In this document: positions 1 to 64,000 of the stretch, in pieces
How the letters are laid out: each line of letters starts with the position of its first letter
Numbering within the stretch: position 1 is the first letter of the stretch
Assembly (NCBI GenBank): GCA_903892515.1
Contig: CAITIS010000087.1
Span: forward strand, 16,233 to 80,232
DNA from: an uncultured Planctomycetota bacterium
GTDB taxonomy: Bacteria; Planctomycetota; Phycisphaerae; SM23-33
Length of the DNA stretch: 64,000 nucleotides
Direction: 5' to 3'
Program-made: the position numbers and the translations under genes
The notes under the pieces: model-generated
What the model was told of the DNA's origin: nothing
Databases searched by the model: none
The model's input: only the letters and a program-made list of their open reading frames with translations

Positions 1-1796
1 GTCGGCAAGCGGCGGTCGAGCCGTGGCCGCAGCAGCAGGCGGAACATGTCCAGAATCGGCCAGGCGAACGACGAGGCCGTGTACTGCATGCGCGTGGTGG
101 GGGCGACGTAGCCGCAGTCCCACGTACCGGCCTGTTCCATGACGCGCCCACCCAGCAGCCGTCGCCGTACGATCGCAAGGGCCAGGATCAGCACGAGTAA
201 GAGGGCCGCGCCGGCGCTGATACGCCACAGCAGCCCGACGATATCAATGCCAGTAGAGTTCGCGACGGTTGCGGCGGCGGGCAAGAACAAGCCGCTCGTC
301 AGCGGCGCGACGGCGCGGACGACCAGCGGGCCCAGTAGGCCGATCAACATGCACAGCCCGGCCAGCACTGCCATCGGCAAGCGCATGCTCGCCGACGCTT
401 CATGGGCATGGGCGGCCAAATCGCTGCGCGGCTCGCCCAGGAACACAATCCCAAAGACCTTCGTGAAGCACGCCACGGCCAGGCCGCCAATGATCGCTAG
501 TGCGCCCAGCGCCACCATGCCGGCGGCGGCCACATCGGATCGTCCCGCCTGGGCGATGCCCGATAAGGCCCCGACGTACAGGAGAAACTCGCTCACGAAA
601 CCGTTGAATGGCGGCAGCCCGCAGATGGCGGCCGATCCGATCAGGAAGGCCACGCCAGTCTGGCCCATCCGCTTCAACAGGCCGCCGAGTTGCTCGATGT
701 CGCGCGTGCCTGTTCCGTGCGCCACTGCCCCGGCGCCCAGGAACAGCAGGCTCTTGAAGATGGCGTGGTTCCATATATGCAGCAACCCGCCCAGCAGCCC
801 CAGCGTGGCCAGCGTGGTGTTGCCGGTGCTGATTCCCAGCAGCCACAGCCCCAGGGCCATGCAGATGATGCCGATGTTCTCCACGCTGCTATAGGCCAGG
901 AGCCGCTTGAGGTCGCGCTGGGCCAGGGCCAGCAGTACGCCGCCGATGCCCGAGACCGCGCCGATTACCAGCAGGGTCCATCCCCACCATTCGGGCGGCG
1001 TGCCTAGGAACGTCAGCGTCCGCAGGATGCCGTAGATGCCCGTCTTGATCATCACCCCGCTCATGACGGCCGAGACGTGCGAAGGGGCCGCCGGGTGCGC
1101 TTCGGGCAGCCACACGTGCATGGGCATGAAGCCCGCCTTGGTGCCGAAGCCGACCACCGCCAGCAGGAACAGCACGCCCGCTGACATGGAGTCAGCCGGC
1201 AGGGCGAACCGCTCGAAGTCCATCGTCTGGTGCTGCCAGCCCAGCAGCACGAATAATGCCAGCAGGAAGGCCGTGCCCAGGTGCGTGGCCACCAGATACG
1301 TCCAGCCGGCCTCGCGGACCTCAGGCCGCTCGTGGTCGAACATCACCAGAAAGAACGACGCCAGCGACATGAATTCCCACGCCAGCAGGAAGAGCATGCC
1401 GTTGCGGGCCGTCACCACCAGCAGCATGCTGGCAAAGAGCACATTGTAGAAGCACCACGACGCGCCCAGGTTCTTCCGGCCAATATCCGCCTTGAGATAG
1501 CCCGCGCCGTACACCGCCGCCAGGCCGCAGATCACGGCGATGATAAGGATGAAGAAGGCCGACAGGCCGTCCACCGCCAGGCGGAACGAGCCGAAGGGCA
1601 CACTCCAGTGCATGTGGAACGCGGACGTTTGGCCGGTGCAGAGCGCATGCGCAGCACCCAGGATGGCCGGAATCGCGCCCAGCACGCCCACGGCGGCCCC
1701 CAGCCGATTGGCCGAACCGCGCGTGCCCAGCGCCGCGCAGGCCGCTCCGCCCGACAGCAACACGCCTACCGAGATCAGCAACAAGACCACGCTCAC
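1..1796 (-). CDS. hyfB: Hydrogenase-4 component B-like proton-pumping membrane subunit (3' end outside window)
   Basis: A very hydrophobic polytopic protein of the NuoL/MrpA/HyfB antiporter-like family. It should sit in the inner membrane and couple a group 4 [NiFe] hydrogenase or related complex to ion translocation. Read on the minus strand from a GTG at 1796, it has the family's TM-borne EFMSLASF, the FGTKAGFMPMHVWLPEAHP segment with its conserved Lys, the LLHIWNHAIFKSLLFLGAG stretch, and a GTRDIEQLGGL loop typical of HyfB/HycC. Near the window edge WDCGY and MQYTASSF resemble the HyfB C-terminus, so only a little is missing. The GTG overlaps the TGA of the upstream HTH-EIIA gene (GTGA), implying translational coupling. 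An Mrp-type antiporter or Ech-like subunit is the main alternative; genes beyond the window would decide. Confidence 0.85.
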   Translation of the reverse strand, partial: MSVVLLLISVGVLLSGGAACAALGTRGSANRLGAAVGVLGAIPAILGAAHALCTGQTSAFHMHWSVPFGSFRLAVDGLSAFFILIIAVICGLAAVYGAGYLKADIGRKNLGASWCFYNVLFASMLLVVTARNGMLFLLAWEFMSLASFFLVMFDHERPEVREAGWTYLVATHLGTAFLLALFVLLGWQHQTMDFERFALPADSMSAGVLFLLAVVGFGTKAGFMPMHVWLPEAHPAAPSHVSAVMSGVMIKTGIYGILRTLTFLGTPPEWWGWTLLVIGAVSGIGGVLLALAQRDLKRLLAYSSVENIGIICMALGLWLLGISTGNTTLATLGLLGGLLHIWNHAIFKSLLFLGAGAVAHGTGTRDIEQLGGLLKRMGQTGVAFLIGSAAICGLPPFNGFVSEFLLYVGALSGIAQAGRSDVAAAGMVALGALAIIGGLAVACFTKVFGIVFLGEPRSDLAAHAHEASASMRLPMAVLAGLCMLIGLLGPLVVRAVAPLTSGLFLPAAATVANSTGIDIVGLLWRISAGAALLLVLILALAIVRRRLLGGRVMEQAGTWDCGYVAPTTRMQYTASSFAWPILDMFRLLLRPRLDRRLP

Positions 1797-2494
1797 TTGG
1801 CCGGCTCCTGGGCCTTGGCGTTGATGGCGGCGACATGCTCGTCCAGCAGGGCTGCGCTGCTGAGAATTTCGTCGCGCGACGCCCGCGTGGTCACTGCCTG
1901 CGTAAACGGCGAGCCTCTGAGCCCGTACGCCAATTTGGACAGCAGGTTGAGATGGGCCTTGATCGTCGGGCTGATGATCGTGAACAGCGTGTGCACGGGT
2001 TTGCCGTCGATGGCCTGGAAGTCGATGTCGTTTTCCAGGAAGCTCAAGGCCACGATGGGCTGAACCACGTGCAGGGTAACCGGATTGCGAACGTGGGGGA
2101 TGGCGATGCCGTCACCGATGGCGGTGGAGCCCACCGATTCACGGGCCAGCAGAACTTGCAGCAGAAATTCGCGGTCCACCCCGTCGGGCAGCGGCAGAAT
2201 CTCCACGATGCTGCGCAAGGCCGACGGCTTGTCGGTGCCGCTGACGCGGTAGTGAATTCCGCCCGCCCGCAAGGCCTGGGCCAACGATGGAATGAAGGTG
2301 TCTTCTGGCTCCTCTAACATCTTTGGAGACATTGGAATGCGTTCGGAGGTAGCCCATTCCAGCAGCTCGGCGCGGTTGAAGCGGTACTGTTCGTTCACGC
2401 GATGCGCGGGCAAGGCCTTCTGGGCGATCCACCTGTAGATCGTCTTTTCAGACACATCCAGCAGCTCTGCCGCATCTCGGACACGGAGTCTCAT
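1793..2494 (-). CDS. Excisionase-type HTH protein fused to a PTS EIIA (PtsN/fructose-type) domain
   Basis: A 233-residue probable regulator. Residues 1-50 form a MerR/excisionase-like winged helix (RDAAELLDVSEKTIYRWI, then RFNRAELLEW). Residues 65-225 form a PTS EIIA type-2 domain with the phosphorylatable histidine in GIAIPHVRNP (His134). EIIA of this family normally accepts phosphate from HPr; fused to a DNA-binding domain it is likely to tune transcription to PTS phosphorylation state. That role is inferred. ATG at 2494 is preferred because AAGGTGA lies just upstream; a GTG at 2503 is possible but lacks a spaced Shine-Dalgarno. The stop overlaps the GTG of the hyfB-like gene by four bases, so the two are probably one transcript. 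No EIIB or EIIC gene is visible here. Confidence 0.85.
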   Translation of the reverse strand: MRLRVRDAAELLDVSEKTIYRWIAQKALPAHRVNEQYRFNRAELLEWATSERIPMSPKMLEEPEDTFIPSLAQALRAGGIHYRVSGTDKPSALRSIVEILPLPDGVDREFLLQVLLARESVGSTAIGDGIAIPHVRNPVTLHVVQPIVALSFLENDIDFQAIDGKPVHTLFTIISPTIKAHLNLLSKLAYGLRGSPFTQAVTTRASRDEILSSAALLDEHVAAINAKAQEPAK

Positions 2495-3126
2495 CAGTCT
2501 CACCTTGTCGTTCTATGCCCTCAGCTGGGACATCCATAGACAGAAAGGGTCAATTCTACCGGCCGAGTGTCACCAGTCAAGAAGCTGTTACGAGAAGAAT
2601 ATGTCGCGAATGCGGATGTGTGATGCATAAGGTCATGTGCGCCAACGCATTGCCTGCTCATGTCGGACAAATCCGACTGTGCCTCCGGCCATTCTGTAGC
2701 CCACGCGGTGCCCGGCCAGGAGGTAACGCTGTCAGGCGATGTGGGCTTGGGTCTCTCGCGGCCCCAGCGGCCTGACGGCAGCCGCACCACGTCTCGGGAG
2801 AGCGGTGCCGCCGGGATTTCGTCCAAGAGCACAGGACCATGAACGCCCTCCCGGCACCCGGGCCCAGGCCTCGACCAAGCCGAATGCGACCGCCAAGAAT
2901 CCCGTGCCGATTACAAACAGAAATACAGCTCATATGCATATACATATGAGCTGTTGGGCAGAGGCGAGCGACGCCAAAGCGAGGGCCAACCAGTCTGAAG
3001 AAAACGGCGTCACGCTGGTGCCCCGTGGCATGAAAACCGGGCGGTGGCTGCCAGAGAATATGGACGCCCGTGACCGATGATGCAACGAAAGCCGAGAATA
3101 AAGGGCATTTCTTCGTATTGGAATTC
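2495..3126. other. Long intergenic region between divergent genes
   Basis: About 630 bases with no convincing gene; the short open frames lack ribosome sites and recognisable products. It must carry the promoter of the HTH-EIIA/hyf operon. The one clear structure is the AT-rich perfect inverted repeat at 2925-2954. Confidence 0.6.
2925..2954. repeat. Perfect 12-bp inverted repeat, AT-rich
   Basis: ACAGCTCATATG and CATATGAGCTGT flank a six-base CATATA spacer. The arms match perfectly and stand out from the GC-rich background. There is no T-tract on either side, so it is not an obvious terminator. An operator or cruciform site between the divergent hyf and HU-like genes is possible; no binding protein is identified. 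Confidence 0.6.
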
Positions 3127-3155
3127 TTGCCCTTGAAAGCTTGACCTCATAGAAT
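3127..3155 (+). promoter_or_regulatory. Candidate sigma70-type promoter for the HU-like gene
   Basis: TTGCCC (4/6 to consensus) and TAGAAT (5/6) are separated by 17 bases, about 55 bases before the HU-like start codon. Confidence 0.45.
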
Positions 3156-3211
3156 ACGCCCTCGTGGACGTGCGTTTCATGGATTTCTTTAACCTTCTGA
3201 GGAGCACCAAA

Positions 3212-3529
3212 ATGGCAAAGAGTGCGAAACCGGCAACAAAGAGTGAGATTCTGTCCAACATCGCAGAGGCGACCGAGCTGTCCCGCAAGCAGGTGTCGTC
3301 CGTGTTCGAGGCGCTGTCTTGCCAGATCCAGGCCGCAGTAGGCAAGAAGGGCTCGGGCGTTTTTGCGTTGCCAGGCCTGCTGAAGATCATGGTCATTCAG
3401 AAGCCGGCCACCCCGAAGCGCAAGGGCATTAACCCCTTCACCAAGATGGAGCAGGTCTTCGCCGCCAAGCCCGCGCGCAAGGTCATCAAGGTCCGGCCCC
3501 TCAAGGCCCTCAAGGACATGGCCAGGTAA
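3212..3529 (+). CDS. HU/IHF-family DNA-binding protein
   Basis: A 105-residue basic protein of the bacterial histone-like HU/IHF family, expected to bind and bend DNA in the nucleoid. The N-terminal helical half (KSEILSNIAEATELSRKQV, then FEALSCQIQAAV) matches the dimerisation domain. The second half contains the DNA-wrapping arm region (KPATPKRKGINPFTK) and the closing VRPLKALKDM, equivalent to the usual KFKPGKALKD end. The ATG at 3212 is chosen over the upstream in-frame start because a GAGGAG site precedes it at good spacing. It is somewhat divergent from canonical HU: the arm lacks the usual RNP core and is more lysine-rich. No partner gene is adjacent. Confidence 0.85.
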   Translation: MAKSAKPATKSEILSNIAEATELSRKQVSSVFEALSCQIQAAVGKKGSGVFALPGLLKIMVIQKPATPKRKGINPFTKMEQVFAAKPARKVIKVRPLKALKDMAR

Positions 3530-3651
3530 ACAGCGGCTCGGACGTCCTCGCCTGCCGTGCAGGCGATCTGGTCGGCTGGGTGTAAGGGCCTCACTTGCGA
3601 TCAGCCAAAGTATCGAAATTCACAGGCCCTCGAAATGCGAAGGATACTCTG

Positions 3652-3735
3652 ATGGGAAAAGGCAATAACGCTCAGCAGAAGAAGAACGTCAAGAAGCCTA
3701 AGAAGGCCAAGGCCGACAAGGCCGCAAAGAAGTAA
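3652..3735 (+). CDS. 27-residue lysine-rich protein
   Basis: A tiny ORF, MGKGNNAQQKKNVKKPKKAK followed by seven more residues, about 45% Lys, preceded by AAGGA eight bases before the ATG. It lies about 120 bases after the HU-like gene and may share its transcript. Short lysine-rich proteins beginning MGKGNN and containing KKPKK are, from memory, found scattered across bacterial genomes as uncharacterised proteins. The composition suggests nucleic-acid contact. No function can be assigned. Confidence 0.6.
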   Translation: MGKGNNAQQKKNVKKPKKAKADKAAKK

Positions 3736-3968
3736 GCCGACGAACGAGGGTGCATCGTTTCACGCGGCGGCCCGATGTGAGGCCGTGGCGCCAGGGTGAA
3801 GGGTCCGAGGCCCGCTGCGGGCTTGTGCCATTGCGGCGGGCTCTTTGGGACGGATTGGTCTTCACCCGGCTTGGCATCTAGACGGCGCGCCGTGGAAAAC
3901 ATGTGCTTGGATCGCGCCGCCGCACGTTTGCGGCCTCGGGTTCGACCAGGCACAGGGGCAACATGAAA
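3736..3968. other. Intergenic stretch with GC-rich hairpins, possible 3' UTR or small RNA
   Basis: No ORF is convincing. The stretch contains GC-rich self-complementary patches (for example GCCCGC...GCGGGC near 3810-3834) and runs into a strong terminator hairpin at 3969. It could be an untranslated tail of the upstream genes or an independent small RNA; no known RNA family is recognised. Confidence 0.35.
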
Positions 3969-4005
3969 GAGGGCCGGAAGCCGTTGCTTCTGGCCCTCTT
4001 GTTCT
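3969..4005 (+). terminator. Rho-independent terminator
   Basis: A 13-bp stem (GAGGGCCGGAAGC pairing with GCTTCTGGCCCTC through one G-T wobble) closes a CGTT loop and is followed by TTGTTCT. Confidence 0.65.
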
Positions 4006-4154
4006 ATCCGCACGATTTCCTTCAACCATCGCCATCACTCTTGCAGCTTCGTCATTGCCGCGACGGATGTAACCCTGCGGTGCCGTGGGGCCACTAACTG
4101 GGTGAAGAGCAGTTGCCCCGGAGTGGGCAACGATAACGGGAAAGGAAACAGAGT

Positions 4155-4499
4155 ATGAGTAAGCTGGCGATGGGAATGATGATGTCGGCCGTGTTAGTTT
4201 TTGCAGCCAGCACCTGTCAAGCTGCCGGCAAGGACTGGGGCAATCGTGGCGGTGATCACAGTGCGTCGATCCGCAACGACAATCACGATGGCGGGTTCCG
4301 TGGCGGCGACCGTGACGATCACCGGTTTGTCGGCCATGATCGCGATTTCCGCGACCGGGGCCATGTGGCCTTCTACGGTGCTCCGGCTTACCGGTCCGTG
4401 TATGTCTGCCCGGCTCCGGTGGTGTACTACACGCCGGCCCCGGTGTACGTTGCAAGCCCGTGCTACCGGCCAGGATTCAGTTTCAGCTTTGGCTGGTAA
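4155..4499 (+). CDS. Small secreted protein, Gly/Asp/His-rich then Tyr/Pro-rich
   Basis: 114 residues with a clear signal peptide (positively charged start, hydrophobic MMMSAVLVFAAS, cleavage near CQAAG). The mature part has two compositional halves: residues 25-70 rich in Gly, Asp, Arg and His with recurrent GGD/HDRD patterns, and residues 71-114 rich in Tyr, Pro and Val with two conserved-looking Cys. GGAAAGGAA precedes the ATG. The gene is bracketed by terminators, so it is probably monocistronic. Low-complexity proteins like this occur as cell-envelope components in planctomycetes. Metal binding by the His/Asp half is conceivable but unproven. Confidence 0.7.
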   Translation: MSKLAMGMMMSAVLVFAASTCQAAGKDWGNRGGDHSASIRNDNHDGGFRGGDRDDHRFVGHDRDFRDRGHVAFYGAPAYRSVYVCPAPVVYYTPAPVYVASPCYRPGFSFSFGW

Positions 4500-4526
4500 G
4501 TGAAACGCAAGCGTGAGATTTCATTC

Positions 4527-4556
4527 AAGCCCCCGGGCATCGGGGGCTTCTTTTTT
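4527..4556 (+). terminator. Rho-independent terminator
   Basis: AAGCCCCCG pairs with CGGGGGCTT across a five-base loop and is followed by CTTTTTT. It lies 28 bases after the small secreted protein stop. Confidence 0.9.
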
Positions 4557-5213
4557 GCGCGTATGAAGTTGCGCATGGGCACCGACATTGCGGACGCCGC
4601 ACGGGCATGAATCGGCAATCTGTTGCAGCCGAGTGTCAGGCCATGTCGCCGACTGTTCCGGCGGTAACGTTGGCGTGCTCATGGATGATGAGATGACGGA
4701 CTGCGCGGCCTCGCGCGATGGAGTCGCGCGGAGCACGCAGCTGTTACGTCTGTAACGAATCTTCTGCTGGCGAGGGATTTCTGTTGCAGGTTTCGCGGAG
4801 GCGGGTGTAACATGCCGTGAGTCAGGAAGGCAGCACGGCTTCCTAGCGTCTGTCTGTTCGTCAACTCTGTTCGAGTAGGGCGATTAGTCCTGGGATGAGG
4901 TTGTGCGACGATCATCTCGGAGCGACTGGAATCCGCCTGTCCCAACTGTTCCAAGCTGTTACAGCATCGCACAAATCTTCTAGTTGCATCGCTACTTATT
5001 TCACAGCTCAAACGTACAATTACTATTGTGAACCGATTCCATCTCAGGCTCGTGTTAACGCGATTGTCGGATATTCACCTTACGTAGAGGGCATGGCTGG
5101 CCGCTGGTGGTCGGCATCGAGTGGCTTTATCTGCGCCGCTGACCAAGCCGGCGGCGCTGTGGGTGTGTCGTAGAGTGGCTGTGCAGGCCGTCACTACTTG
5201 AAAGGCTATTGGG
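4557..5213. other. Leader/promoter region of the hydrogenase operon
   Basis: About 650 bases without a credible gene; a 92-codon open frame at 4895-5173 has no ribosome site or recognisable product. GC content falls around 4970-5045, where a candidate promoter and a Rex-like half-site lie. Several short palindromes containing GTTAC occur at 4740-4760 and 4955-4970. Confidence 0.5.
5000..5043 (+). promoter_or_regulatory. Candidate promoter with a partial Rex-like operator
   Basis: TTCACA (5/6 to the -35 consensus) lies 18 bases before TATTGT (4/6 to -10). Overlapping the -10 is TTGTGAA-CCGA-TTC. The left half matches the consensus of the NADH sensor Rex (TTGTGAA-N4-TTCACAA), while only three bases of the right half match. 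Rex control of fermentative hydrogenases is established in other bacteria; here it is only suggested. Confidence 0.3.
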
Positions 5214-5747
5214 ATGATTCGGGAGAATAACGGCTGTCACTGTCAGCAGGCGTCGGAGCAGGAGTTGATGGCCCGGCTGGATGAGGTGCTCGAGCAGTAC
5301 AAGCACAAGCCCGGGGCGTTGATTCCCGTCTTGCAGATGGCGCAGGGCATCTTCGGGTATCTCCCCGAGGTGGCCATGAAGCGGATCGCGCTGGTGCTAA
5401 GCAAGAGCTACAGCGAGGTGGCCGGGGTGGTAAGCTTCTACTCCTTCTTCTCCACGATCCCGCGCGGCCAGCACCTGGTGCGCGTTTGCCTGGGCACGGC
5501 CTGCTACGTTCGCGGCGGCGCGCGGGTGCTCGAGGCGATCAAGCAGCACCTGGGCGTGGACGTGGGCCAGACGACCCCCGACAAGATGTTCACACTGGAA
5601 GTCGCCCGCTGCTTTGGCGCGTGCGGGCTGGCGCCGGTTATAACCATCGATGACGACGTGCATCATCGCGTCAAGGCCAATCGCGTCGAGGATGTGCTGG
5701 CCAAGTACCGCGAGCAGGAGCACGAGCCTGCCAGGAGGAAGCCCTAA
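5214..5747 (+). CDS. hydC: NADH-linked [FeFe] hydrogenase, NuoE-like [2Fe-2S] subunit
   Basis: A 177-residue NuoE/HndA-type thioredoxin-fold protein carrying one [2Fe-2S] cluster in a soluble multimeric hydrogenase. The cluster ligands are visible as CLGTAC (Cys92, Cys97) and CFGAC (Cys133, Cys137). The N-terminal helical bundle with GYLPEVAMKRIA is typical of the family. It is the first gene of hydC-hydB-hydA; its stop is two bases from the hydB start. In related complexes this subunit docks on the NuoF-like subunit and relays electrons to or from FMN. Complex I NuoE is ruled out by the neighbouring HydA. Confidence 0.93.
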   Translation: MIRENNGCHCQQASEQELMARLDEVLEQYKHKPGALIPVLQMAQGIFGYLPEVAMKRIALVLSKSYSEVAGVVSFYSFFSTIPRGQHLVRVCLGTACYVRGGARVLEAIKQHLGVDVGQTTPDKMFTLEVARCFGACGLAPVITIDDDVHHRVKANRVEDVLAKYREQEHEPARRKP

Positions 5748-5749
5748 TC

Positions 5750-8700
5750 ATGGCAAAGATCAATTCCATCCAAGACCTCAACGCCCTGAAGCAGTCGGCC
5801 CTTGAACAGATCGGCCTGCGCGTCGGCCAGGCGGCGCCGGCCACGGCGGAATTCGGCGCTCCCAACGTTCGCAAGCACCTGTTGGTGTGTACCGGCGGCG
5901 GGTGTATCGCCTCGGGCGCGCTGGACATTCGCGACGCCTTGCGCGACAGCCTGGATAAGCATGGCCTGTCGCGCGAGTGCAAGGTCATCGAGACCGGCTG
6001 CCTTGGCCCCTGTGCAATTGGGCCGGTGGTGGCGGTGTACCCTGAGGGCGTGCTGTACCAGGGCGTGACCCCCGAGGACGCCCCCGAGATCGTCGCCCAG
6101 CACATCGCCCGCGACCAGGTGGTCGAGCGGCTGGTGACCAAGCGGCCTGACGGCACGATTCCGACGCTGAATGAACTCAACTTCCTGCGGCGGCAGGTCA
6201 AGGTCGTGCTGCGTAACTGCGGCCTGATCGACCCGCAGAACATCGACGAGTACATCGCCCGCGACGGCTACCAGGGCTTGGCCAAGGTTCTGGGCGGCCT
6301 GACGCCCGAGCACGTGATCGATGAAGTGAAGAAGGCCGGCCTGCGTGGCCGAGGCGGCGCGGGCTTCTTGACGGGCACGAAGTGGGCCCTGACGCGTCGG
6401 GCCAAGGGCGACCAGAAGTACGTCCTGTGCAACGGCGACGAGGGCGACCCCGGCGCGTTCATGGATCGCAGCGTTTTGGAAGGCGACCCGCACACGGTGG
6501 TCGAGGGCATGGCCATCGCCGCCTACGCCATCGGCGCCAGCCAGGGCTACGCGTACATCCGGGCCGAATATCCGCTGGCGGTGGAGCGGTTCGAGCGGGC
6601 ATTGCAGCAGGCGCGCGAGTCGGGCCTGCTGGGCCAGAACATCATGGGCAGCGGTTTTAGCTTCGACATCGAAGTCCGCATGGGCTCCGGGGCGTTTGTG
6701 TGCGGCGAAGAAACCGCGCTGATGACCTCCATCGAGGGCCATCGCGGCGAGCCGCGCCCGCGTCCGCCGTTCCCGGCCAATAAGGGCCTGTGGGACAAAC
6801 CCAGCAGTCTGAATAACGTCGAGACTTTCGCCAACGTGCCGCCCATCATGGTCAACGGCTCGGCTTGGTTTGCGGGCATGGGCACGGAAAAGAGCAAGGG
6901 CACGAAGGTATTTGCCCTCGCCGGCGCGGTCAACAACACCGGCCTGGTCGAGGTGCCCATTGGTATGCCCTTGGGCGAGATCATCTACGACATCGGCGGG
7001 GGCATTCCCAACGGCAAGCGTTTCAAAGCCGCCCAGATCGGCGGGCCTTCGGGCGGGTGCATCCCCAAGGAGCACCTGAACGTGCCGGTGGATTACGAAT
7101 CGCTGACCGAACTGGGCGCGATCATGGGCTCGGGCGGGCTGATCGTGATGGACGAGGACACGTGCATGGTGGACGTGGCCCGGTTCTTCCTGGATTTTGT
7201 ACAGGACGAATCATGCGGCAAGTGCCCGCCCTGTCGCGTCGGCACAAAGCGAATGCTCGAGATCGTCACGCGAATCTGCGAGGGCAAGGGCGTCGAGGGC
7301 GACGTCGAGCGGCTGCTCGACCTGGGCCAGAAGATCAAGGACACAGCCTTGTGCGGCCTGGGGCAGACGGCGCCCAACCCGGTGCTCTCTACGATCCGCT
7401 ACTTCCGCAACGAGTACGACGCCCACATTCGCGACAAGCACTGCCCGGCCGGCGTGTGCCCGTCGCTGGTGAAAGCGCCGTGCTCCAACGCCTGCCCAGC
7501 CAACGTGAATATCCCGGGCTTTGTGTCGCTGATCGGCGAGAAGCGTTACGCCGAGGCCCTGCAATTGCATCGCGAGCGGAACCCGTTCGCGTCGGTGTGT
7601 GCCCGCGTGTGCTTCCACACGTGCGAGGACAAGTGCCGCCGGGCCACGCTGGACGAGCCGCTCTCGATCCGCGGCCTAAAGCGGTTCATGGCCGAGCAGG
7701 AAGTCACGGTGCAACTGCCTGACGTGATCGAGAACGAAGCCAATGCCAGGCGGAAGATCGCCATTGTCGGGGCCGGGCCGTCGGGGCTGTCGTGCGCGTA
7801 TTTCCTGGCCCGGCTGGGGTATCAGCCGAAGGTATTTGAAGCCGAGCCGCGTCCTGGCGGCATGCTCATGCAGGCGATTCCGGCCTACCGGCTGCCGCGC
7901 GAGGAACTGGCGCGCGAAGTGCGAATGATCGAGCGGCTGGGCGTGGACATCGAGACCAACACGCGGTTGGGACGCGATTTCACGCTGCAAGGGCTCAAGC
8001 ACGAAGGCTACGAAGCGGTGTTTGTGGGCGTGGGTGCGCCGCTGGGCACGACGCTGGGGATTCCCGGCGAGGACTCCATCGGCGTGACCGAGGCCTTGCG
8101 GTTCCTGCGTGATTACAACATTCGCGGCAGCGTGCCGATCGGCGAGGACGTGGTTGTGATCGGCGGCGGCAATGCCGCCATCGACGCCGCCCGCACCGCC
8201 ATCCGGCTGGGCGCCAAGACGGTGACCATTCTGTACCGCCGCACGCGGGCGGAGATGCCCGCCTACCAGGAAGAAGTGGAAGAGGCCGAACACGAGGGCG
8301 TGCAGATCGACGTGCTGGTGGCGCCGGTGGAGATTCTGTCTGAGCATGGCCGCGTTGTGGGCGTCAAGTGCAAGAATATGATCCTGGGCGAGTTCGACCG
8401 CAGCGGCCGGCGGCGGCCCGTGGAAGGCAGCAGCAGCGAGTTCACGATCAAGGCCGACCAGGTCATCTCCGGCATCGGTCAGCGGCTCGACGCCAAGGGC
8501 GTGTTGGACGTGGCCTTGCGGCTCAAACGCAACGGCTTCATCGATGTCGATCCGACGACGATGCAGACCTCCGAGCCGTGGATCTTCGCCGGCGGCGACG
8601 CGGTGCTGGGACCGGCCTCGGTGGTTGAGGCGATAGCGGCAGGCGAGAAGGCGGCCGTCGGAATCGATCAGCACCTGACCGGTGCGGCCCATGCGTTCTG

Positions 8701-8905
8701 GCGTGGCGAGAAGACTGTGGACACCTTCTTCGATCCCGACGCCGACCCGGTGACGTATGTCCGGGCGCGGATGCAATTGCTGCCGGTCAAGAAGCGCAAG
8801 AATAACTTCCAGGAAGTGGAGCTGCCGTGGTCGGACCACGTGGCTCGCCGCGAGGCCGCCCGGTGCCTGCGCTGCGATTTCGGAAAAGACTGCAAGAAGC
8901 ATTAG
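5750..8905 (+). CDS. hydB: HydB (NuoF-like) flavoprotein fused to a GltD/NfnB-like FAD-NAD(P)H oxidoreductase
   Basis: 1051 residues, about 1.7 times a normal HydB. Residues 40-120 are a thioredoxin-like [2Fe-2S] domain (Cys47, 52, 84, 88). Residues 170-480 are the NuoF FMN/NADH domain (GLRGRGGAGF at 197-206, CNGDEGDPGAF at 227-237). Cys489, 492, 495 and 535 bind a [4Fe-4S] cluster. At 565-570 CPAGVC marks where ordinary HydB continues into a two-cluster ferredoxin domain. Here it continues instead into a GltD/DPYD-like module: a cysteine-rich helical domain (Cys578, 582, 617, 621, 625, 629), an FAD Rossmann motif GAGPSG (674-679), a second dinucleotide motif GGGNAA (805-810) and FAGGDAV (946-952). 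A last CLRC-x5-C (1039-1048) may hold another cluster. The reading frame is continuous. The expected role is coupling H2 to NAD(H), with probable added NADP(H) or ferredoxin exchange. Confidence 0.93.
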   Translation: MAKINSIQDLNALKQSALEQIGLRVGQAAPATAEFGAPNVRKHLLVCTGGGCIASGALDIRDALRDSLDKHGLSRECKVIETGCLGPCAIGPVVAVYPEGVLYQGVTPEDAPEIVAQHIARDQVVERLVTKRPDGTIPTLNELNFLRRQVKVVLRNCGLIDPQNIDEYIARDGYQGLAKVLGGLTPEHVIDEVKKAGLRGRGGAGFLTGTKWALTRRAKGDQKYVLCNGDEGDPGAFMDRSVLEGDPHTVVEGMAIAAYAIGASQGYAYIRAEYPLAVERFERALQQARESGLLGQNIMGSGFSFDIEVRMGSGAFVCGEETALMTSIEGHRGEPRPRPPFPANKGLWDKPSSLNNVETFANVPPIMVNGSAWFAGMGTEKSKGTKVFALAGAVNNTGLVEVPIGMPLGEIIYDIGGGIPNGKRFKAAQIGGPSGGCIPKEHLNVPVDYESLTELGAIMGSGGLIVMDEDTCMVDVARFFLDFVQDESCGKCPPCRVGTKRMLEIVTRICEGKGVEGDVERLLDLGQKIKDTALCGLGQTAPNPVLSTIRYFRNEYDAHIRDKHCPAGVCPSLVKAPCSNACPANVNIPGFVSLIGEKRYAEALQLHRERNPFASVCARVCFHTCEDKCRRATLDEPLSIRGLKRFMAEQEVTVQLPDVIENEANARRKIAIVGAGPSGLSCAYFLARLGYQPKVFEAEPRPGGMLMQAIPAYRLPREELAREVRMIERLGVDIETNTRLGRDFTLQGLKHEGYEAVFVGVGAPLGTTLGIPGEDSIGVTEALRFLRDYNIRGSVPIGEDVVVIGGGNAAIDAARTAIRLGAKTVTILYRRTRAEMPAYQEEVEEAEHEGVQIDVLVAPVEILSEHGRVVGVKCKNMILGEFDRSGRRRPVEGSSSEFTIKADQVISGIGQRLDAKGVLDVALRLKRNGFIDVDPTTMQTSEPWIFAGGDAVLGPASVVEAIAAGEKAAVGIDQHLTGAAHAFWRGEKTVDTFFDPDADPVTYVRARMQLLPVKKRKNNFQEVELPWSDHVARREAARCLRCDFGKDCKKH

Positions 8906-8917
8906 AGGGTTTGAAAT

Positions 8918-10690
8918 ATGCCCACACTGACCATAGACAACATCCCCGTGACCGTCAGCGACGGTGCGACGATTCTCGATGCCGCCAAGGCGGCCGGCGT
9001 GCGCGTGCCGACCCTGTGCTTCCTCAAGGACGTGCAGGCCATCGGCGCCTGCCGCGTCTGCCTGGTGGAGGTGGAAGGGGCCAAGACGCTGGTGGCCTCC
9101 TGCGCCATGCCGGCCGGCGAGGGCATGAAAGTAAAGACCAACACCGCGAGGGTGCGCGACTCGCGCCGGATGGTCGTCGAATTGCTGCTCTCTGAGCACG
9201 ACGGCGACTGCCAGACCTGCAACCGCAGCGAGGATTGCGAACTGCAAGCCTTGGCACGCGAACTGGGCATTACGGATGTCAAGCTCACCGGCGAGCGCGC
9301 CGAACGGTCCAAGGACTTTTCCACGCCAGCACTGACGCGCGACACGGCCAAGTGCGTACTGTGCCGGCGCTGCGTAACCGTCTGCTCGCAGGTGCAGGGC
9401 GTCTCGGCCCTGTTCCCGCAGCGGCGCGGCTTCAAGACCGTCATCGGCCCGGCCTTCTGCGGCCAGCTTAGCGAGGTCGTGTGCGTGCAGTGCGGCCAGT
9501 GCGGCGCGGTCTGTCCGGTCGGGGCCATTTCGGAGCGAGACCAGATCGATGATGTCTGGAAGGCGCTGGAGGATCCGACCAAGCACGTGGTCGTGCAGAC
9601 GGCCCCGGCCATCCGGGCGGCCCTGGGCGAGTGCTTCGGCATGGACCCCGGCACGCTGGTGACGGGCAAGATGGTCTCGGCCTTGCGCCGGCTGGGCTTT
9701 GACGCCATCTTCGACACCAACTTCACGGCCGATCTGACCATCATCGAGGAAGGCACCGAGCTGCTGATGCGACTCAAGGCGGCGCTGGTGGAGAAGAAGC
9801 CCGTGGCCTTGCCGATGTTCACGAGCTGTTCGCCGGGCTGGATCAAGTTCATGGAGCATTATTACCCGGACATGCTGGACAACCTTTCCACGTGCAAGAG
9901 CCCGCAGCAGATGTTCGGGGCCGTGGCCAAGAGCTACTACGCCCAGAAGATCGGCAAGCGGCCCAAGGACATTTTCGTGGTCTCCGCCATGCCGTGCACG
10001 GCCAAGAAGTACGAGGCCCAGCGGCCCGAGATGGCCACCGACGGCGTGCCCGACGTGGACGTGGTGCTGACGACGCGCGAGCTGGGGCGGATGATCAAGC
10101 AGGCCGGCATCGATTTTACGTCGCTGCCAGACGGCGAGATGGACAGCCCGATGGGCATGTCCAGCGGTGCGGCCGACATCTTCGCCAACACCGGCGGAGT
10201 GATGGAAGCGGCGTTGCGCACGGCGTACGAACTGGTGACCGGGCGCGAGCTGCCATTTGAGAACCTGCACGTGGCGCCGGTGGTGGGGCTCGAAGGCATC
10301 AAGGCGGCCTCAGTGACCATCACAGACACGCTGCCGGAGTGGAAGTTCCTGGACGGCGTGACGCTGAAGATCGCCGTGGCCCACACGCTGGCCAACGCGC
10401 GGCGGGTGATCGAGCAGATCCGCAGCGGCCAGCTCGAACTGCACTTCATCGAAGTTATGACATGCCCGGGCGGCTGCATCGGCGGCGGCGGGCAACCCAG
10501 GATGACGACCAACGAGGTGCGGCAGTCGCGAATCAACGCGATCTATCGTGAGGACGAGGGCAAGAAACTCCGCAAGAGCCACGAGAACCCGTGGATCAAG
10601 CAGATCTACCAGGAGTTTCTCATCGAGCCTCTGGGCGAGAAGAGCCACCATCTCCTGCACACCCACTACCAAAAGCGGGAGAAGGTGTAA
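8918..10690 (+). CDS. hydA: [FeFe] hydrogenase catalytic subunit HydA (multimeric NAD(P)-linked type)
   Basis: 590 residues; the catalytic subunit that makes or oxidises H2. Domains in order: a plant-type [2Fe-2S] ferredoxin (Cys34, 45, 48, 62), the His-Cys box of the NuoG family (His94, Cys98, 101, 107), two [4Fe-4S] clusters (Cys146/149/152/156 and 189/192/195/199) and the H-domain. The H-cluster signatures are TSCSPGW (Cys304), MPCTAKKYEA (Cys360) and EVMTCPGGCIGGGGQP (Cys516, Cys520). The first signature has Ser305 where many hydrogenases have the proton-relay Cys. The gene follows hydB by 12 bases with GAGGG upstream. No maturases (HydE, F, G) are in the window, so they must lie elsewhere. 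Confidence 0.96.
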   Translation: MPTLTIDNIPVTVSDGATILDAAKAAGVRVPTLCFLKDVQAIGACRVCLVEVEGAKTLVASCAMPAGEGMKVKTNTARVRDSRRMVVELLLSEHDGDCQTCNRSEDCELQALARELGITDVKLTGERAERSKDFSTPALTRDTAKCVLCRRCVTVCSQVQGVSALFPQRRGFKTVIGPAFCGQLSEVVCVQCGQCGAVCPVGAISERDQIDDVWKALEDPTKHVVVQTAPAIRAALGECFGMDPGTLVTGKMVSALRRLGFDAIFDTNFTADLTIIEEGTELLMRLKAALVEKKPVALPMFTSCSPGWIKFMEHYYPDMLDNLSTCKSPQQMFGAVAKSYYAQKIGKRPKDIFVVSAMPCTAKKYEAQRPEMATDGVPDVDVVLTTRELGRMIKQAGIDFTSLPDGEMDSPMGMSSGAADIFANTGGVMEAALRTAYELVTGRELPFENLHVAPVVGLEGIKAASVTITDTLPEWKFLDGVTLKIAVAHTLANARRVIEQIRSGQLELHFIEVMTCPGGCIGGGGQPRMTTNEVRQSRINAIYREDEGKKLRKSHENPWIKQIYQEFLIEPLGEKSHHLLHTHYQKREKV

Positions 10691-10806
10691 CGCCTGATCG
10701 CCTCTTGGTTTTAGTCGCCCGTTGACCAACTGGTCTAATCTGCTGCCCCACAATCGGTTAATTCGTGGTATAACGATGGGTGGGCGTGAGCCGCTTGCGG
10801 CTTGGC

Positions 10807-10830
10807 AAGAACGGGCGGTACGCCGTTCTT
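10807..10830 (+). terminator. Hairpin between hydA and the response regulator
   Basis: AAGAACGGGCG pairs with CGCCGTTCTT with one bulged G around a GTA loop. Only one or two T follow, so it may be an attenuating or mRNA-protecting hairpin rather than a full terminator. Confidence 0.35.
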
Positions 10831-10896
10831 TCGGATGCGCCAAAGCGTTCTGCTTTCGCGCGGTGCAGTCACGGGCACGACGCCAGGAGCTAAGAG

Positions 10897-11286
10897 ATGC
10901 GCGGGAAAATCCTGGTCGTGGATGACGATGCGGACTTCCGCATGCAGCTCCGGCTGCAATTGCGCCATGCCGGTTTTGACGTGGTTTTGGCTGAGAGTAT
11001 CGAAGAGGCGCTGGAAGTTTTCGAGGAAGCCCAGCCCGACCTGGCCATCGTCGATTGCATGATGCAAAACGCCGACGACGGCTTGGTGCTCTGTCACATT
11101 CTCAAGGGGCTTCGGCCTCGCCTGCCAATTATCATGGTCACGTCGGTCACGCAGAAGACCCGCATCGACTTGGGTGCCGTCACCGACGAGGAGCGCGCGT
11201 GGGTCAAAGCCGATCTGCTTATGCACAAGCCGGTCCGGCTTGAAGCCCTCAAGAGCGAGATCGACCGCCTGCTCCCCAGCGTGTAA
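10897..11286 (+). CDS. Single-domain response regulator next to hydABC
   Basis: 129 residues consisting of one receiver domain. The acidic pocket (Asp9-Asp11), phospho-acceptor Asp53 (IVDCMM), Thr82 (VTSVTQKT) and Lys111 (HKPV) are all present, so phosphorylation is expected. No output domain follows. The stretch between Thr82 and Lys111 is several residues longer than in CheY-like receivers and contains a charged DEERAWVKAD helix. AGGAG precedes the ATG. It lies 206 bases after hydA on the same strand, and stand-alone receivers next to NAD-linked [FeFe] hydrogenase genes occur elsewhere. A role in adjusting hydrogenase activity or expression is inferred. No cognate kinase is adjacent. Confidence 0.88.
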   Translation: MRGKILVVDDDADFRMQLRLQLRHAGFDVVLAESIEEALEVFEEAQPDLAIVDCMMQNADDGLVLCHILKGLRPRLPIIMVTSVTQKTRIDLGAVTDEERAWVKADLLMHKPVRLEALKSEIDRLLPSV

Positions 11287-11310
11287 CGCGGCCTGCGCTG
11301 CACCCAATCG

Positions 11311-13284
11311 TCACGCCGCCTGGGCCGCCGGTTCTGCCTTGGCCGGTTCACGCTCGATCCAGCGCAGGATTTGCACGCCCACGATCGTCATGGCCGTACT
11401 TATGAGGCTGGCGACGCCAAAGAGAATCAGTTCATACCCCAGGTTCAGCTCGATCATCTTGGCCGTCTGGTACCAAAAGACCGGGAAGAACATCAGGCCT
11501 TGGATGGCGTTGACTAGCAGCACGCCGTGGTGGGGAATACCGTACCTGGTCGGCAGAGCCTTATTGCGGGCGGCGATGTCGCGTCGCACCCACACCAGTT
11601 GCCAGTAGCTCAAGGCCGTCAGGAGCAGCTTGATCGGGATGAAGAACATGGCATACCACGCCAAGGCGCCCTTGAGCCCGTGCTGGGCCATGAAGTACAT
11701 GAAGATCAGCACCAGCGCGACGTTGATGGCCGAGCCTAGCACACCCAGCCACATGGAGATCATGACGTACCGCGGTATGGCCGGAACGAAGGGTACGCGG
11801 TCGTGCACTTCTTCGAAGCCGTCCTTGGTCCACGGGGCCGGAGGGCGGTAATGCTCGTCGCCGCCCAGCCGCTTCCACTCTCGATAGCCAATGCAGATAA
11901 ACACGGCGGCGATGGTGTTGAAGAACCACGGCCAGATGAAGATGAACCGGTAGGCGAAGTCCGAGCCGTGACAGAGCCGCTTCACGATGTCTATGGACGC
12001 CCCACACAGCACGCCGGCCACGATGTTGGCGATCGAACGGATGATCGAGTTAGCCGAGCTGAGCTGGCCATACAGGCTCTTGGGCATCAAGCGCATGAAG
12101 GTCGGAATTTCGCAGCCGTCGCGCAGGAACATGCCAAAGGTGCTGACCAGGACCGTGCCCAGCGAGACCCAGAAGAAGACATTGCCAGGCAAGGTCACGA
12201 AGATCCAGACCCAGCTTCCCAGCCCTGTGACGGCCATGAAGACGGCCAGGTAGGCCGAGATGCGCAGCGGGTGCCAGCGGTCCACCAACACGGCTGTGAA
12301 ATAGGTCGCCAACATCCCGGCCAACAGCGCATAGGCGGCCAGCTTGCCGATTTGGTCGTTGCTCAGGCCCATCTCCTGGTTGAAGAACAACATGTACATC
12401 GTCGAAGCCAGGGCCATCGCGGCGAAGGCCTTCATGAGATAGAAGTACCAGTAGAAGCGGCAAGAGAAGGACTGCTTGGCGAAATCCTTCATGCCTTCCA
12501 AGAGCCCTCGATTTCCTTTGTCGGGCGGGGGCGGATACTTTCCTTCTTTGACGAACAAGCACATCAGGCCGACGCCAAAGACGTAGATAAGCGCTCCGCC
12601 GGTGAAAATCTCGCGCATGTTCGTCGCGGCGTAGCGGAAGATGAAGTAGTTGTAGATCGCGGCCGCGCCGTAACCCACCAGCCGAAACAGCCCGAAGAAG
12701 CGGCCCAGGAATTGCGGCGGCACCACGTCGTTGAAGAGGTACCAATACACTGAATTCACGAACATATTGAAGAACTGAAAGGTGACAAAGAACATGGCGA
12801 TGAGAAAGATGGCGATGGTGGCCGGCGCTACCGACGCCAGCGGTGGAATCCAGCGCTGAAGCAGTGGAACCAGGTCTTCGCTCCAGCCCAGCAGTATCAG
12901 GCTGATAGCGAGAAAAGGCATGGTGGAGAGAATGAAGGGGATTCGCCGGCCCAGTCGGCCTCGGTGGCGGTCGCTGCGGAAGCTGACCCACGGGCAGATG
13001 GTCATGTTCAGGATGCCCGGCAGCGAGGTCAGAATCACGCCCATGAGCAGGTTGGACGCCCCCAAGGCCTTGAGCTTGATTGGCAGAATGCTCGTGCTCG
13101 TGGTTGTGCCGGTGACCGTCTCCATCAGCGTGAAGCAGAAGTCACCCCACAGCAGCCAGGAAAACAGGGTGAATAGCCCCAGCTTCACATACTTCAGCGT
13201 GCCGCAGCGATAGACGGTGGGGCCTTGCGGGAGGGTGGTGTCGCTGTCAGGCAGAGGTGGCTGCTGAGTTGAAAAAACGGCCAT
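11311..13284 (-). CDS. Major facilitator superfamily transporter (probable sugar/GPH-like)
   Basis: 657 residues with about twelve hydrophobic helices. A cytoplasmic loop early in the protein carries the MFS-type charged motif (FRSDRHRGRLGRRIPFI, near residues 115-130). The family imports small solutes with protons or sodium across the inner membrane. Resemblance is closest to planctomycete transporters related to the GPH/SLC45 sugar carriers, but substrate cannot be read from sequence. It is longer than usual (400-500 residues) because of a soluble insert around the middle (EWKRLGGDEHYRPPAPWTKD) and extra helices after it. The ATG at 13284 has GAGGA seven bases upstream and is preferred over a start 13 codons earlier. 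It is convergent with the response regulator. Confidence 0.85.
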   Translation of the reverse strand: MAVFSTQQPPLPDSDTTLPQGPTVYRCGTLKYVKLGLFTLFSWLLWGDFCFTLMETVTGTTTSTSILPIKLKALGASNLLMGVILTSLPGILNMTICPWVSFRSDRHRGRLGRRIPFILSTMPFLAISLILLGWSEDLVPLLQRWIPPLASVAPATIAIFLIAMFFVTFQFFNMFVNSVYWYLFNDVVPPQFLGRFFGLFRLVGYGAAAIYNYFIFRYAATNMREIFTGGALIYVFGVGLMCLFVKEGKYPPPPDKGNRGLLEGMKDFAKQSFSCRFYWYFYLMKAFAAMALASTMYMLFFNQEMGLSNDQIGKLAAYALLAGMLATYFTAVLVDRWHPLRISAYLAVFMAVTGLGSWVWIFVTLPGNVFFWVSLGTVLVSTFGMFLRDGCEIPTFMRLMPKSLYGQLSSANSIIRSIANIVAGVLCGASIDIVKRLCHGSDFAYRFIFIWPWFFNTIAAVFICIGYREWKRLGGDEHYRPPAPWTKDGFEEVHDRVPFVPAIPRYVMISMWLGVLGSAINVALVLIFMYFMAQHGLKGALAWYAMFFIPIKLLLTALSYWQLVWVRRDIAARNKALPTRYGIPHHGVLLVNAIQGLMFFPVFWYQTAKMIELNLGYELILFGVASLISTAMTIVGVQILRWIEREPAKAEPAAQAA

Positions 13285-13516
13285 TGCTGTCCTCAGGTCA
13301 TTGCGGCCAAGCTGCCAAGCCATTCCAGACGCGATGTGCTGCCATGATTCAGCTCTCAGGTGCGTGCGTCGATAGTACCGAGCCGTTCATGATCGTGCAA
13401 GCCAAAGGACGTGCAAGTGGCGGCGGGTCGGGCAGAGGAGTGCGACCGGCCTCGACCGCGGCATGGAGCCGGCCGCGGCGGCGCAGGAATCGAACATTCC
13501 TGTCGGGGAATCCATA

Positions 13517-13544
13517 TTGACATAATCACATTCTTCGGTAGGAT
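13517..13544 (+). promoter_or_regulatory. Sigma70-type promoter for the PEP-CTERM gene
   Basis: TTGACA (6/6) and TAGGAT (4/6) with a 16-base spacer, about 50 bases before the ATG. Confidence 0.5.
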
Positions 13545-13595
13545 ATGTGGTTAGCCAGTGAGGAAGCGTCGGGAACAACCCTAAAGGAGCGGATC

Positions 13596-14288
13596 ATGGC
13601 TGCGAAGAATGGGCAGTTTCTGCTTGGGCTTGTGGCCATATGCGTGTTGGCCTGTTCGGCAGGGGCGTCGCAGGCCGTTTTGAACCCATCGACCACCACC
13701 GTAGATGACGCAGGCTTTGGCTATCCCTACAATCTCAACTACGGCAGCGAGAGCAGCATGTCTGGCAATTGTCTGCTGGGCTATCAGAACATGTTCACGA
13801 TGGTGCCGCCGACCTCGGCTGGCCAGAGCATCGTGATCGATTCGGCCAGTCTGAAGCTCTACGCCAGTATCGATGCGACGGTCGATGTCTACCGCGTCAT
13901 CACTCCCTGGCTATCGCTGACGCCGGCCGGCCAAGCTCAGTTCAATGTCGGCGGCACATACCGCGATATGGCCAATCAACTGAAGTGGACGAATGACCCC
14001 GGCAGCAGCCTGTGCTTCGGAGCGAGTGACTACTCGGCGTCCGACCATGCGGTGGGAATGACCAGCCCCGAGTATAACGGCTCGGCAGTTTTTGATGTGA
14101 CGCCCGTCGTCGCGGGCATCTTTGCCTCCGGCGTGAACGAGGGCATGATGTTGTACAGCACCGCCTATATTCGCACGCAGGAATCGGGCATGGCCGAAGA
14201 ACTGACGATCAACTATCACTACACCCCCGAGCCGGCCACGATGTCGCTGCTGGTTCTGGGCGGGCTGGGCCTGCTGCGGCGGCGGTAA
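13596..14288 (+). CDS. PEP-CTERM secreted protein, DNRLRE-like beta domain
   Basis: 230 residues. A signal peptide (LLGLVAICVLACSAGASQA) leads to a beta-rich mature domain with a DNRLRE-like pattern: a polar start, SLKLYASIDATVDVYRV, then FDVTPVVAGIFASGVNEGMML. The last 21 residues are a PEP-CTERM sorting tail: PEPATMSLLVLGGLGLLRRR. Such tails direct cleavage by an exosortase and surface or matrix release; no exosortase is in the window. AAAGGAG precedes the ATG at 13596. The protein is probably an extracellular or cell-surface component. Confidence 0.85.
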   Translation: MAAKNGQFLLGLVAICVLACSAGASQAVLNPSTTTVDDAGFGYPYNLNYGSESSMSGNCLLGYQNMFTMVPPTSAGQSIVIDSASLKLYASIDATVDVYRVITPWLSLTPAGQAQFNVGGTYRDMANQLKWTNDPGSSLCFGASDYSASDHAVGMTSPEYNGSAVFDVTPVVAGIFASGVNEGMMLYSTAYIRTQESGMAEELTINYHYTPEPATMSLLVLGGLGLLRRR

Positions 14289-14316
14289 GCTCGAACGAAA
14301 AGAACAACGTTCCACA

Positions 14317-14350
14317 CGGGCGGCTCCTTCACCGGGCCGCCCGCTCTCGT
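14317..14350 (+). terminator. GC-rich hairpin after the PEP-CTERM gene
   Basis: CGGGCGGC pairs with GCCGCCCG around an 11-base loop, followed by CTCTCGTT. The T-tract is poor. Confidence 0.5.
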
Positions 14351-14576
14351 TGGCGCGCCGAGGCGGTCGACAGCTCAGGGGCACGCGAGAATCCTTAAGA
14401 TTACTGAACCGATTGCACACGCAAATCCCCTCCAATGCGTAAACGCTGTCCTGAGCATAAGTAACGACCACGGCGCTGGCGGAATTCTCCGCTTCTTGGC
14501 CAAGTCCGGACCTCACAATACCGATACGGATTACCGGCAGATTTTCTACAATAGAGTCAGTCAGAGGGAGATGCTC

Positions 14577-16421
14577 ATGTGTGGAATCGTCGGCTACGTC
14601 GGTCGGAAATGTGCTCAACCGATCCTGCTGGAAGGGCTCAAGCGGCTGGAATACCGCGGGTATGATTCGTCCGGCCTGGCGGTGATTCACCATGGCCAGC
14701 TGCTCGTGCATAAATGTCCTGGCCGGATCAGCGTGCTGTGCGACCACTTGGCCGACGATGCGGTGACGGCCTCCTGCCAGATCGGCATCGCCCACACCCG
14801 CTGGGCCACTCACGGCGCCCCGACCGAAGAGAACGCCCACCCGCACAGCGACTGCAAGAATCGCATCGCCATCGTGCACAACGGCATTATAGAGAACTAC
14901 TCGGCCTTAAAGCAGCTGCTTATCGAGAAGGGTCACCACTTCAGCAGCCAGACCGATTCGGAAGTCCTGGCCCACCTGATCGAGGAGTTCTACTACAACA
15001 ACGGCACCAAGAGCATCGAGCAGGCTGTGCAGTTGGCGCTGCGCGAGGTGACGGGCACATACGGCCTGGCCGTGCTGTGCGTAGACGAACCTGGCAAGAT
15101 CGTCGCGGCCCGCAAGGGCTCGCCGCTGATCGTGGGCGTGGGGGCCGACGAGTACATTGTCGCCTCCGACGCTTCGGCCATCGTCGAGCACACCACCAAC
15201 GTCGTCTACCTCAACGATGGCGAACTGGCCGTGCTCAATAGCGACGGCATGCGGACGCTCACGCTGGACAACGTGCCGGTGACCAAGCAGGTCCAGCAGA
15301 TTGAATGGTCGCTGGAGCAGATCGCGCTGAACGGCTTTGAGCACTTCATGCTCAAGGAGATTTGCGAGCAGGGCGAGGCCATCCGCAACTGCCTGCGTGG
15401 CCGGCTGGACAAGCGAGAGAATCGAATTCAACTGGGCGGCATCGCGGCAATCTCGCGCGAGCTGGTCAAGACGCGGCGGTTGATTCTCACTGGCTGCGGC
15501 ACGGCCTGGCATGCCGGGCTGATCGGCGAATACCTGTTTGAAGACCTGGCGCGGATTCCGACCGAGGTCGAGTACGCCAGCGAGTTCCGATACCGCAACC
15601 CGATCATCGATGACGGCACGACGGTAATTGCCATCAGCCAGTCCGGCGAAACGGCCGACACGCTGGCGGCGCTGCGCGAGGCCCGGCAGAAAGGGGCGCT
15701 GGCCCTGGGCGTGGTCAACGCTGTAGGTTCGACGATTGCACGCGAAACCGACGCGGGTGTGTACCTGCACGTGGGCCCGGAGATTGGCGTGGCCTCCACC
15801 AAGGCCTTCACGGCCCAGGTGGTTGTGCTGGCGCTGATGAGCCTGTACCTCGGGAGGCGGCGGTTCATGTCCGAGACGATGCTTCAGCATTACATCGATG
15901 CGTTGGAGCGAATCCCCGAGCAGATGGAACGCGTCATTCAGCAGTCCGCCGCGGTAAAGATGGTTGCCGACCAGTACGCCGATTGTGACAACTGGCTCCT
16001 CCTGGGCCGCGGGTACAATTACCCGGTGGCATTGGAAGGGGCCTTGAAGCTCAAGGAAATCAGCTACATTCACTCCGAGGGCCTGCCCGCAGCCGAGATG
16101 AAGCACGGCCCGATCGCCCTGATTCACCCCGGCATGCCGGTGGTCTTCATCGCCAGCCGATGCAGCACGTACGACAAGATCCTGGGCAACATCCAGGAGG
16201 TTAAGGCCCGCGGCGGCACCGTCATCGCGGTAGCTACCGAGGGCGACACGGAGATTGGCAAGTTCGCCGAGCACGTCTTCTACGTGCCCGACGCTCCGGC
16301 GCCGCTCCAGCCGCTGCTCAACGTCGTGCCGCTGCAATTGCTGGCGTATCACGCTGCCGTGGCCCGTGGCTGCAACGTGGACAAGCCTCGCAACCTGGCC
16401 AAGAGCGTGACGGTGGAATAG
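14577..16421 (+). CDS. glmS: Glutamine--fructose-6-phosphate aminotransferase (isomerizing)
   Basis: 614 residues, normal length for GlmS, which makes glucosamine-6-phosphate from fructose-6-phosphate and glutamine in the cytoplasm for amino-sugar and envelope synthesis. The start is placed so that MCGIVGYVG leaves Cys as the N-terminal nucleophile of the class II glutaminase domain; AGAGGGAG lies upstream. The glutaminase half has RYRGYDSSG-like and GIAHTRWATHG motifs. The C-terminal half has two SIS sugar-isomerase domains (GCGTAWHAG, SQSGETADTL, HSEGLPAAEMKHGP) and the closing NLAKSVTVE. It is bracketed by non-coding DNA and ends in a strong terminator, so it is probably monocistronic. No glmS ribozyme was recognised upstream. 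Confidence 0.97.
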   Translation: MCGIVGYVGRKCAQPILLEGLKRLEYRGYDSSGLAVIHHGQLLVHKCPGRISVLCDHLADDAVTASCQIGIAHTRWATHGAPTEENAHPHSDCKNRIAIVHNGIIENYSALKQLLIEKGHHFSSQTDSEVLAHLIEEFYYNNGTKSIEQAVQLALREVTGTYGLAVLCVDEPGKIVAARKGSPLIVGVGADEYIVASDASAIVEHTTNVVYLNDGELAVLNSDGMRTLTLDNVPVTKQVQQIEWSLEQIALNGFEHFMLKEICEQGEAIRNCLRGRLDKRENRIQLGGIAAISRELVKTRRLILTGCGTAWHAGLIGEYLFEDLARIPTEVEYASEFRYRNPIIDDGTTVIAISQSGETADTLAALREARQKGALALGVVNAVGSTIARETDAGVYLHVGPEIGVASTKAFTAQVVVLALMSLYLGRRRFMSETMLQHYIDALERIPEQMERVIQQSAAVKMVADQYADCDNWLLLGRGYNYPVALEGALKLKEISYIHSEGLPAAEMKHGPIALIHPGMPVVFIASRCSTYDKILGNIQEVKARGGTVIAVATEGDTEIGKFAEHVFYVPDAPAPLQPLLNVVPLQLLAYHAAVARGCNVDKPRNLAKSVTVE

Positions 16422-16465
16422 CCCACGTACCGCTCTTGACACGCAATAGGGAGTGGAAAATATTC

Positions 16466-16503
16466 GAGCCCGATCATAACCATGATCGGGCTCCTCTTCT
16501 TTT
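16466..16503 (+). terminator. Rho-independent terminator of glmS
   Basis: A perfect 12-bp stem (GAGCCCGATCAT/ATGATCGGGCTC) with an AACC loop, followed by CTCTTCTTTT. Confidence 0.9.
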
Positions 16504-16673
16504 GCGCCGCATTGCGAAGGCAGGCATCGTAGCATGGCCTCACGTGCCGCCACTGCGATCTGATTCATTGCCAAGTACGCACGCCGCGGTAGACTGAGTT
16601 CTGCGCAGAACATCTCTCGCGAGAGTAATAGAATGCGAGATACACCGACTTTGCCAACAAGAGGAGTGTTCCG

Positions 16674-17771
16674 TTGCCAGCACTGACCGACCGCGAACGT
16701 TACGTACGCTATCTGACCGGGCAGGACGTGGACCGGACGCCATTTGCCGTGTTTTGGGGCCCTTGGGGCACGGCTTGGCAGCGTTGGAAGGCCGAAGGGT
16801 GCCCCTTCGAAAGCTTCGACGCCGTCATGGCCCATTACCGCTGCGAAGTTCAGCGCATGTCCATTCCGATCAACGCGGGGCCTTGCCCACGAATCGAGGA
16901 AGTTCGCCTGGAGGAGAACGACGAGTCTTTCATCTGGACGGATGGCTGGGGCATCAGGCGGAAGAATTTCAAGCATTCCGAGTCGATGAGCCAGTTCCTG
17001 GAATTTCCGATCAAAGGCTGGGACGACTGGCGGCGGTTCAAGAAGGAGCGGCTGGATCCGCACCACCCACAGCGGCTGGCGGGCGATTGGCGGAAGGTCG
17101 GGCGTGAGTGGGCGGCGGCGGGGCGGATTCTGCGGCTGGGCTATTTCCCCGACGTGGGCATCTTCGGCTCGCTGCGCTGGCTGCTGGGCGACGAGGAATG
17201 CCTGGTGTCGTTCTACACCCAGCCGGACCTGGTGGCCGACATCATGAACACGATGACGGACGTGTACGTGGCCGTGTTCGATGCCGTCGCCAGCGAGTTG
17301 CCCATCGATGAAATGCATATATGGGAAGATATGTCTGGTCGGCAGGGGCCGCTGATTTCACCGGCGCACTGGCGTCAGTTCATGGGGCCGTGCTATGACC
17401 GGCTGCACGAAGTGGCCCAGCGGCGTGGCATCCCGCTTACGTCGGTGGACACTGATGGCCAGCCGGACCTGATCGTGCGGCCCATGATGGAGCATGGCGT
17501 GAACCTGCTCTTTCCGCTGGAAGTGGCGGCCGGCTGCGACGCGAACGAGTACCGTCGCAAGTACCCGACGCTGGGGCTGATTGGCGGCATTGACAAGCGG
17601 TGCATGGCTGTCGGGTCCGGCGCCATCGACGCCGAACTGGCCCGCGTGGCGCCGGCCATGCGAACGGGACGATACATTCCCGCGCCGGACCACCTGATCC
17701 CAGACGACGTCTCGTGGGCAAACTATCAGTATTATCTGAGTGCACTGGAGAGACTTGTCGGCAGGGCGTAG
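16674..17771 (+). CDS. Uroporphyrinogen decarboxylase-like (URO-D superfamily) protein
   Basis: 365 residues with the URO-D TIM-barrel layout: an N-terminal ERYVRYLTGQDVDRTPFAVF segment, a central RLGYFPDVGIF region, WEDMSGRQGPLISPAHWR, and TSVDTDGQPD followed by VNLLFPLEVAAG and GLIGGIDKR. These match the methyltransferase-like branch (MtaA/CmuA relatives) that is expanded in planctomycetes, not HemE, which has different catalytic segments. The start is TTG at 16674 with AAGAGGAG nine bases upstream. Substrate is unknown. Two further members of the superfamily lie at 18020 and 52820, and this one is convergent with the former. Confidence 0.82.
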   Translation: MPALTDRERYVRYLTGQDVDRTPFAVFWGPWGTAWQRWKAEGCPFESFDAVMAHYRCEVQRMSIPINAGPCPRIEEVRLEENDESFIWTDGWGIRRKNFKHSESMSQFLEFPIKGWDDWRRFKKERLDPHHPQRLAGDWRKVGREWAAAGRILRLGYFPDVGIFGSLRWLLGDEECLVSFYTQPDLVADIMNTMTDVYVAVFDAVASELPIDEMHIWEDMSGRQGPLISPAHWRQFMGPCYDRLHEVAQRRGIPLTSVDTDGQPDLIVRPMMEHGVNLLFPLEVAAGCDANEYRRKYPTLGLIGGIDKRCMAVGSGAIDAELARVAPAMRTGRYIPAPDHLIPDDVSWANYQYYLSALERLVGRA

Positions 17772-17910
17772 TGTAAGGGGCTGGAGTTGGCGGACTTTAC
17801 GCAGCGCCGATTCTGCAAGAAACCACCGCTGTGGCTCGACCGCCGCCCTTCCGGCGGATGTGTGGTCAATGCAGCCATCTGACCGCTGCCTGACGAGAGC
17901 GTCGTAACAT

Positions 17911-18018
17911 GGTCACCCCAACGGCAGGGTGACCGTGCCACCCAACCAAGGTGCGCGCTCCACACGGCCTTTCCGGGTTCCGGATTCCGGCTCCCCGATT
18001 ACCGATTCCCGATTCCGG
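17911..18018. repeat. Intergenic palindrome and GATTCC-rich direct repeats
   Basis: GGTCACCC and GGGTGACC (17911-17934) form an 8-bp stem around an eight-base loop. From 17971 to 18018 a run of near-copies of the motif GATTCC(C/G)(G/C) occurs (GGATTCCGG, CGATTACCGATTCCCGATTCCGG). It lies just past the stops of two convergent URO-D-like genes and resembles dispersed intergenic repeats rather than a gene. Confidence 0.5.
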
Positions 18019-18019
18019 C

Positions 18020-19084
18020 CTACAGGTTCTTGTATCCTTCCCGACAGGCCCGGGCGAAGGCTTCGATGTTGGCGATGGGCACTTCGGGTTCCAGAATGTG
18101 CGTCGGTGAGAGCATCAGCCTGCCGTTGGCGCCGAGCGTACGGATGTTCTCTTTCACCACTCGCCGAACGTCATCGGGCTTGCCCCAGGGCATGGTCGAT
18201 TGCGTGCCGATGGTGCCGTCCATGTTCAGGTCGGGCTGCTCCCGCCGGATGGCCGGCACGTCGAGGCACTCCGGCTGCATGGGGTTGAAGATCGTCACGC
18301 CCGCCTGACGCAGTTCGGGGATGATCGGCAGGATGTTGCCGTCGCTGTGGTACCAGATGTGGATGTCGGGCTTGATCGCCTTAATGGCCGACCATACCTT
18401 CTGCCAGCGCGCGAGCATAAAGCTCCGCCACATCGGCACTGAGAACATCATGGCATTCTGGTTGGCCACGTCATCGCCGCAGTACACGCAATCGACTCCG
18501 GCCTTGGCGGCCGCTACCGCCACGAGCATGTTCCTCGCTGCCATCTTGTCCAGCATGCACTCGGCCCAGGCAGGCTGGTCGATCATGTCCATGAGGAACT
18601 GCTCGTAGCCGCGAATCTGCCAGGCCGTCTCGTACATGTGCCCGACCCACGTGACGGCGACCTTGCCGGCGGCATGGGCCTTGGCGACTTCGCCGGCCAT
18701 GTGGTCGGTGGAGAAGTCGGCATGATCGGGAAAGGGATACTGCTCTATCTGCTCGAGGCTGGTGGCGTTCCGCAGCGGGCTGTGATAGCCCCAGAAGTGG
18801 TAAAAACCCGAGGGGATCATGGCCACGCCCGCGTCATTGATGGTCGTGCCTTCGGGCAGCGTCTCGTCGGCATAGTAGACGCTGTAGTCAAACGGCTTAT
18901 AGGTGGCAGGCGCCGCAGGACCAGTACTCACTGGCTGGAAGAAGCCAAAGTGCCCGGCCAGATCCTCTGTGCCCGTGTGCTCGACCAGCCGGCGATGCAG
19001 GTCGGGCGTGAAATCGGTGCGGTACAGGATGCGGTCAGGCCGGTGGCCACAGAACGTCGCGCGGAATACTTCCAAGTCAGTCAT
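18020..19084 (-). CDS. Uroporphyrinogen decarboxylase-like (URO-D superfamily) protein
   Basis: 354 residues beginning MTDLEVFRATFCGHRPDRIL. The superfamily landmarks are FYHFWGYHSPLRNATSLEQI, the central VAVTWVGHMYETAWQIRG, DCVYCGDDVANQ, WYHSDGN followed by NPMQPE, and GTIGTQSTMPWG. The H-x-DGN segment is shared with corrinoid methyltransferase MtaA-type members; true HemE is unlikely. The start at 19084 is chosen because sequence between it and the next upstream ATG (19111) runs into a repeat; its ribosome site (TGGAAC) is weak, so the exact start is uncertain. It is followed upstream on the same strand by the sugar isomerase/epimerase gene, suggesting a shared sugar or methyl metabolism role, which is inference. 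Confidence 0.82.
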   Translation of the reverse strand: MTDLEVFRATFCGHRPDRILYRTDFTPDLHRRLVEHTGTEDLAGHFGFFQPVSTGPAAPATYKPFDYSVYYADETLPEGTTINDAGVAMIPSGFYHFWGYHSPLRNATSLEQIEQYPFPDHADFSTDHMAGEVAKAHAAGKVAVTWVGHMYETAWQIRGYEQFLMDMIDQPAWAECMLDKMAARNMLVAVAAAKAGVDCVYCGDDVANQNAMMFSVPMWRSFMLARWQKVWSAIKAIKPDIHIWYHSDGNILPIIPELRQAGVTIFNPMQPECLDVPAIRREQPDLNMDGTIGTQSTMPWGKPDDVRRVVKENIRTLGANGRLMLSPTHILEPEVPIANIEAFARACREGYKNL

Positions 19085-19112
19085 GCTTTGGTTCCATATT
19101 GAAAGAGGCATC

Positions 19113-19281
19113 GGATATTCGATATTCGATATTAGGAAAGATACGGCGATATCAGGAAAGACAAGGTCTGCGGGTTGGCCAAGTCGCGAACACCGCAGGC
19201 CGAGGCCGACCCTGGCTGGAAACGGCACGGCAACGCCCGATGCTTGTCTTTCCCAATATCAAATACCTGATATCTGATCCC
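19113..19281. repeat. Pair of oppositely oriented GATATT/CTTTCC repeat copies
   Basis: 19113-19163 contains GATATTCGATATTCGATATTAGGAAAG and then CGATATCAGGAAAGAC. 19244-19281 carries the inverted counterpart (TTGTCTTTCCCAATATC, CTGATATC). Both resemble the long hairpin at 20771-20825, so they form a local repeat family in the gaps around the sugar isomerase gene. Confidence 0.6.
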
Positions 19282-19287
19282 GTTTTT

Positions 19288-20055
19288 CTACAGACTGCGA
19301 AGAAACGCCACGGCCTTGGCGATGTCGCCCACCGGGTCGGGGCCGGCCTCACGCTCGATGGTATGGAAGCCGTCAAAGCCGATCTCTTCCATCAGCGCGA
19401 CGTAGGCCGGGAAGTTCACGTCGCCCAGGCCCAGCGCAACTTCGCCATTGCCGCGCTTGCCGTCCTTGGCGTGGGCATGCACGGTGTACTCAGCCAGGTC
19501 GCGGGCCGACTGCATATGGTCGAAGCCGCCCATGACCAGGTTGGCCGGATCGAAGTTCGCCCCGATGCCCGAAGAGCCCACTGAATCCAGCAGGGCCGCC
19601 AGCGTCGCACCCGACTCCGGGCCGGTCTCGGTGGCGAACGTCACGCCTTTGTCTTCGGCGTAGCGGGCGACCTTCTCCAGGCGGCGGCGCATCGGGTCGC
19701 ACACCTTGGGGTCCAGGTCTTCCGGCACATTGCCGATGTGGGTGGTGATGATGTCGGTGCCCAGGTCCAGCGCCTGGTCCACCGCCGCCATCAGCTTAGG
19801 TAGGATGGCTTCGGACTCGGGCTTATCGAGCGGGATGCTGAAGTCGCAGCACGTGGCCGAGAGCGTCAGCCCGCGCGCATGGTAGAGCTTGCGGAAGGCC
19901 TTACGCTGCTCGGCGGACTGGTTCTCCGCCAGCATCGCGCCCTTGACGACGTAGATCTGGAAACCGTCCACGCCCAGTTCCGCAGCCTTGTCCAGCGCTG
20001 CCTCCAGCGGCAGGCCCATGTTGTCGATAAACACACCGATTTTCAGGTTCGCCAT
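19288..20055 (-). CDS. Sugar phosphate isomerase/epimerase (xylose isomerase-like TIM barrel)
   Basis: 255 residues. The family is a metal-dependent TIM barrel acting on sugars or sugar acids in the cytoplasm. The four likely metal ligands are Glu143 (TETGPESG), Asp169 (ANFDPANLV), His195 (VHAHAKDGK) and Glu234 (TIEREAG). The N-terminal GVFIDNMGLP and the GTDIITTHIG strand fit the fold. AAAGGAG sits correctly before the ATG. Upstream in transcription, 21 bases away, is a lipoprotein gene; downstream, past a repeat, is a URO-D-like gene. Substrate is not determinable; inosose or hydroxypyruvate isomerase relatives are alternatives. Confidence 0.87.
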   Translation of the reverse strand: MANLKIGVFIDNMGLPLEAALDKAAELGVDGFQIYVVKGAMLAENQSAEQRKAFRKLYHARGLTLSATCCDFSIPLDKPESEAILPKLMAAVDQALDLGTDIITTHIGNVPEDLDPKVCDPMRRRLEKVARYAEDKGVTFATETGPESGATLAALLDSVGSSGIGANFDPANLVMGGFDHMQSARDLAEYTVHAHAKDGKRGNGEVALGLGDVNFPAYVALMEEIGFDGFHTIEREAGPDPVGDIAKAVAFLRSL

Positions 20056-20076
20056 CTTTCGCTCCTTTGAGATTTG

Positions 20077-20646
20077 TTATTGGCCGGCGATAAAGACCCG
20101 CTGGTCGAATAGCCGCGGGGAATACGGACTGCCATAGGTGACGGACACGATGAACTTTCGGCCGACGGGGATGCCTTCGTTCCATGCCAGCCGGAACTGA
20201 TACCGCCGCATGATGCTCTGCCAATGCTTCTTGTTCTCGGCGGGCTCTTCAAGATTGGCGTTCCAGACGGCCAGCCGCTCGCCGCGGGCGTCGGGCTTGC
20301 TCTGCTCATAGCGGTACAGCTCGAAGCGGAAGTTGCCGAATGCCTTGGTGGCGTCAGCGAAATAATCGATGGCCTCGACGCGGACTTCCAGCCCGGCGAT
20401 CTTGCCTTCATCGTTGAGGATGCGCGAGCCCGTGAAGGGGTCGAGCTTGATGGCCTTGGGCAGCAGCAGCGCCACGGGCTGGGGAACGGGCACGCTGTTG
20501 GGCACGGCCAGCGCGGGCATGCTCTCGGGTTGCGAGGCCGCCATGCTCGGCATGCTGCTGACGGGCTTGACGCTGTGATCCTCTGTCCAGCATCCGGCGT
20601 ACAACGCGACCAGCAGCAAGCTCAGGACCAGCGCGATCTGTTTCAT
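20077..20646 (-). CDS. Lipoprotein of unknown function
   Basis: 189 residues with a type II signal peptide: MKQIALVLSLLLVALYAGC gives a lipobox with Cys19. A Ser/Pro/Met-rich linker (residues 25-60) leads to a domain of about 125 residues with alternating hydrophobic strands (KIAGLEVRVEAIDYFADATK, then FRFELYRYEQSKPDARGERL), looking like a small beta-sandwich anchored to the membrane. GGGAG precedes the ATG. I do not recognise the family, although similar planctomycete lipoproteins exist. It may be co-transcribed with the isomerase gene that follows. Confidence 0.72.
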   Translation of the reverse strand: MKQIALVLSLLLVALYAGCWTEDHSVKPVSSMPSMAASQPESMPALAVPNSVPVPQPVALLLPKAIKLDPFTGSRILNDEGKIAGLEVRVEAIDYFADATKAFGNFRFELYRYEQSKPDARGERLAVWNANLEEPAENKKHWQSIMRRYQFRLAWNEGIPVGRKFIVSVTYGSPYSPRLFDQRVFIAGQ

Positions 20647-20770
20647 GCGTTCTCCCAGTAAGACCGGGGGGATTATAGACCTGCCTGCAAGAAGGCGTCA
20701 ATGCTTTGGGACATTGCGTGCGAACCAGTGGCACCAAGGCGGCAGGAAACACGACCAGACGCGGTATGAC

Positions 20771-20825
20771 ATATTAGATATCAGGAAGCTGCATCCACCG
20801 CGGATGTCTTTCCTGAATCTAATAT
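20771..20825. repeat. Long intergenic palindrome (REP-like)
   Basis: ATATTAGATATCAGGAA pairs with TTCCTGAATCTAATAT with a single extra base. An inner CATCC/GGATG pair is nested inside, so the whole 55 bases can fold into one long hairpin. It shares the CTTTCCTGA and AATATCGAATATCG strings with the copies at 19113-19281. There is no T-tract. It is AT-richer than its surroundings. Confidence 0.75.
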
Positions 20826-20844
20826 CGAATATCGCCGTTTGGCC

Positions 20845-21960
20845 CTACGCCTTGGCCAGCTTGACCAGAATTTCCAATCCCTTGGCCAGGCGATCCTGCG
20901 GGATCGTGTAGGCCAGGCGGAAGTGGGTGTCCTGCTCGGAAAAGACGTTGCCGGGAATGATGAGCACGTTGTTTTCGATGGCCTTGGCGCAGAACTCGCT
21001 GCCGGTCATGCCGCGCGGGGCGGGCACGAAGGCGTAGAAAGTACCGCCGGGCTTGAGCAGGCCAAAGGTGCTGCCCAGGGCGTCAAACACCATATCGCGG
21101 CGCTGTCGGTACTCGCCGGCGTGGTCCTGCACGTCGCAATCGAGGGCGGCCAGGGCGCCGATCTGGGCCATGCTGGGGGCGCACACGAAACTGTACTGCT
21201 GCAGCATCGTCATCTTCTCGATGAGTTCCCTGGGCCCGGTGCACCAGCCCATCCGCCAGCCGGTCATGCCGTAGGTCTTCGAGAAGCCGCGCATCAGCAG
21301 CGTGTTGTCGTAGTAGCTGGCCATCGACGCGAACGGCTCGTCGTAGCAGAACATGTTGTAGCACTCATCGCTGACGACGAGCAGGTTGTGCTTGCGGGCC
21401 AGGTCGGCAATGGCCTTGAGATCCTTGGCCGAAAAGACCTTGCCGGTGGGATTGCAGGGCGAATTCAGCACCAGCAGCTTGGTCTTGGGCGTGATGGCGG
21501 CGGCGATCTTCTCGGGATTCGGCGAGAAGTCGGGGTACGTGTCCACCAGCACGCACTTGCCGTTGCACAGGCTGACGAGGTGCTTGTACATGACGAAGTA
21601 CGGGTCGAGCAGCAGCACCTCGTCGCCCGGATCGATCAGCGTCAGGAATGCCAGCATCAGCGCCCCGGACACGCCCGAGGTGATCAGGTAGGGCCGCTCG
21701 CCGGTCCAGCCAAATTCCTTATTGCAGGACTTGGCGATGGCGGCGCGGAGTTCGGCGATGCCCTGCGTCTGCGTGTACTTGTTGAGACCCTTCTTGACGG
21801 CCTCGATGCAGGCCTGCTTGGCGTGCTCGGGCACATCGAAGTCCGGCTGGCCGATGGAGAGGTTGATCGGATCCTTGAGCTTGGCAGCCAGGTCGAAGAC
21901 CTTGCGGATGCCGGAGGCGTCAATGGACTTCACGCGTTGGGCGAACGGAATGTCGGACAT
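20845..21960 (-). CDS. Pyridoxal-phosphate aminotransferase, class I/II
   Basis: 371 residues of fold type I aminotransferase. Visible signatures are INLSIGQPDFDVP near the N-terminus, NSPCNPTGKV (Asn170), VVSDECYNMF (Asp198, Tyr201) and the PLP lysine in FSKTYGMTGWRMG (Lys228). The family transfers amino groups between an amino acid and a 2-oxo acid in the cytoplasm; AspC- or AlaT-like members look similar, so the substrate is left open. The start MSDIPFAQRV at 21960, with GGGAG upstream, is used in place of a longer frame that lacks a ribosome site. It follows the palindrome at 20771-20825. Confidence 0.93.
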   Translation of the reverse strand: MSDIPFAQRVKSIDASGIRKVFDLAAKLKDPINLSIGQPDFDVPEHAKQACIEAVKKGLNKYTQTQGIAELRAAIAKSCNKEFGWTGERPYLITSGVSGALMLAFLTLIDPGDEVLLLDPYFVMYKHLVSLCNGKCVLVDTYPDFSPNPEKIAAAITPKTKLLVLNSPCNPTGKVFSAKDLKAIADLARKHNLLVVSDECYNMFCYDEPFASMASYYDNTLLMRGFSKTYGMTGWRMGWCTGPRELIEKMTMLQQYSFVCAPSMAQIGALAALDCDVQDHAGEYRQRRDMVFDALGSTFGLLKPGGTFYAFVPAPRGMTGSEFCAKAIENNVLIIPGNVFSEQDTHFRLAYTIPQDRLAKGLEILVKLAKA

Positions 21961-22173
21961 GCTCGGGCTCCCGTGCTGTGGCCTATGAAACGAAACCGCC
22001 GGCAGAAAACGGGCCGGTGAATCAATGAATCGGTTGATCCGTGGATAAGACAACGCTTCCGCCATCGCGGGCGTCGTTTCCGATCCACCGATCAACCGAT
22101 CTCGACTGACTCTGTGACGTTCCAGCCTGCCGCGGGGGGCAGGCCGTCGCCTTGGACTGGTCGCGCCGGGCTG

Positions 22174-22488
22174 CTACTTCTTGCCCTTGGCGGCCTTGCC
22201 GGCCGGAGCGGCGCCCTTGGCCGGAGCCTTGGTCGCGGCGGCAGCAGCAGCGGCGGCAGCGGCCGGAGCGGCGCCGGCTTCGCCTTCAGCCTTCTCTTCG
22301 GCGGCCTTCTTGGCCTTGGCGCCGACCTTGCTGTGGCGGACCCGGGTCTTGACCAACCCCAGAGGGCTGTTCTTTTCGGCGTCGAACTTTTCTTCTTCGA
22401 TCATCCGGTGGATGCGCTCGTCGCGCGACAGTACGCTGCGGTTTCCACCCAGCCCGACTCGGGCCTTGAGGCTACGGTCCATGGTCAT
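22174..22488 (-). CDS. Small basic protein (planctomycete/chlamydia/verrucomicrobia family) with Ala/Lys-rich tail
   Basis: 104 residues. The first 57 match, by eye, the small basic protein family known from Chlamydiae, Verrucomicrobia and Planctomycetes: MDRSLK, GGNRSVLSRDERI, SPLGLVKTRVRHSK. The last 45 residues are an extension made almost only of Ala, Lys, Gly and Pro, including a run of about ten Ala encoded by repeated GCN triplets, resembling histone H1-like tails. AGGAG lies upstream of the ATG. The family's function is unknown; proposed ties are to the ribosome or nucleic acids. The gene follows the SPOR-like membrane protein gene by 17 bases and is probably co-transcribed. Confidence 0.8.
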   Translation of the reverse strand: MTMDRSLKARVGLGGNRSVLSRDERIHRMIEEEKFDAEKNSPLGLVKTRVRHSKVGAKAKKAAEEKAEGEAGAAPAAAAAAAAAATKAPAKGAAPAGKAAKGKK

Positions 22489-22505
22489 CTCGTCATACTC
22501 CTAGT

Positions 22506-23264
22506 CTAATCTTCCAGTCGAACGTAAGGCTGGCGGAATCCGTAGGCATGCGTCTTCCGCAGGTATTCCTTGCCCAGTAGCTCAATCTTATTCTTACGAT
22601 CGGCGATCTCCGGAGCGTCCTTCTTGGCAAAGGCCACTTCGTCGAGCACCATCCACTTGTTTGTCAGGCCGCGGTCGATGCTGGCCTGCACGCCCTTGCT
22701 ATGCAAAAACGCCTGGATGTCCCGGGCCTGGCCCTCGGTCGATATGCCATCCTGGATCACCAGGTAGTACATACCTTTCTTGCGACTATCGGCGTTGGCG
22801 GCGGGCTCGCGATCCGGCACAATGGCCGCGGGCGTCAGCTTGGAGCTGTCGGGCCCCGACTGATGCGCAGCCTCAGGCCGTGCGTCGCCACCGGCGGCCA
22901 GTCGTCCCGAGTGCTTGCCGATCAGGAACGACGTCGTCACCAGCAACATCAAGCCTAGCACCACCACTGTAGTGCTGACGCGGTTGAAGCAAATCCTCAA
23001 CTGGCCGTCGGCGTAGTCGAAAACCGGCTCTTGCATCGTATCGGGCCGGGCCGAAGTCGCCGCGGGGCGGCTTGTCGGCGCCAGTTCGGCCGGAGCGGGC
23101 TGGCTCGTCGCCTCGGCCTCGGCGCTGGGAACTTCCGCGCCGCTTGATTCCTGTGGCCGGTCCTGCCGGGCCTTGCCAAACCAGCCAGGAACACCCAGCA
23201 TCTTTCGACGCTGGCTGATCACCTCATAGAGGGCCTTGGAGTCTTTCTTCTTGTCAGCTGCCAC
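22506..23264 (-). CDS. Single-pass membrane protein with SPOR-like C-terminal domain
   Basis: 252 residues from a GTG start at 23264, chosen because AGGAGT lies seven bases upstream; the longer frame begins in unlikely sequence. Residues 1-95 are a cytoplasmic, charged then Pro/Ala/Ser-rich region. One transmembrane helix is at about 96-116 (STTVVVLGLMLLVTTSFLIG). A linker follows, then a compact domain at about 165-250 (KGMYYLVIQDGISTEGQARD, IQAFLHSKGVQASIDRG) that looks like a SPOR/peptidoglycan-binding fold by its alternating pattern. That assignment is tentative. It heads a short minus-strand transcript with the small basic protein gene. Confidence 0.7.
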   Translation of the reverse strand: MAADKKKDSKALYEVISQRRKMLGVPGWFGKARQDRPQESSGAEVPSAEAEATSQPAPAELAPTSRPAATSARPDTMQEPVFDYADGQLRICFNRVSTTVVVLGLMLLVTTSFLIGKHSGRLAAGGDARPEAAHQSGPDSSKLTPAAIVPDREPAANADSRKKGMYYLVIQDGISTEGQARDIQAFLHSKGVQASIDRGLTNKWMVLDEVAFAKKDAPEIADRKNKIELLGKEYLRKTHAYGFRQPYVRLED

Positions 23265-23398
23265 GGGTGGACTCCTGGCGTCGCCATGGCGACGCCCCGC
23301 ACTAGCTTCAATGCCGCCCAACAGTCAATTCACAGCCCGATTAAAGTACCGGCCCGACGCCCACGTGTCAAGGCCCCTTGCAGCCGGAGAAAACGGCG

Positions 23399-23440
23399 GT
23401 GAGTGACCTGTTCTTCTGGCGAGAAGAACGGGTCGCTCAC
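23399..23440. repeat. 19-bp hairpin upstream of the SPOR-like gene
   Basis: GTGAGTGACCTGTTCTTCT pairs with AGAAGAACGGGTCGCTCAC around GGCG; the only imperfections are two G-T wobbles. No T-tract follows on either strand. It could be an operator, a processed RNA hairpin, or part of the repeat-rich block that starts here. Confidence 0.65.
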
Positions 23441-23502
23441 GCCGGAGCCTCGGACATCGAAAGAACTTCGAGTTTTTGATTTGAATAAAGCTTCGAGTTG
23501 GT

Positions 23503-23762
23503 CGGCCCCAGCGGGGCCGAGGGATGTAGCCGCGGGTGGAGCGGCAGGTCGGCGAAGCCGCCGGACGCGGAACCCGTGGAACGAGGCTCTTCTGCGCTCG
23601 CCCCGGAGGGGCGAAGGAGCCTCACCGGCACGGTCGAATCGTGGCCTTCCTCCGCCCCTGCCGGGGCGGGTGAAACAGCAACTCTCCACGGGTTGCGCTC
23701 CGGACCGCCTCCGGCGGCCTGCGCTCCACCCGTGGCCACATGCCTTTGCCCCTCCGGGGCAA
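23503..23762. repeat. Non-coding block of GC palindromes between minus-strand genes
   Basis: At least four CCCC/GGGG palindromes recur: TCGGCCCCAGCGGGGCCGA (23503), TCGCCCCGGAGGGGCGA (23598), CCGCCCCTGCCGGGGCGG (23652) and TTGCCCCTCCGGGGCAA (23746). CCGCGGGTGGAGCG and CGCTCCACCCGTGG are inverted copies bracketing the block. Open frames through it are low-complexity Pro/Arg/Gly and are not believed. The 23265-23830 gap holds no gene. Confidence 0.65.
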
Positions 23763-23830
23763 TGGGTCGCGAGAAAACAGGTTACTTGCAAACGCCCGGA
23801 CGCACACCGCGACGGTCCGCTCTGCGGAGA

Positions 23831-26197
23831 CTACTTCGTCTGCGCTGGTTGCGGCATTGCCGGCAGCGTGGGCGGCTCCTCCGACAGCCACCAGGCGTAC
23901 GTCTGAACCGGCTTGGCGTCTATCGTGAATTCCGCTACTGCCTTGTCAGATACGGGCTTAACGCCGTTTAGCAGGTCAAACGCCTTGCTCGGAGAGGGCA
24001 GGTGGATCGTCCGCGGGCCGGCCTGCTCGCCCGTGTGCATCACCACCATGTGGCTGTTGGCGTAGAGAATGTCATCGCTGTCCAGGTACACGTGGACGCC
24101 GGCGAACTTGGCCATGGCCCGCAGGAACTCCGCCGGCAGGGCCACCGCGCCCGCATACACGCTCGTCCAGTCGGCGAATTCCTTGTACGCCAAGCCGACG
24201 TAGTACGCGTTGCCCCACTGGTTTAGCGGCGTCACTTCGCCGGTAGATGTCTCGGCCGGCGGGTGCATATTCTCAATCGAGTACCACCCGGCCGTCACCG
24301 CGTCCTTATCTTCCACGGCGAAAATCGGCGAAACGCGCGTGACCGGCGGGAACAGTTTGCCATTCTCCACCATGCGATAGAACTGGCCGAAGATGTATCC
24401 CGTCGGCAGCAGCGAGGTCAGCCGGTTGTGCGTATTGGGCACGATCACGGTTGTGGCCAAACGCTGGTCGTAGCGGCCAAAGTTAAAGCCCGTCAACTCG
24501 GTCATGTTCTTGACGGAAAGTGCCTGCTCGCGGTCGTCATTGATGAAGCCCGAGGCATGAGCCCACAGGATCGTCCGTTTGCCGCCCTTGAGCCGCTCGA
24601 GAATCTTCCGGCTGGCGTCGTTGAGGCGATACGCGTCCAGCACGATGATCAGCTTGTAGCGTTCCAGCGGGAAGTCCTCGCGGCCAACGTCCTGGTGCAG
24701 CCAGACGTCGTACGGCGTGCCAGTCCGGCCCATCTCGGCCAGGAACTCCTGGTGCGTCAGAGCGCGGTCCAGCCGGTTGTCGCCGCGGTAGAAGTACTTG
24801 GAGTCTTCGTCCACCAGCACGGCCACTTGGGAGACTGACTTGACCTTGGCCTGGATGTTCAGCATGCCGATCTGCTGGAGCTGGCGGAAGGCCTCGAAGT
24901 ATTTCTGCTCATGGCCAAACCACTGAGATTGAAAGTCCCAGATCCACGCCATGGTGCCCTCGGCCGCATCTTGCAGCAGGTCGCGTTGATAGGTCTTGAT
25001 GGTGTCCTGCACGACCTGCTCGGAGTGCGGCTGCTTGAATTGTTTCTGGCTGATGCCGTACGGTCGAAGATCCTCCTCCACGAAGAACAGTTTGTTGCGG
25101 GCGGCCACGGAGTCCACGATGGTGTGGATCGGCAGGTGGTCCTTGAGTTGACGCATGTTGTAGGCGGGCGGGCCGGCGAAGAAGTCCAGGTACGGGCTGC
25201 TGCATACCCGCTCGAATTCGTAGGAGTTCTTGCCGTCGTCCATGAGCGGCTCGTGGAAGGCGCCGCAGAGCAAGTTGGGGTCAAGTTCCTTGGCGGCCTT
25301 GCCCATGGCCAGCATGCGGTCGGCGGTCTCCTTGGCCTGCGTCCGCCAGAAATCGATGAGGGCCTGCGACGGGCCTTTGTGAGGATCGAAGAAGTCGCCG
25401 ACATCCGGCGTCATAGCCAGCTCGGGATCAGGGATCTCCAGCGTGTCAAACGTCAGCCCCTCACGGCCATAGGCCTTGGCCAGGGCGTGGTCAGTCTTGT
25501 ACAGGGCCTTGGCGTACTCGCGATACGCCCGCAGCATGGCCGGGCCGGTGTCGGGGTGTTGGTGAAACTTCTTGGCCGAGGCGAAATCGAACCACTCCTG
25601 CGCGCAGCCGCCCTCAAAGAACAGCCCGATCACGCGGTCGCGACGCGGATAGGTCTTGAGAAACTCGACGTGCCGCCGGACCATCTCGACGCCCTGGGCT
25701 TCAAACTTCCGCGACGCCAGCGAATACATGGCAGTATGCGTTCCGGCCATCGGGCCCTTGGGCTTGCCGTCCTGCCAGAGCAATTCATCGGGGTTGTCCT
25801 TGGCCCACTCGGGCGAAGTGCCGACAAACATGCCCAGCACGCAAATGGTCTGGTCGTTGAAGTCCAGGATGGCGTCCAGCCGGCGGCGGACCTCGACGAA
25901 ATGCTCGTCCCACGACTTATTCCAATCGACCAGGTGCGTCATGAAGAACAGCCGCACGCCCGAGTCGGCGAACTGCTTCATGTACGCGAAGTCGTCGTGG
26001 ATACGGTCGCGATACGCCAGCATCGGCACGGGCTCGTTGTTGTAGAACAGCCGGGGGATGCCGTTAACGCTGCGGATCGTCGCGGCCGGCCGGGTCTGCT
26101 GAGCAGACGCCGCCGTCGCGCTGATGCTGACGGCCCAAAGCGACAGCAAGGAACCAAACACGCCGACGCTGACGAAGTGGATCTTACTCAGACTCAT
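23831..26197 (-). CDS. Secreted glycoside hydrolase-like protein with GH42-type trimerisation domain
   Basis: 788 residues. A signal peptide (ILKIHF-like start MSLSKIHF, then SVGVFGSLLSLWAVSISATA) targets it for export. Residues 50-440 look like a GH42/GH5-clan TIM barrel: RLFFMTHLVDWNKSWDEHF, FVGTSPEWAKDNPDELLW, FFEGGCAQEWFDFASAKKF, LLCGAFHEPLMDD. Residues 490-640 resemble the beta-galactosidase trimerisation (GATase-like) domain: VAVLVDEDSKYFYRG, YKLIIVLDAYRLNDASRKIL. Likely catalytic Glu are in EGGCAQEW and FVEEDLRPYG, but I cannot assign them surely. AAGGA precedes the ATG at 26197. It is divergent from tyrS across a 300-base gap holding no recognisable gene. Confidence 0.75.
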   Translation of the reverse strand: MSLSKIHFVSVGVFGSLLSLWAVSISATAASAQQTRPAATIRSVNGIPRLFYNNEPVPMLAYRDRIHDDFAYMKQFADSGVRLFFMTHLVDWNKSWDEHFVEVRRRLDAILDFNDQTICVLGMFVGTSPEWAKDNPDELLWQDGKPKGPMAGTHTAMYSLASRKFEAQGVEMVRRHVEFLKTYPRRDRVIGLFFEGGCAQEWFDFASAKKFHQHPDTGPAMLRAYREYAKALYKTDHALAKAYGREGLTFDTLEIPDPELAMTPDVGDFFDPHKGPSQALIDFWRTQAKETADRMLAMGKAAKELDPNLLCGAFHEPLMDDGKNSYEFERVCSSPYLDFFAGPPAYNMRQLKDHLPIHTIVDSVAARNKLFFVEEDLRPYGISQKQFKQPHSEQVVQDTIKTYQRDLLQDAAEGTMAWIWDFQSQWFGHEQKYFEAFRQLQQIGMLNIQAKVKSVSQVAVLVDEDSKYFYRGDNRLDRALTHQEFLAEMGRTGTPYDVWLHQDVGREDFPLERYKLIIVLDAYRLNDASRKILERLKGGKRTILWAHASGFINDDREQALSVKNMTELTGFNFGRYDQRLATTVIVPNTHNRLTSLLPTGYIFGQFYRMVENGKLFPPVTRVSPIFAVEDKDAVTAGWYSIENMHPPAETSTGEVTPLNQWGNAYYVGLAYKEFADWTSVYAGAVALPAEFLRAMAKFAGVHVYLDSDDILYANSHMVVMHTGEQAGPRTIHLPSPSKAFDLLNGVKPVSDKAVAEFTIDAKPVQTYAWWLSEEPPTLPAMPQPAQTK

Positions 26198-26497
26198 GGG
26201 AATCCTTAACTGAGCGATGGGCTCGTTCTTCAGCCCTGATTCCTTAGCTTCAGCAGGACCATCTTTCCAACTTGACGCGACATGGTTTGCTCTGGTCCAG
26301 TTTGCGATCAGCCCGCAAGTGTATCCTGAAGGGTGGCGTCGTGCGAGCGCAGAAAGAAAGCACAGAAAGAAAGAGGGCGGCCTCAGGGTGATCCGCGAGC
26401 CGCCCGGCGGGCTAGCTCTTACGGAGCAGCAGGGCGAGGTGAGCGGGTGCCTAGAGCTATTGCCCATCTGCGGCTCGAGCGGTAGACTCTGTGGACT

Positions 26498-27712
26498 ATG
26501 GAAAAGCCTGATATCAATGCCCAGATGCAGTCGCTGCTGCGTGGGGCCGAGAGAGTGTACACGGCCGAGGAATTGGAGAGCCGTCTCAAGGAATTCCAAT
26601 CCACCGGCCGGCAGATGCGCGTCAAATTCGGCATGGACCCGACGGCCCCGGACATCCATCTGGGCCACTCGGTGGTGCTGCGCAAGCTGCGTCAGTTTCA
26701 GGATCTTGGCCACAAGGCCGTGCTGATTATCGGCGATTACACCGCCCGCATCGGCGACCCGACGGGCCAGAACACCACCAGGCCGATCCTCTCGACCGAG
26801 CAGATCCAGGCCAACGCCAAGACGTACTTCGAGCAGGCCGGTAAGATCCTCGACAACACGCCGAAAAAGCTGGAGGTCTGTTACAACAGCGACTTCCTGG
26901 CCAAGCTGACCTTCGCCGACGTGCTTCGGTTGGCCGGCCAGATGACCGTCGCCCGCATGCTGGAGCGCGACACCTTCGCCCTGCGGTACAAGGACGGCGT
27001 GCCGATCGGCCTGCACGAGTTTCTCTACCCGCTGATGCAGGCTTACGACAGCGTGTGCATGCAGGCCGATGTGGAATTGGGCGGCTCGGACCAGACCTTC
27101 AATTGCCTGTGCGGACGCGACATTCAGCGCAACAGCGACCAGCGGCCTCAGGTGGTCATGGTTATGCCGATTCTCGTGGGCTTAGACGGCACGCAGAAGA
27201 TGTCCAAGAGCAAGGGCAACTACGTCGCCATTACCGATGCGCCCAGCGATATGTTCGGCAAGATCATGTCCATCCCCGATGCGCTGATGAGCAATTACTT
27301 TACGCTGCTGACGGACATGAGCGAGTCCAAGATTCGCGACATGGTCGATCCGGCCAAGACGCACCCGCGGAAAGCCAAGGCCCAACTGGGACGGATGATC
27401 GTGACCCAGTACTACGACGCCCAGGCTGGCCAGGCGGCGTCGGATGAGTTCGACCGCGTTTTCGCGGCCAAGGAGAATCCCACCGACATGCCCGAGGTGC
27501 CGGTTTCCTGCGACAAGATGGGCATTCGGGAATTGCTCACGTCCAGCGGCTTTGCGGCATCGGGCGGCGAGGCCCGCCGGCTCATCGAGCAGAACGCCGT
27601 GACGATCGACGGCGAAAAGGTCAACAAGATCGACGCCGTGGTGGAGTTGCGTTCTGGCCAGGTGCTGCGCGTCGGCAAGCGCCGGTTCGGCAAGATCGTG
27701 GTCAAAGGATAG
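26498..27712 (+). CDS. tyrS: Tyrosyl-tRNA synthetase
   Basis: 404 residues, the usual length of the TyrZ-like bacterial type. It charges tRNA-Tyr in the cytoplasm. Class I signatures are HLGH at 54-57 (the HIGH motif) and KMSKS at 234-238. FGMDPTAPDIHLGHS and LGGSDQTFN line the active site. A C-terminal S4 RNA-binding domain (LLTSSGFAASGGEARRLIEQ, then KRRFGKIVV) closes the protein. The ATG at 26498 gives a normal N-terminus. A strong inverted repeat (27738-27806) lies just downstream and may act as 3' end structure. Confidence 0.97.
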   Translation: MEKPDINAQMQSLLRGAERVYTAEELESRLKEFQSTGRQMRVKFGMDPTAPDIHLGHSVVLRKLRQFQDLGHKAVLIIGDYTARIGDPTGQNTTRPILSTEQIQANAKTYFEQAGKILDNTPKKLEVCYNSDFLAKLTFADVLRLAGQMTVARMLERDTFALRYKDGVPIGLHEFLYPLMQAYDSVCMQADVELGGSDQTFNCLCGRDIQRNSDQRPQVVMVMPILVGLDGTQKMSKSKGNYVAITDAPSDMFGKIMSIPDALMSNYFTLLTDMSESKIRDMVDPAKTHPRKAKAQLGRMIVTQYYDAQAGQAASDEFDRVFAAKENPTDMPEVPVSCDKMGIRELLTSSGFAASGGEARRLIEQNAVTIDGEKVNKIDAVVELRSGQVLRVGKRRFGKIVVKG

Positions 27713-27737
27713 CGGCCGTTGTAGAAGCCGGCTTTGG

Positions 27738-27806
27738 TGTCGCGGGCGTCTCGCCCGCGCTGATCGAGAGCAGGACCAGTCTTACGCGGGCGAGACGCCC
27801 GCGACA
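27738..27806. repeat. Perfect 22-bp inverted repeat with self-palindromic arms
   Basis: TGTCGCGGGCGTCTCGCCCGCG (arms 27738-27759 and 27785-27806, inverted) flanks 25 bases. Each arm can also fold on itself (CGCGGGCG/CGCCCGCG). There is no coding capacity. It is of the dispersed GC-palindrome kind, similar to strings common in environmental bacterial genomes. Confidence 0.85.
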
Positions 27807-27817
27807 CATGACCGCAA

Positions 27818-28411
27818 ATGCAGCTACCGCGACTGACACATCCTGAACGATACGTGGGCCTGTTCGTCATCGATTTTGGCGACAGGGCGGCCATCGGCTA
27901 CACCGGCGAGGAAGTCGCAGGGCTGCTGGACTCGCCCCAGTACCGCGACGCCAAGGCCTACCGAATTGCACGGGCCGGTGCGGATGGCCGGTTGGAACTG
28001 GTCGGCGTGCCCAGCGGTGCACTCCGGCAGCAGACGGGGCTGTTCTTTCACGCCCGCTCGCTCGAACGGGCGAAGGCGGATTACCAAATTCTGCACCAGG
28101 CCGCTCAGCGACACGTCCTGCCGTGCCCGGCCAAAATCGCCCTTTGGCGGCTGGGGCAAGAGGCTGAGACTGCCTTCGTGGTTGCGCTGGTCTACGCCTC
28201 TGAGTTCGATGCTCAGGTTTCACGCTGGATGCTGGATCACGAGATCAGTATTGGCGAACAGGCCGACGGCGGTCCCGGCCGGCTGAAGACGCTACAGCAC
28301 CAGGCCGAGACACTGGAATCGGATGAACTGAGCGGCTCGGCGGGCGTGGTGTCGCGTTCGCCAGAGCAAGTCCTGGCCGCGGTGGATGACCCCGTTCAGC
28401 GGATTTTGTAG
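27818..28411 (+). CDS. Conserved-looking hypothetical protein
   Basis: 197 residues, no signal peptide or membrane segment, and composition of a soluble cytoplasmic protein. The N-terminal part has RYVGLFVIDFGDRAAIGYTG, then a pattern of alternating strands and helices up to about residue 130 (KIALWRLGQEAETAFVVALV), and ends in a more polar helical region. I do not recognise the family. It starts 12 bases after the 22-bp inverted repeat, and no strong ribosome site is seen, so the start is uncertain. Codon use is like the neighbouring genes. Confidence 0.6.
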   Translation: MQLPRLTHPERYVGLFVIDFGDRAAIGYTGEEVAGLLDSPQYRDAKAYRIARAGADGRLELVGVPSGALRQQTGLFFHARSLERAKADYQILHQAAQRHVLPCPAKIALWRLGQEAETAFVVALVYASEFDAQVSRWMLDHEISIGEQADGGPGRLKTLQHQAETLESDELSGSAGVVSRSPEQVLAAVDDPVQRIL

Positions 28412-28429
28412 GCGCTGCCTGTGCGTAGG

Positions 28430-28542
28430 GCGTGCAACTCGTTGCACGCGTAACGGCGGGACTCGCGTCGCCAACGACTGGCTCGGTCGGCCGCTCTACA
28501 GTCTTGTAGGGTGGGCCGAGGAGCGAAGCGACGAGTCCCACC
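28430..28542. repeat. Two different intergenic palindromes
   Basis: GCGTGCAACTCGTTGCACGC (28430-28449) is a perfect hairpin. AGGGTGGGCCGAGGAGCGAAGCGACGAGTCCCACC-type sequence (28508-28542) pairs GGTGGG with CCCACC around a GAGCGAAGCG centre, a motif that recurs in many GC-rich bacterial genomes. No gene lies here. Confidence 0.6.
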
Positions 28543-28549
28543 AATTCCG

Positions 28550-29359
28550 CTACTTGATGCCCACCTGCACGCGGTAGCAGAACAGCCATGGCCGGGGCGT
28601 TTCCCCCAGCGACTCCTGGGCCTGCTGAGCCAGGCGCCCCAGCAGTTCCCGCACCTGCGGCACGCCGGCTTTCAGCAGCGTCTGCACGCCGCCGAAGCTC
28701 ATGGCCAGTCCCACCAGTCGCTGGGCGTTGCCCTGCTCGATGCTGTGCAAAAGGATCTCGCGCGTATAGCCAAACAGGCCGCTGTTGCGAATGCGTTGCA
28801 GGTGCTCAGCCTTGGCCCAGCGTTGCACCTGGGCGTCGCCGTGGGCCTTTTCGAGCTTTCGCGTCTCGGCTGTGAAGTCGTCATAGGCCCGCTCCGCCGC
28901 GGCGTTCATCACCGGCGGCCAATCGCAATCGACCGCGGCAAAGACCCCGCCAGCACGCAGGATGCGAGCGACCTCGCGAAAGGTCGGCTCGGGCGGCATC
29001 CAGTGCAGGGCCTGCGAGATCGTCACGATATCGGCCGACGCGTCCCCCAAGTGCGTCTCAGAGGACGCGCCACTCTGGTAGCGGATTCCTTGACAGCCGG
29101 GCAGTTTTGCGGTTGCGGCCTCGGCTCGGCGGCGCATGTCATCGCTGGGCTCGACGCCGATGACCGACTCGGCCAGGCCCGCCCAGATGCGGCTGGACAG
29201 GCCCGTGCCACAGCCAATGTCCACCACGCGCGGCCGCTCGCTCTGGGCCAATTGACGCAGCACGTCCACCAAGGCCCGCGGCGGGGCGGGCCGATACGCG
29301 TCATAGTCTTCTGCAAAGCCCATGAATCGTTCGACATTTGCGGGAACGGCCGGGCCCAT
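28550..29359 (-). CDS. Class I SAM-dependent methyltransferase
   Basis: 269 residues. The Rossmann-fold SAM site is seen as VVDIGCGTGLSSRIW (about residues 46-60), the acidic residue ending strand beta2 as VIGVEPSDDM, and IVTISQALHWM plus a post-motif FREVARILRAGG. These are typical of UbiE/BioC-like small-molecule methyltransferases. FMGFAEDYDAYRPAPPRALV at the start is also common there. The acceptor is unknown. ATG at 29359 has GAGG five bases upstream; a GTG two codons earlier is less well placed. It is followed by non-coding palindromes. Confidence 0.88.
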   Translation of the reverse strand: MGPAVPANVERFMGFAEDYDAYRPAPPRALVDVLRQLAQSERPRVVDIGCGTGLSSRIWAGLAESVIGVEPSDDMRRRAEAATAKLPGCQGIRYQSGASSETHLGDASADIVTISQALHWMPPEPTFREVARILRAGGVFAAVDCDWPPVMNAAAERAYDDFTAETRKLEKAHGDAQVQRWAKAEHLQRIRNSGLFGYTREILLHSIEQGNAQRLVGLAMSFGGVQTLLKAGVPQVRELLGRLAQQAQESLGETPRPWLFCYRVQVGIK

Positions 29360-29460
29360 ATTCACCTCGTGATTGTGGAAAAACTCGCGGCGACCCGTGA
29401 GAGTCGCCGCGTCACTTACTTACTTCGTAGCGGCCGCCATGACCGCGAGAGCTATCGCCC

Positions 29461-29919
29461 TCAGCCACCGCCCACTTTCAGGACGTTCTTGGCGGGCTCG
29501 GGCGGCTGGACTGCCACGTCGTAGCCGAGTTCTTTCCACTTCTTGATGATATCGGCGTTGGCCCAGGCTGTCACGTGGCGGTAGAGTTCTTTGCCCGATG
29601 GGTCGAGGAACACCTGCACCGGCACGGTCTCCAGCGGATACTTCTTGTCCATCTCGGGGTTCTTGTCGAGATCGACAATCTCGATGTTCAGCCGCCCGGC
29701 CGTCTGTTTGCGGAGGTCTTCCAGCGACAGCTTCATCTGCCGGCAAAACGTGCACGTGGTCGTGCCCAGTTCCAGCAGCTTCGGCGCGCCCGGCAGCGAG
29801 GCCGGCGTCGAAGAGGGCGTTGACGAGGGCTGCGATGCGGGCTTGCTTTGCGCCCACACCATCCAACTGACGCTGATCGCCAGGAGCGGCACGATCAGCA
29901 TCTTGAGTTTGCGTTCCAT
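29461..29919 (-). CDS. Exported thioredoxin-fold protein
   Basis: 152 residues. A signal peptide or anchor (MLIVPLLAISVSWMVWA) and a Ser/Thr/Pro-rich linker (SQPSSTPSSTPASLPG) precede a thioredoxin domain with Cys56-Thr-Phe-Cys59, so it should act in the periplasm as a redox protein. The cis-Pro is present in ETVPVQVFLD. AAAGGAG lies before the ATG at 29919. The active-site dipeptide differs from the usual WCGPC or WCxxC, and a Thr replaces Trp. Possible partners are extracytoplasmic cysteine proteins. Neighbouring minus-strand genes at 28550 and 29992 may share transcripts. Confidence 0.85.
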   Translation of the reverse strand: MERKLKMLIVPLLAISVSWMVWAQSKPASQPSSTPSSTPASLPGAPKLLELGTTTCTFCRQMKLSLEDLRKQTAGRLNIEIVDLDKNPEMDKKYPLETVPVQVFLDPSGKELYRHVTAWANADIIKKWKELGYDVAVQPPEPAKNVLKVGGG

Positions 29920-29991
29920 GGTTGCTCCTTTAGAACCCATCTCGTCGCGCGGGCAACGGGATCAACATTCTAATTATACCCGGAAGAACCC

Positions 29992-31737
29992 TTACTTCTT
30001 GTCGGCCTGATCATTCTTCCACTTCAGCACAGCCTGGGCGTACTTCTCGACGACGTTGCTGAAGTCGCCGTTCCACGTCACGTAGATCGCCCCGGTGATG
30101 CCCTTGAGCCCATCGGCCTTGTTGAGGATCTGCACCACGCCTGAGGGGCTGTTGGTGGAGATGATCTGCGGATGCCCCTGTTCACTGAAGAACTTCACCG
30201 AATCGGCCTTGCCGGCGTTCCAGTTGATCAGGCCGACTTCCTTGGGCAGGCCTTCCCAGGACTTGTCCCACGGGTTGATGCCCTTGCAGACGGCGAAGGC
30301 CTCGCCCTTGAAGCCGGCGTTGTGGAAGGGGTCAAACAGGTCCGACCAGACATAGATGCCCTTGGCGTCGGGGCTGTGCTTTTTGATGATGGCGGCGCAG
30401 CGGGTGATGTTGTCGCCCAGGATCTGGCCGCAGGTCTTGCCGGTGTCCTGGCAGCTCTTGTCCCAGCCCTGCATGCGGATTTCATCGTGCTCCAGGAACC
30501 AGTAGTCGGGCTGAAGGTGTTTCTGGACGTTCTCCACGCACGTCTCGATGAGCTGGTAGGTCTTCGGCTCGGACATGCAGATGGGCACCTGGTCGTTGTA
30601 GCACATGACGGAGGTCTGGTAGTAGCTCAGCAGGACCTTGTCACCTTCCTTGAGCTGGCTACCGGCCGGGATGGCCGGGGTCGGGCCCACGTGCCACTGG
30701 TAGCCGCCCTTGCTGGGGCTCATGCCCAGGCCGGGGTCCTTCATTTCAGGCAGGTCTTTGCTTTCTTGCAGCACGGTCTTGCCGTCGGCGGTGGTGGCCT
30801 TGAAGGGCGCGCCGTCGCGCCGGACCATGTCCGACAGCCCGGCCGGTTCGAGTTTCACGTCGGCCCACCAGATTTTGCCCGCTCCGCCGGACCACGACCC
30901 GACGTAGATGGCCACGTCCGTAAACTCGGCCGTGTTGAAGGTCTTGTGGTACACCTTCCAATCCTGGGTCTTCTCGATGTCCGTGAATTCGGGCAGGTGC
31001 AGGATACGGCCCTCGTGCTCCGCCATCGAGCCCAAGGCCATCAGCCGGTTATCCTTGCCGGTGTAATTGTCGGTCTTCACGGCCACCGACATATGGTAGT
31101 TCTGGTAGGGCTTGACCTTGATGTGCTGCCAGGCGCGGGCATGCTCGTACTGGTCGTTCTTCTTGATGTCTTCCATTCGCAACGAGCACTTACCGTTGTA
31201 CTTGACGTCGTTGTCGATGAAGCAGGCCTTGCCCGGCTCATCTACGCCCCAGGCGGCGGGTGCGTTGTCCTTATTGTCCTCGAACGTGCCGTTGATTAGT
31301 CGAGTTGCGTCGTCGCTGACGAGTTTGCCGTCCTTGACGATATAGGGGGCATCGACCACAGGCTGGGCCTCGGCCAGGTTGGGATCATCCCACATCAGCG
31401 CGTTGGCGTAGCCCAGCGGCAGCACGGCCGCCACGAGGTCCATGCCGTTGTCGGTGCAGGCCTGGCGGAACTTGTGCAGATTGTCGATGAACTGCGGGCT
31501 GGCGTCGCTCCAGTGCATGAGTCGGCCATCAAGGTAGGCGATGCCTGTATAGCCGGCCTGCTTGCAACGTTTGACCATGTCGATGGCCTTGGCCAGGCTG
31601 GCTGGATCGCCCAGGTTGGTGGAGTAGTAGATCCAGAGGTTGAACTTCCCGTCGGTCGATGGAGCGGCATGTGCCATGGGCGTCTGAACCAGCGACAACA
31701 TCAAACAGCACGCGAGCAGCGATGCCAGGAGTTTCAT
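29992..31737 (-). CDS. Large secreted protein, probable glycosidase-like TIM barrel with inserted carbohydrate-binding domain
   Basis: 581 residues. A signal peptide (MKLLASLLACCLMLSLVQTP, cleavage near AHAAP) leads to KFNLWIYYSTNLGDPASLAK and GYTGIAYLDGRLMHW, a TIM-barrel start. Residues 160-300 look like a galactose-binding beta-sandwich insert (LINGTFEDNKDNAPAAWG, then FNTAEFTDVAIYVGSWSGG, GKIWWADVKLEP). The barrel resumes with PDYWFLEHDEIRMQGWDKSC, where EHDE could hold an acid residue, and AKGIYVWSDLFDPFHN. The arrangement is like polysaccharide-acting enzymes, but no GH family is claimed. It has its own ribosome site (AGAAAGGCAAT) and lies in a minus-strand run. Confidence 0.72.
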   Translation of the reverse strand: MKLLASLLACCLMLSLVQTPMAHAAPSTDGKFNLWIYYSTNLGDPASLAKAIDMVKRCKQAGYTGIAYLDGRLMHWSDASPQFIDNLHKFRQACTDNGMDLVAAVLPLGYANALMWDDPNLAEAQPVVDAPYIVKDGKLVSDDATRLINGTFEDNKDNAPAAWGVDEPGKACFIDNDVKYNGKCSLRMEDIKKNDQYEHARAWQHIKVKPYQNYHMSVAVKTDNYTGKDNRLMALGSMAEHEGRILHLPEFTDIEKTQDWKVYHKTFNTAEFTDVAIYVGSWSGGAGKIWWADVKLEPAGLSDMVRRDGAPFKATTADGKTVLQESKDLPEMKDPGLGMSPSKGGYQWHVGPTPAIPAGSQLKEGDKVLLSYYQTSVMCYNDQVPICMSEPKTYQLIETCVENVQKHLQPDYWFLEHDEIRMQGWDKSCQDTGKTCGQILGDNITRCAAIIKKHSPDAKGIYVWSDLFDPFHNAGFKGEAFAVCKGINPWDKSWEGLPKEVGLINWNAGKADSVKFFSEQGHPQIISTNSPSGVVQILNKADGLKGITGAIYVTWNGDFSNVVEKYAQAVLKWKNDQADKK

Positions 31738-32018
31738 TTCATTGCCTTTCTGAGAGGAAGAACGGAACAGGCGAACTGAATAGGGCTGATTTTCACATCA
31801 CACGTCCTGATTCGCAGGCTCACGCGGCGGATGGAGCCTGCGTGCGATAATTGTCGCTCTTGTCAGCCATGCTGCAAGCATATTTGCGACTCGTTCGCCG
31901 CATTGTGCCTGCGTATCCGCTTTCTCCAAGCGGAGATCGAAATTAAGGGGGGCTGCGAATGTGCCGATGTGGTCTTCCAGCGTCATCCCGTTTCTCGGTG
32001 CAGGCATGGAGCAGGTAC
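31738..32018. other. Divergent intergenic region with one hairpin
   Basis: CGCAGGCTC and GAGCCTGCG (31813-31842) pair around a 12-base loop, probably a regulatory or repeat hairpin between the secreted protein gene and the hybrid kinase gene. No ORF here is convincing. Confidence 0.4.
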
Positions 32019-35000
32019 GTGGCAGATCGAACAAGCATTTCGGGCATCGCCGGACCTCGCTCCGCGTTCGTCAAGCGGATGCTGGCGATAGCCTTGGTGG
32101 CGGATTTGCTCTTCATTGGCCCAGCGGCCCTCAAACTGCGGGGAAGCCGTGTGCAATATGAGGAACGCGCCGACGTTACGACGCAGAACCTCTCGCTGAC
32201 ATTGGCCGGACACCTCACCGATATCGTCGAAAAGATCGACATGACCGTGCGTGCGATGGCCGATGAAGTGCAAGGGCAAATTGCCCGGGGCGGGATCGAC
32301 GAAGCGGCTATGAATGCCCTGATTGTCCGACACCATTCCTACCTCCCGGTTCTCGACGGCTTGCGCGTAGTGAACGCTCAGGGGGAAAACGCCTACGGCA
32401 TCGGTGTAACTCCCGGAGTGCGGACAAGCGTGGCCGATCGGGCCTACTTCCTACGCTTACGCAGCGATTCGAAGGCGGGGCTGGTTATCTCCGAGCCGGT
32501 GGTGGGACGCGTCAGCAAGAAATGGTCGATCATCTTCGCCCGCCGGGTCAATCGGCCGGATGGTTCGTTCGCCGGGCTGGTCTACGGCACGATTGCGCTG
32601 GATGACTTTGTGAAAATGTTCTCATCCATCGATGTCGGCAAGCGGGGGACAATCGCGTTGCGCAGCGAGAAGCTGGCTCTTATCGCGCGGTATCCCGAGC
32701 CAGAGGGAGTCAGCAGTGCAGTTGGAAGTCTGGATGCCTCGGTCGACTTGCAGCGTCGCGTTCATGCGCAAAGCGGAGCCGGGAGCTATCACACCGCCGG
32801 GAACTTTGATCACATCGAGCGGTCTTACTCGTACCGGAAAGTCTCCGACTATCCATTCTACATAATCGTCGGGCTGGCTTACGAGGATTACATCGCTGCA
32901 TGGCGGAGCGAGGCCGCCGGGGTCGCGGCCTTGGTGGTGATGTTCGTTCTGTGCACGTTCATCGCGTCTTGGCTGGCTTACCGCGGGTGGATACGCCGAG
33001 CCATCGCCGCCCGTTCCCTGGCACGGCAGGACGCGGAGCTTCTGGAGACCAACCGCCAACTCGAACGAGCCACCGCCCGCGCCAACGAGATGGCGGTGCA
33101 ATCCGAGAAGGCCAGTGCCGCCAAGAGCGAGTTTCTGGCCAATATGTCGCACGAAATTCGCACGCCCATGAACGGCGTGATGGGCATGGTCGAGCTGCTG
33201 TTACGGACCGAACTGAACCCCCAGCAGCGTCGCCAGGCCGAGACCGCCTATCACTCGGCCGAGGCGCTGCTGCTGATACTCAACGACATCCTGGACTTCT
33301 CCAAGATCGAGGCCGGCATGCTGGAACTGGAATCGCGGCCGTTCGATCTGTCGGTGCAGGTGGAGGACACGGTACATCTGCTGGCCGCTCGCGCGCGGGA
33401 AGAGGGGCTGGAACTGGTGATGCGTTATCCGCCCGGCCATCCGCGGCACTTCCTGGGCGATCCGATGCGCCTCAGGCAGGTGCTGATGAATCTGCTAGGC
33501 AATGCCATCAAGTTCACGCGCCACGGCCACGTGCTCGTCAGCGTCGATGTCACGCCGGTACCGGCCGAGCAAGGTCCGGGCGGACTCGAAACGGCTTGCA
33601 TCGAACTGTCGGTGCGTGACACGGGCATTGGGATTCCGGCGGATAAGCTGGAGTACATCTTCGACAAGTTCACTCAAGCCAACACGTCCACGACGCGTAA
33701 GTTCGGCGGCACGGGGCTTGGCCTGGCCATCTGCCGGCGCCTGGTGGAGTTGATGGGCGGCAAGATCTGGGCGGAGAACGCCCCCGACGGCGAGGGCAGC
33801 ATCTTCCACGTTCGCGTCAACCTGCCGCCGGCCGAGCCGCTCCAAGCGGTTCGCCCCGCGCATCCTGACGAACTGGTCGGGCGGCATGTCCTGGTGGTCG
33901 ATGACCACCCGGTCAACCGAGAGGTGCTGCGGGATATCCTGCGTGACTGGGGCATGCGGCCAGGGCTGGCTGCCGACGGGTCGTCGGCTCTGCGGGCGTT
34001 GGAGCAGGCGCGCGGCGACGACGATCCGTTCACGCTGGCCGTTGTCGATGCCATCCTGCCCGGCATGGACGGCGTGACCTTGTGCCGCCACATCCTGAGA
34101 GATGCGCCTGCGTCGCTGCGCACGATCGTGATGCTCTCATCGGCCGACGATGGTCGGCAGGCGACCCAGTGCCGCGATGCCGGCGTGGAGTTCTACCTCG
34201 TCAAGCCGGTTCGACAGGGCGAGTTGATGGAAACGCTGCTGCACGCGATCGGCAAGACCGAGGGACGGCAAGAACGCAAACGACAGGAGCAGGAGCAAGC
34301 GATCTCCGTGCCGCACGCTCACGTACTACTGGCCGAAGACAACGCCGTCAACCAGGAAGTGGCGATGGCGCTGCTCAAGGCGATGGGTTGCTCGGCCGTG
34401 CTGGCGCAGAATGGCCTGGAGGCGCTCGAAGCTGCCCGGCGCGAGCCCTTCGACCTGATTTTCATGGACGTGCAGATGCCGGAAATGGGCGGCTTGGAGG
34501 CTACGGAGAAGCTTCGCCAGTGGGAGCAGGCCCAAGGTCGTCGCACGCCCATTGTGGCCATGACAGCGTACGCGATGAAGGGCGACGCCGAGCGGTGCCT
34601 GCATGCGGGCATGGACGACGTCGTCACCAAGCCCGTCAGCGCCCGCAGCATCGCCGATGCGATTCGCCGGTGGGCGGGCCCTGCTTCCGGCAGCCCGCCT
34701 CATGGCTGCTCCGTACAATGTGCGACGATGCCGGCACGCACTGAGGCCAACGCCGCCGCATCGAACACGGCGCCGCCAGTGGCCCGGGCGTTGTTGCAGG
34801 CCGAGCCGGCGGGCGTTGCGCAGCCTGATGTGCCGGCGTGCGAGCCGCTCAACCTGGATGATCTTCTGCAGCGCTGCCTGAGCAACCCGGGAATCGTCGA
34901 TTCGGTGCTGGTGGCCTTCCAGAGGAGTACCGAAAAGCTCATGGCCGACCTGGTCCAGACAATCGAGAGCGGGGACATGGTCACGGCTTGCCGGCACGCT

Positions 35001-35216
35001 CACACGCTCAAAGGCGCCGCTGCGAATATCTCGGCCGAGACGCTCCGTGCTGCGGCCTTGAAGGTCGAGCAGGAACTGAATGATGGCACTGGGGATGCCG
35101 CCAAAGCCAGCTTGCCCGCGCTGCAACTGGCGCTAGAAGTGTGCCTCGGGTTCATCCCCGAGGCGCGCAGTCGCCTTGTAGTTCGCTCCATACCCCGTTC
35201 GGAGGTGTCCCCATGA
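32019..35216 (+). CDS. Hybrid sensor histidine kinase: sensor-HisKA-HATPase-REC-REC-Hpt
   Basis: 1065 residues from a GTG at 32019 (GGAG seven bases upstream); a longer frame reaches 31959. A first membrane helix ([18 protein letters not shown]), an extracytoplasmic sensor of about 270 residues of the PDC/dCache type ([15 protein letters not shown], then [12 protein letters not shown]) and a second helix near residue 300 form the input. The HisKA box NMSHEIRTP has His378; HATPase boxes are LGNAIKF, DTGIGIP and [12 protein letters not shown]. Two receivers follow, with Asp677 ([11 protein letters not shown]) and Asp817 ([12 protein letters not shown]). A C-terminal Hpt domain has His995 (HAHTLKGAA). 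This is a complete BarA/LuxQ-type phosphorelay. The next gene, a response regulator, overlaps by four bases and is the obvious final acceptor. Confidence 0.93.
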
Positions 35217-36241
35217 AGATTCTTATCGCGGAAGACGATCGCGTGTCGGCAGTTCTGTTGTGCGAAGTTCTGGAACGGATGGGCCATGAGGTCCACACCG
35301 CCAGCAACGGCAAGGAAGCACTGACGCTCCTGCGAGAGACGGACTACTCGGTTGTTATTTCCGACTGGGAGATGCCCGAAATGGATGGGCTCGAGCTTTG
35401 CCGCGCCATCCGGGCCGAAGAGTTCGACCATTATGTCTACGTGTTGATGCTGACCGTGCGGCACGGCACCCAGCACGTAGTGGAAGGCTTGGCCGCCGGG
35501 GCGGACGAGTTCATGTCCAAGCCCCTGATCCCGGAAGAGTTGACCGTCCGGCTGCGGACGGCTGAGCGTATTCTCACGCTTGAGACCCGCGACCTGGCGA
35601 TCTTCTCCATGGCGCGACTGGCGGAAAGCCGCGACCCCGAAACCGGCGCCCACCTGGAACGCGTGCGGCAGTACTCACGCTGCCTGGCCAAGGACCTGAG
35701 CCAGCAAAAGGCCCTCGCCGGCCAGATCACGCCGGCCTTCATCAACCTGATCTACCAGACCAGCCCGCTGCACGACATCGGCAAGGTGAGCATTCCCGAC
35801 TGTGTCCTGCTTAAGCCCGGCCGGTTGGACAACAGCGAATTTGAGATCATGAAGACGCACGCCCGCGCCGGCGCCGAAACGCTTGAAAAGGCCATTCGGA
35901 TGCACCCTGGGGCCGATTTCCTGAGGATGGCGCGCGACATCGCCGGGTATCATCACGAACGATTCGACGGCAAGGGCTATCCCTCGGGCCTGGCCGGCGA
36001 TGACATCCCGCTATCAGCCCGCATCTTCTCGGTCGCCGATGTCTATGACGCCCTGGTGTCCAAACGCGTGTACAAGGCCGCATTTACCCATCAAGTGGCG
36101 CGCAGCATCATCCTGGAAGGTTCGGGAACGCAGTTCGACCCGGACGTCATCGAGAGCTTCCGTCGGTGCGAGGAGCAGTTCCGGGCCACGGCGTTGGCAA
36201 TGTCCGACGACGCTCGCCAACTCGAAGAGGCCTTGACGTAG
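35213..36241 (+). CDS. Response regulator REC-HD-GYP (cyclic di-GMP phosphodiesterase)
   Basis: 342 residues. ATG at 35213 overlaps the TGA of the kinase gene (ATGA), with GGAGG upstream, so the pair is translationally coupled. Receiver: Asp51 in [13 protein letters not shown], plus KPL. HD-GYP domain: His187-Asp188 in [11 protein letters not shown], then [11 protein letters not shown] starting at His247, a full GYP motif, and ADVYDAL. All metal ligands look intact, so hydrolysis of c-di-GMP is expected, activated or inhibited by phosphorylation of Asp51. RpfG-type proteins of this layout control exopolysaccharide and motility. A terminator follows at 36263. Confidence 0.93.
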
Positions 36242-36262
36242 AAACGTTGACAGCGCAAAGAA

Positions 36263-36297
36263 GACGGGCGAACCAGCCAAGGTTCGCCCGTCATTTC
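36263..36297 (+). terminator. Rho-independent terminator of the phosphorelay operon
   Basis: A perfect 12-bp stem (GACGGGCGAACC/GGTTCGCCCGTC) with a six-base loop, followed by ATTTCAT. Confidence 0.8.
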
Positions 36298-36357
36298 ATA
36301 ACAGCTGCGGGGCCGGGCATCCTGCACCCGGCAACGCATATTCAAAGACTGCTTTGC

Positions 36358-39300
36358 TTACGGCTGCGCCTGTGTCAGGTCGTCGAAGCTGCCGACGTTC
36401 CCACCTATCGTTTCTGCCGGGTCGTTTACGACCTTGCCCGTGTCGTAATCGGCGTTGGCAGAGGGGACGTACTTGAGCACCTTACTGGTGATCTTCTTAT
36501 TCAGGGTCGTGGTCATGGCCGGGGTGCTCGAATCCCACGGGATGGTGCCAACGACGTACACGTTCGTGCCGGTGCCCGTGATTGTGCCCCAGGTGGCATG
36601 GGTGTTCACGGGGGAGCCATCTCCGCCGCCCAGGTGCAAGCTCAGGTTCATGTCGCCGCCGACGAAGAAGCCCGGCCTGTTCCCGTCCGCCTCCACCCAG
36701 CTGCCCGGATTATCGGGATCCTTCTTGAGCTTCAGCACCGCGTTGGCGACCACTGCCTTGGCGCTGACGTTACCCAGGCTGTTTCGCACCGTCACGCTGG
36801 CGCTGAACTCGCTTGCCAGCACGGAAATGTTGCCGATCGCATCAGCTTCAAGCACGGCAGTGAAGCTTCCCGCCGTCACCGAGATGTTGCCGATGCCGCT
36901 GGCCTTGAAGAGCTCACTGTCGAAGTTGCCGCCGACGGTTTCGGCCGAGTCGAGCGTGGAGTTCACGATGGCGACCGCCGTTGTGCTGACGGGGCCGATC
37001 TTGCCCGTGACCTCCACGTGGCTGGAGATGTTGCCGCCGGTGACGGCGATGGACTTGATGGCAAAAGCGTTCGTCGCGGTTTCGGCCGAGAGGTCGGCCA
37101 GCAGGTTGGCGGGCGTCATGTTTTCTTCACTCGCGACGTAATTGACGCCGCCGATGAGCGTCAGTTTCTTGGCGTTCCGCGTGACGGCCTGCACCGAGAT
37201 GGCGCCGATGCCGTTCTTGGCATGGATCGTCCCGGCCAGGTCTCCGCCGACAGTCGTGAGATTGCCGACTTTGCCGCTGGTGTCGATGACGGCGGCGATG
37301 CCACCGCCCCGCGTCCAGAACACGGGCGTCATCTTCGGATCGCCGTTGTTGAGGTACACGGGCTCGCCGTTCTTGTCCAGCACTTCGGCCATGCCCGACT
37401 TGTACGTCAGCGCCTTGATCGTAATGTTGCCAATGTCGCCGCTGATGCCAGTCAGGTCCACGGGGCTGTCATCAGTTCCGAACGACCCGCCCGTCAGCGT
37501 GACCGGGCCCAGGGAGGGCTTGCCCTTGACCACGCCTGCCGCAATTTCGGGGCTAAGAATGTTGCCGCCGCGCGTGCCGCCCTCGGGACCGTCGGGATTC
37601 CACCAGGACATGGCCGTGACCGTGATCTTGTCGATCGAGCCCTGCGAGTAGATCGCGCCGGTCAGGTCGCCGCCAGTGACGGTGATCTGCTTGATGCCGC
37701 CGATGCCGATGTTCAGATCGGCGCCGAAGTCGTTGCCGGCATCTGGATCGACGCCCGGTCCGAGCGGGCCAGCGACAGTCAGCGTGTTAAGGCCCAAGGC
37801 CGAGATTTCCCCGCTGATCCACTTGGCGACGTTCAGCTTGTCCAGCGTGCCGGCAATACGGAGGTCTACGTCGTTGCCGACCCGGCGGGCGGTAAAAGTC
37901 ATCTTGTCGGCAGCGGTTCCACCGATGTACAGCGGCGTGTTATCGGACACGTCCAGCAGGGTCAGCGTCTTGACGCCGCCGCGCATGCGGATGCCCGTTG
38001 GGCCCAAGGCGACTTTGCTCAAGTCCAGCGCGCCCAGCGTCGTTGATCCGGCGCTGATGATGCCGCCGACGTCGGCCAGTCCGTCGCCGTCATTGCCACT
38101 GGGCGTGACAACGCCCATGCTCAGCTTGGAGGTGCCATCGCCCACCACCAGGACATACTTCAGGAGGCCGCCGGAATCGAAGAGGAACTCGGCGTAACCC
38201 TTGCCCGTGAGGCTGGGCGTGACCTTGTCGCCCTCGCCGGCGTCCTCGGTGTACGACCAGCCCTTTGGCTCAGCCTTGGCCACGGTGCCGATCAAGTGAA
38301 CGTTGTCCTGGCCAAACGTGCCAAAGTCCACTGCCGCTTGCTGGTAGCTTTCCACGGTTGTCGGCACGCCGGAAGTCACTGTGGATGCCGGATTGTTGAA
38401 CCGGACCTGCACCTCGTACACGTCATCGGCATCGAGGTCGCCGCTGCTGGGCTGCCAGGCCGTTTCTGTCGCAGCCAGATCGTCCGATGCCACGCCTTCT
38501 TGGGTTATGGCCTGGCCAAGACTGGCCTCGATTGTGCCGGCGGCGGGCGCGCCTGTCCAAGCGTTCCACGTCACGTTCAGCGTCGGATCGACAGCCCCGT
38601 CAAATGCCTTGGGGCTGGTGATCTTCGGGGCTTGGCCAGGCAGCGATGACGAAGCAAAGCTCACGTGGCCACTCCAGTCATCGCCGTTGGGCGATTTGAC
38701 CAGCAGGGCGGCGCCAGCCGTCGAAGACAGCGAAGTCCACTGGGCGGCATTCAGGCCGGTCCAGATGAAGATGAACTGCTGTTGCCCAGCCTCGTTGCTG
38801 AAGGCTTGGAAGTTGGTTCTGAGATTGCCCACGGAGGTTGTGTCATCGACGGGTTCGCCTGCCCATTCCGGCCACAGGAAACTGGCCGAAGTGAACGCTG
38901 TGCCCCACGGCGTTGTGCCGCTGAAGGTTGACAAGCCATCGCCCCAAATGCCCAAAGCGTATTCGTACGTCGAGCCGGACTGGTCCGCCTTCTGGACGAT
39001 GCCTCGGCGGGTCTCAACGCCCGAGACAATCGGCACCAGCACGGAAAAGTCCATGGTCGTCTTCGTCTCGGATTGCATCTGGACCGAAACGCCGTTGACC
39101 GGGGCAGTGCCGGCGTTAAAGAAGTTCACGGCGAAAATGTAGGACTGGCCGCCCAGCAGCGAAACAGTGGGCGTCATGTTGGTGGCTGAGCCGGCTAGGT
39201 TGCCGACGAGCGGCGTACTGTCGGGCAGGCCGCTGTCCAGATCGAAGCCCACGTGGCCGGTCGCGCCTGCGCCAGCCCACGCATCCCACGTGAACACGAC

Positions 39301-40590
39301 ATTGGGGTCGACGTCCAAGCCGCCTGTCTCTGGGCTGGTGATGTTCGGCAACGCGCCGGGCTGGCTGGCGGAAGACGGGAAACTGAGCTCGCCGCGCCAC
39401 ACACCGTCGTTGGCCGGATCCTGGCCGTCGCTTGATCGGATCACCACGTCCGCGCCGGCCGAGTCCAGCGTGCTGAAGAAGTCAGTGTCTGCCACGGTCC
39501 AGGTGACATCGAAGTAGTAGTCGGTTCCGCCTTCCACCGTGCCGGCGTCGAGCTGCACGTCCCCGTTCGAGGTCGAGTAGGTCTCGCCCGCCCAGTCGGT
39601 CGGCAGGAAGTCGCTGCCAAGGTCGACCGTCGTGCTCCAGGGCGTGGTGACGATCATGTCGATCAGGTTCGTCCCGGCCGCATATATCTCGTAAGAGTTG
39701 CCCGCGGTATCGCCGCCGGCCGTGAGGTCGTGGAAGTGCAGGCGGGTCACCGACAGCTTGGAGATGGTGGTGACGTTGCTGGTCTCAGTCGTGAAGTTCT
39801 CGATGACCGTGGTTTGGGACGATACGCTTGTGGTTGCCACGCCATCAAGGTCTACACTGCCAGGCTGCACAAACGTAACCGCCAGGTCATACGTCGTCAC
39901 GCCCTCAAGCAGCGAGGTCGGCGTCGTGGGCGCAAAGCTCGTAGTCGAGTCGGAATCATCCAGGCTGCTGACGTTCTGTCCGCCGGATACTCTCACCAAG
40001 TACTGGATCCGGCCGGTGCCGTCGGCGTCCTGCCAGTCGTCGATCGTGATCGTCGGATCGCGCCGCACGTCCGCCTGGTCGACTTCGGGGAAGGTGATGC
40101 TGGGCGCGTGCCCGTCCGAGGGCAGGGCCGACGATGAGAAGTCCAGGGTGCGTTCCCAGGGGTCGGTGGCACCGTAGTAGACGTCCAGCGTGGTACTGGC
40201 GTCGGGAGCATCCATAGCGTTCCAGTCTTCCAAGGAGAGGTCCCATGTGACTTGGATGTACCGCACCTCTGGCGTGGAGTAAGCACTAAACGTGACGTTG
40301 ACGCTGATAAGGGGCGTAACGGTGCTGCCATCCCAGTCGGCGGGCAGAAAGTCGGCGGCAGCGGCATCGAAGTCGCCGCCCCAGGGCAGGCTCGCCTGAA
40401 GGTTGGTCATGTCGGCCGCACCGACGACGAGGGAGTACTGCATCGTCTCGTTCAGGCTGCCGCCCCGGTAATCATCCACGAGCAGCCGCCCGACCGCCAC
40501 GCTGCTGATAGGCGTTGCATCCAGCATGACTCGGGATTCCAACGCTTCGATGAGTGTCTGTCCGTGCGAACGCTTGGTGCGTGTTCTCAA
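36358..40590 (-). CDS. Giant surface protein with LEPR-XLL-type N-terminus and tandem modules
   Basis: 1410 residues. The N-terminus has no ordinary signal peptide but carries IEALESRVMLDA about 15 residues in, a form of the LEPR-XLL motif found at the start of large planctomycete surface proteins. Residues about 25-740 form three diverged tandem units of roughly 220 residues, each repeating a TPWG-x-FLP-x-DWAGE segment and an ITSPE-x-DxDPxxxxxWDAWxGAGATG segment. Residues about 740-1400 are beta-solenoid-like, with many short GNIS/VTxGxxxG strands. The start is TTG at 40590 with AAAAGGAG upstream. It is Asp/Thr/Gly-rich and poor in Cys, typical of secreted matrix or adhesion proteins. The specific role is unknown. 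Confidence 0.85.
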   Translation of the reverse strand: MRTRTKRSHGQTLIEALESRVMLDATPISSVAVGRLLVDDYRGGSLNETMQYSLVVGAADMTNLQASLPWGGDFDAAAADFLPADWDGSTVTPLISVNVTFSAYSTPEVRYIQVTWDLSLEDWNAMDAPDASTTLDVYYGATDPWERTLDFSSSALPSDGHAPSITFPEVDQADVRRDPTITIDDWQDADGTGRIQYLVRVSGGQNVSSLDDSDSTTSFAPTTPTSLLEGVTTYDLAVTFVQPGSVDLDGVATTSVSSQTTVIENFTTETSNVTTISKLSVTRLHFHDLTAGGDTAGNSYEIYAAGTNLIDMIVTTPWSTTVDLGSDFLPTDWAGETYSTSNGDVQLDAGTVEGGTDYYFDVTWTVADTDFFSTLDSAGADVVIRSSDGQDPANDGVWRGELSFPSSASQPGALPNITSPETGGLDVDPNVVFTWDAWAGAGATGHVGFDLDSGLPDSTPLVGNLAGSATNMTPTVSLLGGQSYIFAVNFFNAGTAPVNGVSVQMQSETKTTMDFSVLVPIVSGVETRRGIVQKADQSGSTYEYALGIWGDGLSTFSGTTPWGTAFTSASFLWPEWAGEPVDDTTSVGNLRTNFQAFSNEAGQQQFIFIWTGLNAAQWTSLSSTAGAALLVKSPNGDDWSGHVSFASSSLPGQAPKITSPKAFDGAVDPTLNVTWNAWTGAPAAGTIEASLGQAITQEGVASDDLAATETAWQPSSGDLDADDVYEVQVRFNNPASTVTSGVPTTVESYQQAAVDFGTFGQDNVHLIGTVAKAEPKGWSYTEDAGEGDKVTPSLTGKGYAEFLFDSGGLLKYVLVVGDGTSKLSMGVVTPSGNDGDGLADVGGIISAGSTTLGALDLSKVALGPTGIRMRGGVKTLTLLDVSDNTPLYIGGTAADKMTFTARRVGNDVDLRIAGTLDKLNVAKWISGEISALGLNTLTVAGPLGPGVDPDAGNDFGADLNIGIGGIKQITVTGGDLTGAIYSQGSIDKITVTAMSWWNPDGPEGGTRGGNILSPEIAAGVVKGKPSLGPVTLTGGSFGTDDSPVDLTGISGDIGNITIKALTYKSGMAEVLDKNGEPVYLNNGDPKMTPVFWTRGGGIAAVIDTSGKVGNLTTVGGDLAGTIHAKNGIGAISVQAVTRNAKKLTLIGGVNYVASEENMTPANLLADLSAETATNAFAIKSIAVTGGNISSHVEVTGKIGPVSTTAVAIVNSTLDSAETVGGNFDSELFKASGIGNISVTAGSFTAVLEADAIGNISVLASEFSASVTVRNSLGNVSAKAVVANAVLKLKKDPDNPGSWVEADGNRPGFFVGGDMNLSLHLGGGDGSPVNTHATWGTITGTGTNVYVVGTIPWDSSTPAMTTTLNKKITSKVLKYVPSANADYDTGKVVNDPAETIGGNVGSFDDLTQAQP

Positions 40591-41020
40591 GGGCTTCTCC
40601 TTTTCGAGGGGTACATGTACTTAGGCCGAAGCGGGGGCCTCCCACCGGCTCTCGTACTCATGCAGACGCCAAGCCTGCCATGCCGCATCCATCGGCTGGC
40701 CAGGGAGGCTTTCTAGTCATCGACAACAAGGCTCGCGAAGGTGCAATCAAATGTACTGCTTGGCGCTTCCGCCTTGGCCGGGTATTCTATCGTCAAGAAT
40801 GGATACCTGAAAGTGAAATCATCCCTGCGTTCCCACGGGGCCTTTCGGGAATGTAGAGTCTGCTCTTGCGTCGGAGGGGGATTGAGAATACAAAGGCGGC
40901 GTTGTCGCAATGGCCTGTGGGCGCGAGCCGGTCGGGCGCTTCGCCCTCTGGAAATTCATCAGGATTCCGGCAGAACCAAATTGTCGTTTAGGTTGTGAAT
41001 TGTGCTTGCATAGGACGTAA
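40591..41020. other. Divergent intergenic region between LEPR protein and exopolysaccharide genes
   Basis: 430 bases without a gene. Promoters of both divergent transcripts must lie here. AT-rich patches near 40785-40815 and 40975-41010 are the likeliest, but no clear -35/-10 pair was found. Confidence 0.4.
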
Positions 41021-42124
41021 ATGTGGGTAAAAAGGGACATGGGGCTTGTTTCTGATCGGCAAGTCACTCAAAGGATTGCGAGGCATGCGTCGGTGACACG
41101 GGCGAAACCAGCATTGGCAAGCTTAATGCTAGCGTGGCTGCCGGGCCTGCTGTTGGGCGGGTGCGCCCCTAAGTGTTCCCCTCCGTCTCAGTTAGAGGCC
41201 TTTGACAAGGCCGGTCCCGTCGTCATACAGGTGGATATGACGCAAGTGGCCGAGGCGCGGATCCCGGTGGGGCAGTACCGGCCTATCTGCGGCGACGTCC
41301 TTGAGTTCCAGATGCCTGAAATGATCCAGGCCGCCAACTTGGACGAGCCCGGCACGGCCATTCCTCCTTATTCCAGCCGCGTGAGCGAGGACGGCACGAT
41401 CTGTGTGCCGCTGATCGGCCGCGTGCCGGCGGCGGGCAAGACGCTGCGCGAGATTGAAGCCGCCATTGAAACCCGCTGCTATCCCAAGTATCTGGCCAAC
41501 CCGGTATCCATCGTTGCCAAGGTCTCAGAGTATTACACGATCCCGGTGACGGTGACCGGGGCCGTGGGTTCGCCGGGCCTGTACCGTCTGCATAGCGATG
41601 AGTGTTCGCTGGTGTCGCTGCTGATGAAGGCCGGCGGGATCGTCAAGGAAGGCGCCGGGGCCATTCGCGTCATTCGGCCAGACCACGAGATCAAGACGGT
41701 GCCCATCCCCGTTCGCGGGTACAACGTGCCCTTCGTCGACATCGCCTTGGAGGGTGGTGAGACCATCGAGGTCGAAGTGATGGAACAGCGGACGTTGACA
41801 GTGGTGGGGCTGGTGAACAAGCCCGGATCGTATCCGTACCCTGTGGGCACGGAGTATAATCTCACCCAGGGCCTGGCGCTGGCCGGCGGCATGGACACGT
41901 TTGTGGCGCCGGGGTATGCCAAGGTGTACCGGCAGGACGCAAACGGTCACGTGGTAGCCGTGGCAGTCAAAGTTGATGACTTGAACCGGGCTTCGTGTGC
42001 CCGGGTGCGGCTCCGTCCCGGCGACATTATCTCGGTGGATCACACGGCCGATACCGCGATCCGGCAGGCCATCATGACCTTCATCCGGGTGTCGGGCGGT
42101 GCGGCGATCGGCTTTGCGCCTTAA
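41021..42124 (+). CDS. Polysaccharide export lipoprotein (Wza-like, SLBB)
   Basis: 367 residues. A signal sequence ends in a lipobox LLLGGC with Cys48, so it is an outer-membrane lipoprotein. It contains a Poly_export domain (YRPICGDVLEFQM, VSEDGTICVPLIGRVPAAG, ETRCYPKYLANPVSIV) followed by two SLBB-like segments (VTVTGAVGSPGLYRL, LTVVGLVNKPGSYPY). The family forms the export pore for exopolysaccharide. ATG at 41021 has AGGAC upstream; another ATG at 41039 is possible. Eleven bases separate its stop from the BY-kinase start. No glycosyltransferases follow in the window, so the sugar chain is made elsewhere. Confidence 0.92.
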   Translation: MWVKRDMGLVSDRQVTQRIARHASVTRAKPALASLMLAWLPGLLLGGCAPKCSPPSQLEAFDKAGPVVIQVDMTQVAEARIPVGQYRPICGDVLEFQMPEMIQAANLDEPGTAIPPYSSRVSEDGTICVPLIGRVPAAGKTLREIEAAIETRCYPKYLANPVSIVAKVSEYYTIPVTVTGAVGSPGLYRLHSDECSLVSLLMKAGGIVKEGAGAIRVIRPDHEIKTVPIPVRGYNVPFVDIALEGGETIEVEVMEQRTLTVVGLVNKPGSYPYPVGTEYNLTQGLALAGGMDTFVAPGYAKVYRQDANGHVVAVAVKVDDLNRASCARVRLRPGDIISVDHTADTAIRQAIMTFIRVSGGAAIGFAP

Positions 42125-42135
42125 TCGGCTGGCAT

Positions 42136-44397
42136 ATGGTTGGGAACAATCGCATGGTTGAGGATGAACTGACGGTATCCGGTTCCCATCGGTCGGCCAA
42201 TTCAGGGGCCGCCGCGGTGCGGGATATGCCGCCTGGCGAGAGCTACCTGGCGCTGTTCTGGCGCCGCCGGTTGCACGTCGCCGCCTTCATGGCTGCGGGG
42301 CTGGTTTGCGGCCTGATCTACATTGCCAAGGCCACCCCTATCTATCGCGGCACATCGCGCTTGTATGTGCAGCAAAGCGGCCCCAAGCTCATCGCCGACA
42401 TGCCGGGCATGATGATGGGCTCGCAGAATTATCTCAACACGCAGTGCGAGTTGCTAAAGTCCACGCCCATCCTGGGCATGGCCTTGGAACAATTGGCGGA
42501 CACACATTTGCGGACGTTCGGGGGGGAACCGAACGAGGCGAATTTGCGGCTTGCGATGGATGTCCAGTTGGGCCGCAAGGACGACATCCTCAGCGTGTCC
42601 TGCGATTCGCCATACCCCGCCGAGGCCGCTGCCATCGTCAACGCCGTGGTGGATTCCTTCGTGACGTACCAGGCCCGGCAGAAGCAATCCAGCGCCGCCG
42701 AGGTTCTGAAGATCCTTCGCAAGGAGAAGGAAACGTGCGACAAGGAACTGGAGGCCAAACTCCAGGAAATGCTCCAGTTCAAGAAAGAAAACGGCTCTCT
42801 TTCCCTTCAGAACGATAGGGGCACCAATCTGTTTCTGGACGAGGTGTCGCGCCTCATGGATGCGCTCATTGCGGCTCGGCTGGACGCTGTGGATGCACGA
42901 GCTACATACGAAGCGGCCAAGGTGATGATGAGCGACCCGTCCAAGATTCGGCAGTTGTCGTTGTCTCGTCGTGGCAAGGACACTTATGTGACGGGCGTCG
43001 ATGATACCTACCGCATATACGACGACCTTCGCTTGGCACGCCAGAAGGTGGTGGAAGCCCGCAGCCGGTTCAGTGAAGATGCGCCCGCCTACAAGGCTGC
43101 CGTGGAGAAAGTTACCGCGATCGAGAAGGAATGTGCTGAGTATGCCACCGACTACCTGACCATGTTGGAGCACGAGGTCGTTCTGGACGAGAAGAAGCAG
43201 CAGGAACTCGAGAAAAGCTTCGAAGCCCAGAAGCAAGATGCCCAGGATCTGAACATCAAGGCCGCGGAGTTCGCGGTTCTCGAATCTGGTCTGAAGCGGC
43301 TGGATCGCTTGGCAGATATTCTCGAAAGTCGCATCAAAGAAATCCACGTTACGGAGGACAGCGGGGCGCTGAACATCAGCATTCTCGAAGTCGCCAAGGT
43401 GCCGCAGTTGCCCGACAGGCCCAAGAAGGCAAAGTCTGTCGCCGTGGCCATGCTTCTGGGGTTGTTCGCCGGTCTGGCGTTCGTGATGATCAGCGACATG
43501 CTGGACCAACGCCTGCGCAGCCTGGAAGAGATCACGGCCGTGCTGGACATCCCGGTGCTCGGTTATGTTCCGCACTTGGCACTGGCAACGACCGCATCAC
43601 CGCCGCAGCGAGGACAACTGGTGCGCTTCGACCCGCAGAGCGATGCGGCCGAGGCGTATCGAACGGTGCGGACGGCCGTGCACTTTGGTGCCCTCGACGG
43701 CAAGAGCCGGACGATTTTGATTACCTCGCCTTTGCCGGGCGAAGGCAAGAGCACCCTTGTGAGCAACCTGGCCATCGCGATCGCCCAGTCGGGCCGCAAG
43801 ACGCTGGTGCTTGACGCGGATTTTCGCCGACCGACGCAACACAAGATCTTCCAGGTCACGGCCAGCGACGGGCTGGCCAAGCAGTTGGAAAGCGGCGGCG
43901 ACCCGCTCAAGCTCATTCAGCACACAGCGGTGGAGAACCTCGACATCCTGCCTTGCGGTCCCATCCCGGCCAACCCGTCGGAGATGCTCAACAGCGACGC
44001 CTTCGCCGCGGCGTTGGAGGATCTGTCCAAGCGGTACGAGCATGTGTTGATCGATTCTCCGCCGGTTATTCCGGTTACTGACGCGAGGATTCTGGCGGCC
44101 ATGTGCGGCGTCACGGTGCTTGTGCTGCGGGCCGAGAAGAGTACCCGTCACGCGGCGCGACAAGCCAACGAGGGCCTCGACAGCGTGGGCGCCAAAGTCC
44201 TGGGTGTGGTTGTCAACGACGTAACCCAGCGCACCGGTCGAAGCGGGTACGGGTATGGGTACGGCTACGGATACGGCTATGGCGGCTACAGCCAAACCGG
44301 ACAGGCACGCGGGCGCACCGGCCGGCGGCACGGCAAGCGAGTTGAGGATTCTGAAGGCCTGGCTGCGACAAAGAGATCATCGCGGGAATCTGAATGA
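42136..44397 (+). CDS. Polysaccharide co-polymerase/BY-kinase (Wzc-like) with Tyr-Gly tail
   Basis: 753 residues. An N-terminal Wzz domain starts at a membrane helix (about residues 46-64) and continues into a long coiled region with a second helix at about 435-453. The C-terminal half is a bacterial tyrosine kinase: Walker A in SPLPGEGKSTLVSNLA (Lys538), Walker A' in VLDADFRRP (Asp560), Walker B in VLIDSPP (Asp640). The tail holds seven Tyr in a GYGYGY pattern (residues 705, 707, 709, 711, 713, 715, 718), the autophosphorylation cluster of this family. It controls chain length and export together with the Wza-like protein. ATG at 42136 is used; an ATG at 42154 has a better ribosome site. The stop overlaps the next ATG (ATGA). 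Confidence 0.93.
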   Translation: MVGNNRMVEDELTVSGSHRSANSGAAAVRDMPPGESYLALFWRRRLHVAAFMAAGLVCGLIYIAKATPIYRGTSRLYVQQSGPKLIADMPGMMMGSQNYLNTQCELLKSTPILGMALEQLADTHLRTFGGEPNEANLRLAMDVQLGRKDDILSVSCDSPYPAEAAAIVNAVVDSFVTYQARQKQSSAAEVLKILRKEKETCDKELEAKLQEMLQFKKENGSLSLQNDRGTNLFLDEVSRLMDALIAARLDAVDARATYEAAKVMMSDPSKIRQLSLSRRGKDTYVTGVDDTYRIYDDLRLARQKVVEARSRFSEDAPAYKAAVEKVTAIEKECAEYATDYLTMLEHEVVLDEKKQQELEKSFEAQKQDAQDLNIKAAEFAVLESGLKRLDRLADILESRIKEIHVTEDSGALNISILEVAKVPQLPDRPKKAKSVAVAMLLGLFAGLAFVMISDMLDQRLRSLEEITAVLDIPVLGYVPHLALATTASPPQRGQLVRFDPQSDAAEAYRTVRTAVHFGALDGKSRTILITSPLPGEGKSTLVSNLAIAIAQSGRKTLVLDADFRRPTQHKIFQVTASDGLAKQLESGGDPLKLIQHTAVENLDILPCGPIPANPSEMLNSDAFAAALEDLSKRYEHVLIDSPPVIPVTDARILAAMCGVTVLVLRAEKSTRHAARQANEGLDSVGAKVLGVVVNDVTQRTGRSGYGYGYGYGYGYGGYSQTGQARGRTGRRHGKRVEDSEGLAATKRSSRESE
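44245..44289 (+). repeat. Imperfect hexamer tandem repeat in the BY-kinase tail
   Basis: Seven near copies of GGNTAC/T encode the Gly-Tyr run. Hexamers keep frame, so copy-number change would alter tyrosine number without frameshift. Confidence 0.7.
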
Positions 44398-45203
44398 GTC
44401 AGCCTCCCTCCAGCGAGGGCACCTACGAGGCCCATCGGCCCCCGACGAACGAACGCTTCGTGGACATTCACTGTCACTGCCTCAGCGGTATGGATGACGG
44501 GCCCCAGACTATGCAGGCGTCGCTGGCCCTTTGCCAATCGCTTGTCGAGGATGGCGTTGACACCGTGATCGCCACGCCGCACCAACTGGGGAGATACGCA
44601 GGAACCAACCACTCTTCAGCTGTTCGTGACGCAGTGAGCGGCCTGCAGACACAGTTGCACGAGCGTAACATTCCTCTGCGCGTGCTGCCGGGCGGAGACG
44701 TGCGGTTGGAGATCGACATTCCGCGATTCCTGGACTCTGACGTTATTCTCACGCTGGCTGACGGCGGCAAGTACCTGCTGCTCGAACTGCCTCACGACGT
44801 GATCGTTGACTTCTCTCTCATGATCCGCAGCCTGAGCGGTTCGGGGCGGCAGGTGATTCTGTCGCACCCGGAGCGCAACGATGTCCTGTGCCGGCAGCCC
44901 GAACTGGCCGATGGCTGGGTGCGACTGGGCATGGCCGTGCAGGTCACGGCCGGTGCGTTGCTGGGTGAGTGCGGACGGCGCAGCCAGGATGCAGCTTGGC
45001 GGTGGGTGGACGGAGGCGGCCATGTGCTGGTGGCCAGCGATGCCCATGACGCGCATCGCCGGCCTCCGCGAATGCGGGCCGCATACGATGCGATCCGCTC
45101 GCGGAACGGAGATGCCGCGGCTCGCGGCGCTTGCATCGAGAACCCATCGCGAGTCGCAGCCGGCAACGAGTTGACGATCCTGCCACGGTGCCCGAGCAGT
45201 TAA
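44394..45203 (+). CDS. CpsB/YwqE-type tyrosine-protein phosphatase (PHP domain)
   Basis: 269 residues of the metal-dependent PHP phosphatase family that removes phosphate from BY-kinases. Metal-site segments are DIHCHCLSGMDDGP (Asp24, His26, His28), ATPHQ (His63), SHPERN (near residue 160) and ASDAHDA (near 218). The ATG overlaps the TGA of the kinase gene by four bases, the classic operon partner arrangement. It is a cytoplasmic enzyme. The gene ends a three-gene unit Wza-like / Wzc-like / CpsB-like; an AT-rich gap of about 390 bases follows. PHP alternatives (histidinol phosphatase) are unlikely in this context. Confidence 0.92.
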   Translation: MSQPPSSEGTYEAHRPPTNERFVDIHCHCLSGMDDGPQTMQASLALCQSLVEDGVDTVIATPHQLGRYAGTNHSSAVRDAVSGLQTQLHERNIPLRVLPGGDVRLEIDIPRFLDSDVILTLADGGKYLLLELPHDVIVDFSLMIRSLSGSGRQVILSHPERNDVLCRQPELADGWVRLGMAVQVTAGALLGECGRRSQDAAWRWVDGGGHVLVASDAHDAHRRPPRMRAAYDAIRSRNGDAAARGACIENPSRVAAGNELTILPRCPSS

Positions 45204-45434
45204 GCCGCCCAGCTGCGGGCGCAGCCTTAACTCAGTGCGGTGCAATAGAAAAATGGCTTGTCGGGTAGTAATTTCATGTACATTGATTCCTTGATATTTG
45301 GCTGAGGACCCAGTGATAAGCTAAACTCCCAAACTTCGTAGGGAACCAAGCTTATGTATTTCATAGGGTAGAGTATTAGTAGTTTGGTGTTGGGGTAGCA
45401 GTCAGAGCTGGGGAAAATTCCTGGATTTTGAAGA
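45204..45434. other. AT-rich intergenic segment after the exopolysaccharide operon
   Basis: Most of 45230-45434 has clearly lower GC than its surroundings and no credible gene. It precedes a promoter at 45435 and may include the 3' end of the exopolysaccharide transcript. No terminator hairpin is obvious. Confidence 0.5.
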
Positions 45435-45464
45435 TTGACGCGGCGGTGAAAAGGTGCCCATAAT
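45435..45464 (+). promoter_or_regulatory. Sigma70-type promoter for the small secreted protein/LEPR operon
   Basis: TTGACG (5/6) and CATAAT (5/6) are separated by 18 bases, about 130 bases before the 45596 start codon. A CCGCCG/CGGCGG hairpin (45475-45492) lies at the start of the predicted leader. Confidence 0.55.
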
Positions 45465-45595
45465 TCATCGAATGCCGCCGGTGGGGCGGCGGATGTGGGG
45501 ATTTTCAAAGTATTTGCAGTTGTTTGTCACAAGTAGAAGGTCTCAGGAGACTCCGCTTATCCAAACGGATCAACCCTGGAGGAAAGGATTAGACC

Positions 45596-45874
45596 ATGAC
45601 ACGGAATGCTGCAAGTTCGCTGGTGCTTACGTCGGTTCTTGGTCTTGTGCTCGCCGCAGCCGCCTTTGGCTTCGTCGTTACACAGGCTAATGCCGCCTCA
45701 TCGAACGGGAAAGACAAGAAGATCGACGATCAGTCGGTGCTCAATCCCCTGACTCTGCAGGTGGTCAGCCCGTCTGAACGCTCGGGAAATCGCCCCGCGG
45801 TGGTGTCGGGCCAGCCCGTGCAGGTACCCGCACGTCCCGCGACGCGCAGCCCGTACCGTCCGCCGCTGTTCTAG
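45596..45874 (+). CDS. Small secreted Pro-rich protein
   Basis: 92 residues. A signal peptide (SSLVLTSVLGLVLAAAAFGF, cleavage near ANAAS) precedes a Lys/Asp patch (NGKDKKIDD) and a Pro/Arg/Val-rich tail that ends RSPYRPPLF. GGAGGAAAGG lies before the ATG. Its stop is 63 bases from the LEPR-type gene start, so the two probably share the promoter at 45435. No family is recognised; a small envelope or matrix component is likely from context. Confidence 0.72.
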   Translation: MTRNAASSLVLTSVLGLVLAAAAFGFVVTQANAASSNGKDKKIDDQSVLNPLTLQVVSPSERSGNRPAVVSGQPVQVPARPATRSPYRPPLF

Positions 45875-45937
45875 TCGCGGCCGTCCGGTTAGCGCGTAAC
45901 GATCTCAGGAATACATCTCACCAGGAGAATGGATACC

Positions 45938-47515
45938 ATGGTAATCAATCAGAAATCACGCAGTGCGCAAGGGCTGACAAGCTCGGTGGCGATGGAGACG
46001 TTGGAGTCCCGGCTGATGCTGAGCGCGTCGCTGAGCATGGCCGACTTTTATCCGCTGGTCGATCTCAGCCAGTATACCTATTCGTTGAAGCGCGACGACG
46101 GAAGCTCGGCGACGTTGGTCCGAGATGTGGCCGCTGGCGCGGATGCCGGCACGTTCGCCTTGACAGATACAATTGACGCCACGTTCGATTCGGCCAAGCT
46201 GTTGAGTCGCGATGCCGATGGCACTCATCTGCTTATCCAGAGCTGGGGCATTTTCGATGGCGACGGAACCCAGATCGGAACCGATTTCCTGCTGTACGAT
46301 CCGGCCTCACCGGCCACGATCTTCCCCGCAACGATGCAGGTCGGGTCGGAGTTCGCCGATCTGAGCAGCTTTGAACACTACCACACCGACAGCGTCTACG
46401 ATGCGAGCAACCCCTTCCCTGACGTAGCCACGATCCAGGCGATGGACGACCTGGGGGCCGGCACGTTGGCCATTGAGGTCAGGGCGCTGGGCTTTTATGA
46501 CACCGTAGTCGGCTCCGGCGCAGGCCGCGATACGTTTACGACGCTGAATCTCAGCATCGGCACCACCATGGTTGAGCAGGGCAGCCAGATCAGTCGCGAC
46601 AACTACGTGCTGGCCTTGAGCGAGAACTTCGGCCAGGTCAGCCGTTCGTTGGACTGGTCGATCCTAAGCAAGTCCGGCGGCGTGACGACGCGGCTGACTG
46701 GCAACGAGCAGAGCGACCTGGTGGCCGGCTGGGTGCCTGACCAGGCGATGAAGCATGTGCATGTCGGCTCCAAGGGTGTGAGCTATCAGGACGCGGCCAA
46801 CAACAAAGTGACCGTGTCGATAACCGGCGGCGGTTCGGGCGATCTGTTCTTCGCCAGCGACGCCGACTTGGCCGACGCGACGAGCCTGTCCATGGCTAAC
46901 ACCAGTTCACGCAGCACGTTTAACGTCACCGTGGCTAAGAATGGCACGACCAACATCAATGATGTCCGGCTGCACAGTTCGCTGGGCACCTTTAATGCTG
47001 CCAAGTTGAATCTTCTCGATAGCTTCGTGGCCGACAGCGGCACGGGCATTTCGACCATCAAATTCAACGACGTCAGTGGCGAGATGACGCTGAGCAAAAC
47101 CGACAAGATGATCAGCACGAACATGACCTTCCGCAAGGTTGACGCTCTGACGCTGCAGACCGAGGGCAGGATCGGTTCGCTCTCCGCGGCGGCGTTGATC
47201 GACTCCACGATCGGCGTGGGGATCGACGTGGGCAGTGTTGATCGCGACAACCCCACCTTGGGCAGCGAGTTCACGGAGAAGGGCGCCAAGAACAAGGTGA
47301 CGCTGACCACCCTGACGCTGACGGGGCTGACCGAAGCAGGCACCACCACGTATATGTCCGGCACGAACATCGCAGCCTACGGAATCCAGACTGTCAAGTT
47401 TGGCGCCAAGAACAAGACGGTGGACGACTCGATGATCAGGACCACCCTCCAGAGCAAGATCACCAACGCCCCAGTTACGGCCTTGGCCGATTGGTTCACG
47501 AAAATTCCTGCCTAG
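45938..47515 (+). CDS. Surface protein with LEPR-XLL-type N-terminus
   Basis: 525 residues. METLESRLMLSA near residue 20 is the same LESRxxL motif as in the 1410-residue protein at 36358. The rest is beta-rich and Asp/Ser/Thr/Gly-rich with no Cys: a globular region to about residue 220 (FDGDGTQIGTDFLLYDPASP, DYVLALSENFGQ-like strands), then a repetitive beta-solenoid-like part from about 280 (ITGGGSGDLFFASDADLADA, RIGSLSAAALIDSTIGVG). The start at 45938 gives a sensible AGGAG spacing; 45929 is too close to it. A terminator follows. Such proteins are secreted surface proteins of unknown function. Confidence 0.82.
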   Translation: MVINQKSRSAQGLTSSVAMETLESRLMLSASLSMADFYPLVDLSQYTYSLKRDDGSSATLVRDVAAGADAGTFALTDTIDATFDSAKLLSRDADGTHLLIQSWGIFDGDGTQIGTDFLLYDPASPATIFPATMQVGSEFADLSSFEHYHTDSVYDASNPFPDVATIQAMDDLGAGTLAIEVRALGFYDTVVGSGAGRDTFTTLNLSIGTTMVEQGSQISRDNYVLALSENFGQVSRSLDWSILSKSGGVTTRLTGNEQSDLVAGWVPDQAMKHVHVGSKGVSYQDAANNKVTVSITGGGSGDLFFASDADLADATSLSMANTSSRSTFNVTVAKNGTTNINDVRLHSSLGTFNAAKLNLLDSFVADSGTGISTIKFNDVSGEMTLSKTDKMISTNMTFRKVDALTLQTEGRIGSLSAAALIDSTIGVGIDVGSVDRDNPTLGSEFTEKGAKNKVTLTTLTLTGLTEAGTTTYMSGTNIAAYGIQTVKFGAKNKTVDDSMIRTTLQSKITNAPVTALADWFTKIPA

Positions 47516-47536
47516 AACGGCCAAGTTTACGACTCC

Positions 47537-47573
47537 AAGACGCTCCCTTTTGCGAGGGAGCGTCTTCTTTTTT
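47537..47573 (+). terminator. Rho-independent terminator
   Basis: A perfect 12-bp stem (AAGACGCTCCCT/AGGGAGCGTCTT) around TTTGCG, followed by CTTTTTTG. Confidence 0.93.
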
Positions 47574-47672
47574 GCGCATCTCGTGCGTGCGCCAACGTGC
47601 AAATGCTTTTCCGATGCTGGTTCTGGCCGTATGCTACCGGCCGATTGATCTTCCATGATGGAGTGTCTTTTC

Positions 47673-49949
47673 ATGAGTTCACCCGTGTATCGCGATGGCC
47701 GGCAGGGCGTGGACGTTCGTGTCGCCGATCTCCTTGGCCGGATGACGGTCCAGCAGAAGGTTGGGCAGTTGCGGCAGATACTCGGCTTCAAGTGCCACCA
47801 GCGTCTGGCCGGAAAGGCCGAACTGAATGAGGCGTTTCGCCAGGCGATGGCCGAGGGAGTCGGGGCGCTGTATGGCCTGGCGCGGGCCGATGCCTTTGCG
47901 GGTGTCACGCCGCAGACCGCGCTGAAGCCCGTCGAAGCCGCCGAACTGGCCAACGCCGCACAACGCTACGCTATCGAGCAGACGCCTCTGGGCATCCCGC
48001 TGCTATTAGCGGAGGAGGCGCCGCACGGCGTCATGGCGCTGGGTACGACGCTGTTTCCTGCCCCGATCGGCCTGGCTAGCGCATTCGATCCGGAACTTGC
48101 AGGCGATGTGGCCGCTGCGATGGCGGCGGAGTTGCGCGCAATCGGCGCCAACGTCGCGTATGGGCCGGTGCTGGACTTGGCGCGGGATGGTCGTTGGTCA
48201 CGCTGCGAGGAGACCTTCGGCGAGGATCCGTATCTGGCCAGCGCGCTTGGGCAGGCGATGGTTCGTGCACTGCAGGAGTCGCCGGATGGTCCAGTAGCGG
48301 CCACGCTCAAGCACTTTGCCGCATATGGCGAGACGCTGGGCGGGCACAACGGCGGGACGTCTAGCGTCGGTCCGCGCGAGTTGCACGGGGTGTTGCACAA
48401 GCCGTTTCGCTCAGCCGTCGTGGCCGGGGCGCTCTCGCTGATGAGTTCCTACAACGAGATCGACGGCGTGCCCTGCACCGGCAGCCGGGAGCTTCTGACT
48501 GGGACGCTGCGGCAGGAGTGGGGGTTTGCGGGCTTCGTCGTGTCGGACCTGTACGCCATCGACGGCCTGCGCTTTCAGGGCGTGGCGGCCGACATGGCGG
48601 AGGCGGCGGCCATTGCGCTCAAGGCCGGCGTCGATCTGGACCTCAGCGGCGCCTCCTATGGCCCGCCGCTGCTGGAGGCACTGCAGCGCGGGCTTGTTTC
48701 GGCGGCGGACATCGACCTTGCCACGGCTCGGATTCTGCGGGCGAAGTTCACACTGGGACTTTTCGACCGGCCCTACGTGGAACCGCAACGGGCCGCCGAG
48801 ATCGTCTCGAGCCCCGCCCACCGCGAGTTGTCCTTGCGGGCGGCCAGGCAATCCATCGTGCTGCTCAAGAACGACGGGGCCTTGCCGCTGGCGGCGGATG
48901 CAAAGTCCATTGCTGTCATTGGGCCCAATGCCGATACTCCCGGCAATCAACTGGGTGACTACACGCCCTTCATCGATCCGTTGGCCGTCACGACTGTGCG
49001 GCAAGGGATCGAGCGGCAAGTCGGCGCGGGCGTGCGCGTTCGCTACGCCAAGGGCTGCGGCGTGTGCGATGTGTCAAAGGCCGGCTTTGCCGAAGCGGTG
49101 GAAGCCGCCAGCCAGGCAGAACTGGCCGTGGTGGTGCTGGGCGGTTCGAGCAATCGCGAGCCGACGACGCAGTTCACTGACCGCGGCGCGGCCGACGTCT
49201 CCAGTTCGGCCATGAGCGACATGGACTGCGGCGAGGGCTTCGACCGATGCACGCTGGGCTTGAGCGGCGTGCAGATGGAATTGCTGGAGCAGCTGGCCGC
49301 TACGGGCAAGCCGCTGATCGTGGTGCTCATCAATGGTCGGCCTGTTGAACTTGAGCGGATCCTGCCGCTGGCATCGGCTGTGATGGAGGCATGGTATCCC
49401 GGCCCGACCGGCGGCCAGGCGGTGGCTGAGGTGCTCTTTGGCCAGGTCAATCCCTCGGGCAAACTGCCCGTGTCGATGCCCAGGACTCTCGGCCAGTCAC
49501 CCGTGTACTACAACCACAAGCTACTGGCGCGAAGCAAGTACGTTGAGATGGACGTCCGGCCAGCGTGCTGTTTTGGCTTCGGGCTGAGCTATACGAAGTT
49601 CGAGTACGCGAATCTGCGCGTTACGCCAGCCAAGGCCAAGGCCGGCGAGCCCATCACGGTCGAGGTGGAGGTAACGAACGTCGGCCAAGTGGCGGGCGAC
49701 GAGGTCGTGCAGCTTTACGTTCGCGACGTGGTCAGCTCCGTAATGACGCCGGTGAAGGCGCTGAAGGGATTTGCACGCGTCCACCTGGCCAGCCTCCAGC
49801 GGCAGACCGTTCGACTCGTCATTGACCCGTCCGAGCTGACGTTGCTGGACCAGGACCTCACCCGTGTGGTCGAACCCGGAACCTTTGAAGTGATGGTCGG
49901 CGGCAATTGCGAGCACACGCTCACCGCCAGCTTTGAGATTGTCGTGTAG
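47673..49949 (+). CDS. Glycoside hydrolase family 3 (beta-glucosidase/xylosidase-like)
   Basis: 758 residues. GH3 landmarks: VRVADLLGRMTVQQKVGQL at the start, EEAPHGVMALGTTLFPAPI, the Lys-His pair in ATLKHFAAYG (Lys213, His214), LMSSYNEIDGVP and the nucleophile Asp292 in GFVVSDLYAIDGL. A second alpha/beta domain (IAVIGPNAD, LAVVVLGGSSNREP) and a C-terminal fibronectin III-like domain (VEVEVTNVGQVAGDEVVQLY) complete the usual three-domain form. No signal peptide is seen, so it probably hydrolyses imported oligosaccharides in the cytoplasm. GGAG precedes ATG 47673. Exact sugar specificity (glucose, xylose, other) cannot be fixed by sequence. Confidence 0.93.
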   Translation: MSSPVYRDGRQGVDVRVADLLGRMTVQQKVGQLRQILGFKCHQRLAGKAELNEAFRQAMAEGVGALYGLARADAFAGVTPQTALKPVEAAELANAAQRYAIEQTPLGIPLLLAEEAPHGVMALGTTLFPAPIGLASAFDPELAGDVAAAMAAELRAIGANVAYGPVLDLARDGRWSRCEETFGEDPYLASALGQAMVRALQESPDGPVAATLKHFAAYGETLGGHNGGTSSVGPRELHGVLHKPFRSAVVAGALSLMSSYNEIDGVPCTGSRELLTGTLRQEWGFAGFVVSDLYAIDGLRFQGVAADMAEAAAIALKAGVDLDLSGASYGPPLLEALQRGLVSAADIDLATARILRAKFTLGLFDRPYVEPQRAAEIVSSPAHRELSLRAARQSIVLLKNDGALPLAADAKSIAVIGPNADTPGNQLGDYTPFIDPLAVTTVRQGIERQVGAGVRVRYAKGCGVCDVSKAGFAEAVEAASQAELAVVVLGGSSNREPTTQFTDRGAADVSSSAMSDMDCGEGFDRCTLGLSGVQMELLEQLAATGKPLIVVLINGRPVELERILPLASAVMEAWYPGPTGGQAVAEVLFGQVNPSGKLPVSMPRTLGQSPVYYNHKLLARSKYVEMDVRPACCFGFGLSYTKFEYANLRVTPAKAKAGEPITVEVEVTNVGQVAGDEVVQLYVRDVVSSVMTPVKALKGFARVHLASLQRQTVRLVIDPSELTLLDQDLTRVVEPGTFEVMVGGNCEHTLTASFEIVV

Positions 49950-49988
49950 CGGCGACGATGTGAAAGGAAATGGACGACCGCAAAACTT

Positions 49989-50153
49989 GCCGCAGAGACG
50001 CAGAGAAGTCAGAGATAACTTAGTTGCATGCACAGACATCGATAAGCCACGAATTGCACAGCCGAGGGCTGCGGTGCCACGGGATGGCCAGTTATGAGAA
50101 TTGTCTCTCAGAACTTCTACAGCTTTTCTCTGGGCTCTCTGTGTCTCTGTGGC
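49989..50153. repeat. Inverted pair of GCAGAGACGCAGAGA-type repeats
   Basis: GCCGCAGAGACGCAGAGAAG (49989) and the inverse-oriented CTCTGTGTCTCTGTGGC (50137-50153) are imperfect inverted copies about 130 bases apart. The enclosed DNA has no gene. Strings of this kind occur as dispersed repeats in other bacteria. Confidence 0.5.
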
Positions 50154-50178
50154 CCAGTCCTTAGAACTCGGCCGGTGC

Positions 50179-52782
50179 TTACGGCCAATCCGTCAACCAG
50201 TGGCCGATGCTCAGCTGCTCGGGATCGAGCTTGCGGGCGGAATCGATCACGATCTCACGCCGCGCCCCGGCGCTGAGGTCGAAGTAGTTGTCCGAGAACG
50301 TCACCAGGCCTTCTTCCAGGCCGGTGATGGCGTGCAGGAACCGTGCGAATCGTTTCGTGCTCAACACCAGATGCATGCGCCACGAGCCATCTGTGAGCGG
50401 CTCGTTGGACACGCATTCCCGCTTCACTTCGGGCTCGGGCCAGTGGACATCGCGCCAGCCGTCGGGAAAGTAGATCACACGCGGCAGTTCCACACCGTCG
50501 ACCTGGGCATCGATGAAGAGGAAGTCGCCGCGATTCGCACGCAGCTCTGCCTTGGCCAGTTGGTCGAACCGCACCGTTCCATTGGCTGGGGCGTTCAATG
50601 TGGTTTGGCGTTCCCAGAGTTCCCGGCCATCGAGCGCCTCTTGGCCATAGCGGAGCGTGAGAGACCGCCGCTGCAACGAGTCGTTGCCCACGAAGAACTC
50701 CAGCTGGTCGCCACGGGAAACGATCATGGGCAGGATCGGCTCGCACGCACGCTTGGCCGCGAAGAAGCAGGGCTTCTCGCGCCGGAAGTAGTCGATGATC
50801 GACCAGTTGGCCGTCGGCCAGCAGTCGTTGAACATCCACATCATCGTCCCGCCCGAGTCGGGGCGATTGCGCCGCGCCGACTCGAACTCCAGCCGCATCA
50901 TCTCGGCGTGCGTCGCCTGGCCGTGCTTGACGTACGTGGCCAGTGAGTCAATCGGCCCGAACGTGTCGCCGGCAATGAAGAGCGTCTGCTCGAAATGCGT
51001 CAGATTCTTATGTCCGCGCTGGATGTGATACACCCACGCGTCATTGGGCGGCCAGAGGTTTTCAGGGCGCAGGAACTTCTCGAACGTCGAGCGGCTGCAC
51101 GGGCCCTGAATGCAGAACTCGGAGTTAAACGAACAGACGATGTCGGCATAGCCGCGGAAGGCCGAGGGCGTCTGGCCCGCCTCAAAGAGGGCGTACTTCC
51201 ACGAGGAAATGTGGCAGTTGCCGCTGTTGGGCATGTTGCCCGCGTCGTCTCGCGACTGCGGGCTGGACTCGGTGTACGGCACGCCCAGGCCCAGCTTGCT
51301 CACCAATCCGCGCAGGATCATGCTGTAGAGCTGCGGATCGTCGTGCAGCCGGTCGACGCGCCAGCGGTCCTGCGTTTCGACATCTTCGACGATGTCCGCC
51401 AACGGCCCGGCGGGAATGTCGCTGCGGTAGCTCCAGGCGAAGACGTCCTCATTGCAACCGCACCACAGGCAGATGCTGGCGTGATTCCTCAGCCGGCGGA
51501 TTTGATGATCGGCCTCAGCGATGATCTCGTCACGCAGCCGGTCCAGCGGGTAACCCGCGCCGGCGAACATGAAATCCTGCCAGACCATGATGCCCAGCTC
51601 ATCGCACAGCTCGTAGAAGCGGTCGCGTTCGTAGATGCCGCCGCCCCATATTCGCTGGATGTTGAAGTTCGCCTCGGCCGTCTTGCGGAGGTAATACTCG
51701 TACTGCTCGTCGCGGCAGGCGCCCGGCCAGAGTTCGGTCGGAATGAAATTGCCGCCCTTGCAGAAGATGGTCTGGCCGTTGACCTGGATCTCGTAGGAGA
51801 AGCCCGGCCCGTGCTCGGGCAAGAAGGGGCGTTCGACCGTCCGCACCTCGCGCAACCCGAGCCGGCCTTGACGGCGATCCACCACGTGGCCGCCGACGAT
51901 CAACTCGACGCTGTAGTCGTAAAGATTCGCCTTCCCGTAGCCGTTAGGCCACCAAAGCTGCGGGTCGGGAATGTGAATCGTCAGGTACGACTTGTGCGTC
52001 TGTCTTCCCGCTACGGATTCGTCAGGCTGATGCCCGGTGGCCATCGACGTGCGCGGCAGCGGGCTGGCAATGATCTTCTGGCCGTGCCCTGAAACCGTCA
52101 GGACGATCTGGTATGGCTGAGCCAGCGTTTCGGACGTGACTTCAAAGCCCACGTCCACCCGGCCATCGATAAAGGTCTGTATCCACAGGTCCACAAACCG
52201 TCGGGCGTGATCCGTCTCCAGCCAGACTTCGCCGGCCAGGCCCAGCGATGGCAGCGGCAGCGCCCAGTCCCAGCCGAAGTTGTACTGCGGCTTGCGCAGA
52301 AACGCCCGCCGGCTTCGCCAGCCCGCCAGTTCGTCCAGCCGGGGACCGCCCAGCAGCGAGTCGATCGACTGGAACCGCAGCAGCAACTCGTTGCCGGTGG
52401 GCTTGAGCAGCGGGCCGACCGCGAAGCGAAACTGGCGAAACGCATTCCGCATCACCCCGAGATGCTGGCCGTTGAGCCAGACATCGGCTGTGCCATCGAC
52501 GCTCGTCAGGCAAAGGTCCGCCTGGCCGGCGACGATCTGGTTGGCGTCGAACGTCAGCCGATACCACCAGTCCTTGCCGCTAACCCAGTAGCACTGGCGG
52601 CCCTGAGTGTCCACGAGCGGGTCGGGCATCCGCCCGTGCTGGACCAGCGTGGCGTTGACATCGCTCGGCACAGCCACAGTCATCCAGTCATTGCTGCCGG
52701 TTACAGCGCGCGTATCAGGCGTGTCGCCTTGCGGCTCTTGGTCCAGCAGCATCCAGCCAGTAATCAATGGGAGCTTCAGCAC
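50179..52782 (-). CDS. Glycoside hydrolase family 2 beta-mannosidase-like enzyme
   Basis: 867 residues. GH2 layout: an N-terminal sugar-binding jelly roll (WYRLTFDANQIVAGQADLCL, VDGTADVWLNGQHLG), an immunoglobulin-like domain, then a TIM barrel. The acid/base is Glu445 in WCGCNED and the nucleophile Glu555 in FNSEFCIQG. Features of the mannosidase branch are KPQYNFGWDWALPLPSLGLA, GGNFIPTELWPG and RIWGGGIYERDRFYELCDEL. There is no signal peptide, so cytoplasmic removal of terminal beta-mannose is likely. The start is GTG at 52782 with GAGGGCGAG upstream. The neighbouring alpha-mannosidase and GH3 genes support glycan breakdown. Confidence 0.92.
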   Translation of the reverse strand: MLKLPLITGWMLLDQEPQGDTPDTRAVTGSNDWMTVAVPSDVNATLVQHGRMPDPLVDTQGRQCYWVSGKDWWYRLTFDANQIVAGQADLCLTSVDGTADVWLNGQHLGVMRNAFRQFRFAVGPLLKPTGNELLLRFQSIDSLLGGPRLDELAGWRSRRAFLRKPQYNFGWDWALPLPSLGLAGEVWLETDHARRFVDLWIQTFIDGRVDVGFEVTSETLAQPYQIVLTVSGHGQKIIASPLPRTSMATGHQPDESVAGRQTHKSYLTIHIPDPQLWWPNGYGKANLYDYSVELIVGGHVVDRRQGRLGLREVRTVERPFLPEHGPGFSYEIQVNGQTIFCKGGNFIPTELWPGACRDEQYEYYLRKTAEANFNIQRIWGGGIYERDRFYELCDELGIMVWQDFMFAGAGYPLDRLRDEIIAEADHQIRRLRNHASICLWCGCNEDVFAWSYRSDIPAGPLADIVEDVETQDRWRVDRLHDDPQLYSMILRGLVSKLGLGVPYTESSPQSRDDAGNMPNSGNCHISSWKYALFEAGQTPSAFRGYADIVCSFNSEFCIQGPCSRSTFEKFLRPENLWPPNDAWVYHIQRGHKNLTHFEQTLFIAGDTFGPIDSLATYVKHGQATHAEMMRLEFESARRNRPDSGGTMMWMFNDCWPTANWSIIDYFRREKPCFFAAKRACEPILPMIVSRGDQLEFFVGNDSLQRRSLTLRYGQEALDGRELWERQTTLNAPANGTVRFDQLAKAELRANRGDFLFIDAQVDGVELPRVIYFPDGWRDVHWPEPEVKRECVSNEPLTDGSWRMHLVLSTKRFARFLHAITGLEEGLVTFSDNYFDLSAGARREIVIDSARKLDPEQLSIGHWLTDWP

Positions 52783-52819
52783 GTAAACTCGCCCTCGGTT
52801 TCCGTCGGTGGGCCCGCTA

Positions 52820-53788
52820 TCAGCTCGGGTAGTTGCCTTCCTTGCGCCACACGTCCAGGATCAGGTCGTACCGGCGAAGATCCATGCCCGTGTAGACGCA
52901 GTTGCTGGTGGAGAAGATGTACCCGCCGCCGGGCATGCCATGCTTGAGGGCGTAACGTGCCGATTCGATGGCCTGTTTGTCGGTGCCGGTATCCAGCAGG
53001 CCGCAGTTGACGTTGCCGATCAGGCAGACCTGCTTGCCGACGCGGCGCTTCATCTCGGCCATGTCGATGCCGCCTTGCGGGTCGAGACTGTGCAGAGCGT
53101 GCGGTCCGGTGGAGATGAGCGAGTCCAGGATCGGCATGATGTTGCCGTCGGTGTGCTTGATGGTGTAGAAGCCCAGTTGGCGATACGTCTGAATCTCACG
53201 TTTCAGGAAGGGCGTGATGAATTCATCGAACATGGCCGGCGACAGAAACGGGCCGGTGTTGAAGCAGTAGTCGCAGCACAGGGCGTAGCCGTCGATGGCG
53301 CCGTGCTGGCGATAGGCTTCGGCGATCTTGATGCCGCCGTCGATGTCCCGGTCCATCTTGTCCTTCATTTCCTGCGGTCGATCCGCCAGCGCCTCCACAA
53401 ATTCCATCATGTGCTCGCCGTTGGGCAGGCTGTACGTGTAGTCACCATGGACCAGGATCATGAACTCATCGCCGGAGAGCTGGCGGATGAGTTCCGTGGT
53501 GCGCATGGTTTCCTGCACAGAATCGTCGCGCCAGCCGCCGGGGGCATGAAAGAGAATGGCGGAGTGCTCATACTTGCGGGCGGTGGCGACGTAGAGGTCG
53601 GCGATGTCGTGCCGCTGCAATTGACGTTCCGTCTCGCTCATCTGCGACCACTGGCCAAAGGCGCGGTGCGAGGGATGCACCCGGCCAAAGGCCTCCATGG
53701 TCAGATAGAAGACCAGTTCGAAGTGGGGAACGCGTCCGGGGGGCTGCTTGCCCTCCAGTGCCATGATGAACTTCTCGCGCGGTGTCAT
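52820..53788 (-). CDS. Uroporphyrinogen decarboxylase-like (URO-D superfamily) protein
   Basis: 322 residues, shorter than the two other members in this window. Landmarks: MTPREKFIMALEGKQPPGRV at the start, IADLYVATARKYE, ILVHGDYTYSLPNGEHMM, ALCCDYCFNTGPFLSPAMFD, IKHTDGNIMP, LDPQGGIDMAEMKRR and LIGNVNCGLL. The His-x-Asp-Gly-Asn segment and overall form match the methyltransferase-like branch, not HemE. AAAGGAC precedes the ATG at 53788. It lies between beta-mannosidase and alpha-mannosidase genes, on the strand of the former (37 bases apart, likely co-transcribed), so a link with sugar breakdown is suggested by context only. Confidence 0.85.
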   Translation of the reverse strand: MTPREKFIMALEGKQPPGRVPHFELVFYLTMEAFGRVHPSHRAFGQWSQMSETERQLQRHDIADLYVATARKYEHSAILFHAPGGWRDDSVQETMRTTELIRQLSGDEFMILVHGDYTYSLPNGEHMMEFVEALADRPQEMKDKMDRDIDGGIKIAEAYRQHGAIDGYALCCDYCFNTGPFLSPAMFDEFITPFLKREIQTYRQLGFYTIKHTDGNIMPILDSLISTGPHALHSLDPQGGIDMAEMKRRVGKQVCLIGNVNCGLLDTGTDKQAIESARYALKHGMPGGGYIFSTSNCVYTGMDLRRYDLILDVWRKEGNYPS

Positions 53789-53970
53789 GCGGTAACGTCC
53801 TTTCCTAAGGTGGCTAGCGGGGGATTGTACCGGCCGCTCGGACGCGGGTACAGGGGCGCGGTTGACATCGCGTGCATAACGGCGCTGCGGAATCCTCCGG
53901 CGGGACTGGCTTTCGCCCTGGGGCTGGGTCGTGTATAGTCGCCGCCTCAACCTATTCAAGGGAAGACACC

Positions 53971-56900
53971 ATGCCGCATCTGTTCGCGTTTCGGAAGAAG
54001 GAACTCGAGCGTCTGCCGGGCAATATCCAGGCCGCGGTGTATCAGCCGGTGGGCAATTTGAGCGTGACCGCCTGGGTGACGCCCGAGCCGGTCAGCTACG
54101 CTAAGCGAACCACTGGTCGGAAGCTCTCGCTCAGTGCCGGCGAGAAGCCGGGCCAGCTTGTCGAGAATTCCTGGTCGCGCACCGAAGCCAAGCCGGTGAG
54201 CGGGGCCAAGTGGGGCGAACTCTTCGAGTGCGCGTGGTTCCACTTCGAAGGCAAGGTGCCTGCTCCGGCCGCAGGCGCGCAGGTTGTGCTGCTGATCGAC
54301 GTCAGCGGCGAGGTCCTCGTCGTCGATGACAAGGGCCAACCGCTGCAAGGCCTGACCAACAAGGGCAGCGAATTCGACTATTCCCTCGGCCGCCCGGGCA
54401 AGTACGTCGTGCCGGTGGCCAAGCGCGCCAAGGGCGGCGAGAAAGTATCCGTCTGGGCCGACGCCGGCGCGAACGACCTCTTCGGGTTTCTCAAGGAAGG
54501 TTCTGCCACGCTCAAGCAGGCGCAGATCGCCATTCTGCACCTTAACCTGCACCAACTCAGCTATGACGTGGAGGTCCTGGAAGACCTGCTGCGGCAATTG
54601 CCGACCGACTCGGCCAGGTATCAGCAAATCCTCCGCGGGCTGTGCCGCGTTGCCGACATGCTGGCGGACATGACCGACGAGAACGCCAAGCAGGCCCGGG
54701 AGGTTCTCAAGCCGCTGCTGGCTCAGCAGGGCGGCGATCCCTCCTTGACCATCTCAGCCATCGGGCATTCGCACATGGACCTGGCGTGGCTGTGGCCCAT
54801 CCGCGAGACCTTCCGCAAATGCGCCCGCACGTTCTCGACCGTGATGCGGATGATGGAGCGCTACCCCGACTACATCTTCGGTGCCAGCCAGCCGCAGCAG
54901 TACGAATGGACTAAGAATCGCTATCCCTCGCTGTACTGCCAGATCGTGCGGCGGATCAAGGAAGGACGCTGGGACATCCAGGGCGGCATGTGGGTCGAGG
55001 CCGACACGAACATCACCTCCGGCGAATCGCTGGTGCGTCAATTCCTCTTCGGCCAGCGCTTCTGGCAGCAGGAGTTTGGCCGCAAGGTCAATAACCTGTG
55101 GCTGCCGGACGTGTTCGGCTACTCCGGCGCGCTGCCGCAGATCATCGCCAAGTGCGGCTGCCGGTTCTTCATGACGCAGAAACTTTCCTGGAACGAGATC
55201 AACAGCTTCCCGCACCAAAGCTTCTGGTGGCAGGGCATCGACGGCACGAAGATCCTGGCGCACATGCTGCCGGAGGAGACGTACAACGCCCCGGCCGCTC
55301 CGCGCGGAATCGCCAAGGCCGAACGCAACTACAAGGATGTCGCGGTTTCCTCGCACGCGATGATGCTCTTTGGCATCGGCGATGGCGGCGGCGGCCCGGG
55401 CGAAGAGCACCTCGAACGCCTGGCGCGGGAGAAGAACCTCTCTGGCCTGTGCCCGGTGGTGCAGGAGAAGGCCGAGGACTTCTTCGCCAAGTGGGAGCGG
55501 CAGTCCGGTGACTTTGTTACGTGGCGTGGCGAGTTGTACCTGGAGAAGCACCAGGGCACGCTGACGAGCCAGGCCCGCAATAAGCGGTTCAATCGCAAAA
55601 TGGAATTGGCCCTGCGCGACGCCGAGATGCTGGGCGTGCTGGCCCAGGTGGCCGGGGCGAAGTACCCGCAGGAGCAGCTCAACACCATATGGAAGGAAGT
55701 GCTGCTGTATCAGTTCCACGACATCCTGCCGGGCTCGTCCATCACGCGGGTGTACGCCGAGTCGCTGGCACGGTACGAGGTGCTGCTGGCCGAGACGCTG
55801 AAGCTGGCAGCCCAGGCCGAGCAGGCTGTGCTGGCCAAGGTTGACACGACTTCGGCCAAGCGGCCAGTCGTGCTGTGCAATTCGCTTTCCTGGCAGCGCA
55901 ACGAGTGGCTGAACCTCTCGGGCAAGTGGTTTGACGTGCAGGTTCCAGCCTGCGGCTTTGCCGTGATCGACGAGAGCGTGCCCTCGCCAGTTGAGACGCC
56001 GGTACAGGCCAGCACGGACGCTCTGGAGAATGCACTGCTCAAGGTTACGTTCGCCCGCGACGGATCAATCGAGTCGATATTGGACAAGGAGACCGGCCGG
56101 GAGATGCTGGAAGGGCCGGGCAACCGGCTGGCCATGTGGCACGACTCGGGCGACGCGTGGGACATGTCGTTGGACTACCGTGCCACGCCGCCGGCAGGGT
56201 ACATGAAGCTGGTGTCGGCCAAGGCGTTCACCGACGGCCCGGTGGGCGGCATTCGGCAGGAATACGAATTCGGCGCCGCTCGCTTGAGCCAGGAGATTCG
56301 CATGACGGCCGGAACGCGCCGCGTCGATTTCGTGACGCACGCGGATTTCAGCCAGGAGACGCGGAAGCTGATGCTTCGTACGAGCTTCGCCACCACCATC
56401 AAGACCGACGAGGCCCGGTGCGAAATCCAGTACGGTTCGCTCACCCGGCCAACGCACGTGAACACCTCATGGGATGTCGCGAGGCAGGAGATCAACGCCC
56501 ACAAGTGGGTGGATATGAGCGAGCCGAACGCGGGCTTTGCCCTGCTCAACGACTGCAAGTACGGCTACCGGGTCCGCGGCGGCGAGATCGACCTGAACCT
56601 GCTCCGCCGAACCTTCTGGCCCGACCCCCAAGGCGACAAGGCCGAGCATGACTTCACGTACAGCATCTTCCCGCATGCGGGCAGCCACATCGAAGGCGGC
56701 GTGGTGCGGGCGGGCTATGAACTGAACGTGCCGCTGCGGGCGACACGGGCCAAGCCGCACGCCGGGCAGTGGGGCGCGACGCGGAGCTTCGTCCAAGTCG
56801 ATTCCCCCAACGTCGTCGTCGAAGCCATCAAGAAGGCGGAGGACGGCGATGAGATGATCGTTCGCCTGTATGAATGCCACGGCCAGACCAGCCGGTGCAA

Positions 56901-57042
56901 GGTGAAGTTTGATCTGCCAGTGCGTTCGGCGGCGATCGTGAACATGCTTGAAGAAGAGCCTCAGGCCGTTCGGTGCGCTGGCGGAAGCGTAATGCTGGAC
57001 TTCGGCCCGTATGAGATTCACACGCTGCGGATCACGAGGTAG
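53971..57042 (+). CDS. Glycoside hydrolase family 38 alpha-mannosidase
   Basis: 1023 residues. The GH38 zinc site is GHSHMDLAWLWP (His266, His268, Asp270), and the nucleophile Asp380 is in LPDVFGYSG. QPQQYEWTKNRYPSLY and WVEADTNITSGESLVRQ are family hallmarks. The N-terminal extension to about residue 260 is a beta-sandwich domain (LFECAWFHFEGKVPAPAAG), and the C-terminal half holds the usual mannosidase beta-domains (VDFVTHADFSQETRKL, GFALLNDCKYGYRV). There is no signal peptide; it should hydrolyse alpha-mannosides in the cytoplasm. AAGGGAAG precedes ATG 53971, giving a sensible start. Full-length and intact. Confidence 0.95.
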   Translation: MPHLFAFRKKELERLPGNIQAAVYQPVGNLSVTAWVTPEPVSYAKRTTGRKLSLSAGEKPGQLVENSWSRTEAKPVSGAKWGELFECAWFHFEGKVPAPAAGAQVVLLIDVSGEVLVVDDKGQPLQGLTNKGSEFDYSLGRPGKYVVPVAKRAKGGEKVSVWADAGANDLFGFLKEGSATLKQAQIAILHLNLHQLSYDVEVLEDLLRQLPTDSARYQQILRGLCRVADMLADMTDENAKQAREVLKPLLAQQGGDPSLTISAIGHSHMDLAWLWPIRETFRKCARTFSTVMRMMERYPDYIFGASQPQQYEWTKNRYPSLYCQIVRRIKEGRWDIQGGMWVEADTNITSGESLVRQFLFGQRFWQQEFGRKVNNLWLPDVFGYSGALPQIIAKCGCRFFMTQKLSWNEINSFPHQSFWWQGIDGTKILAHMLPEETYNAPAAPRGIAKAERNYKDVAVSSHAMMLFGIGDGGGGPGEEHLERLAREKNLSGLCPVVQEKAEDFFAKWERQSGDFVTWRGELYLEKHQGTLTSQARNKRFNRKMELALRDAEMLGVLAQVAGAKYPQEQLNTIWKEVLLYQFHDILPGSSITRVYAESLARYEVLLAETLKLAAQAEQAVLAKVDTTSAKRPVVLCNSLSWQRNEWLNLSGKWFDVQVPACGFAVIDESVPSPVETPVQASTDALENALLKVTFARDGSIESILDKETGREMLEGPGNRLAMWHDSGDAWDMSLDYRATPPAGYMKLVSAKAFTDGPVGGIRQEYEFGAARLSQEIRMTAGTRRVDFVTHADFSQETRKLMLRTSFATTIKTDEARCEIQYGSLTRPTHVNTSWDVARQEINAHKWVDMSEPNAGFALLNDCKYGYRVRGGEIDLNLLRRTFWPDPQGDKAEHDFTYSIFPHAGSHIEGGVVRAGYELNVPLRATRAKPHAGQWGATRSFVQVDSPNVVVEAIKKAEDGDEMIVRLYECHGQTSRCKVKFDLPVRSAAIVNMLEEEPQAVRCAGGSVMLDFGPYEIHTLRITR

Positions 57043-57097
57043 CAGGTCGGTAAGGACATCGGCGGGGCCCAGAGGCCACGCCTCGGATGTAAACGAG

Positions 57098-57130
57098 ACG
57101 CGGCAGGTCATTATGACCTGCCGCGTTCTA
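57098..57130 (+). terminator. Bidirectional terminator between convergent genes
   Basis: A 12-bp stem (ACGCGGCAGGTC/GACCTGCCGCGT) around ATTAT, followed by TCTATTTG on the plus strand and CTCGTTTAC on the minus strand. Confidence 0.75.
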
Positions 57131-57159
57131 TTTGCGGGCCTCAATCTTGTCGGCTGCTG

Positions 57160-59967
57160 CTACTTCGCCGGCGTATTCAGAGACTCGATCGCCTCGATCA
57201 GTTGTGCCGTGACCTTGTTGAAATCGAGGCTCGCGGGGGCCTTGCGATCGCCAAGCTTCCCGAGTCCGGCTATTTCGTCCAGCACCGCCTTGGCTTTGGC
57301 CCTGTCCGCCTCGCTGCCGGCGCCCTTTTCAACCAGGTTCGACAGCGTCTGGCAGAGGTAGAAGTCCTGGGCTCCTTCGCGGGCCCGCTCGAATGTTACC
57401 ATCGGGTAGACCTTCTCCTTGCCATAGCACACCACCGCGAAGTCGGGCTCGCGGCCATCCAGGTCAAAGAACTGATATCCGCTCAGGATGTTCATGTGCC
57501 AATTCAGCCGGCCCTTGACGCCCTTGCTGTACTCTTTCCACTGGTACAAGCCCCAGGAATAGCGGTCGCTACCCTGGTTGTAGATCTGCATTTCCTTGCC
57601 CTGCTTGGCCGCTTCGTCCAGGACGGATTGGTCGTGGGCGTTGAGGCTGCTGATATCCAGGGCATCGAAGAACCGCTGGTGCCAGTACAGCATGTCCTTC
57701 TTGTCCTCAGGCCGGGTGTTGAAGTTCACGCTATAGCAGCCGTACGTGTGGAGGGTCTTGGGGAACTGCTTGCTGATCTTGGCCATGATGGTCATGTACT
57801 CAAGCTCGCGCTGGGCCGTCTCGGCCACCCGTGTCTCATCGCACAGGCAGTACAGAATCACCGGCCAGTCCGCCTTGCGGGCGTGCTCATCGACGGCCTT
57901 CCACGCCTTCGTCAGGGCCTCTTCGTAGGGCAGGCCGGCCTCGTCGGCCATCTTCTTGGCCGTGGCGCCCATCACGTAGCCATCGGAGGTGCCGGCAAAG
58001 TTCGGCCCGCCGTAACCACAGACCGGCCCTGTGAAGCCGTGCTTGCGGGCCAGTTCCATAAAGGCGTCGAGCGCGGCGAAATCAATGACCGGCTCGCCGT
58101 CCTTCCAGCCCGTGAGCGTGAAATTCGGGGCCCCGCACAGGTAATTCATCCCGTGCTCTGAGAGCAGATCCAGCGTCTGCTCCAGCACGGCCGGGCGCTG
58201 GCTGGCCGGAATTGCCAGGGGGGGCATGATGCCGAAGAACCCCATCTGGTAGTCGCTCTGGCGGTCCAGCTTGACATTATGCACGTTTAGCGTGAGCGGC
58301 ACGCGCAGCAGGATCTTCTTGCTGGCATCTTCTACGACCAGCGTCAGTTTGGCATCGCCGGCCTTGGCCTTGTCGGTGATATGGCAAGTCACGACGATTT
58401 CGCGCGTGATGTCTTTGGGCAGGTTGACCGAGGACTGATCGCGCACGGAGTGTGCTTCGATCCTGTAGGCGATCCCGCCGACGGGACGCTTCGTGCCGTA
58501 CCAGACGACTTGCGTGCGGGCGTCGATGCCCTCGGCCGAGCCCTCTACGCGCAGCTGGCAGTTGCCAAGATCCTTCAACGGGCGAATGGCAACACAGAGA
58601 GGCTCGTACGCGTTCATCACGGTCAGACAGGACAGCTGCAACGACGCGGGTGATTCGATCGTGCCCTCTGGGACGGACATAGGCTTGGTGGGATTGTTGA
58701 GATCCGTCGGCCAAGCGATCAGGCCGAGCTTCTGCCATTCCTCGGGGGCATTGAAGGCTTTGGCGGGCTTGTCCAATGACACGGCCGCCGAGCGGAACTC
58801 GGTCGCCATCGCATCCATCTGGCCCTTGAACCAAGCGGAGGCTTCCTTGTCATCTGCGCCATAAACCACAACGCCTGCGACTCGCGAGCCCTTGGGCTTG
58901 TCGGCCTCGAACTTCAGAGCCAGGCCTTCCTTGCCGGCGGTGGCTTCAAACTCGGCCGGCTTGGCCAGTTCGGGGGCCATGTACGTGTCCCAGATGTCCA
59001 TGCCGATAGGCTCGACGTTCTCAAAACGGTAGAGGTAGCTGGCCGAGCCATCGGGCCGCTTGTCCTGCCAGACCGTCTTACCATCGACGTCGATCTTCCG
59101 TTCGGTCTGCTGGGCCTGTTCGCCATCCCAGTAGCCGGCATTCTCATAGAAGACTTTGATGGCGTACTTGCCTTCGGGCACGTTCACGCGGAATACCTGG
59201 CCGCCGCATTCCACGCTGTCGCGCAGCAGCGACGGGCCGAAGGTCGTGTCAGTGGCGTTAGTGGCCGGCAGGGCGGCGTTGAAGCCAAACCCTGCCGTGT
59301 CATCGTACACGGACTTGTTCGAGACGGGCGTCCAGCCCAGCGCGACGGCCTGGTTCTCCGGCCCCATGTCGAACGCCCACACGCCTTGAGGCCTTTCGGC
59401 CTTGACGAGGCGGAGGTTGTCAATGACGACCTTGCCGGCAGAACCTTTGCGACCAAAGGTGAAGAGCAGCGTCGTGATGCTATCGGGATCGATATTGCGT
59501 TTGATGTCGTTGTTCCGGCTGCCCGCTTCGCCGCGGTACATGCCCTGGACGGGAATGATCCACGTCGTCTTGCCCGGCGCGAAGGTGGCCGTGCCGGTGT
59601 GGCGGTTCCAGTACGTGTTCTTTTCCTGCGTGGCCTTGTCGGCAATGGTCACGCCGGCCGGCAGGGGCTCGTCAGTCAGGTTGGTCACGACCAGCATGAG
59701 GGCGTCATAGGCCGACCAATCCGCCGGCGGCTGTTTGACATTGATAGACGCTGGTCCGGTTTGGGGTTCGAGCGTGATCTCCAGGGCCTTGCTGCCGTGA
59801 GTGACGCCCTCGGACACGAGCGCGACGCCGCCGTGAACATCCAGGGCCTTCACGTCGGCATCGGTCTCAAAGTCATTGATCACGAACGTCTTGGACTTGT
59901 CCTGAGCGGTGGCCGACGAAACCATCAGTCCTGCCATGAGAAGTGCGACGAACCACTTGGCTTGCAT
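57160..59967 (-). CDS. Large secreted multi-domain protein with GH123/DUF4091-like catalytic region
   Basis: 935 residues. A signal peptide (FVALLMAGLMVSSATAQ) precedes several beta-sandwich domains: residues 25-190 (FVINDFETDADVKALDV, VVIDNLRLVK), 195-345 malectin-like (VWAFDMGPENQAVALGW, ERKIDVDGKTVWQD) and a third to about 560. The C-terminal part is a TIM barrel with YQMGFFGIMPPLA, HGMNYLCGAPNF, ILYCLCDETRVAETAQRELE, and the DUF4091/GH123-like end (GRLNWHMNILSGYQFFDLDG, MVTFERAREGAQDFYLC). DET could hold the catalytic pair, as in GH123 N-acetylgalactosaminidases, but this is inference. AAGGAG precedes ATG 59967. Confidence 0.8.
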   Translation of the reverse strand: MQAKWFVALLMAGLMVSSATAQDKSKTFVINDFETDADVKALDVHGGVALVSEGVTHGSKALEITLEPQTGPASINVKQPPADWSAYDALMLVVTNLTDEPLPAGVTIADKATQEKNTYWNRHTGTATFAPGKTTWIIPVQGMYRGEAGSRNNDIKRNIDPDSITTLLFTFGRKGSAGKVVIDNLRLVKAERPQGVWAFDMGPENQAVALGWTPVSNKSVYDDTAGFGFNAALPATNATDTTFGPSLLRDSVECGGQVFRVNVPEGKYAIKVFYENAGYWDGEQAQQTERKIDVDGKTVWQDKRPDGSASYLYRFENVEPIGMDIWDTYMAPELAKPAEFEATAGKEGLALKFEADKPKGSRVAGVVVYGADDKEASAWFKGQMDAMATEFRSAAVSLDKPAKAFNAPEEWQKLGLIAWPTDLNNPTKPMSVPEGTIESPASLQLSCLTVMNAYEPLCVAIRPLKDLGNCQLRVEGSAEGIDARTQVVWYGTKRPVGGIAYRIEAHSVRDQSSVNLPKDITREIVVTCHITDKAKAGDAKLTLVVEDASKKILLRVPLTLNVHNVKLDRQSDYQMGFFGIMPPLAIPASQRPAVLEQTLDLLSEHGMNYLCGAPNFTLTGWKDGEPVIDFAALDAFMELARKHGFTGPVCGYGGPNFAGTSDGYVMGATAKKMADEAGLPYEEALTKAWKAVDEHARKADWPVILYCLCDETRVAETAQRELEYMTIMAKISKQFPKTLHTYGCYSVNFNTRPEDKKDMLYWHQRFFDALDISSLNAHDQSVLDEAAKQGKEMQIYNQGSDRYSWGLYQWKEYSKGVKGRLNWHMNILSGYQFFDLDGREPDFAVVCYGKEKVYPMVTFERAREGAQDFYLCQTLSNLVEKGAGSEADRAKAKAVLDEIAGLGKLGDRKAPASLDFNKVTAQLIEAIESLNTPAK

Positions 59968-60281
59968 CCGACTCTCCTTAATGAGTGAGAAGAACTGAAG
60001 ACTCGTCCTGACCACGAACAGGACGACGTGGGCGAACTGATACCGTCTGGGGGAGGAATCTCTCTCGGTGCGGCATTTGGTGAGTCCATGGGCGCACACA
60101 CGACCTGCGTTGAGGCGGCCTGGCGGTTGGCCACACTTACGCGACGGGTGGCCGGGAGTTGCGACTGCTGGGCTCAATCGCCTCAACTGATGACGCATTG
60201 TAACGATGCACCGCCTGGAGAAGTCAAGAAGGACATTCCTTTCTCAGGTGTTAAACCGATCTTTGGGCCGGCGAGGGAATA
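59968..60281. other. Upstream region of the GH123-like gene
   Basis: No gene. On the minus strand AGTCAA/ATTGTA complements give TTGACT-19-TACAAT (60197-60227), a weakly spaced promoter for the 59967 gene. A TCGTCCTG/CAGGACGA hairpin (60003-60026) lies in the leader. Confidence 0.4.
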
Positions 60282-60313
60282 GAAAAGAGAGCCGCCCCGC
60301 AAGGAGCGGCTTT
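60282..60313 (-). terminator. Rho-independent terminator for the 60348 gene
   Basis: On the minus strand AGCCGCTCC pairs with GGGGCGGCT (one wobble) around TTGC and is followed by CTCTTTTC. Confidence 0.8.
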
Positions 60314-60347
60314 CGTGGCAATCTGCGGATTGAACGTGTTGTGAAGA

Positions 60348-61604
60348 CTACGCCTTGCGACGCAGCAGGGCCAGGCCGCCGGCGACCAGCAGGCCGATCG
60401 TGGCCGGCTCGGGGCTGGAGGTCTTGTTGAACTGGCTTTCCAACGCGATGTAATCTTTGAAGGTCACTAGGCCGTCGCCATCGGCATCGCCCATGGCATT
60501 GGTGGCGCCGCTCTTGCCGAAGTTGCCTTCCAGGATGATGTAGTCCTTGAAGCTCACCACGAAGTCATGGTTAAAGTCGGCTGACCAGTACGTGTGAGTA
60601 ATGGCTACAAGCAGGCCGGTGTTGGATGCATCAAACCCTACGGGATAGGTCAAGCCGGTGGTAGTATCGGTGAACTTAATGTGGCTCAACTGGGCGGCTG
60701 TCAGTCCGCTCGAGTTGGTGCCGAAATAGACGGTGGGGAAGAGGCTGGAATTGTACGTCTCGAGGGTCAGCGTGCCGTCCGTCGCCCACGTGGCTGCGGT
60801 GCTGTCGGCGAAGCGGTACGTACTGCCAGCGGCGCCCCAGATGACCGGATTGCCGCTGTCCAGTGTGAAGGCGCCCATCGCCTCGGACATGCCGGCCGGG
60901 AGAGCCAGGTTGGCGCTATCGCCCATTTCAATCGGAGCGGTGTCGAGGATGTGGTCGTTGGAATTCCACTGGATCCGGCCGGTGCCGGTCATCTTCAAGC
61001 CGCCCGAACCGATATACTGCATTCCCGCAGAGCCGGACAGATAAAGTCTGCCACTCTTGACCCAGGTTTGGCCGGTGTAGGTATTGGGCACATTACAATT
61101 GTAAAGCATGGAGCCGAGGCCGTCCTTGATGACGCTGCCGGGGCCGTTAATGGTGCCATCAAAGTAGAGATTGGTATACTGGGCCACCGTAGGAATGTTG
61201 ACCGTCAACTGGCCGTCGGCCGTGATGCTGCCATAGATCTTGTCAAGGGCGTTGCAATACTCCGTGATCACGCCGCCGTCAGGGAATTCAAAGCCCGGGC
61301 AGTTAAAAGTGCCGTTGCCGATGGAGACGGCGCCCGCGCGAGTCGCGGTTGTGGCGGTTCCCAGAGTCAGGCTGCTCAACAGAATAGGATTCGAGCCAAG
61401 GGTGTCGCTGTTGACCGTGAAGGCCGTTGCTACGCCAGGAATGATGGCAGTGTCATTGAAGGTCGAGGGATACCCGTTGGGAGTCCAAGCTGTCGGAACG
61501 TTCCACCTGAGGTTTGAAGTCGTCGAGGTGAAGGTGTAGTTGGTCGCCAGGGCGGCCTGGGCCGAAACCACAACAATAAGGGCAAACGCGCAGAAACGTG
61601 ACAT
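60348..61604 (-). CDS. PEP-CTERM protein with autotransporter-like repeats and a dockerin-like doublet
   Basis: 418 residues. Signal peptide FALIVVVSAQAALATN; a beta-rich, Thr/Gly-rich passenger with passenger-associated features (GPGSVIKDGLGSML, TYTGQTWVKSGRLYLSGSAG). Near residue 315 it has FGTNSSGLTAAQLSHIKF, shared with the third PEP-CTERM gene. Residues 342-396 contain two EF-hand-like calcium loops (ADFNHDFVVSFKDYIILEGN and DADGDGLVTFKDYIALES), a planctomycete dockerin-like doublet. The end is PEPATIGLLVAGGLALLRRKA, a PEP-CTERM sorting tail. AAAAGGAG precedes the ATG. A promoter lies at 61772-61800 on the same strand. Confidence 0.87.
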   Translation of the reverse strand: MSRFCAFALIVVVSAQAALATNYTFTSTTSNLRWNVPTAWTPNGYPSTFNDTAIIPGVATAFTVNSDTLGSNPILLSSLTLGTATTATRAGAVSIGNGTFNCPGFEFPDGGVITEYCNALDKIYGSITADGQLTVNIPTVAQYTNLYFDGTINGPGSVIKDGLGSMLYNCNVPNTYTGQTWVKSGRLYLSGSAGMQYIGSGGLKMTGTGRIQWNSNDHILDTAPIEMGDSANLALPAGMSEAMGAFTLDSGNPVIWGAAGSTYRFADSTAATWATDGTLTLETYNSSLFPTVYFGTNSSGLTAAQLSHIKFTDTTTGLTYPVGFDASNTGLLVAITHTYWSADFNHDFVVSFKDYIILEGNFGKSGATNAMGDADGDGLVTFKDYIALESQFNKTSSPEPATIGLLVAGGLALLRRKA

Positions 61605-62360
61605 TGTACTCTCTCCTTTTAAGAAGCGAACTCAGACCATGTGAAGACTAAGGACTCTACCAGGCACTCCGTTGCCGCGTTCGCGTTCCTCGCGGCCTCT
61701 CATATCCGTAGGCCCATCACAAACCGTTGCGGCAGCGAATCATCCATGCACGCTATTGAATGTCTGTCCACATAATACTGTAGGTCCGTATGGCGGTCAA
61801 TGCCCCAAACGGCCCCGTCGAGGCCGGCATTGTGCTCAATACATGGCAAATGGCGACACAAGCGATTAGATTGCAGCGCGGCTTGGAGCGCGCGGATGCA
61901 ATGTCTGGCGTCGCAATCCACACGTGGCTGATCAGCACCTGCCTCTTTGCCCACATGCGGCCAATGCGGCGAGAATCTTCGCTGATGCCAGATGTATAAC
62001 ATGCGTTGTGTCAATATGTTACGAGACGTGTCCTGTGAGGTCATAGTCTTGGCAACGATGGGCATCTATCTGACTGCCGAGAACCATCGCCTCGACACGG
62101 CCTGTCGGATGGCACGTTTGGAGTGACGCAGATGCGGCCGTCTGACGCGATCAAGCATGTGGCGAGTTCGTCGTCGCGCAGCTTATTTCACGCCTGCGCG
62201 ATTGCGATACGGATTTGCGCATTATGTGCAGGCCGCTGCCTGGCCACATGAGGAAATTGTCTCCCCCAGTTCATTAGGCGGCCTTTGTCGAGGATCGAGT
62301 CGCGACGCTGTCCCTACACTGCCGAAGCGGCCAGAACATGCCGCGTCTGTGCCGCCAGAG
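61605..62360. other. Long intergenic region upstream of the 60348 gene
   Basis: About 750 bases without a convincing gene. It holds the promoter of the 60348 gene (61772-61800). The remainder shows no structure I can support. Confidence 0.5.
61772..61800 (-). promoter_or_regulatory. Sigma70-type promoter of the 60348 PEP-CTERM gene
   Basis: TTGACC (5/6) and TATTAT (5/6) on the minus strand with a 17-base spacer; a leader of about 160 bases is predicted. Confidence 0.6.
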
Positions 62361-62399
62361 AACAAAAGAAGAGAGCTGCCCGGAATGAGCAGCTCTCTC
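62361..62399 (-). terminator. Rho-independent terminator of the 62428 gene
   Basis: GAGAGCTGC pairs with GCAGCTCTC around a nine-base loop and is followed on the minus strand by TTCTTTTGTT. It shares most of its bases with the terminator at 63562. Confidence 0.85.
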
Positions 62400-62427
62400 T
62401 TGTGAATCTCGGACTAGGCTCGCGTGA

Positions 62428-63204
62428 CTAGGCCTTGCGACGCAGCAGGGCCAGGCCGCCGACAACCAGCAAGCTCATCGTCATCGGCTCGGGAGCCGGC
62501 GTGTAGTCGATCACCAGGCCCAGGCCCGAGGTGGTCATGTCCAGAATGTTGGCGGTGGGATCAGTGGTATTGAGGCAGAAGCCCTTGTTGGCCCAAGCGC
62601 CGCTAGCCCAGTTCTGCGCCAGCGTCTTGACGTCGAAGGTGACCCCGGCCATGGTGCCGTCGAGGTCCTTCGTATCAATCACGTCGCCCAGCGCGGTCTC
62701 GAATTTGGCGCAGGCGGAGTCGTTCCAAGTGAATGGATTGCCCGCCCAGTCGTACTTGGTTCCGGTGAGAGCGTTGTTGGCCCACCAGTAAGTGGCGCCG
62801 GGATTGGCGGTGTAACGCTGATTCCAGGCGCAGGATCCAGAGGCGGGCTGCCAGTCGGCCGCGGTATTGATGCGACGCACCGAAACACCGGTGATCGGCG
62901 TTGAGCTCTGGTCATAGCCAAGGGCCTTGATCGTGAACGTGGCGGAATTGATTATGGCCCCGGCGAAGTCGGCCGGCAGCGTGGGAACGTAGAATAGTGC
63001 TGCGGTAGACACTGTCGCGTTGCCCGCGCCAGATAGCCGCACTTCCGGCGATGTATTCACGCCTGCGAAGGGCCAGTCGCAACCAGCCATACCGATGGTC
63101 GTGGATTGTCCCTGGCTGGCGCCCGAGAAATCCAGGGCAAGAGTGTTCGCGAATGCCGGAACGGCCAACAACGCCACTACTAACAATGTGTAGAACTGTT
63201 TCAT
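62428..63204 (-). CDS. PEP-CTERM secreted protein, DNRLRE-like
   Basis: 258 residues. A signal peptide (FYTLLVVALLAVPAFA) leads to a beta-rich DNRLRE-like domain: INSATFTIKALGYDQ, VSVRRINTAADWQPASGSC, ATYWWANNALTG, GVTFDVKTLAQNWASGAWAN. The organisation parallels the protein at 13596. Four Cys in the mature part may form disulfides. The end is PEPMTMSLLVVGGLALLRRKA, a PEP-CTERM tail. AAAGGAGAGG precedes the ATG. Promoter 63448-63475 and terminator 62361-62399 bracket it as a single-gene unit. Confidence 0.87.
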   Translation of the reverse strand: MKQFYTLLVVALLAVPAFANTLALDFSGASQGQSTTIGMAGCDWPFAGVNTSPEVRLSGAGNATVSTAALFYVPTLPADFAGAIINSATFTIKALGYDQSSTPITGVSVRRINTAADWQPASGSCAWNQRYTANPGATYWWANNALTGTKYDWAGNPFTWNDSACAKFETALGDVIDTKDLDGTMAGVTFDVKTLAQNWASGAWANKGFCLNTTDPTANILDMTTSGLGLVIDYTPAPEPMTMSLLVVGGLALLRRKA

Positions 63205-63561
63205 GACTTACCTCTCCTTTAGAAAGTGTGTGAACATCCAAGGCTCAGTTGCGAACGAAAACCCTCAAAGCAACTCTGTTGCTCCAGTCTCGCTACACCT
63301 CCTCTCGGTCTCGAGACCTGACAAAAGAAGCGTACTGCCTTGCCGTCCTTGGAGAGATTCAGATGTGGCGTTCGGTCCCTCGCTACCGGCTGGAAAGTGG
63401 CCCAGCGACTGCTATGGCCAGCCCTTTCAGCTCTCTCTCCACTATTCATGATACCTTGATATGCCAATAGGTCAAGAGAGAAAATGTCAAAAAAGATGTG
63501 CTCATGCGTGGCCTTGTTACGGCTCGGGCAGCCAAGCCATGCCAGGTTTGGAGCCGGCAGG
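63205..63561. other. Leader and intergenic region of the 62428 gene
   Basis: 357 bases with no gene. It contains the promoter at 63448-63475 and a predicted leader of about 235 bases with no recognised riboswitch. Confidence 0.5.
63448..63475 (-). promoter_or_regulatory. Sigma70-type promoter of the 62428 PEP-CTERM gene
   Basis: TTGACC (5/6) and TATCAT (5/6) on the minus strand with a 16-base spacer, inside a locally AT-rich stretch. Confidence 0.6.
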
Positions 63562-63600
63562 GAACAAAAGAAGAGAGCTGCCCAGGAAGGGCAGCTCTCT
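63562..63600 (-). terminator. Rho-independent terminator of the 63631 gene
   Basis: AGAGAGCTGCCC pairs with GGGCAGCTCTCT around AGGAA and is followed on the minus strand by TCTTTTGTTCC. Confidence 0.9.
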
Positions 63601-63630
63601 TGTGTGAAGCTCAAAGGGAACTGGGTGAGA

Positions 63631-64000
63631 CTAGGCCTTGCGACGCAGCAGGGCCAGGCCGCCCACAACCAGCAAGCTGATCGTCATCGGCTCGGGAACC
63701 GGGACGACCTGGCCATCGGGGGCCAGCATGGCACCGTAGGTGGTCGTCAGGTTGCCGCTGGCGTCTTCATCGACGAACTGAATCTGGGCCAACTGAGCGG
63801 CCGTCAGGCCTGTGTTATCGGTGCCGAAGTAGTACTTCGGCATGACCTGGGCAATCGTTTTGGCGTAGGCCGTCAGCGTGATCATCGCGCCCGGCGTCCA
63901 GGTGGCAGCGCTGCTGTTGGCAAAGTGGACGCCTGCATCGGTGACATAAGCGCCCCACAGGGTGAAGTTGCCGGTCAAGGTTGCAACGCCCACCGTCTCG
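63631..64000 (-). CDS. PEP-CTERM protein, C-terminal part (5' end outside window)
   Basis: The frame is open to the window edge, so the N-terminus is missing. The visible 123 or so residues contain VHFANSSAATWTPGAMITLT and YYFGTDNTGLTAAQLAQIQF, homologous to the same region of the 60348 protein, then a short linker and PEPMTISLLVVGGLALLRRKA. It is the third of three consecutive PEP-CTERM genes, and its 3' end and terminator are nearly identical in DNA to those of the 62428 gene. Confidence 0.85.
   Translation of the reverse strand, partial: ETVGVATLTGNFTLWGAYVTDAGVHFANSSAATWTPGAMITLTAYAKTIAQVMPKYYFGTDNTGLTAAQLAQIQFVDEDASGNLTTTYGAMLAPDGQVVPVPEPMTISLLVVGGLALLRRKA

What the first reader, a model, noticed from the sequence alone, without database searches (positions are those of the whole stretch)
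5750..8905. HydB fused to a GltD/NfnB-like FAD-NAD(P)H module inside an [FeFe] hydrogenase operon
Seen: one continuous frame where ordinary HydB (2Fe-2S, FMN/NADH, 4Fe-4S) switches at CPAGVC (565-570) to a cysteine-rich domain, FAD motif GAGPSG and second dinucleotide motif GGGNAA, in place of the usual two-cluster ferredoxin domain, plus an added C-terminal CLRC-x5-C. Known: HydB is the NADH/flavin subunit of bifurcating hydrogenases, and NfnB is the NADPH subunit of NADH-dependent ferredoxin:NADP oxidoreductase. Inference: the complex may connect H2, NADH and NADPH (and ferredoxin) in one enzyme, merging hydrogenase and transhydrogenase functions. Related fusions may already sit in databases.
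Basis: partly seen in the sequence, partly recalled or inferred. Interest (0 to 1): 0.72.

Follow-up and report, generated by a model that had tools for sequence, protein, structure and literature searches.

The report
Hydrogenase subunit fused to NADPH module
A bacterial hydrogen enzyme has, in place of the part that normally docks ferredoxin, a flavin domain that likely handles NADPH, so it would share electrons from hydrogen between NAD and NADP; the same fused subunit is also encoded beside formate dehydrogenase genes in other bacteria.

Summary
Window 5750-8905 is one frame (1051 aa): a HydB core joined to an NfnB/GltD-like FAD-NAD(P) domain, between hydC and an [FeFe]-hydrogenase hydA. 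It is no artefact: 68 of 80 fetched genome loci carry the fusion, 52 complete (22 named phyla by record title). The architecture is already in print as 'sub-type I BfuB' of Hydrogenedentota (PMC11406978), without biochemistry in the parts seen.

Added here. (1) The B2 site reported as diagnostic of bifurcating HydB, histidine included, is kept; GltD cluster ligands start 8 residues after it, where the ferredoxin domain should be. (2) The C-terminal CLRC tail is the displaced N-terminal cluster motif of NfnB (circular permutation), both Cys in 77 of 77. (3) The FAD-side cluster has the StnC lysine, not the NfnB glutamate. (4) The fused gene also lies beside formate dehydrogenase (10 of 58 complete cases) or a glutamate-synthase-like gene (4), so it is an exchangeable HydBC-type module.

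Most likely function (inferred): bifurcation between NAD(H) and NADP(H), NADP replacing ferredoxin on the low-potential branch. No assay is known to me.

The parts
5214..5747 (+). HydC (NuoE-like, [2Fe-2S] C1), 177 aa
   Evidence: Pfam 2Fe-2S_thioredx E 6.9e-49; a HydC upstream of 53 of 58 complete fusions by the ORF rule, 56 of 58 when overlapping genes are added (L047 and L057 have none)
5750..8905 (+). HydB-GltD fusion, 1051 aa
   Evidence: single frame; domains; AlphaFold model pLDDT 90.7, pTM 0.88
5861..6100 (+). thioredoxin-like [2Fe-2S] domain (B5), residues 38-117; C47 C52 C84 C88
   Evidence: Pfam; Cys in 73, 72, 77 and 77 of 77
6326..7426 (+). FMN/NADH domain, SLBB and 4Fe-4S (B1; C489 C492 C495 C535), residues 193-559
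   Evidence: Pfam; B1 Cys 77 of 77
7442..7459 (+). CPAGVC, residues 565-570: two ligands of the B2 [2Fe-2S] site (with C472, C510, H559)
   Evidence: aligned to A. mobile C531 and C536 (ligands from PMC9304861); C472, H559, C565, C570 77 of 77, C510 52 Cys and 18 Thr of 77
7457..7705 (+). DPD_II (Fer4_20) part of the GltD module, residues 570-652: C578 C582 C621 C625 C629 K644
   Evidence: Pfam, model positions 24-109 of 113; all six 77 of 77
7754..8644 (+). FAD and NAD(P) Rossmann domains, residues 669-965; GAGPSG 674-679, GGGNAA 805-810, YRR 829-831
   Evidence: Pfam Pyr_redox_2 E 8e-31; R830 77 of 77, R831 76 of 77
8795..8896 (+). permuted N-terminal segment of the DPD_II domain, residues 1016-1049, with CLRC 1039-1042
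   Evidence: on its own hits Fer4_20 model positions 1-33; 9 of 9 other fusion tails tried do the like; C1039 and C1042 77 of 77
8918..10690 (+). HydA, group A [FeFe] hydrogenase, 590 aa
   Evidence: NF040763 895.5 bits (cut-off 765), TIGR02512 527.4 (cut-off 405.95); TSCSPGW, MPCTAKK, EVMTCPGGCIGGGGQ

Best explanation
The 1051-residue protein is a HydB subunit whose ferredoxin-docking domain is replaced by an NfnB/GltD-like FAD domain, and together with HydC and the [FeFe] hydrogenase HydA it is predicted to form an electron-bifurcating hydrogenase in which NADP(H) likely takes the place of ferredoxin on the low-potential branch. Shown by sequence: an H-cluster site in HydA, FMN/NAD site, B1, B2 and B5 ligands, a HydC gene; the GltD cluster ligands follow B2 directly. 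Inferred: electrons from H2 reach FMN through HydA and B1; one goes to NAD+, the other by HydC C1, B2, the distal cluster (C578, C629, C1039, C1042), the proximal cluster (C582, C621, C625, K644) and FAD to NADP+. Two H2 would give one NADH and one NADPH; in reverse, NADH plus NADPH would make H2. The donor (H2, formate, perhaps a glutamate-synthase-like substrate) would be set by whichever A-type partner is bound.
Against: No assay, no structure of the complex; cluster ligation is by analogy. B2 alone may not prove bifurcation: this genome's HydB paralogue L003 has neither ferredoxin domain nor GltD yet keeps the His and both C-terminal Cys of B2. NADP+ is only modestly lower in potential than NAD+, so bifurcation gives a small gain. 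The C. autoethanogenum hydrogenase reduces NADP+ together with ferredoxin (PMC6288185), so NADP and ferredoxin are not exclusive in this class. C510 is Cys in only 52 of 77; C617 (76 of 77) has no assigned role.
Confidence: 0.48

Rival explanations
1. Unbifurcated H2:NAD(P)+ oxidoreductase with transhydrogenase activity: FMN and FAD are simply two outlets of one cluster wire, so NAD+ and NADP+ are reduced independently.
For: S. wolfei Hyd1, whose HydB lacks B3/B4, does not bifurcate (PMC11406978); S. aciditrophicus HydAB is non-bifurcating too (PMC7311640). A paralogue without ferredoxin domain keeps part of the B2 site (L003). Both NAD+ and NADP+ can be reduced by H2 at high H2 pressure without coupling.
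Against: The B2 histidine, reported as missing in non-bifurcating HydB, is invariant in 77 of 77 fusions; HydC is encoded upstream of 56 of 58 complete copies.
Confidence: 0.24
2. Two bifurcation centres: the FAD bifurcates as in NfnB and still reduces ferredoxin, next to the FMN-FeS centre (the reading raised by Zheng and Huang for sub-type I BfuB, who also leave open that neither or only one centre bifurcates).
For: The arginine equivalent to NfnB R201 is present (R714, 76 of 77 with one gap); published postulate (PMC11406978).
Against: The FAD-side cluster position is Lys as in StnC, whose FAD does not bifurcate, in 77 of 77, where NfnB has Glu; StnC also keeps that Arg. None of HydC, HydB-GltD and HydA is an NfnA. 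No ferredoxin-type Fer4 dicluster in the fused subunit.
Confidence: 0.13
3. Stn-like use: NADPH is a third donor that feeds FMN, and ferredoxin is reduced at some other site such as HydA, giving an H2/NADPH-driven NAD+ and ferredoxin reductase.
For: The GltD module is closest among solved structures to the StnC type (bits 407, 369, 354 against 286, 280, 265 for NfnB-type chains) and that module is an electron entry in Stn (PMC10482914).
Against: In Stn the module sits on the A-type subunit and StnB keeps its ferredoxin domain; here it sits after B2 and that domain is gone.
Confidence: 0.12

Closest known systems
Sub-type I BfuABC of Hydrogenedentota (Zheng and Huang 2024, PMC11406978)
   Same: Same architecture: DPD_II plus FAD/NAD(P) domain in place of B3/B4; the paper names Planctomycetota homologues that generally lack BfuD, as this locus does.
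   Different: The passages and sections read treat hydrogenase-linked copies only and postulate a possible second bifurcating FAD; I did not meet the circular permutation, the StnC-type lysine, or formate-dehydrogenase- or Glu_synthase-linked copies there (section 7 part 2 and the supplements were not read in full).
Stn / NfnABC transhydrogenase (S. ovata 8oh5, C. saccharolyticus 9bov/9bp5, T. sibiricus 9n5u/9n5v)
   Different: There the GltD module is on the A-type subunit and B keeps its ferredoxin domain; here it is on B, replaces that domain, and A is a hydrogenase.
Canonical HydABC (T. maritima, A. woodii, T. kivui)
   Same: HydC, HydB core with FMN, B1, B2 and a group A HydA.
   Different: B3/B4 ferredoxin domain absent here.
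NADP-specific hydrogenase/FDH complex of C. autoethanogenum (Hyt)
   Same: [FeFe] hydrogenase that reduces NADP+ in a coupled reaction.
   Different: Its second acceptor is ferredoxin (PMC6288185, passages); no GltD fusion is described in the passages read.
NfnAB (P. furiosus 5jca, T. maritima 4ylf)
   Same: GltD/NfnB fold, FAD, NADP(H) motif, two 4Fe-4S clusters.
   Different: NfnB has Glu, not Lys, at the FAD-side cluster, an N-terminal RCLQC in the usual order, and an NfnA partner.

Membership tests
Bfu family (Schut 2022) | BfuB with 51K, SLBB and NADH_4Fe-4S domains (IPR011538, IPR019554, IPR019575) | tested here: met
   Pfam equivalents found; the InterPro-Pfam pairing is recalled
Bfu family (Schut 2022) | BfuB with ferredoxin-type 4Fe-4S domain IPR017896 (B3/B4) | tested here: not met
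   no Fer4 dicluster model hits P0001 at E 1e-3, while paralogues L002, L004 and L005 hit several; tested with Pfam, not with InterPro's own profile
Bfu family (Schut 2022) | B2 site incl. conserved His, absent in non-bifurcating homologues | tested here: met
   C472, H559, C565, C570 77 of 77; C510 Cys 52, Thr 18 of 77
Bfu family (Schut 2022) | reversible bifurcation between NAD(H) and ferredoxin | not testable with these tools
   needs purified enzyme
Sub-type I BfuABC (Zheng and Huang 2024) | BfuB with DPD_II and C-terminal FAD/NAD(P) domain in place of B3/B4, with BfuA and BfuC genes adjacent | tested here: met
   paper. Placement in their tree was not tested
Group A [FeFe] hydrogenase | H-cluster motifs P1, P2, P3 in the A subunit | tested here: met
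   all three; TIGR02512 over its cut-off
HydDB group A2 (GltD-linked) | GltD-type domain but no NuoF in the protein downstream of the catalytic subunit | tested here: inconclusive
   the partner has both NuoF and GltD and lies upstream (rule)
Stn/NfnABC | GltD module on the NuoG-like subunit, B with ferredoxin domain | tested here: not met
   GltD on B; A carries the H-cluster
Stn/NfnABC | Lys at the FAD-proximal cluster (StnC K170) | tested here: met
   K644 77 of 77
NfnAB | Glu ligand at the FAD-proximal cluster, and an NfnA subunit | tested here: not met
   Lys in 77 of 77; neighbouring genes are HydC and HydA; the rest of the genome was not searched for NfnA

The most novel reading that the evidence does not exclude
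A ferredoxin-free class of electron-bifurcating enzymes exists across 22 or more phyla: a HydBC core whose ferredoxin exit was replaced by a circularly permuted NADPH module, splitting electrons from H2, formate or a glutamate-synthase-like partner between NAD and NADP, and so acting as a substrate-driven transhydrogenase.
Probability: 0.38. Interest if true: 0.82.

Novelty: new variant of a known kind. Interest (0 to 1): 0.57.

Why it matters
If right, NADP can stand in for ferredoxin as the low-potential partner of a HydBC-type bifurcating core. That would be a direct route from H2 or formate to NADPH in anaerobes at H2 pressures too low for simple NADP+ reduction, and a natural test of whether the core still bifurcates once the B3/B4 ferredoxin domain is gone but B2 is kept. 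It would also show that the acceptor end of the core can be exchanged, as the donor end is already known to be (PMC9304861). The architecture itself is not new (PMC11406978); the wider family, the permutation and the proposed role are what is added.

Tried and rejected
Independent third cluster in the C-terminal tail: rejected, only two of its three Cys are conserved. A separate, un-fused ancestor of the GltD module: (476-residue query) listed 120 of 7989 hits, many carrying NuoF-type domains or names and so pieces of the same fusion; I saw no clear un-fused relative but did not check each hit. Monophyly of the fusion: the HydB-core tree of 97 rows (71 fusion, 26 other; quick method) draws two fusion groups with non-fused rows L004 and L088 inside them; an AU test does not reject one origin (p 0.232, 69 against 22 rows; L006, L014 canonical, both L058 rows and two rows with cores of 450 residues or fewer left out; begun, finished). 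So neither one nor two origins is shown. Literature on Pelotomaculum or on an FDH-linked fusion: none in the listings, which were capped (8 of 52 shown); PMC5736913 describes a Chloroflexi FdhAB with a NuoF-like beta subunit but no GltD in the passages seen. Distances between clusters in the model could not be read, since coordinates are not returned. Rnf: best rnfC match under its cut-off (212 against 246 bits), left open. HydE was not searched.
Full report
Observation. The frame 5750-8905 encodes 1051 residues. Pfam places a HydB core (thioredoxin-like [2Fe-2S], FMN/NADH, SLBB, 4Fe-4S) in residues 38-559, then DPD_II (Fer4_20) 570-652 and Pyr_redox_2 669-965. Against solved structures, residues 41-576 match HydB and StnB-type chains and 575-1043 match the GltD part of NfnABC/StnABC A-type subunits. 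HydC lies directly upstream, HydA directly downstream with complete H-cluster motifs. HydF and HydG maturases are in the same genome, over their cut-offs; HydE was not searched.

Not an artefact. The best 120 of 7999 scored relatives, the query among them, are 980-1064 aa; the other 119 are 68-79% identical. A genome scan returned 80 loci; 68 carry the fusion, 52 complete, the rest cut by contig ends or, in L065, split between two frames. With the window and five relatives there are 74 fusion ORFs, 58 complete, in 22 phyla named by record titles, mostly of metagenome-assembled genomes; 9 records could not be placed. Of 40 genomes searched as relatives (own included) 33 have a HydB-type match at E 1e-150; 12 of the 39 others (G005, G006, G008, G009, G016, G021, G022, G024, G027, G031, G033, G036) have one reaching residue 1044 or beyond.

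What is kept. By alignment to A. mobile HydB, whose B2 ligands are C438, C476, H525, C531 and C536 (PMC9304861, passages), the window protein has C472, C510, H559, C565 and C570. In an alignment of 77 fusions (29 database proteins, the query among them, and 48 of the 52 complete loci; L015, L016, L020 and L022 left out) C472, H559, C565 and C570 are invariant and C510 is Cys in 52 and Thr in 18; Thr there is usual in FeFe enzymes according to that paper. The histidine is reported there as absent from non-bifurcating homologues. Against a simple reading: this genome's paralogue L003, which lacks both the ferredoxin domain and GltD, also keeps the His and the two C-terminal Cys.

What is replaced. 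The 4Fe-4S dicluster that follows B2 in canonical HydB is missing. This genome's other HydABC on contig C4 has it, and intact H-cluster motifs, so the organism has both kinds.

Circular permutation. Fer4_20 matches the internal domain only from model position 24. The last 48 residues alone match model positions 1-33 (E 1.6e-4); placed in front of the internal domain in silico the score rises from 71 to 94 bits and covers positions 1-109. Nine of nine tails from other fusions match positions within 1-36 (E 1.2e-5 to 0.034); the tail region of an HdrA-like protein, L007, matches only weakly (E 0.16). phmmer also aligned the tail to the N-termini of NfnB chains 4ylf_B and 5jca_L with low scores (7.7 and 7.6 bits). 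A stand-alone GltD of the same genome (L008) has the usual order, 1-112. The pattern R-[CSA]-L-x-C was found in the tail of 56 of 58 complete fusions; the other two, L039 and L046, are in the 77-row alignment, where both Cys are invariant. The tail is confidently modelled for residues 1001-1040 (pLDDT 92-95); the block 1041-1050, with C1042, averages 62 and 1047-1051 are below 50. Ligand count then closes: C578, C629, C1039, C1042 for the distal and C582, C621, C625, K644 for the proximal cluster, all 77 of 77. The pairing of ligands to clusters follows dihydropyrimidine dehydrogenase and is recalled. C617 is Cys in 76 of 77 and has no assigned role. Kremp et al. [quoted passage not shown] here only a first CxxC of that kind is kept.

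Which kind of GltD. K644 aligns with Lys in StnC and the two NfnABC A subunits and with Glu in NfnB. In StnC this lysine seems to ligate the FAD-side cluster and the FAD is called non-bifurcating (PMC10482914, section 8 and passages). StnC C114 corresponds to I588 (Val 47, Ile 24, Ala 6 of 77). GxGxxA was proposed as NADP(H)-type by Kremp et al.; two arginines that stabilise the 2'-phosphate are described for the NAD(P)-binding subunit of an archaeal FDH (PMC8965080, passages), and I equate them with R830 and R831 by motif, which one search aligns with the YRR of NfnB.

Partners (by gene neighbourhood). Among 58 complete fusions: 39 with [FeFe] hydrogenase by the ORF rule, plus L019 and L020 whose hydA overlaps, so 41; 10 formate dehydrogenase; 4 with a short NuoG-like protein and a Glu_synthase-domain protein; L012 ends at the contig edge; L047 and L058 have none of these. 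Seven of the ten FDH cases were checked with Pfam, at least in part (L034, L040, L042, L049, L051, L055, L070); L091-L093 rest on similarity to L034's gene. L034's partner exceeds the Fdh-alpha cut-off (901.9 against 666.25 bits). Four FDH genes have an in-frame TGA in the VDHCARL or VDNCARV context, as expected of selenocysteine. The Glu_synthase hits are modest (45 to 59 bits) and no NCBIfam model hits the two tried at E 1e-20.

Mechanism. Published models send the low-potential electron along C1-B2-B3-B4 to ferredoxin (PMC9304861, PMC11406978, passages). Here B2 is followed by the GltD clusters and FAD, so NADP+ is the likely end of that branch. With the potentials given in the papers read (NADH -280, NADPH about -370 to -380 mV; H2 -340 mV at 250 Pa; PMC9304861 and PMC6288185, passages), the mean of the two acceptors is about -330 mV, so H2 of the order of 100-200 Pa would be in balance; this is my estimate. 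It would let H2 reduce NADP+ where H2 alone could not. All of this is inference; I know of no activity measured on such an enzyme.

Prior art. PMC11406978 (abstract, passages, section 7 part 1, section 8) describes the architecture as sub-type I BfuB, with homologues in Planctomycetota and others, and postulates a possible extra bifurcating FAD. Searches (open-licence PMC papers only, no preprints, several listings capped) turned up no description of the permutation or of FDH- or Glu_synthase-linked copies. That is a statement about these searches only.

Verdict. A real, widespread variant of the HydABC/Bfu family whose function is untested as far as I found. It fails one published defining feature of that family (ferredoxin domain in BfuB) while keeping the others tested, so it would work like a Bfu enzyme but with NADP likely in ferredoxin's place.

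Noticed in passing
L050, L057, L066, L071: Fused HydB-GltD beside a short NuoG-like protein and a 525-546 aa protein with a Glu_synthase domain: perhaps a bifurcation-coupled glutamate-synthase-like enzyme.
   Followed up: partly
L032, L033, L041, L053: Between the fusion and hydA lies a second hydC-hydB pair; the second HydB (544-549 aa) is too short to hold a ferredoxin domain or GltD. Atribacteria and unclassified bacteria.
   Followed up: no
L058:3663-11109: Fusion followed by a NuoG-like protein, a second HydC-HydB pair and a protein with a glycine-cleavage H domain; catalytic partner unknown.
   Followed up: partly
relatives G015, G031 (C28), G036 (C71), G037: Matches that stop at residue 862 of the query inside open frames of 1083-1197 aa: perhaps another variant of the fused module.
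   Followed up: no
L003 (own genome, contig C141): HydB paralogue of 833 aa without ferredoxin domain or GltD that keeps the His and two Cys of the B2 site; partner not identified.
   Followed up: partly
L088:1088-2818: Pelotomaculum sp. HydB of 576 aa with neither ferredoxin domain nor GltD, placed inside a fusion group of the HydB tree: a possible loss of the module or a broken frame.
   Followed up: no
L007 (own genome, contig C45): 681 aa protein with DPD_II, FAD domain, Fer4 and FlpD: an HdrA/MvhD-like redox protein, its DPD_II match also starting late in the model (position 30).
   Followed up: partly
window 10897-11286: Stand-alone response-regulator receiver protein just downstream of hydA, same strand.
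   Followed up: no
window 13545-14288: Protein ending in a PEP-CTERM-like sorting signal (judged by eye).
   Followed up: no
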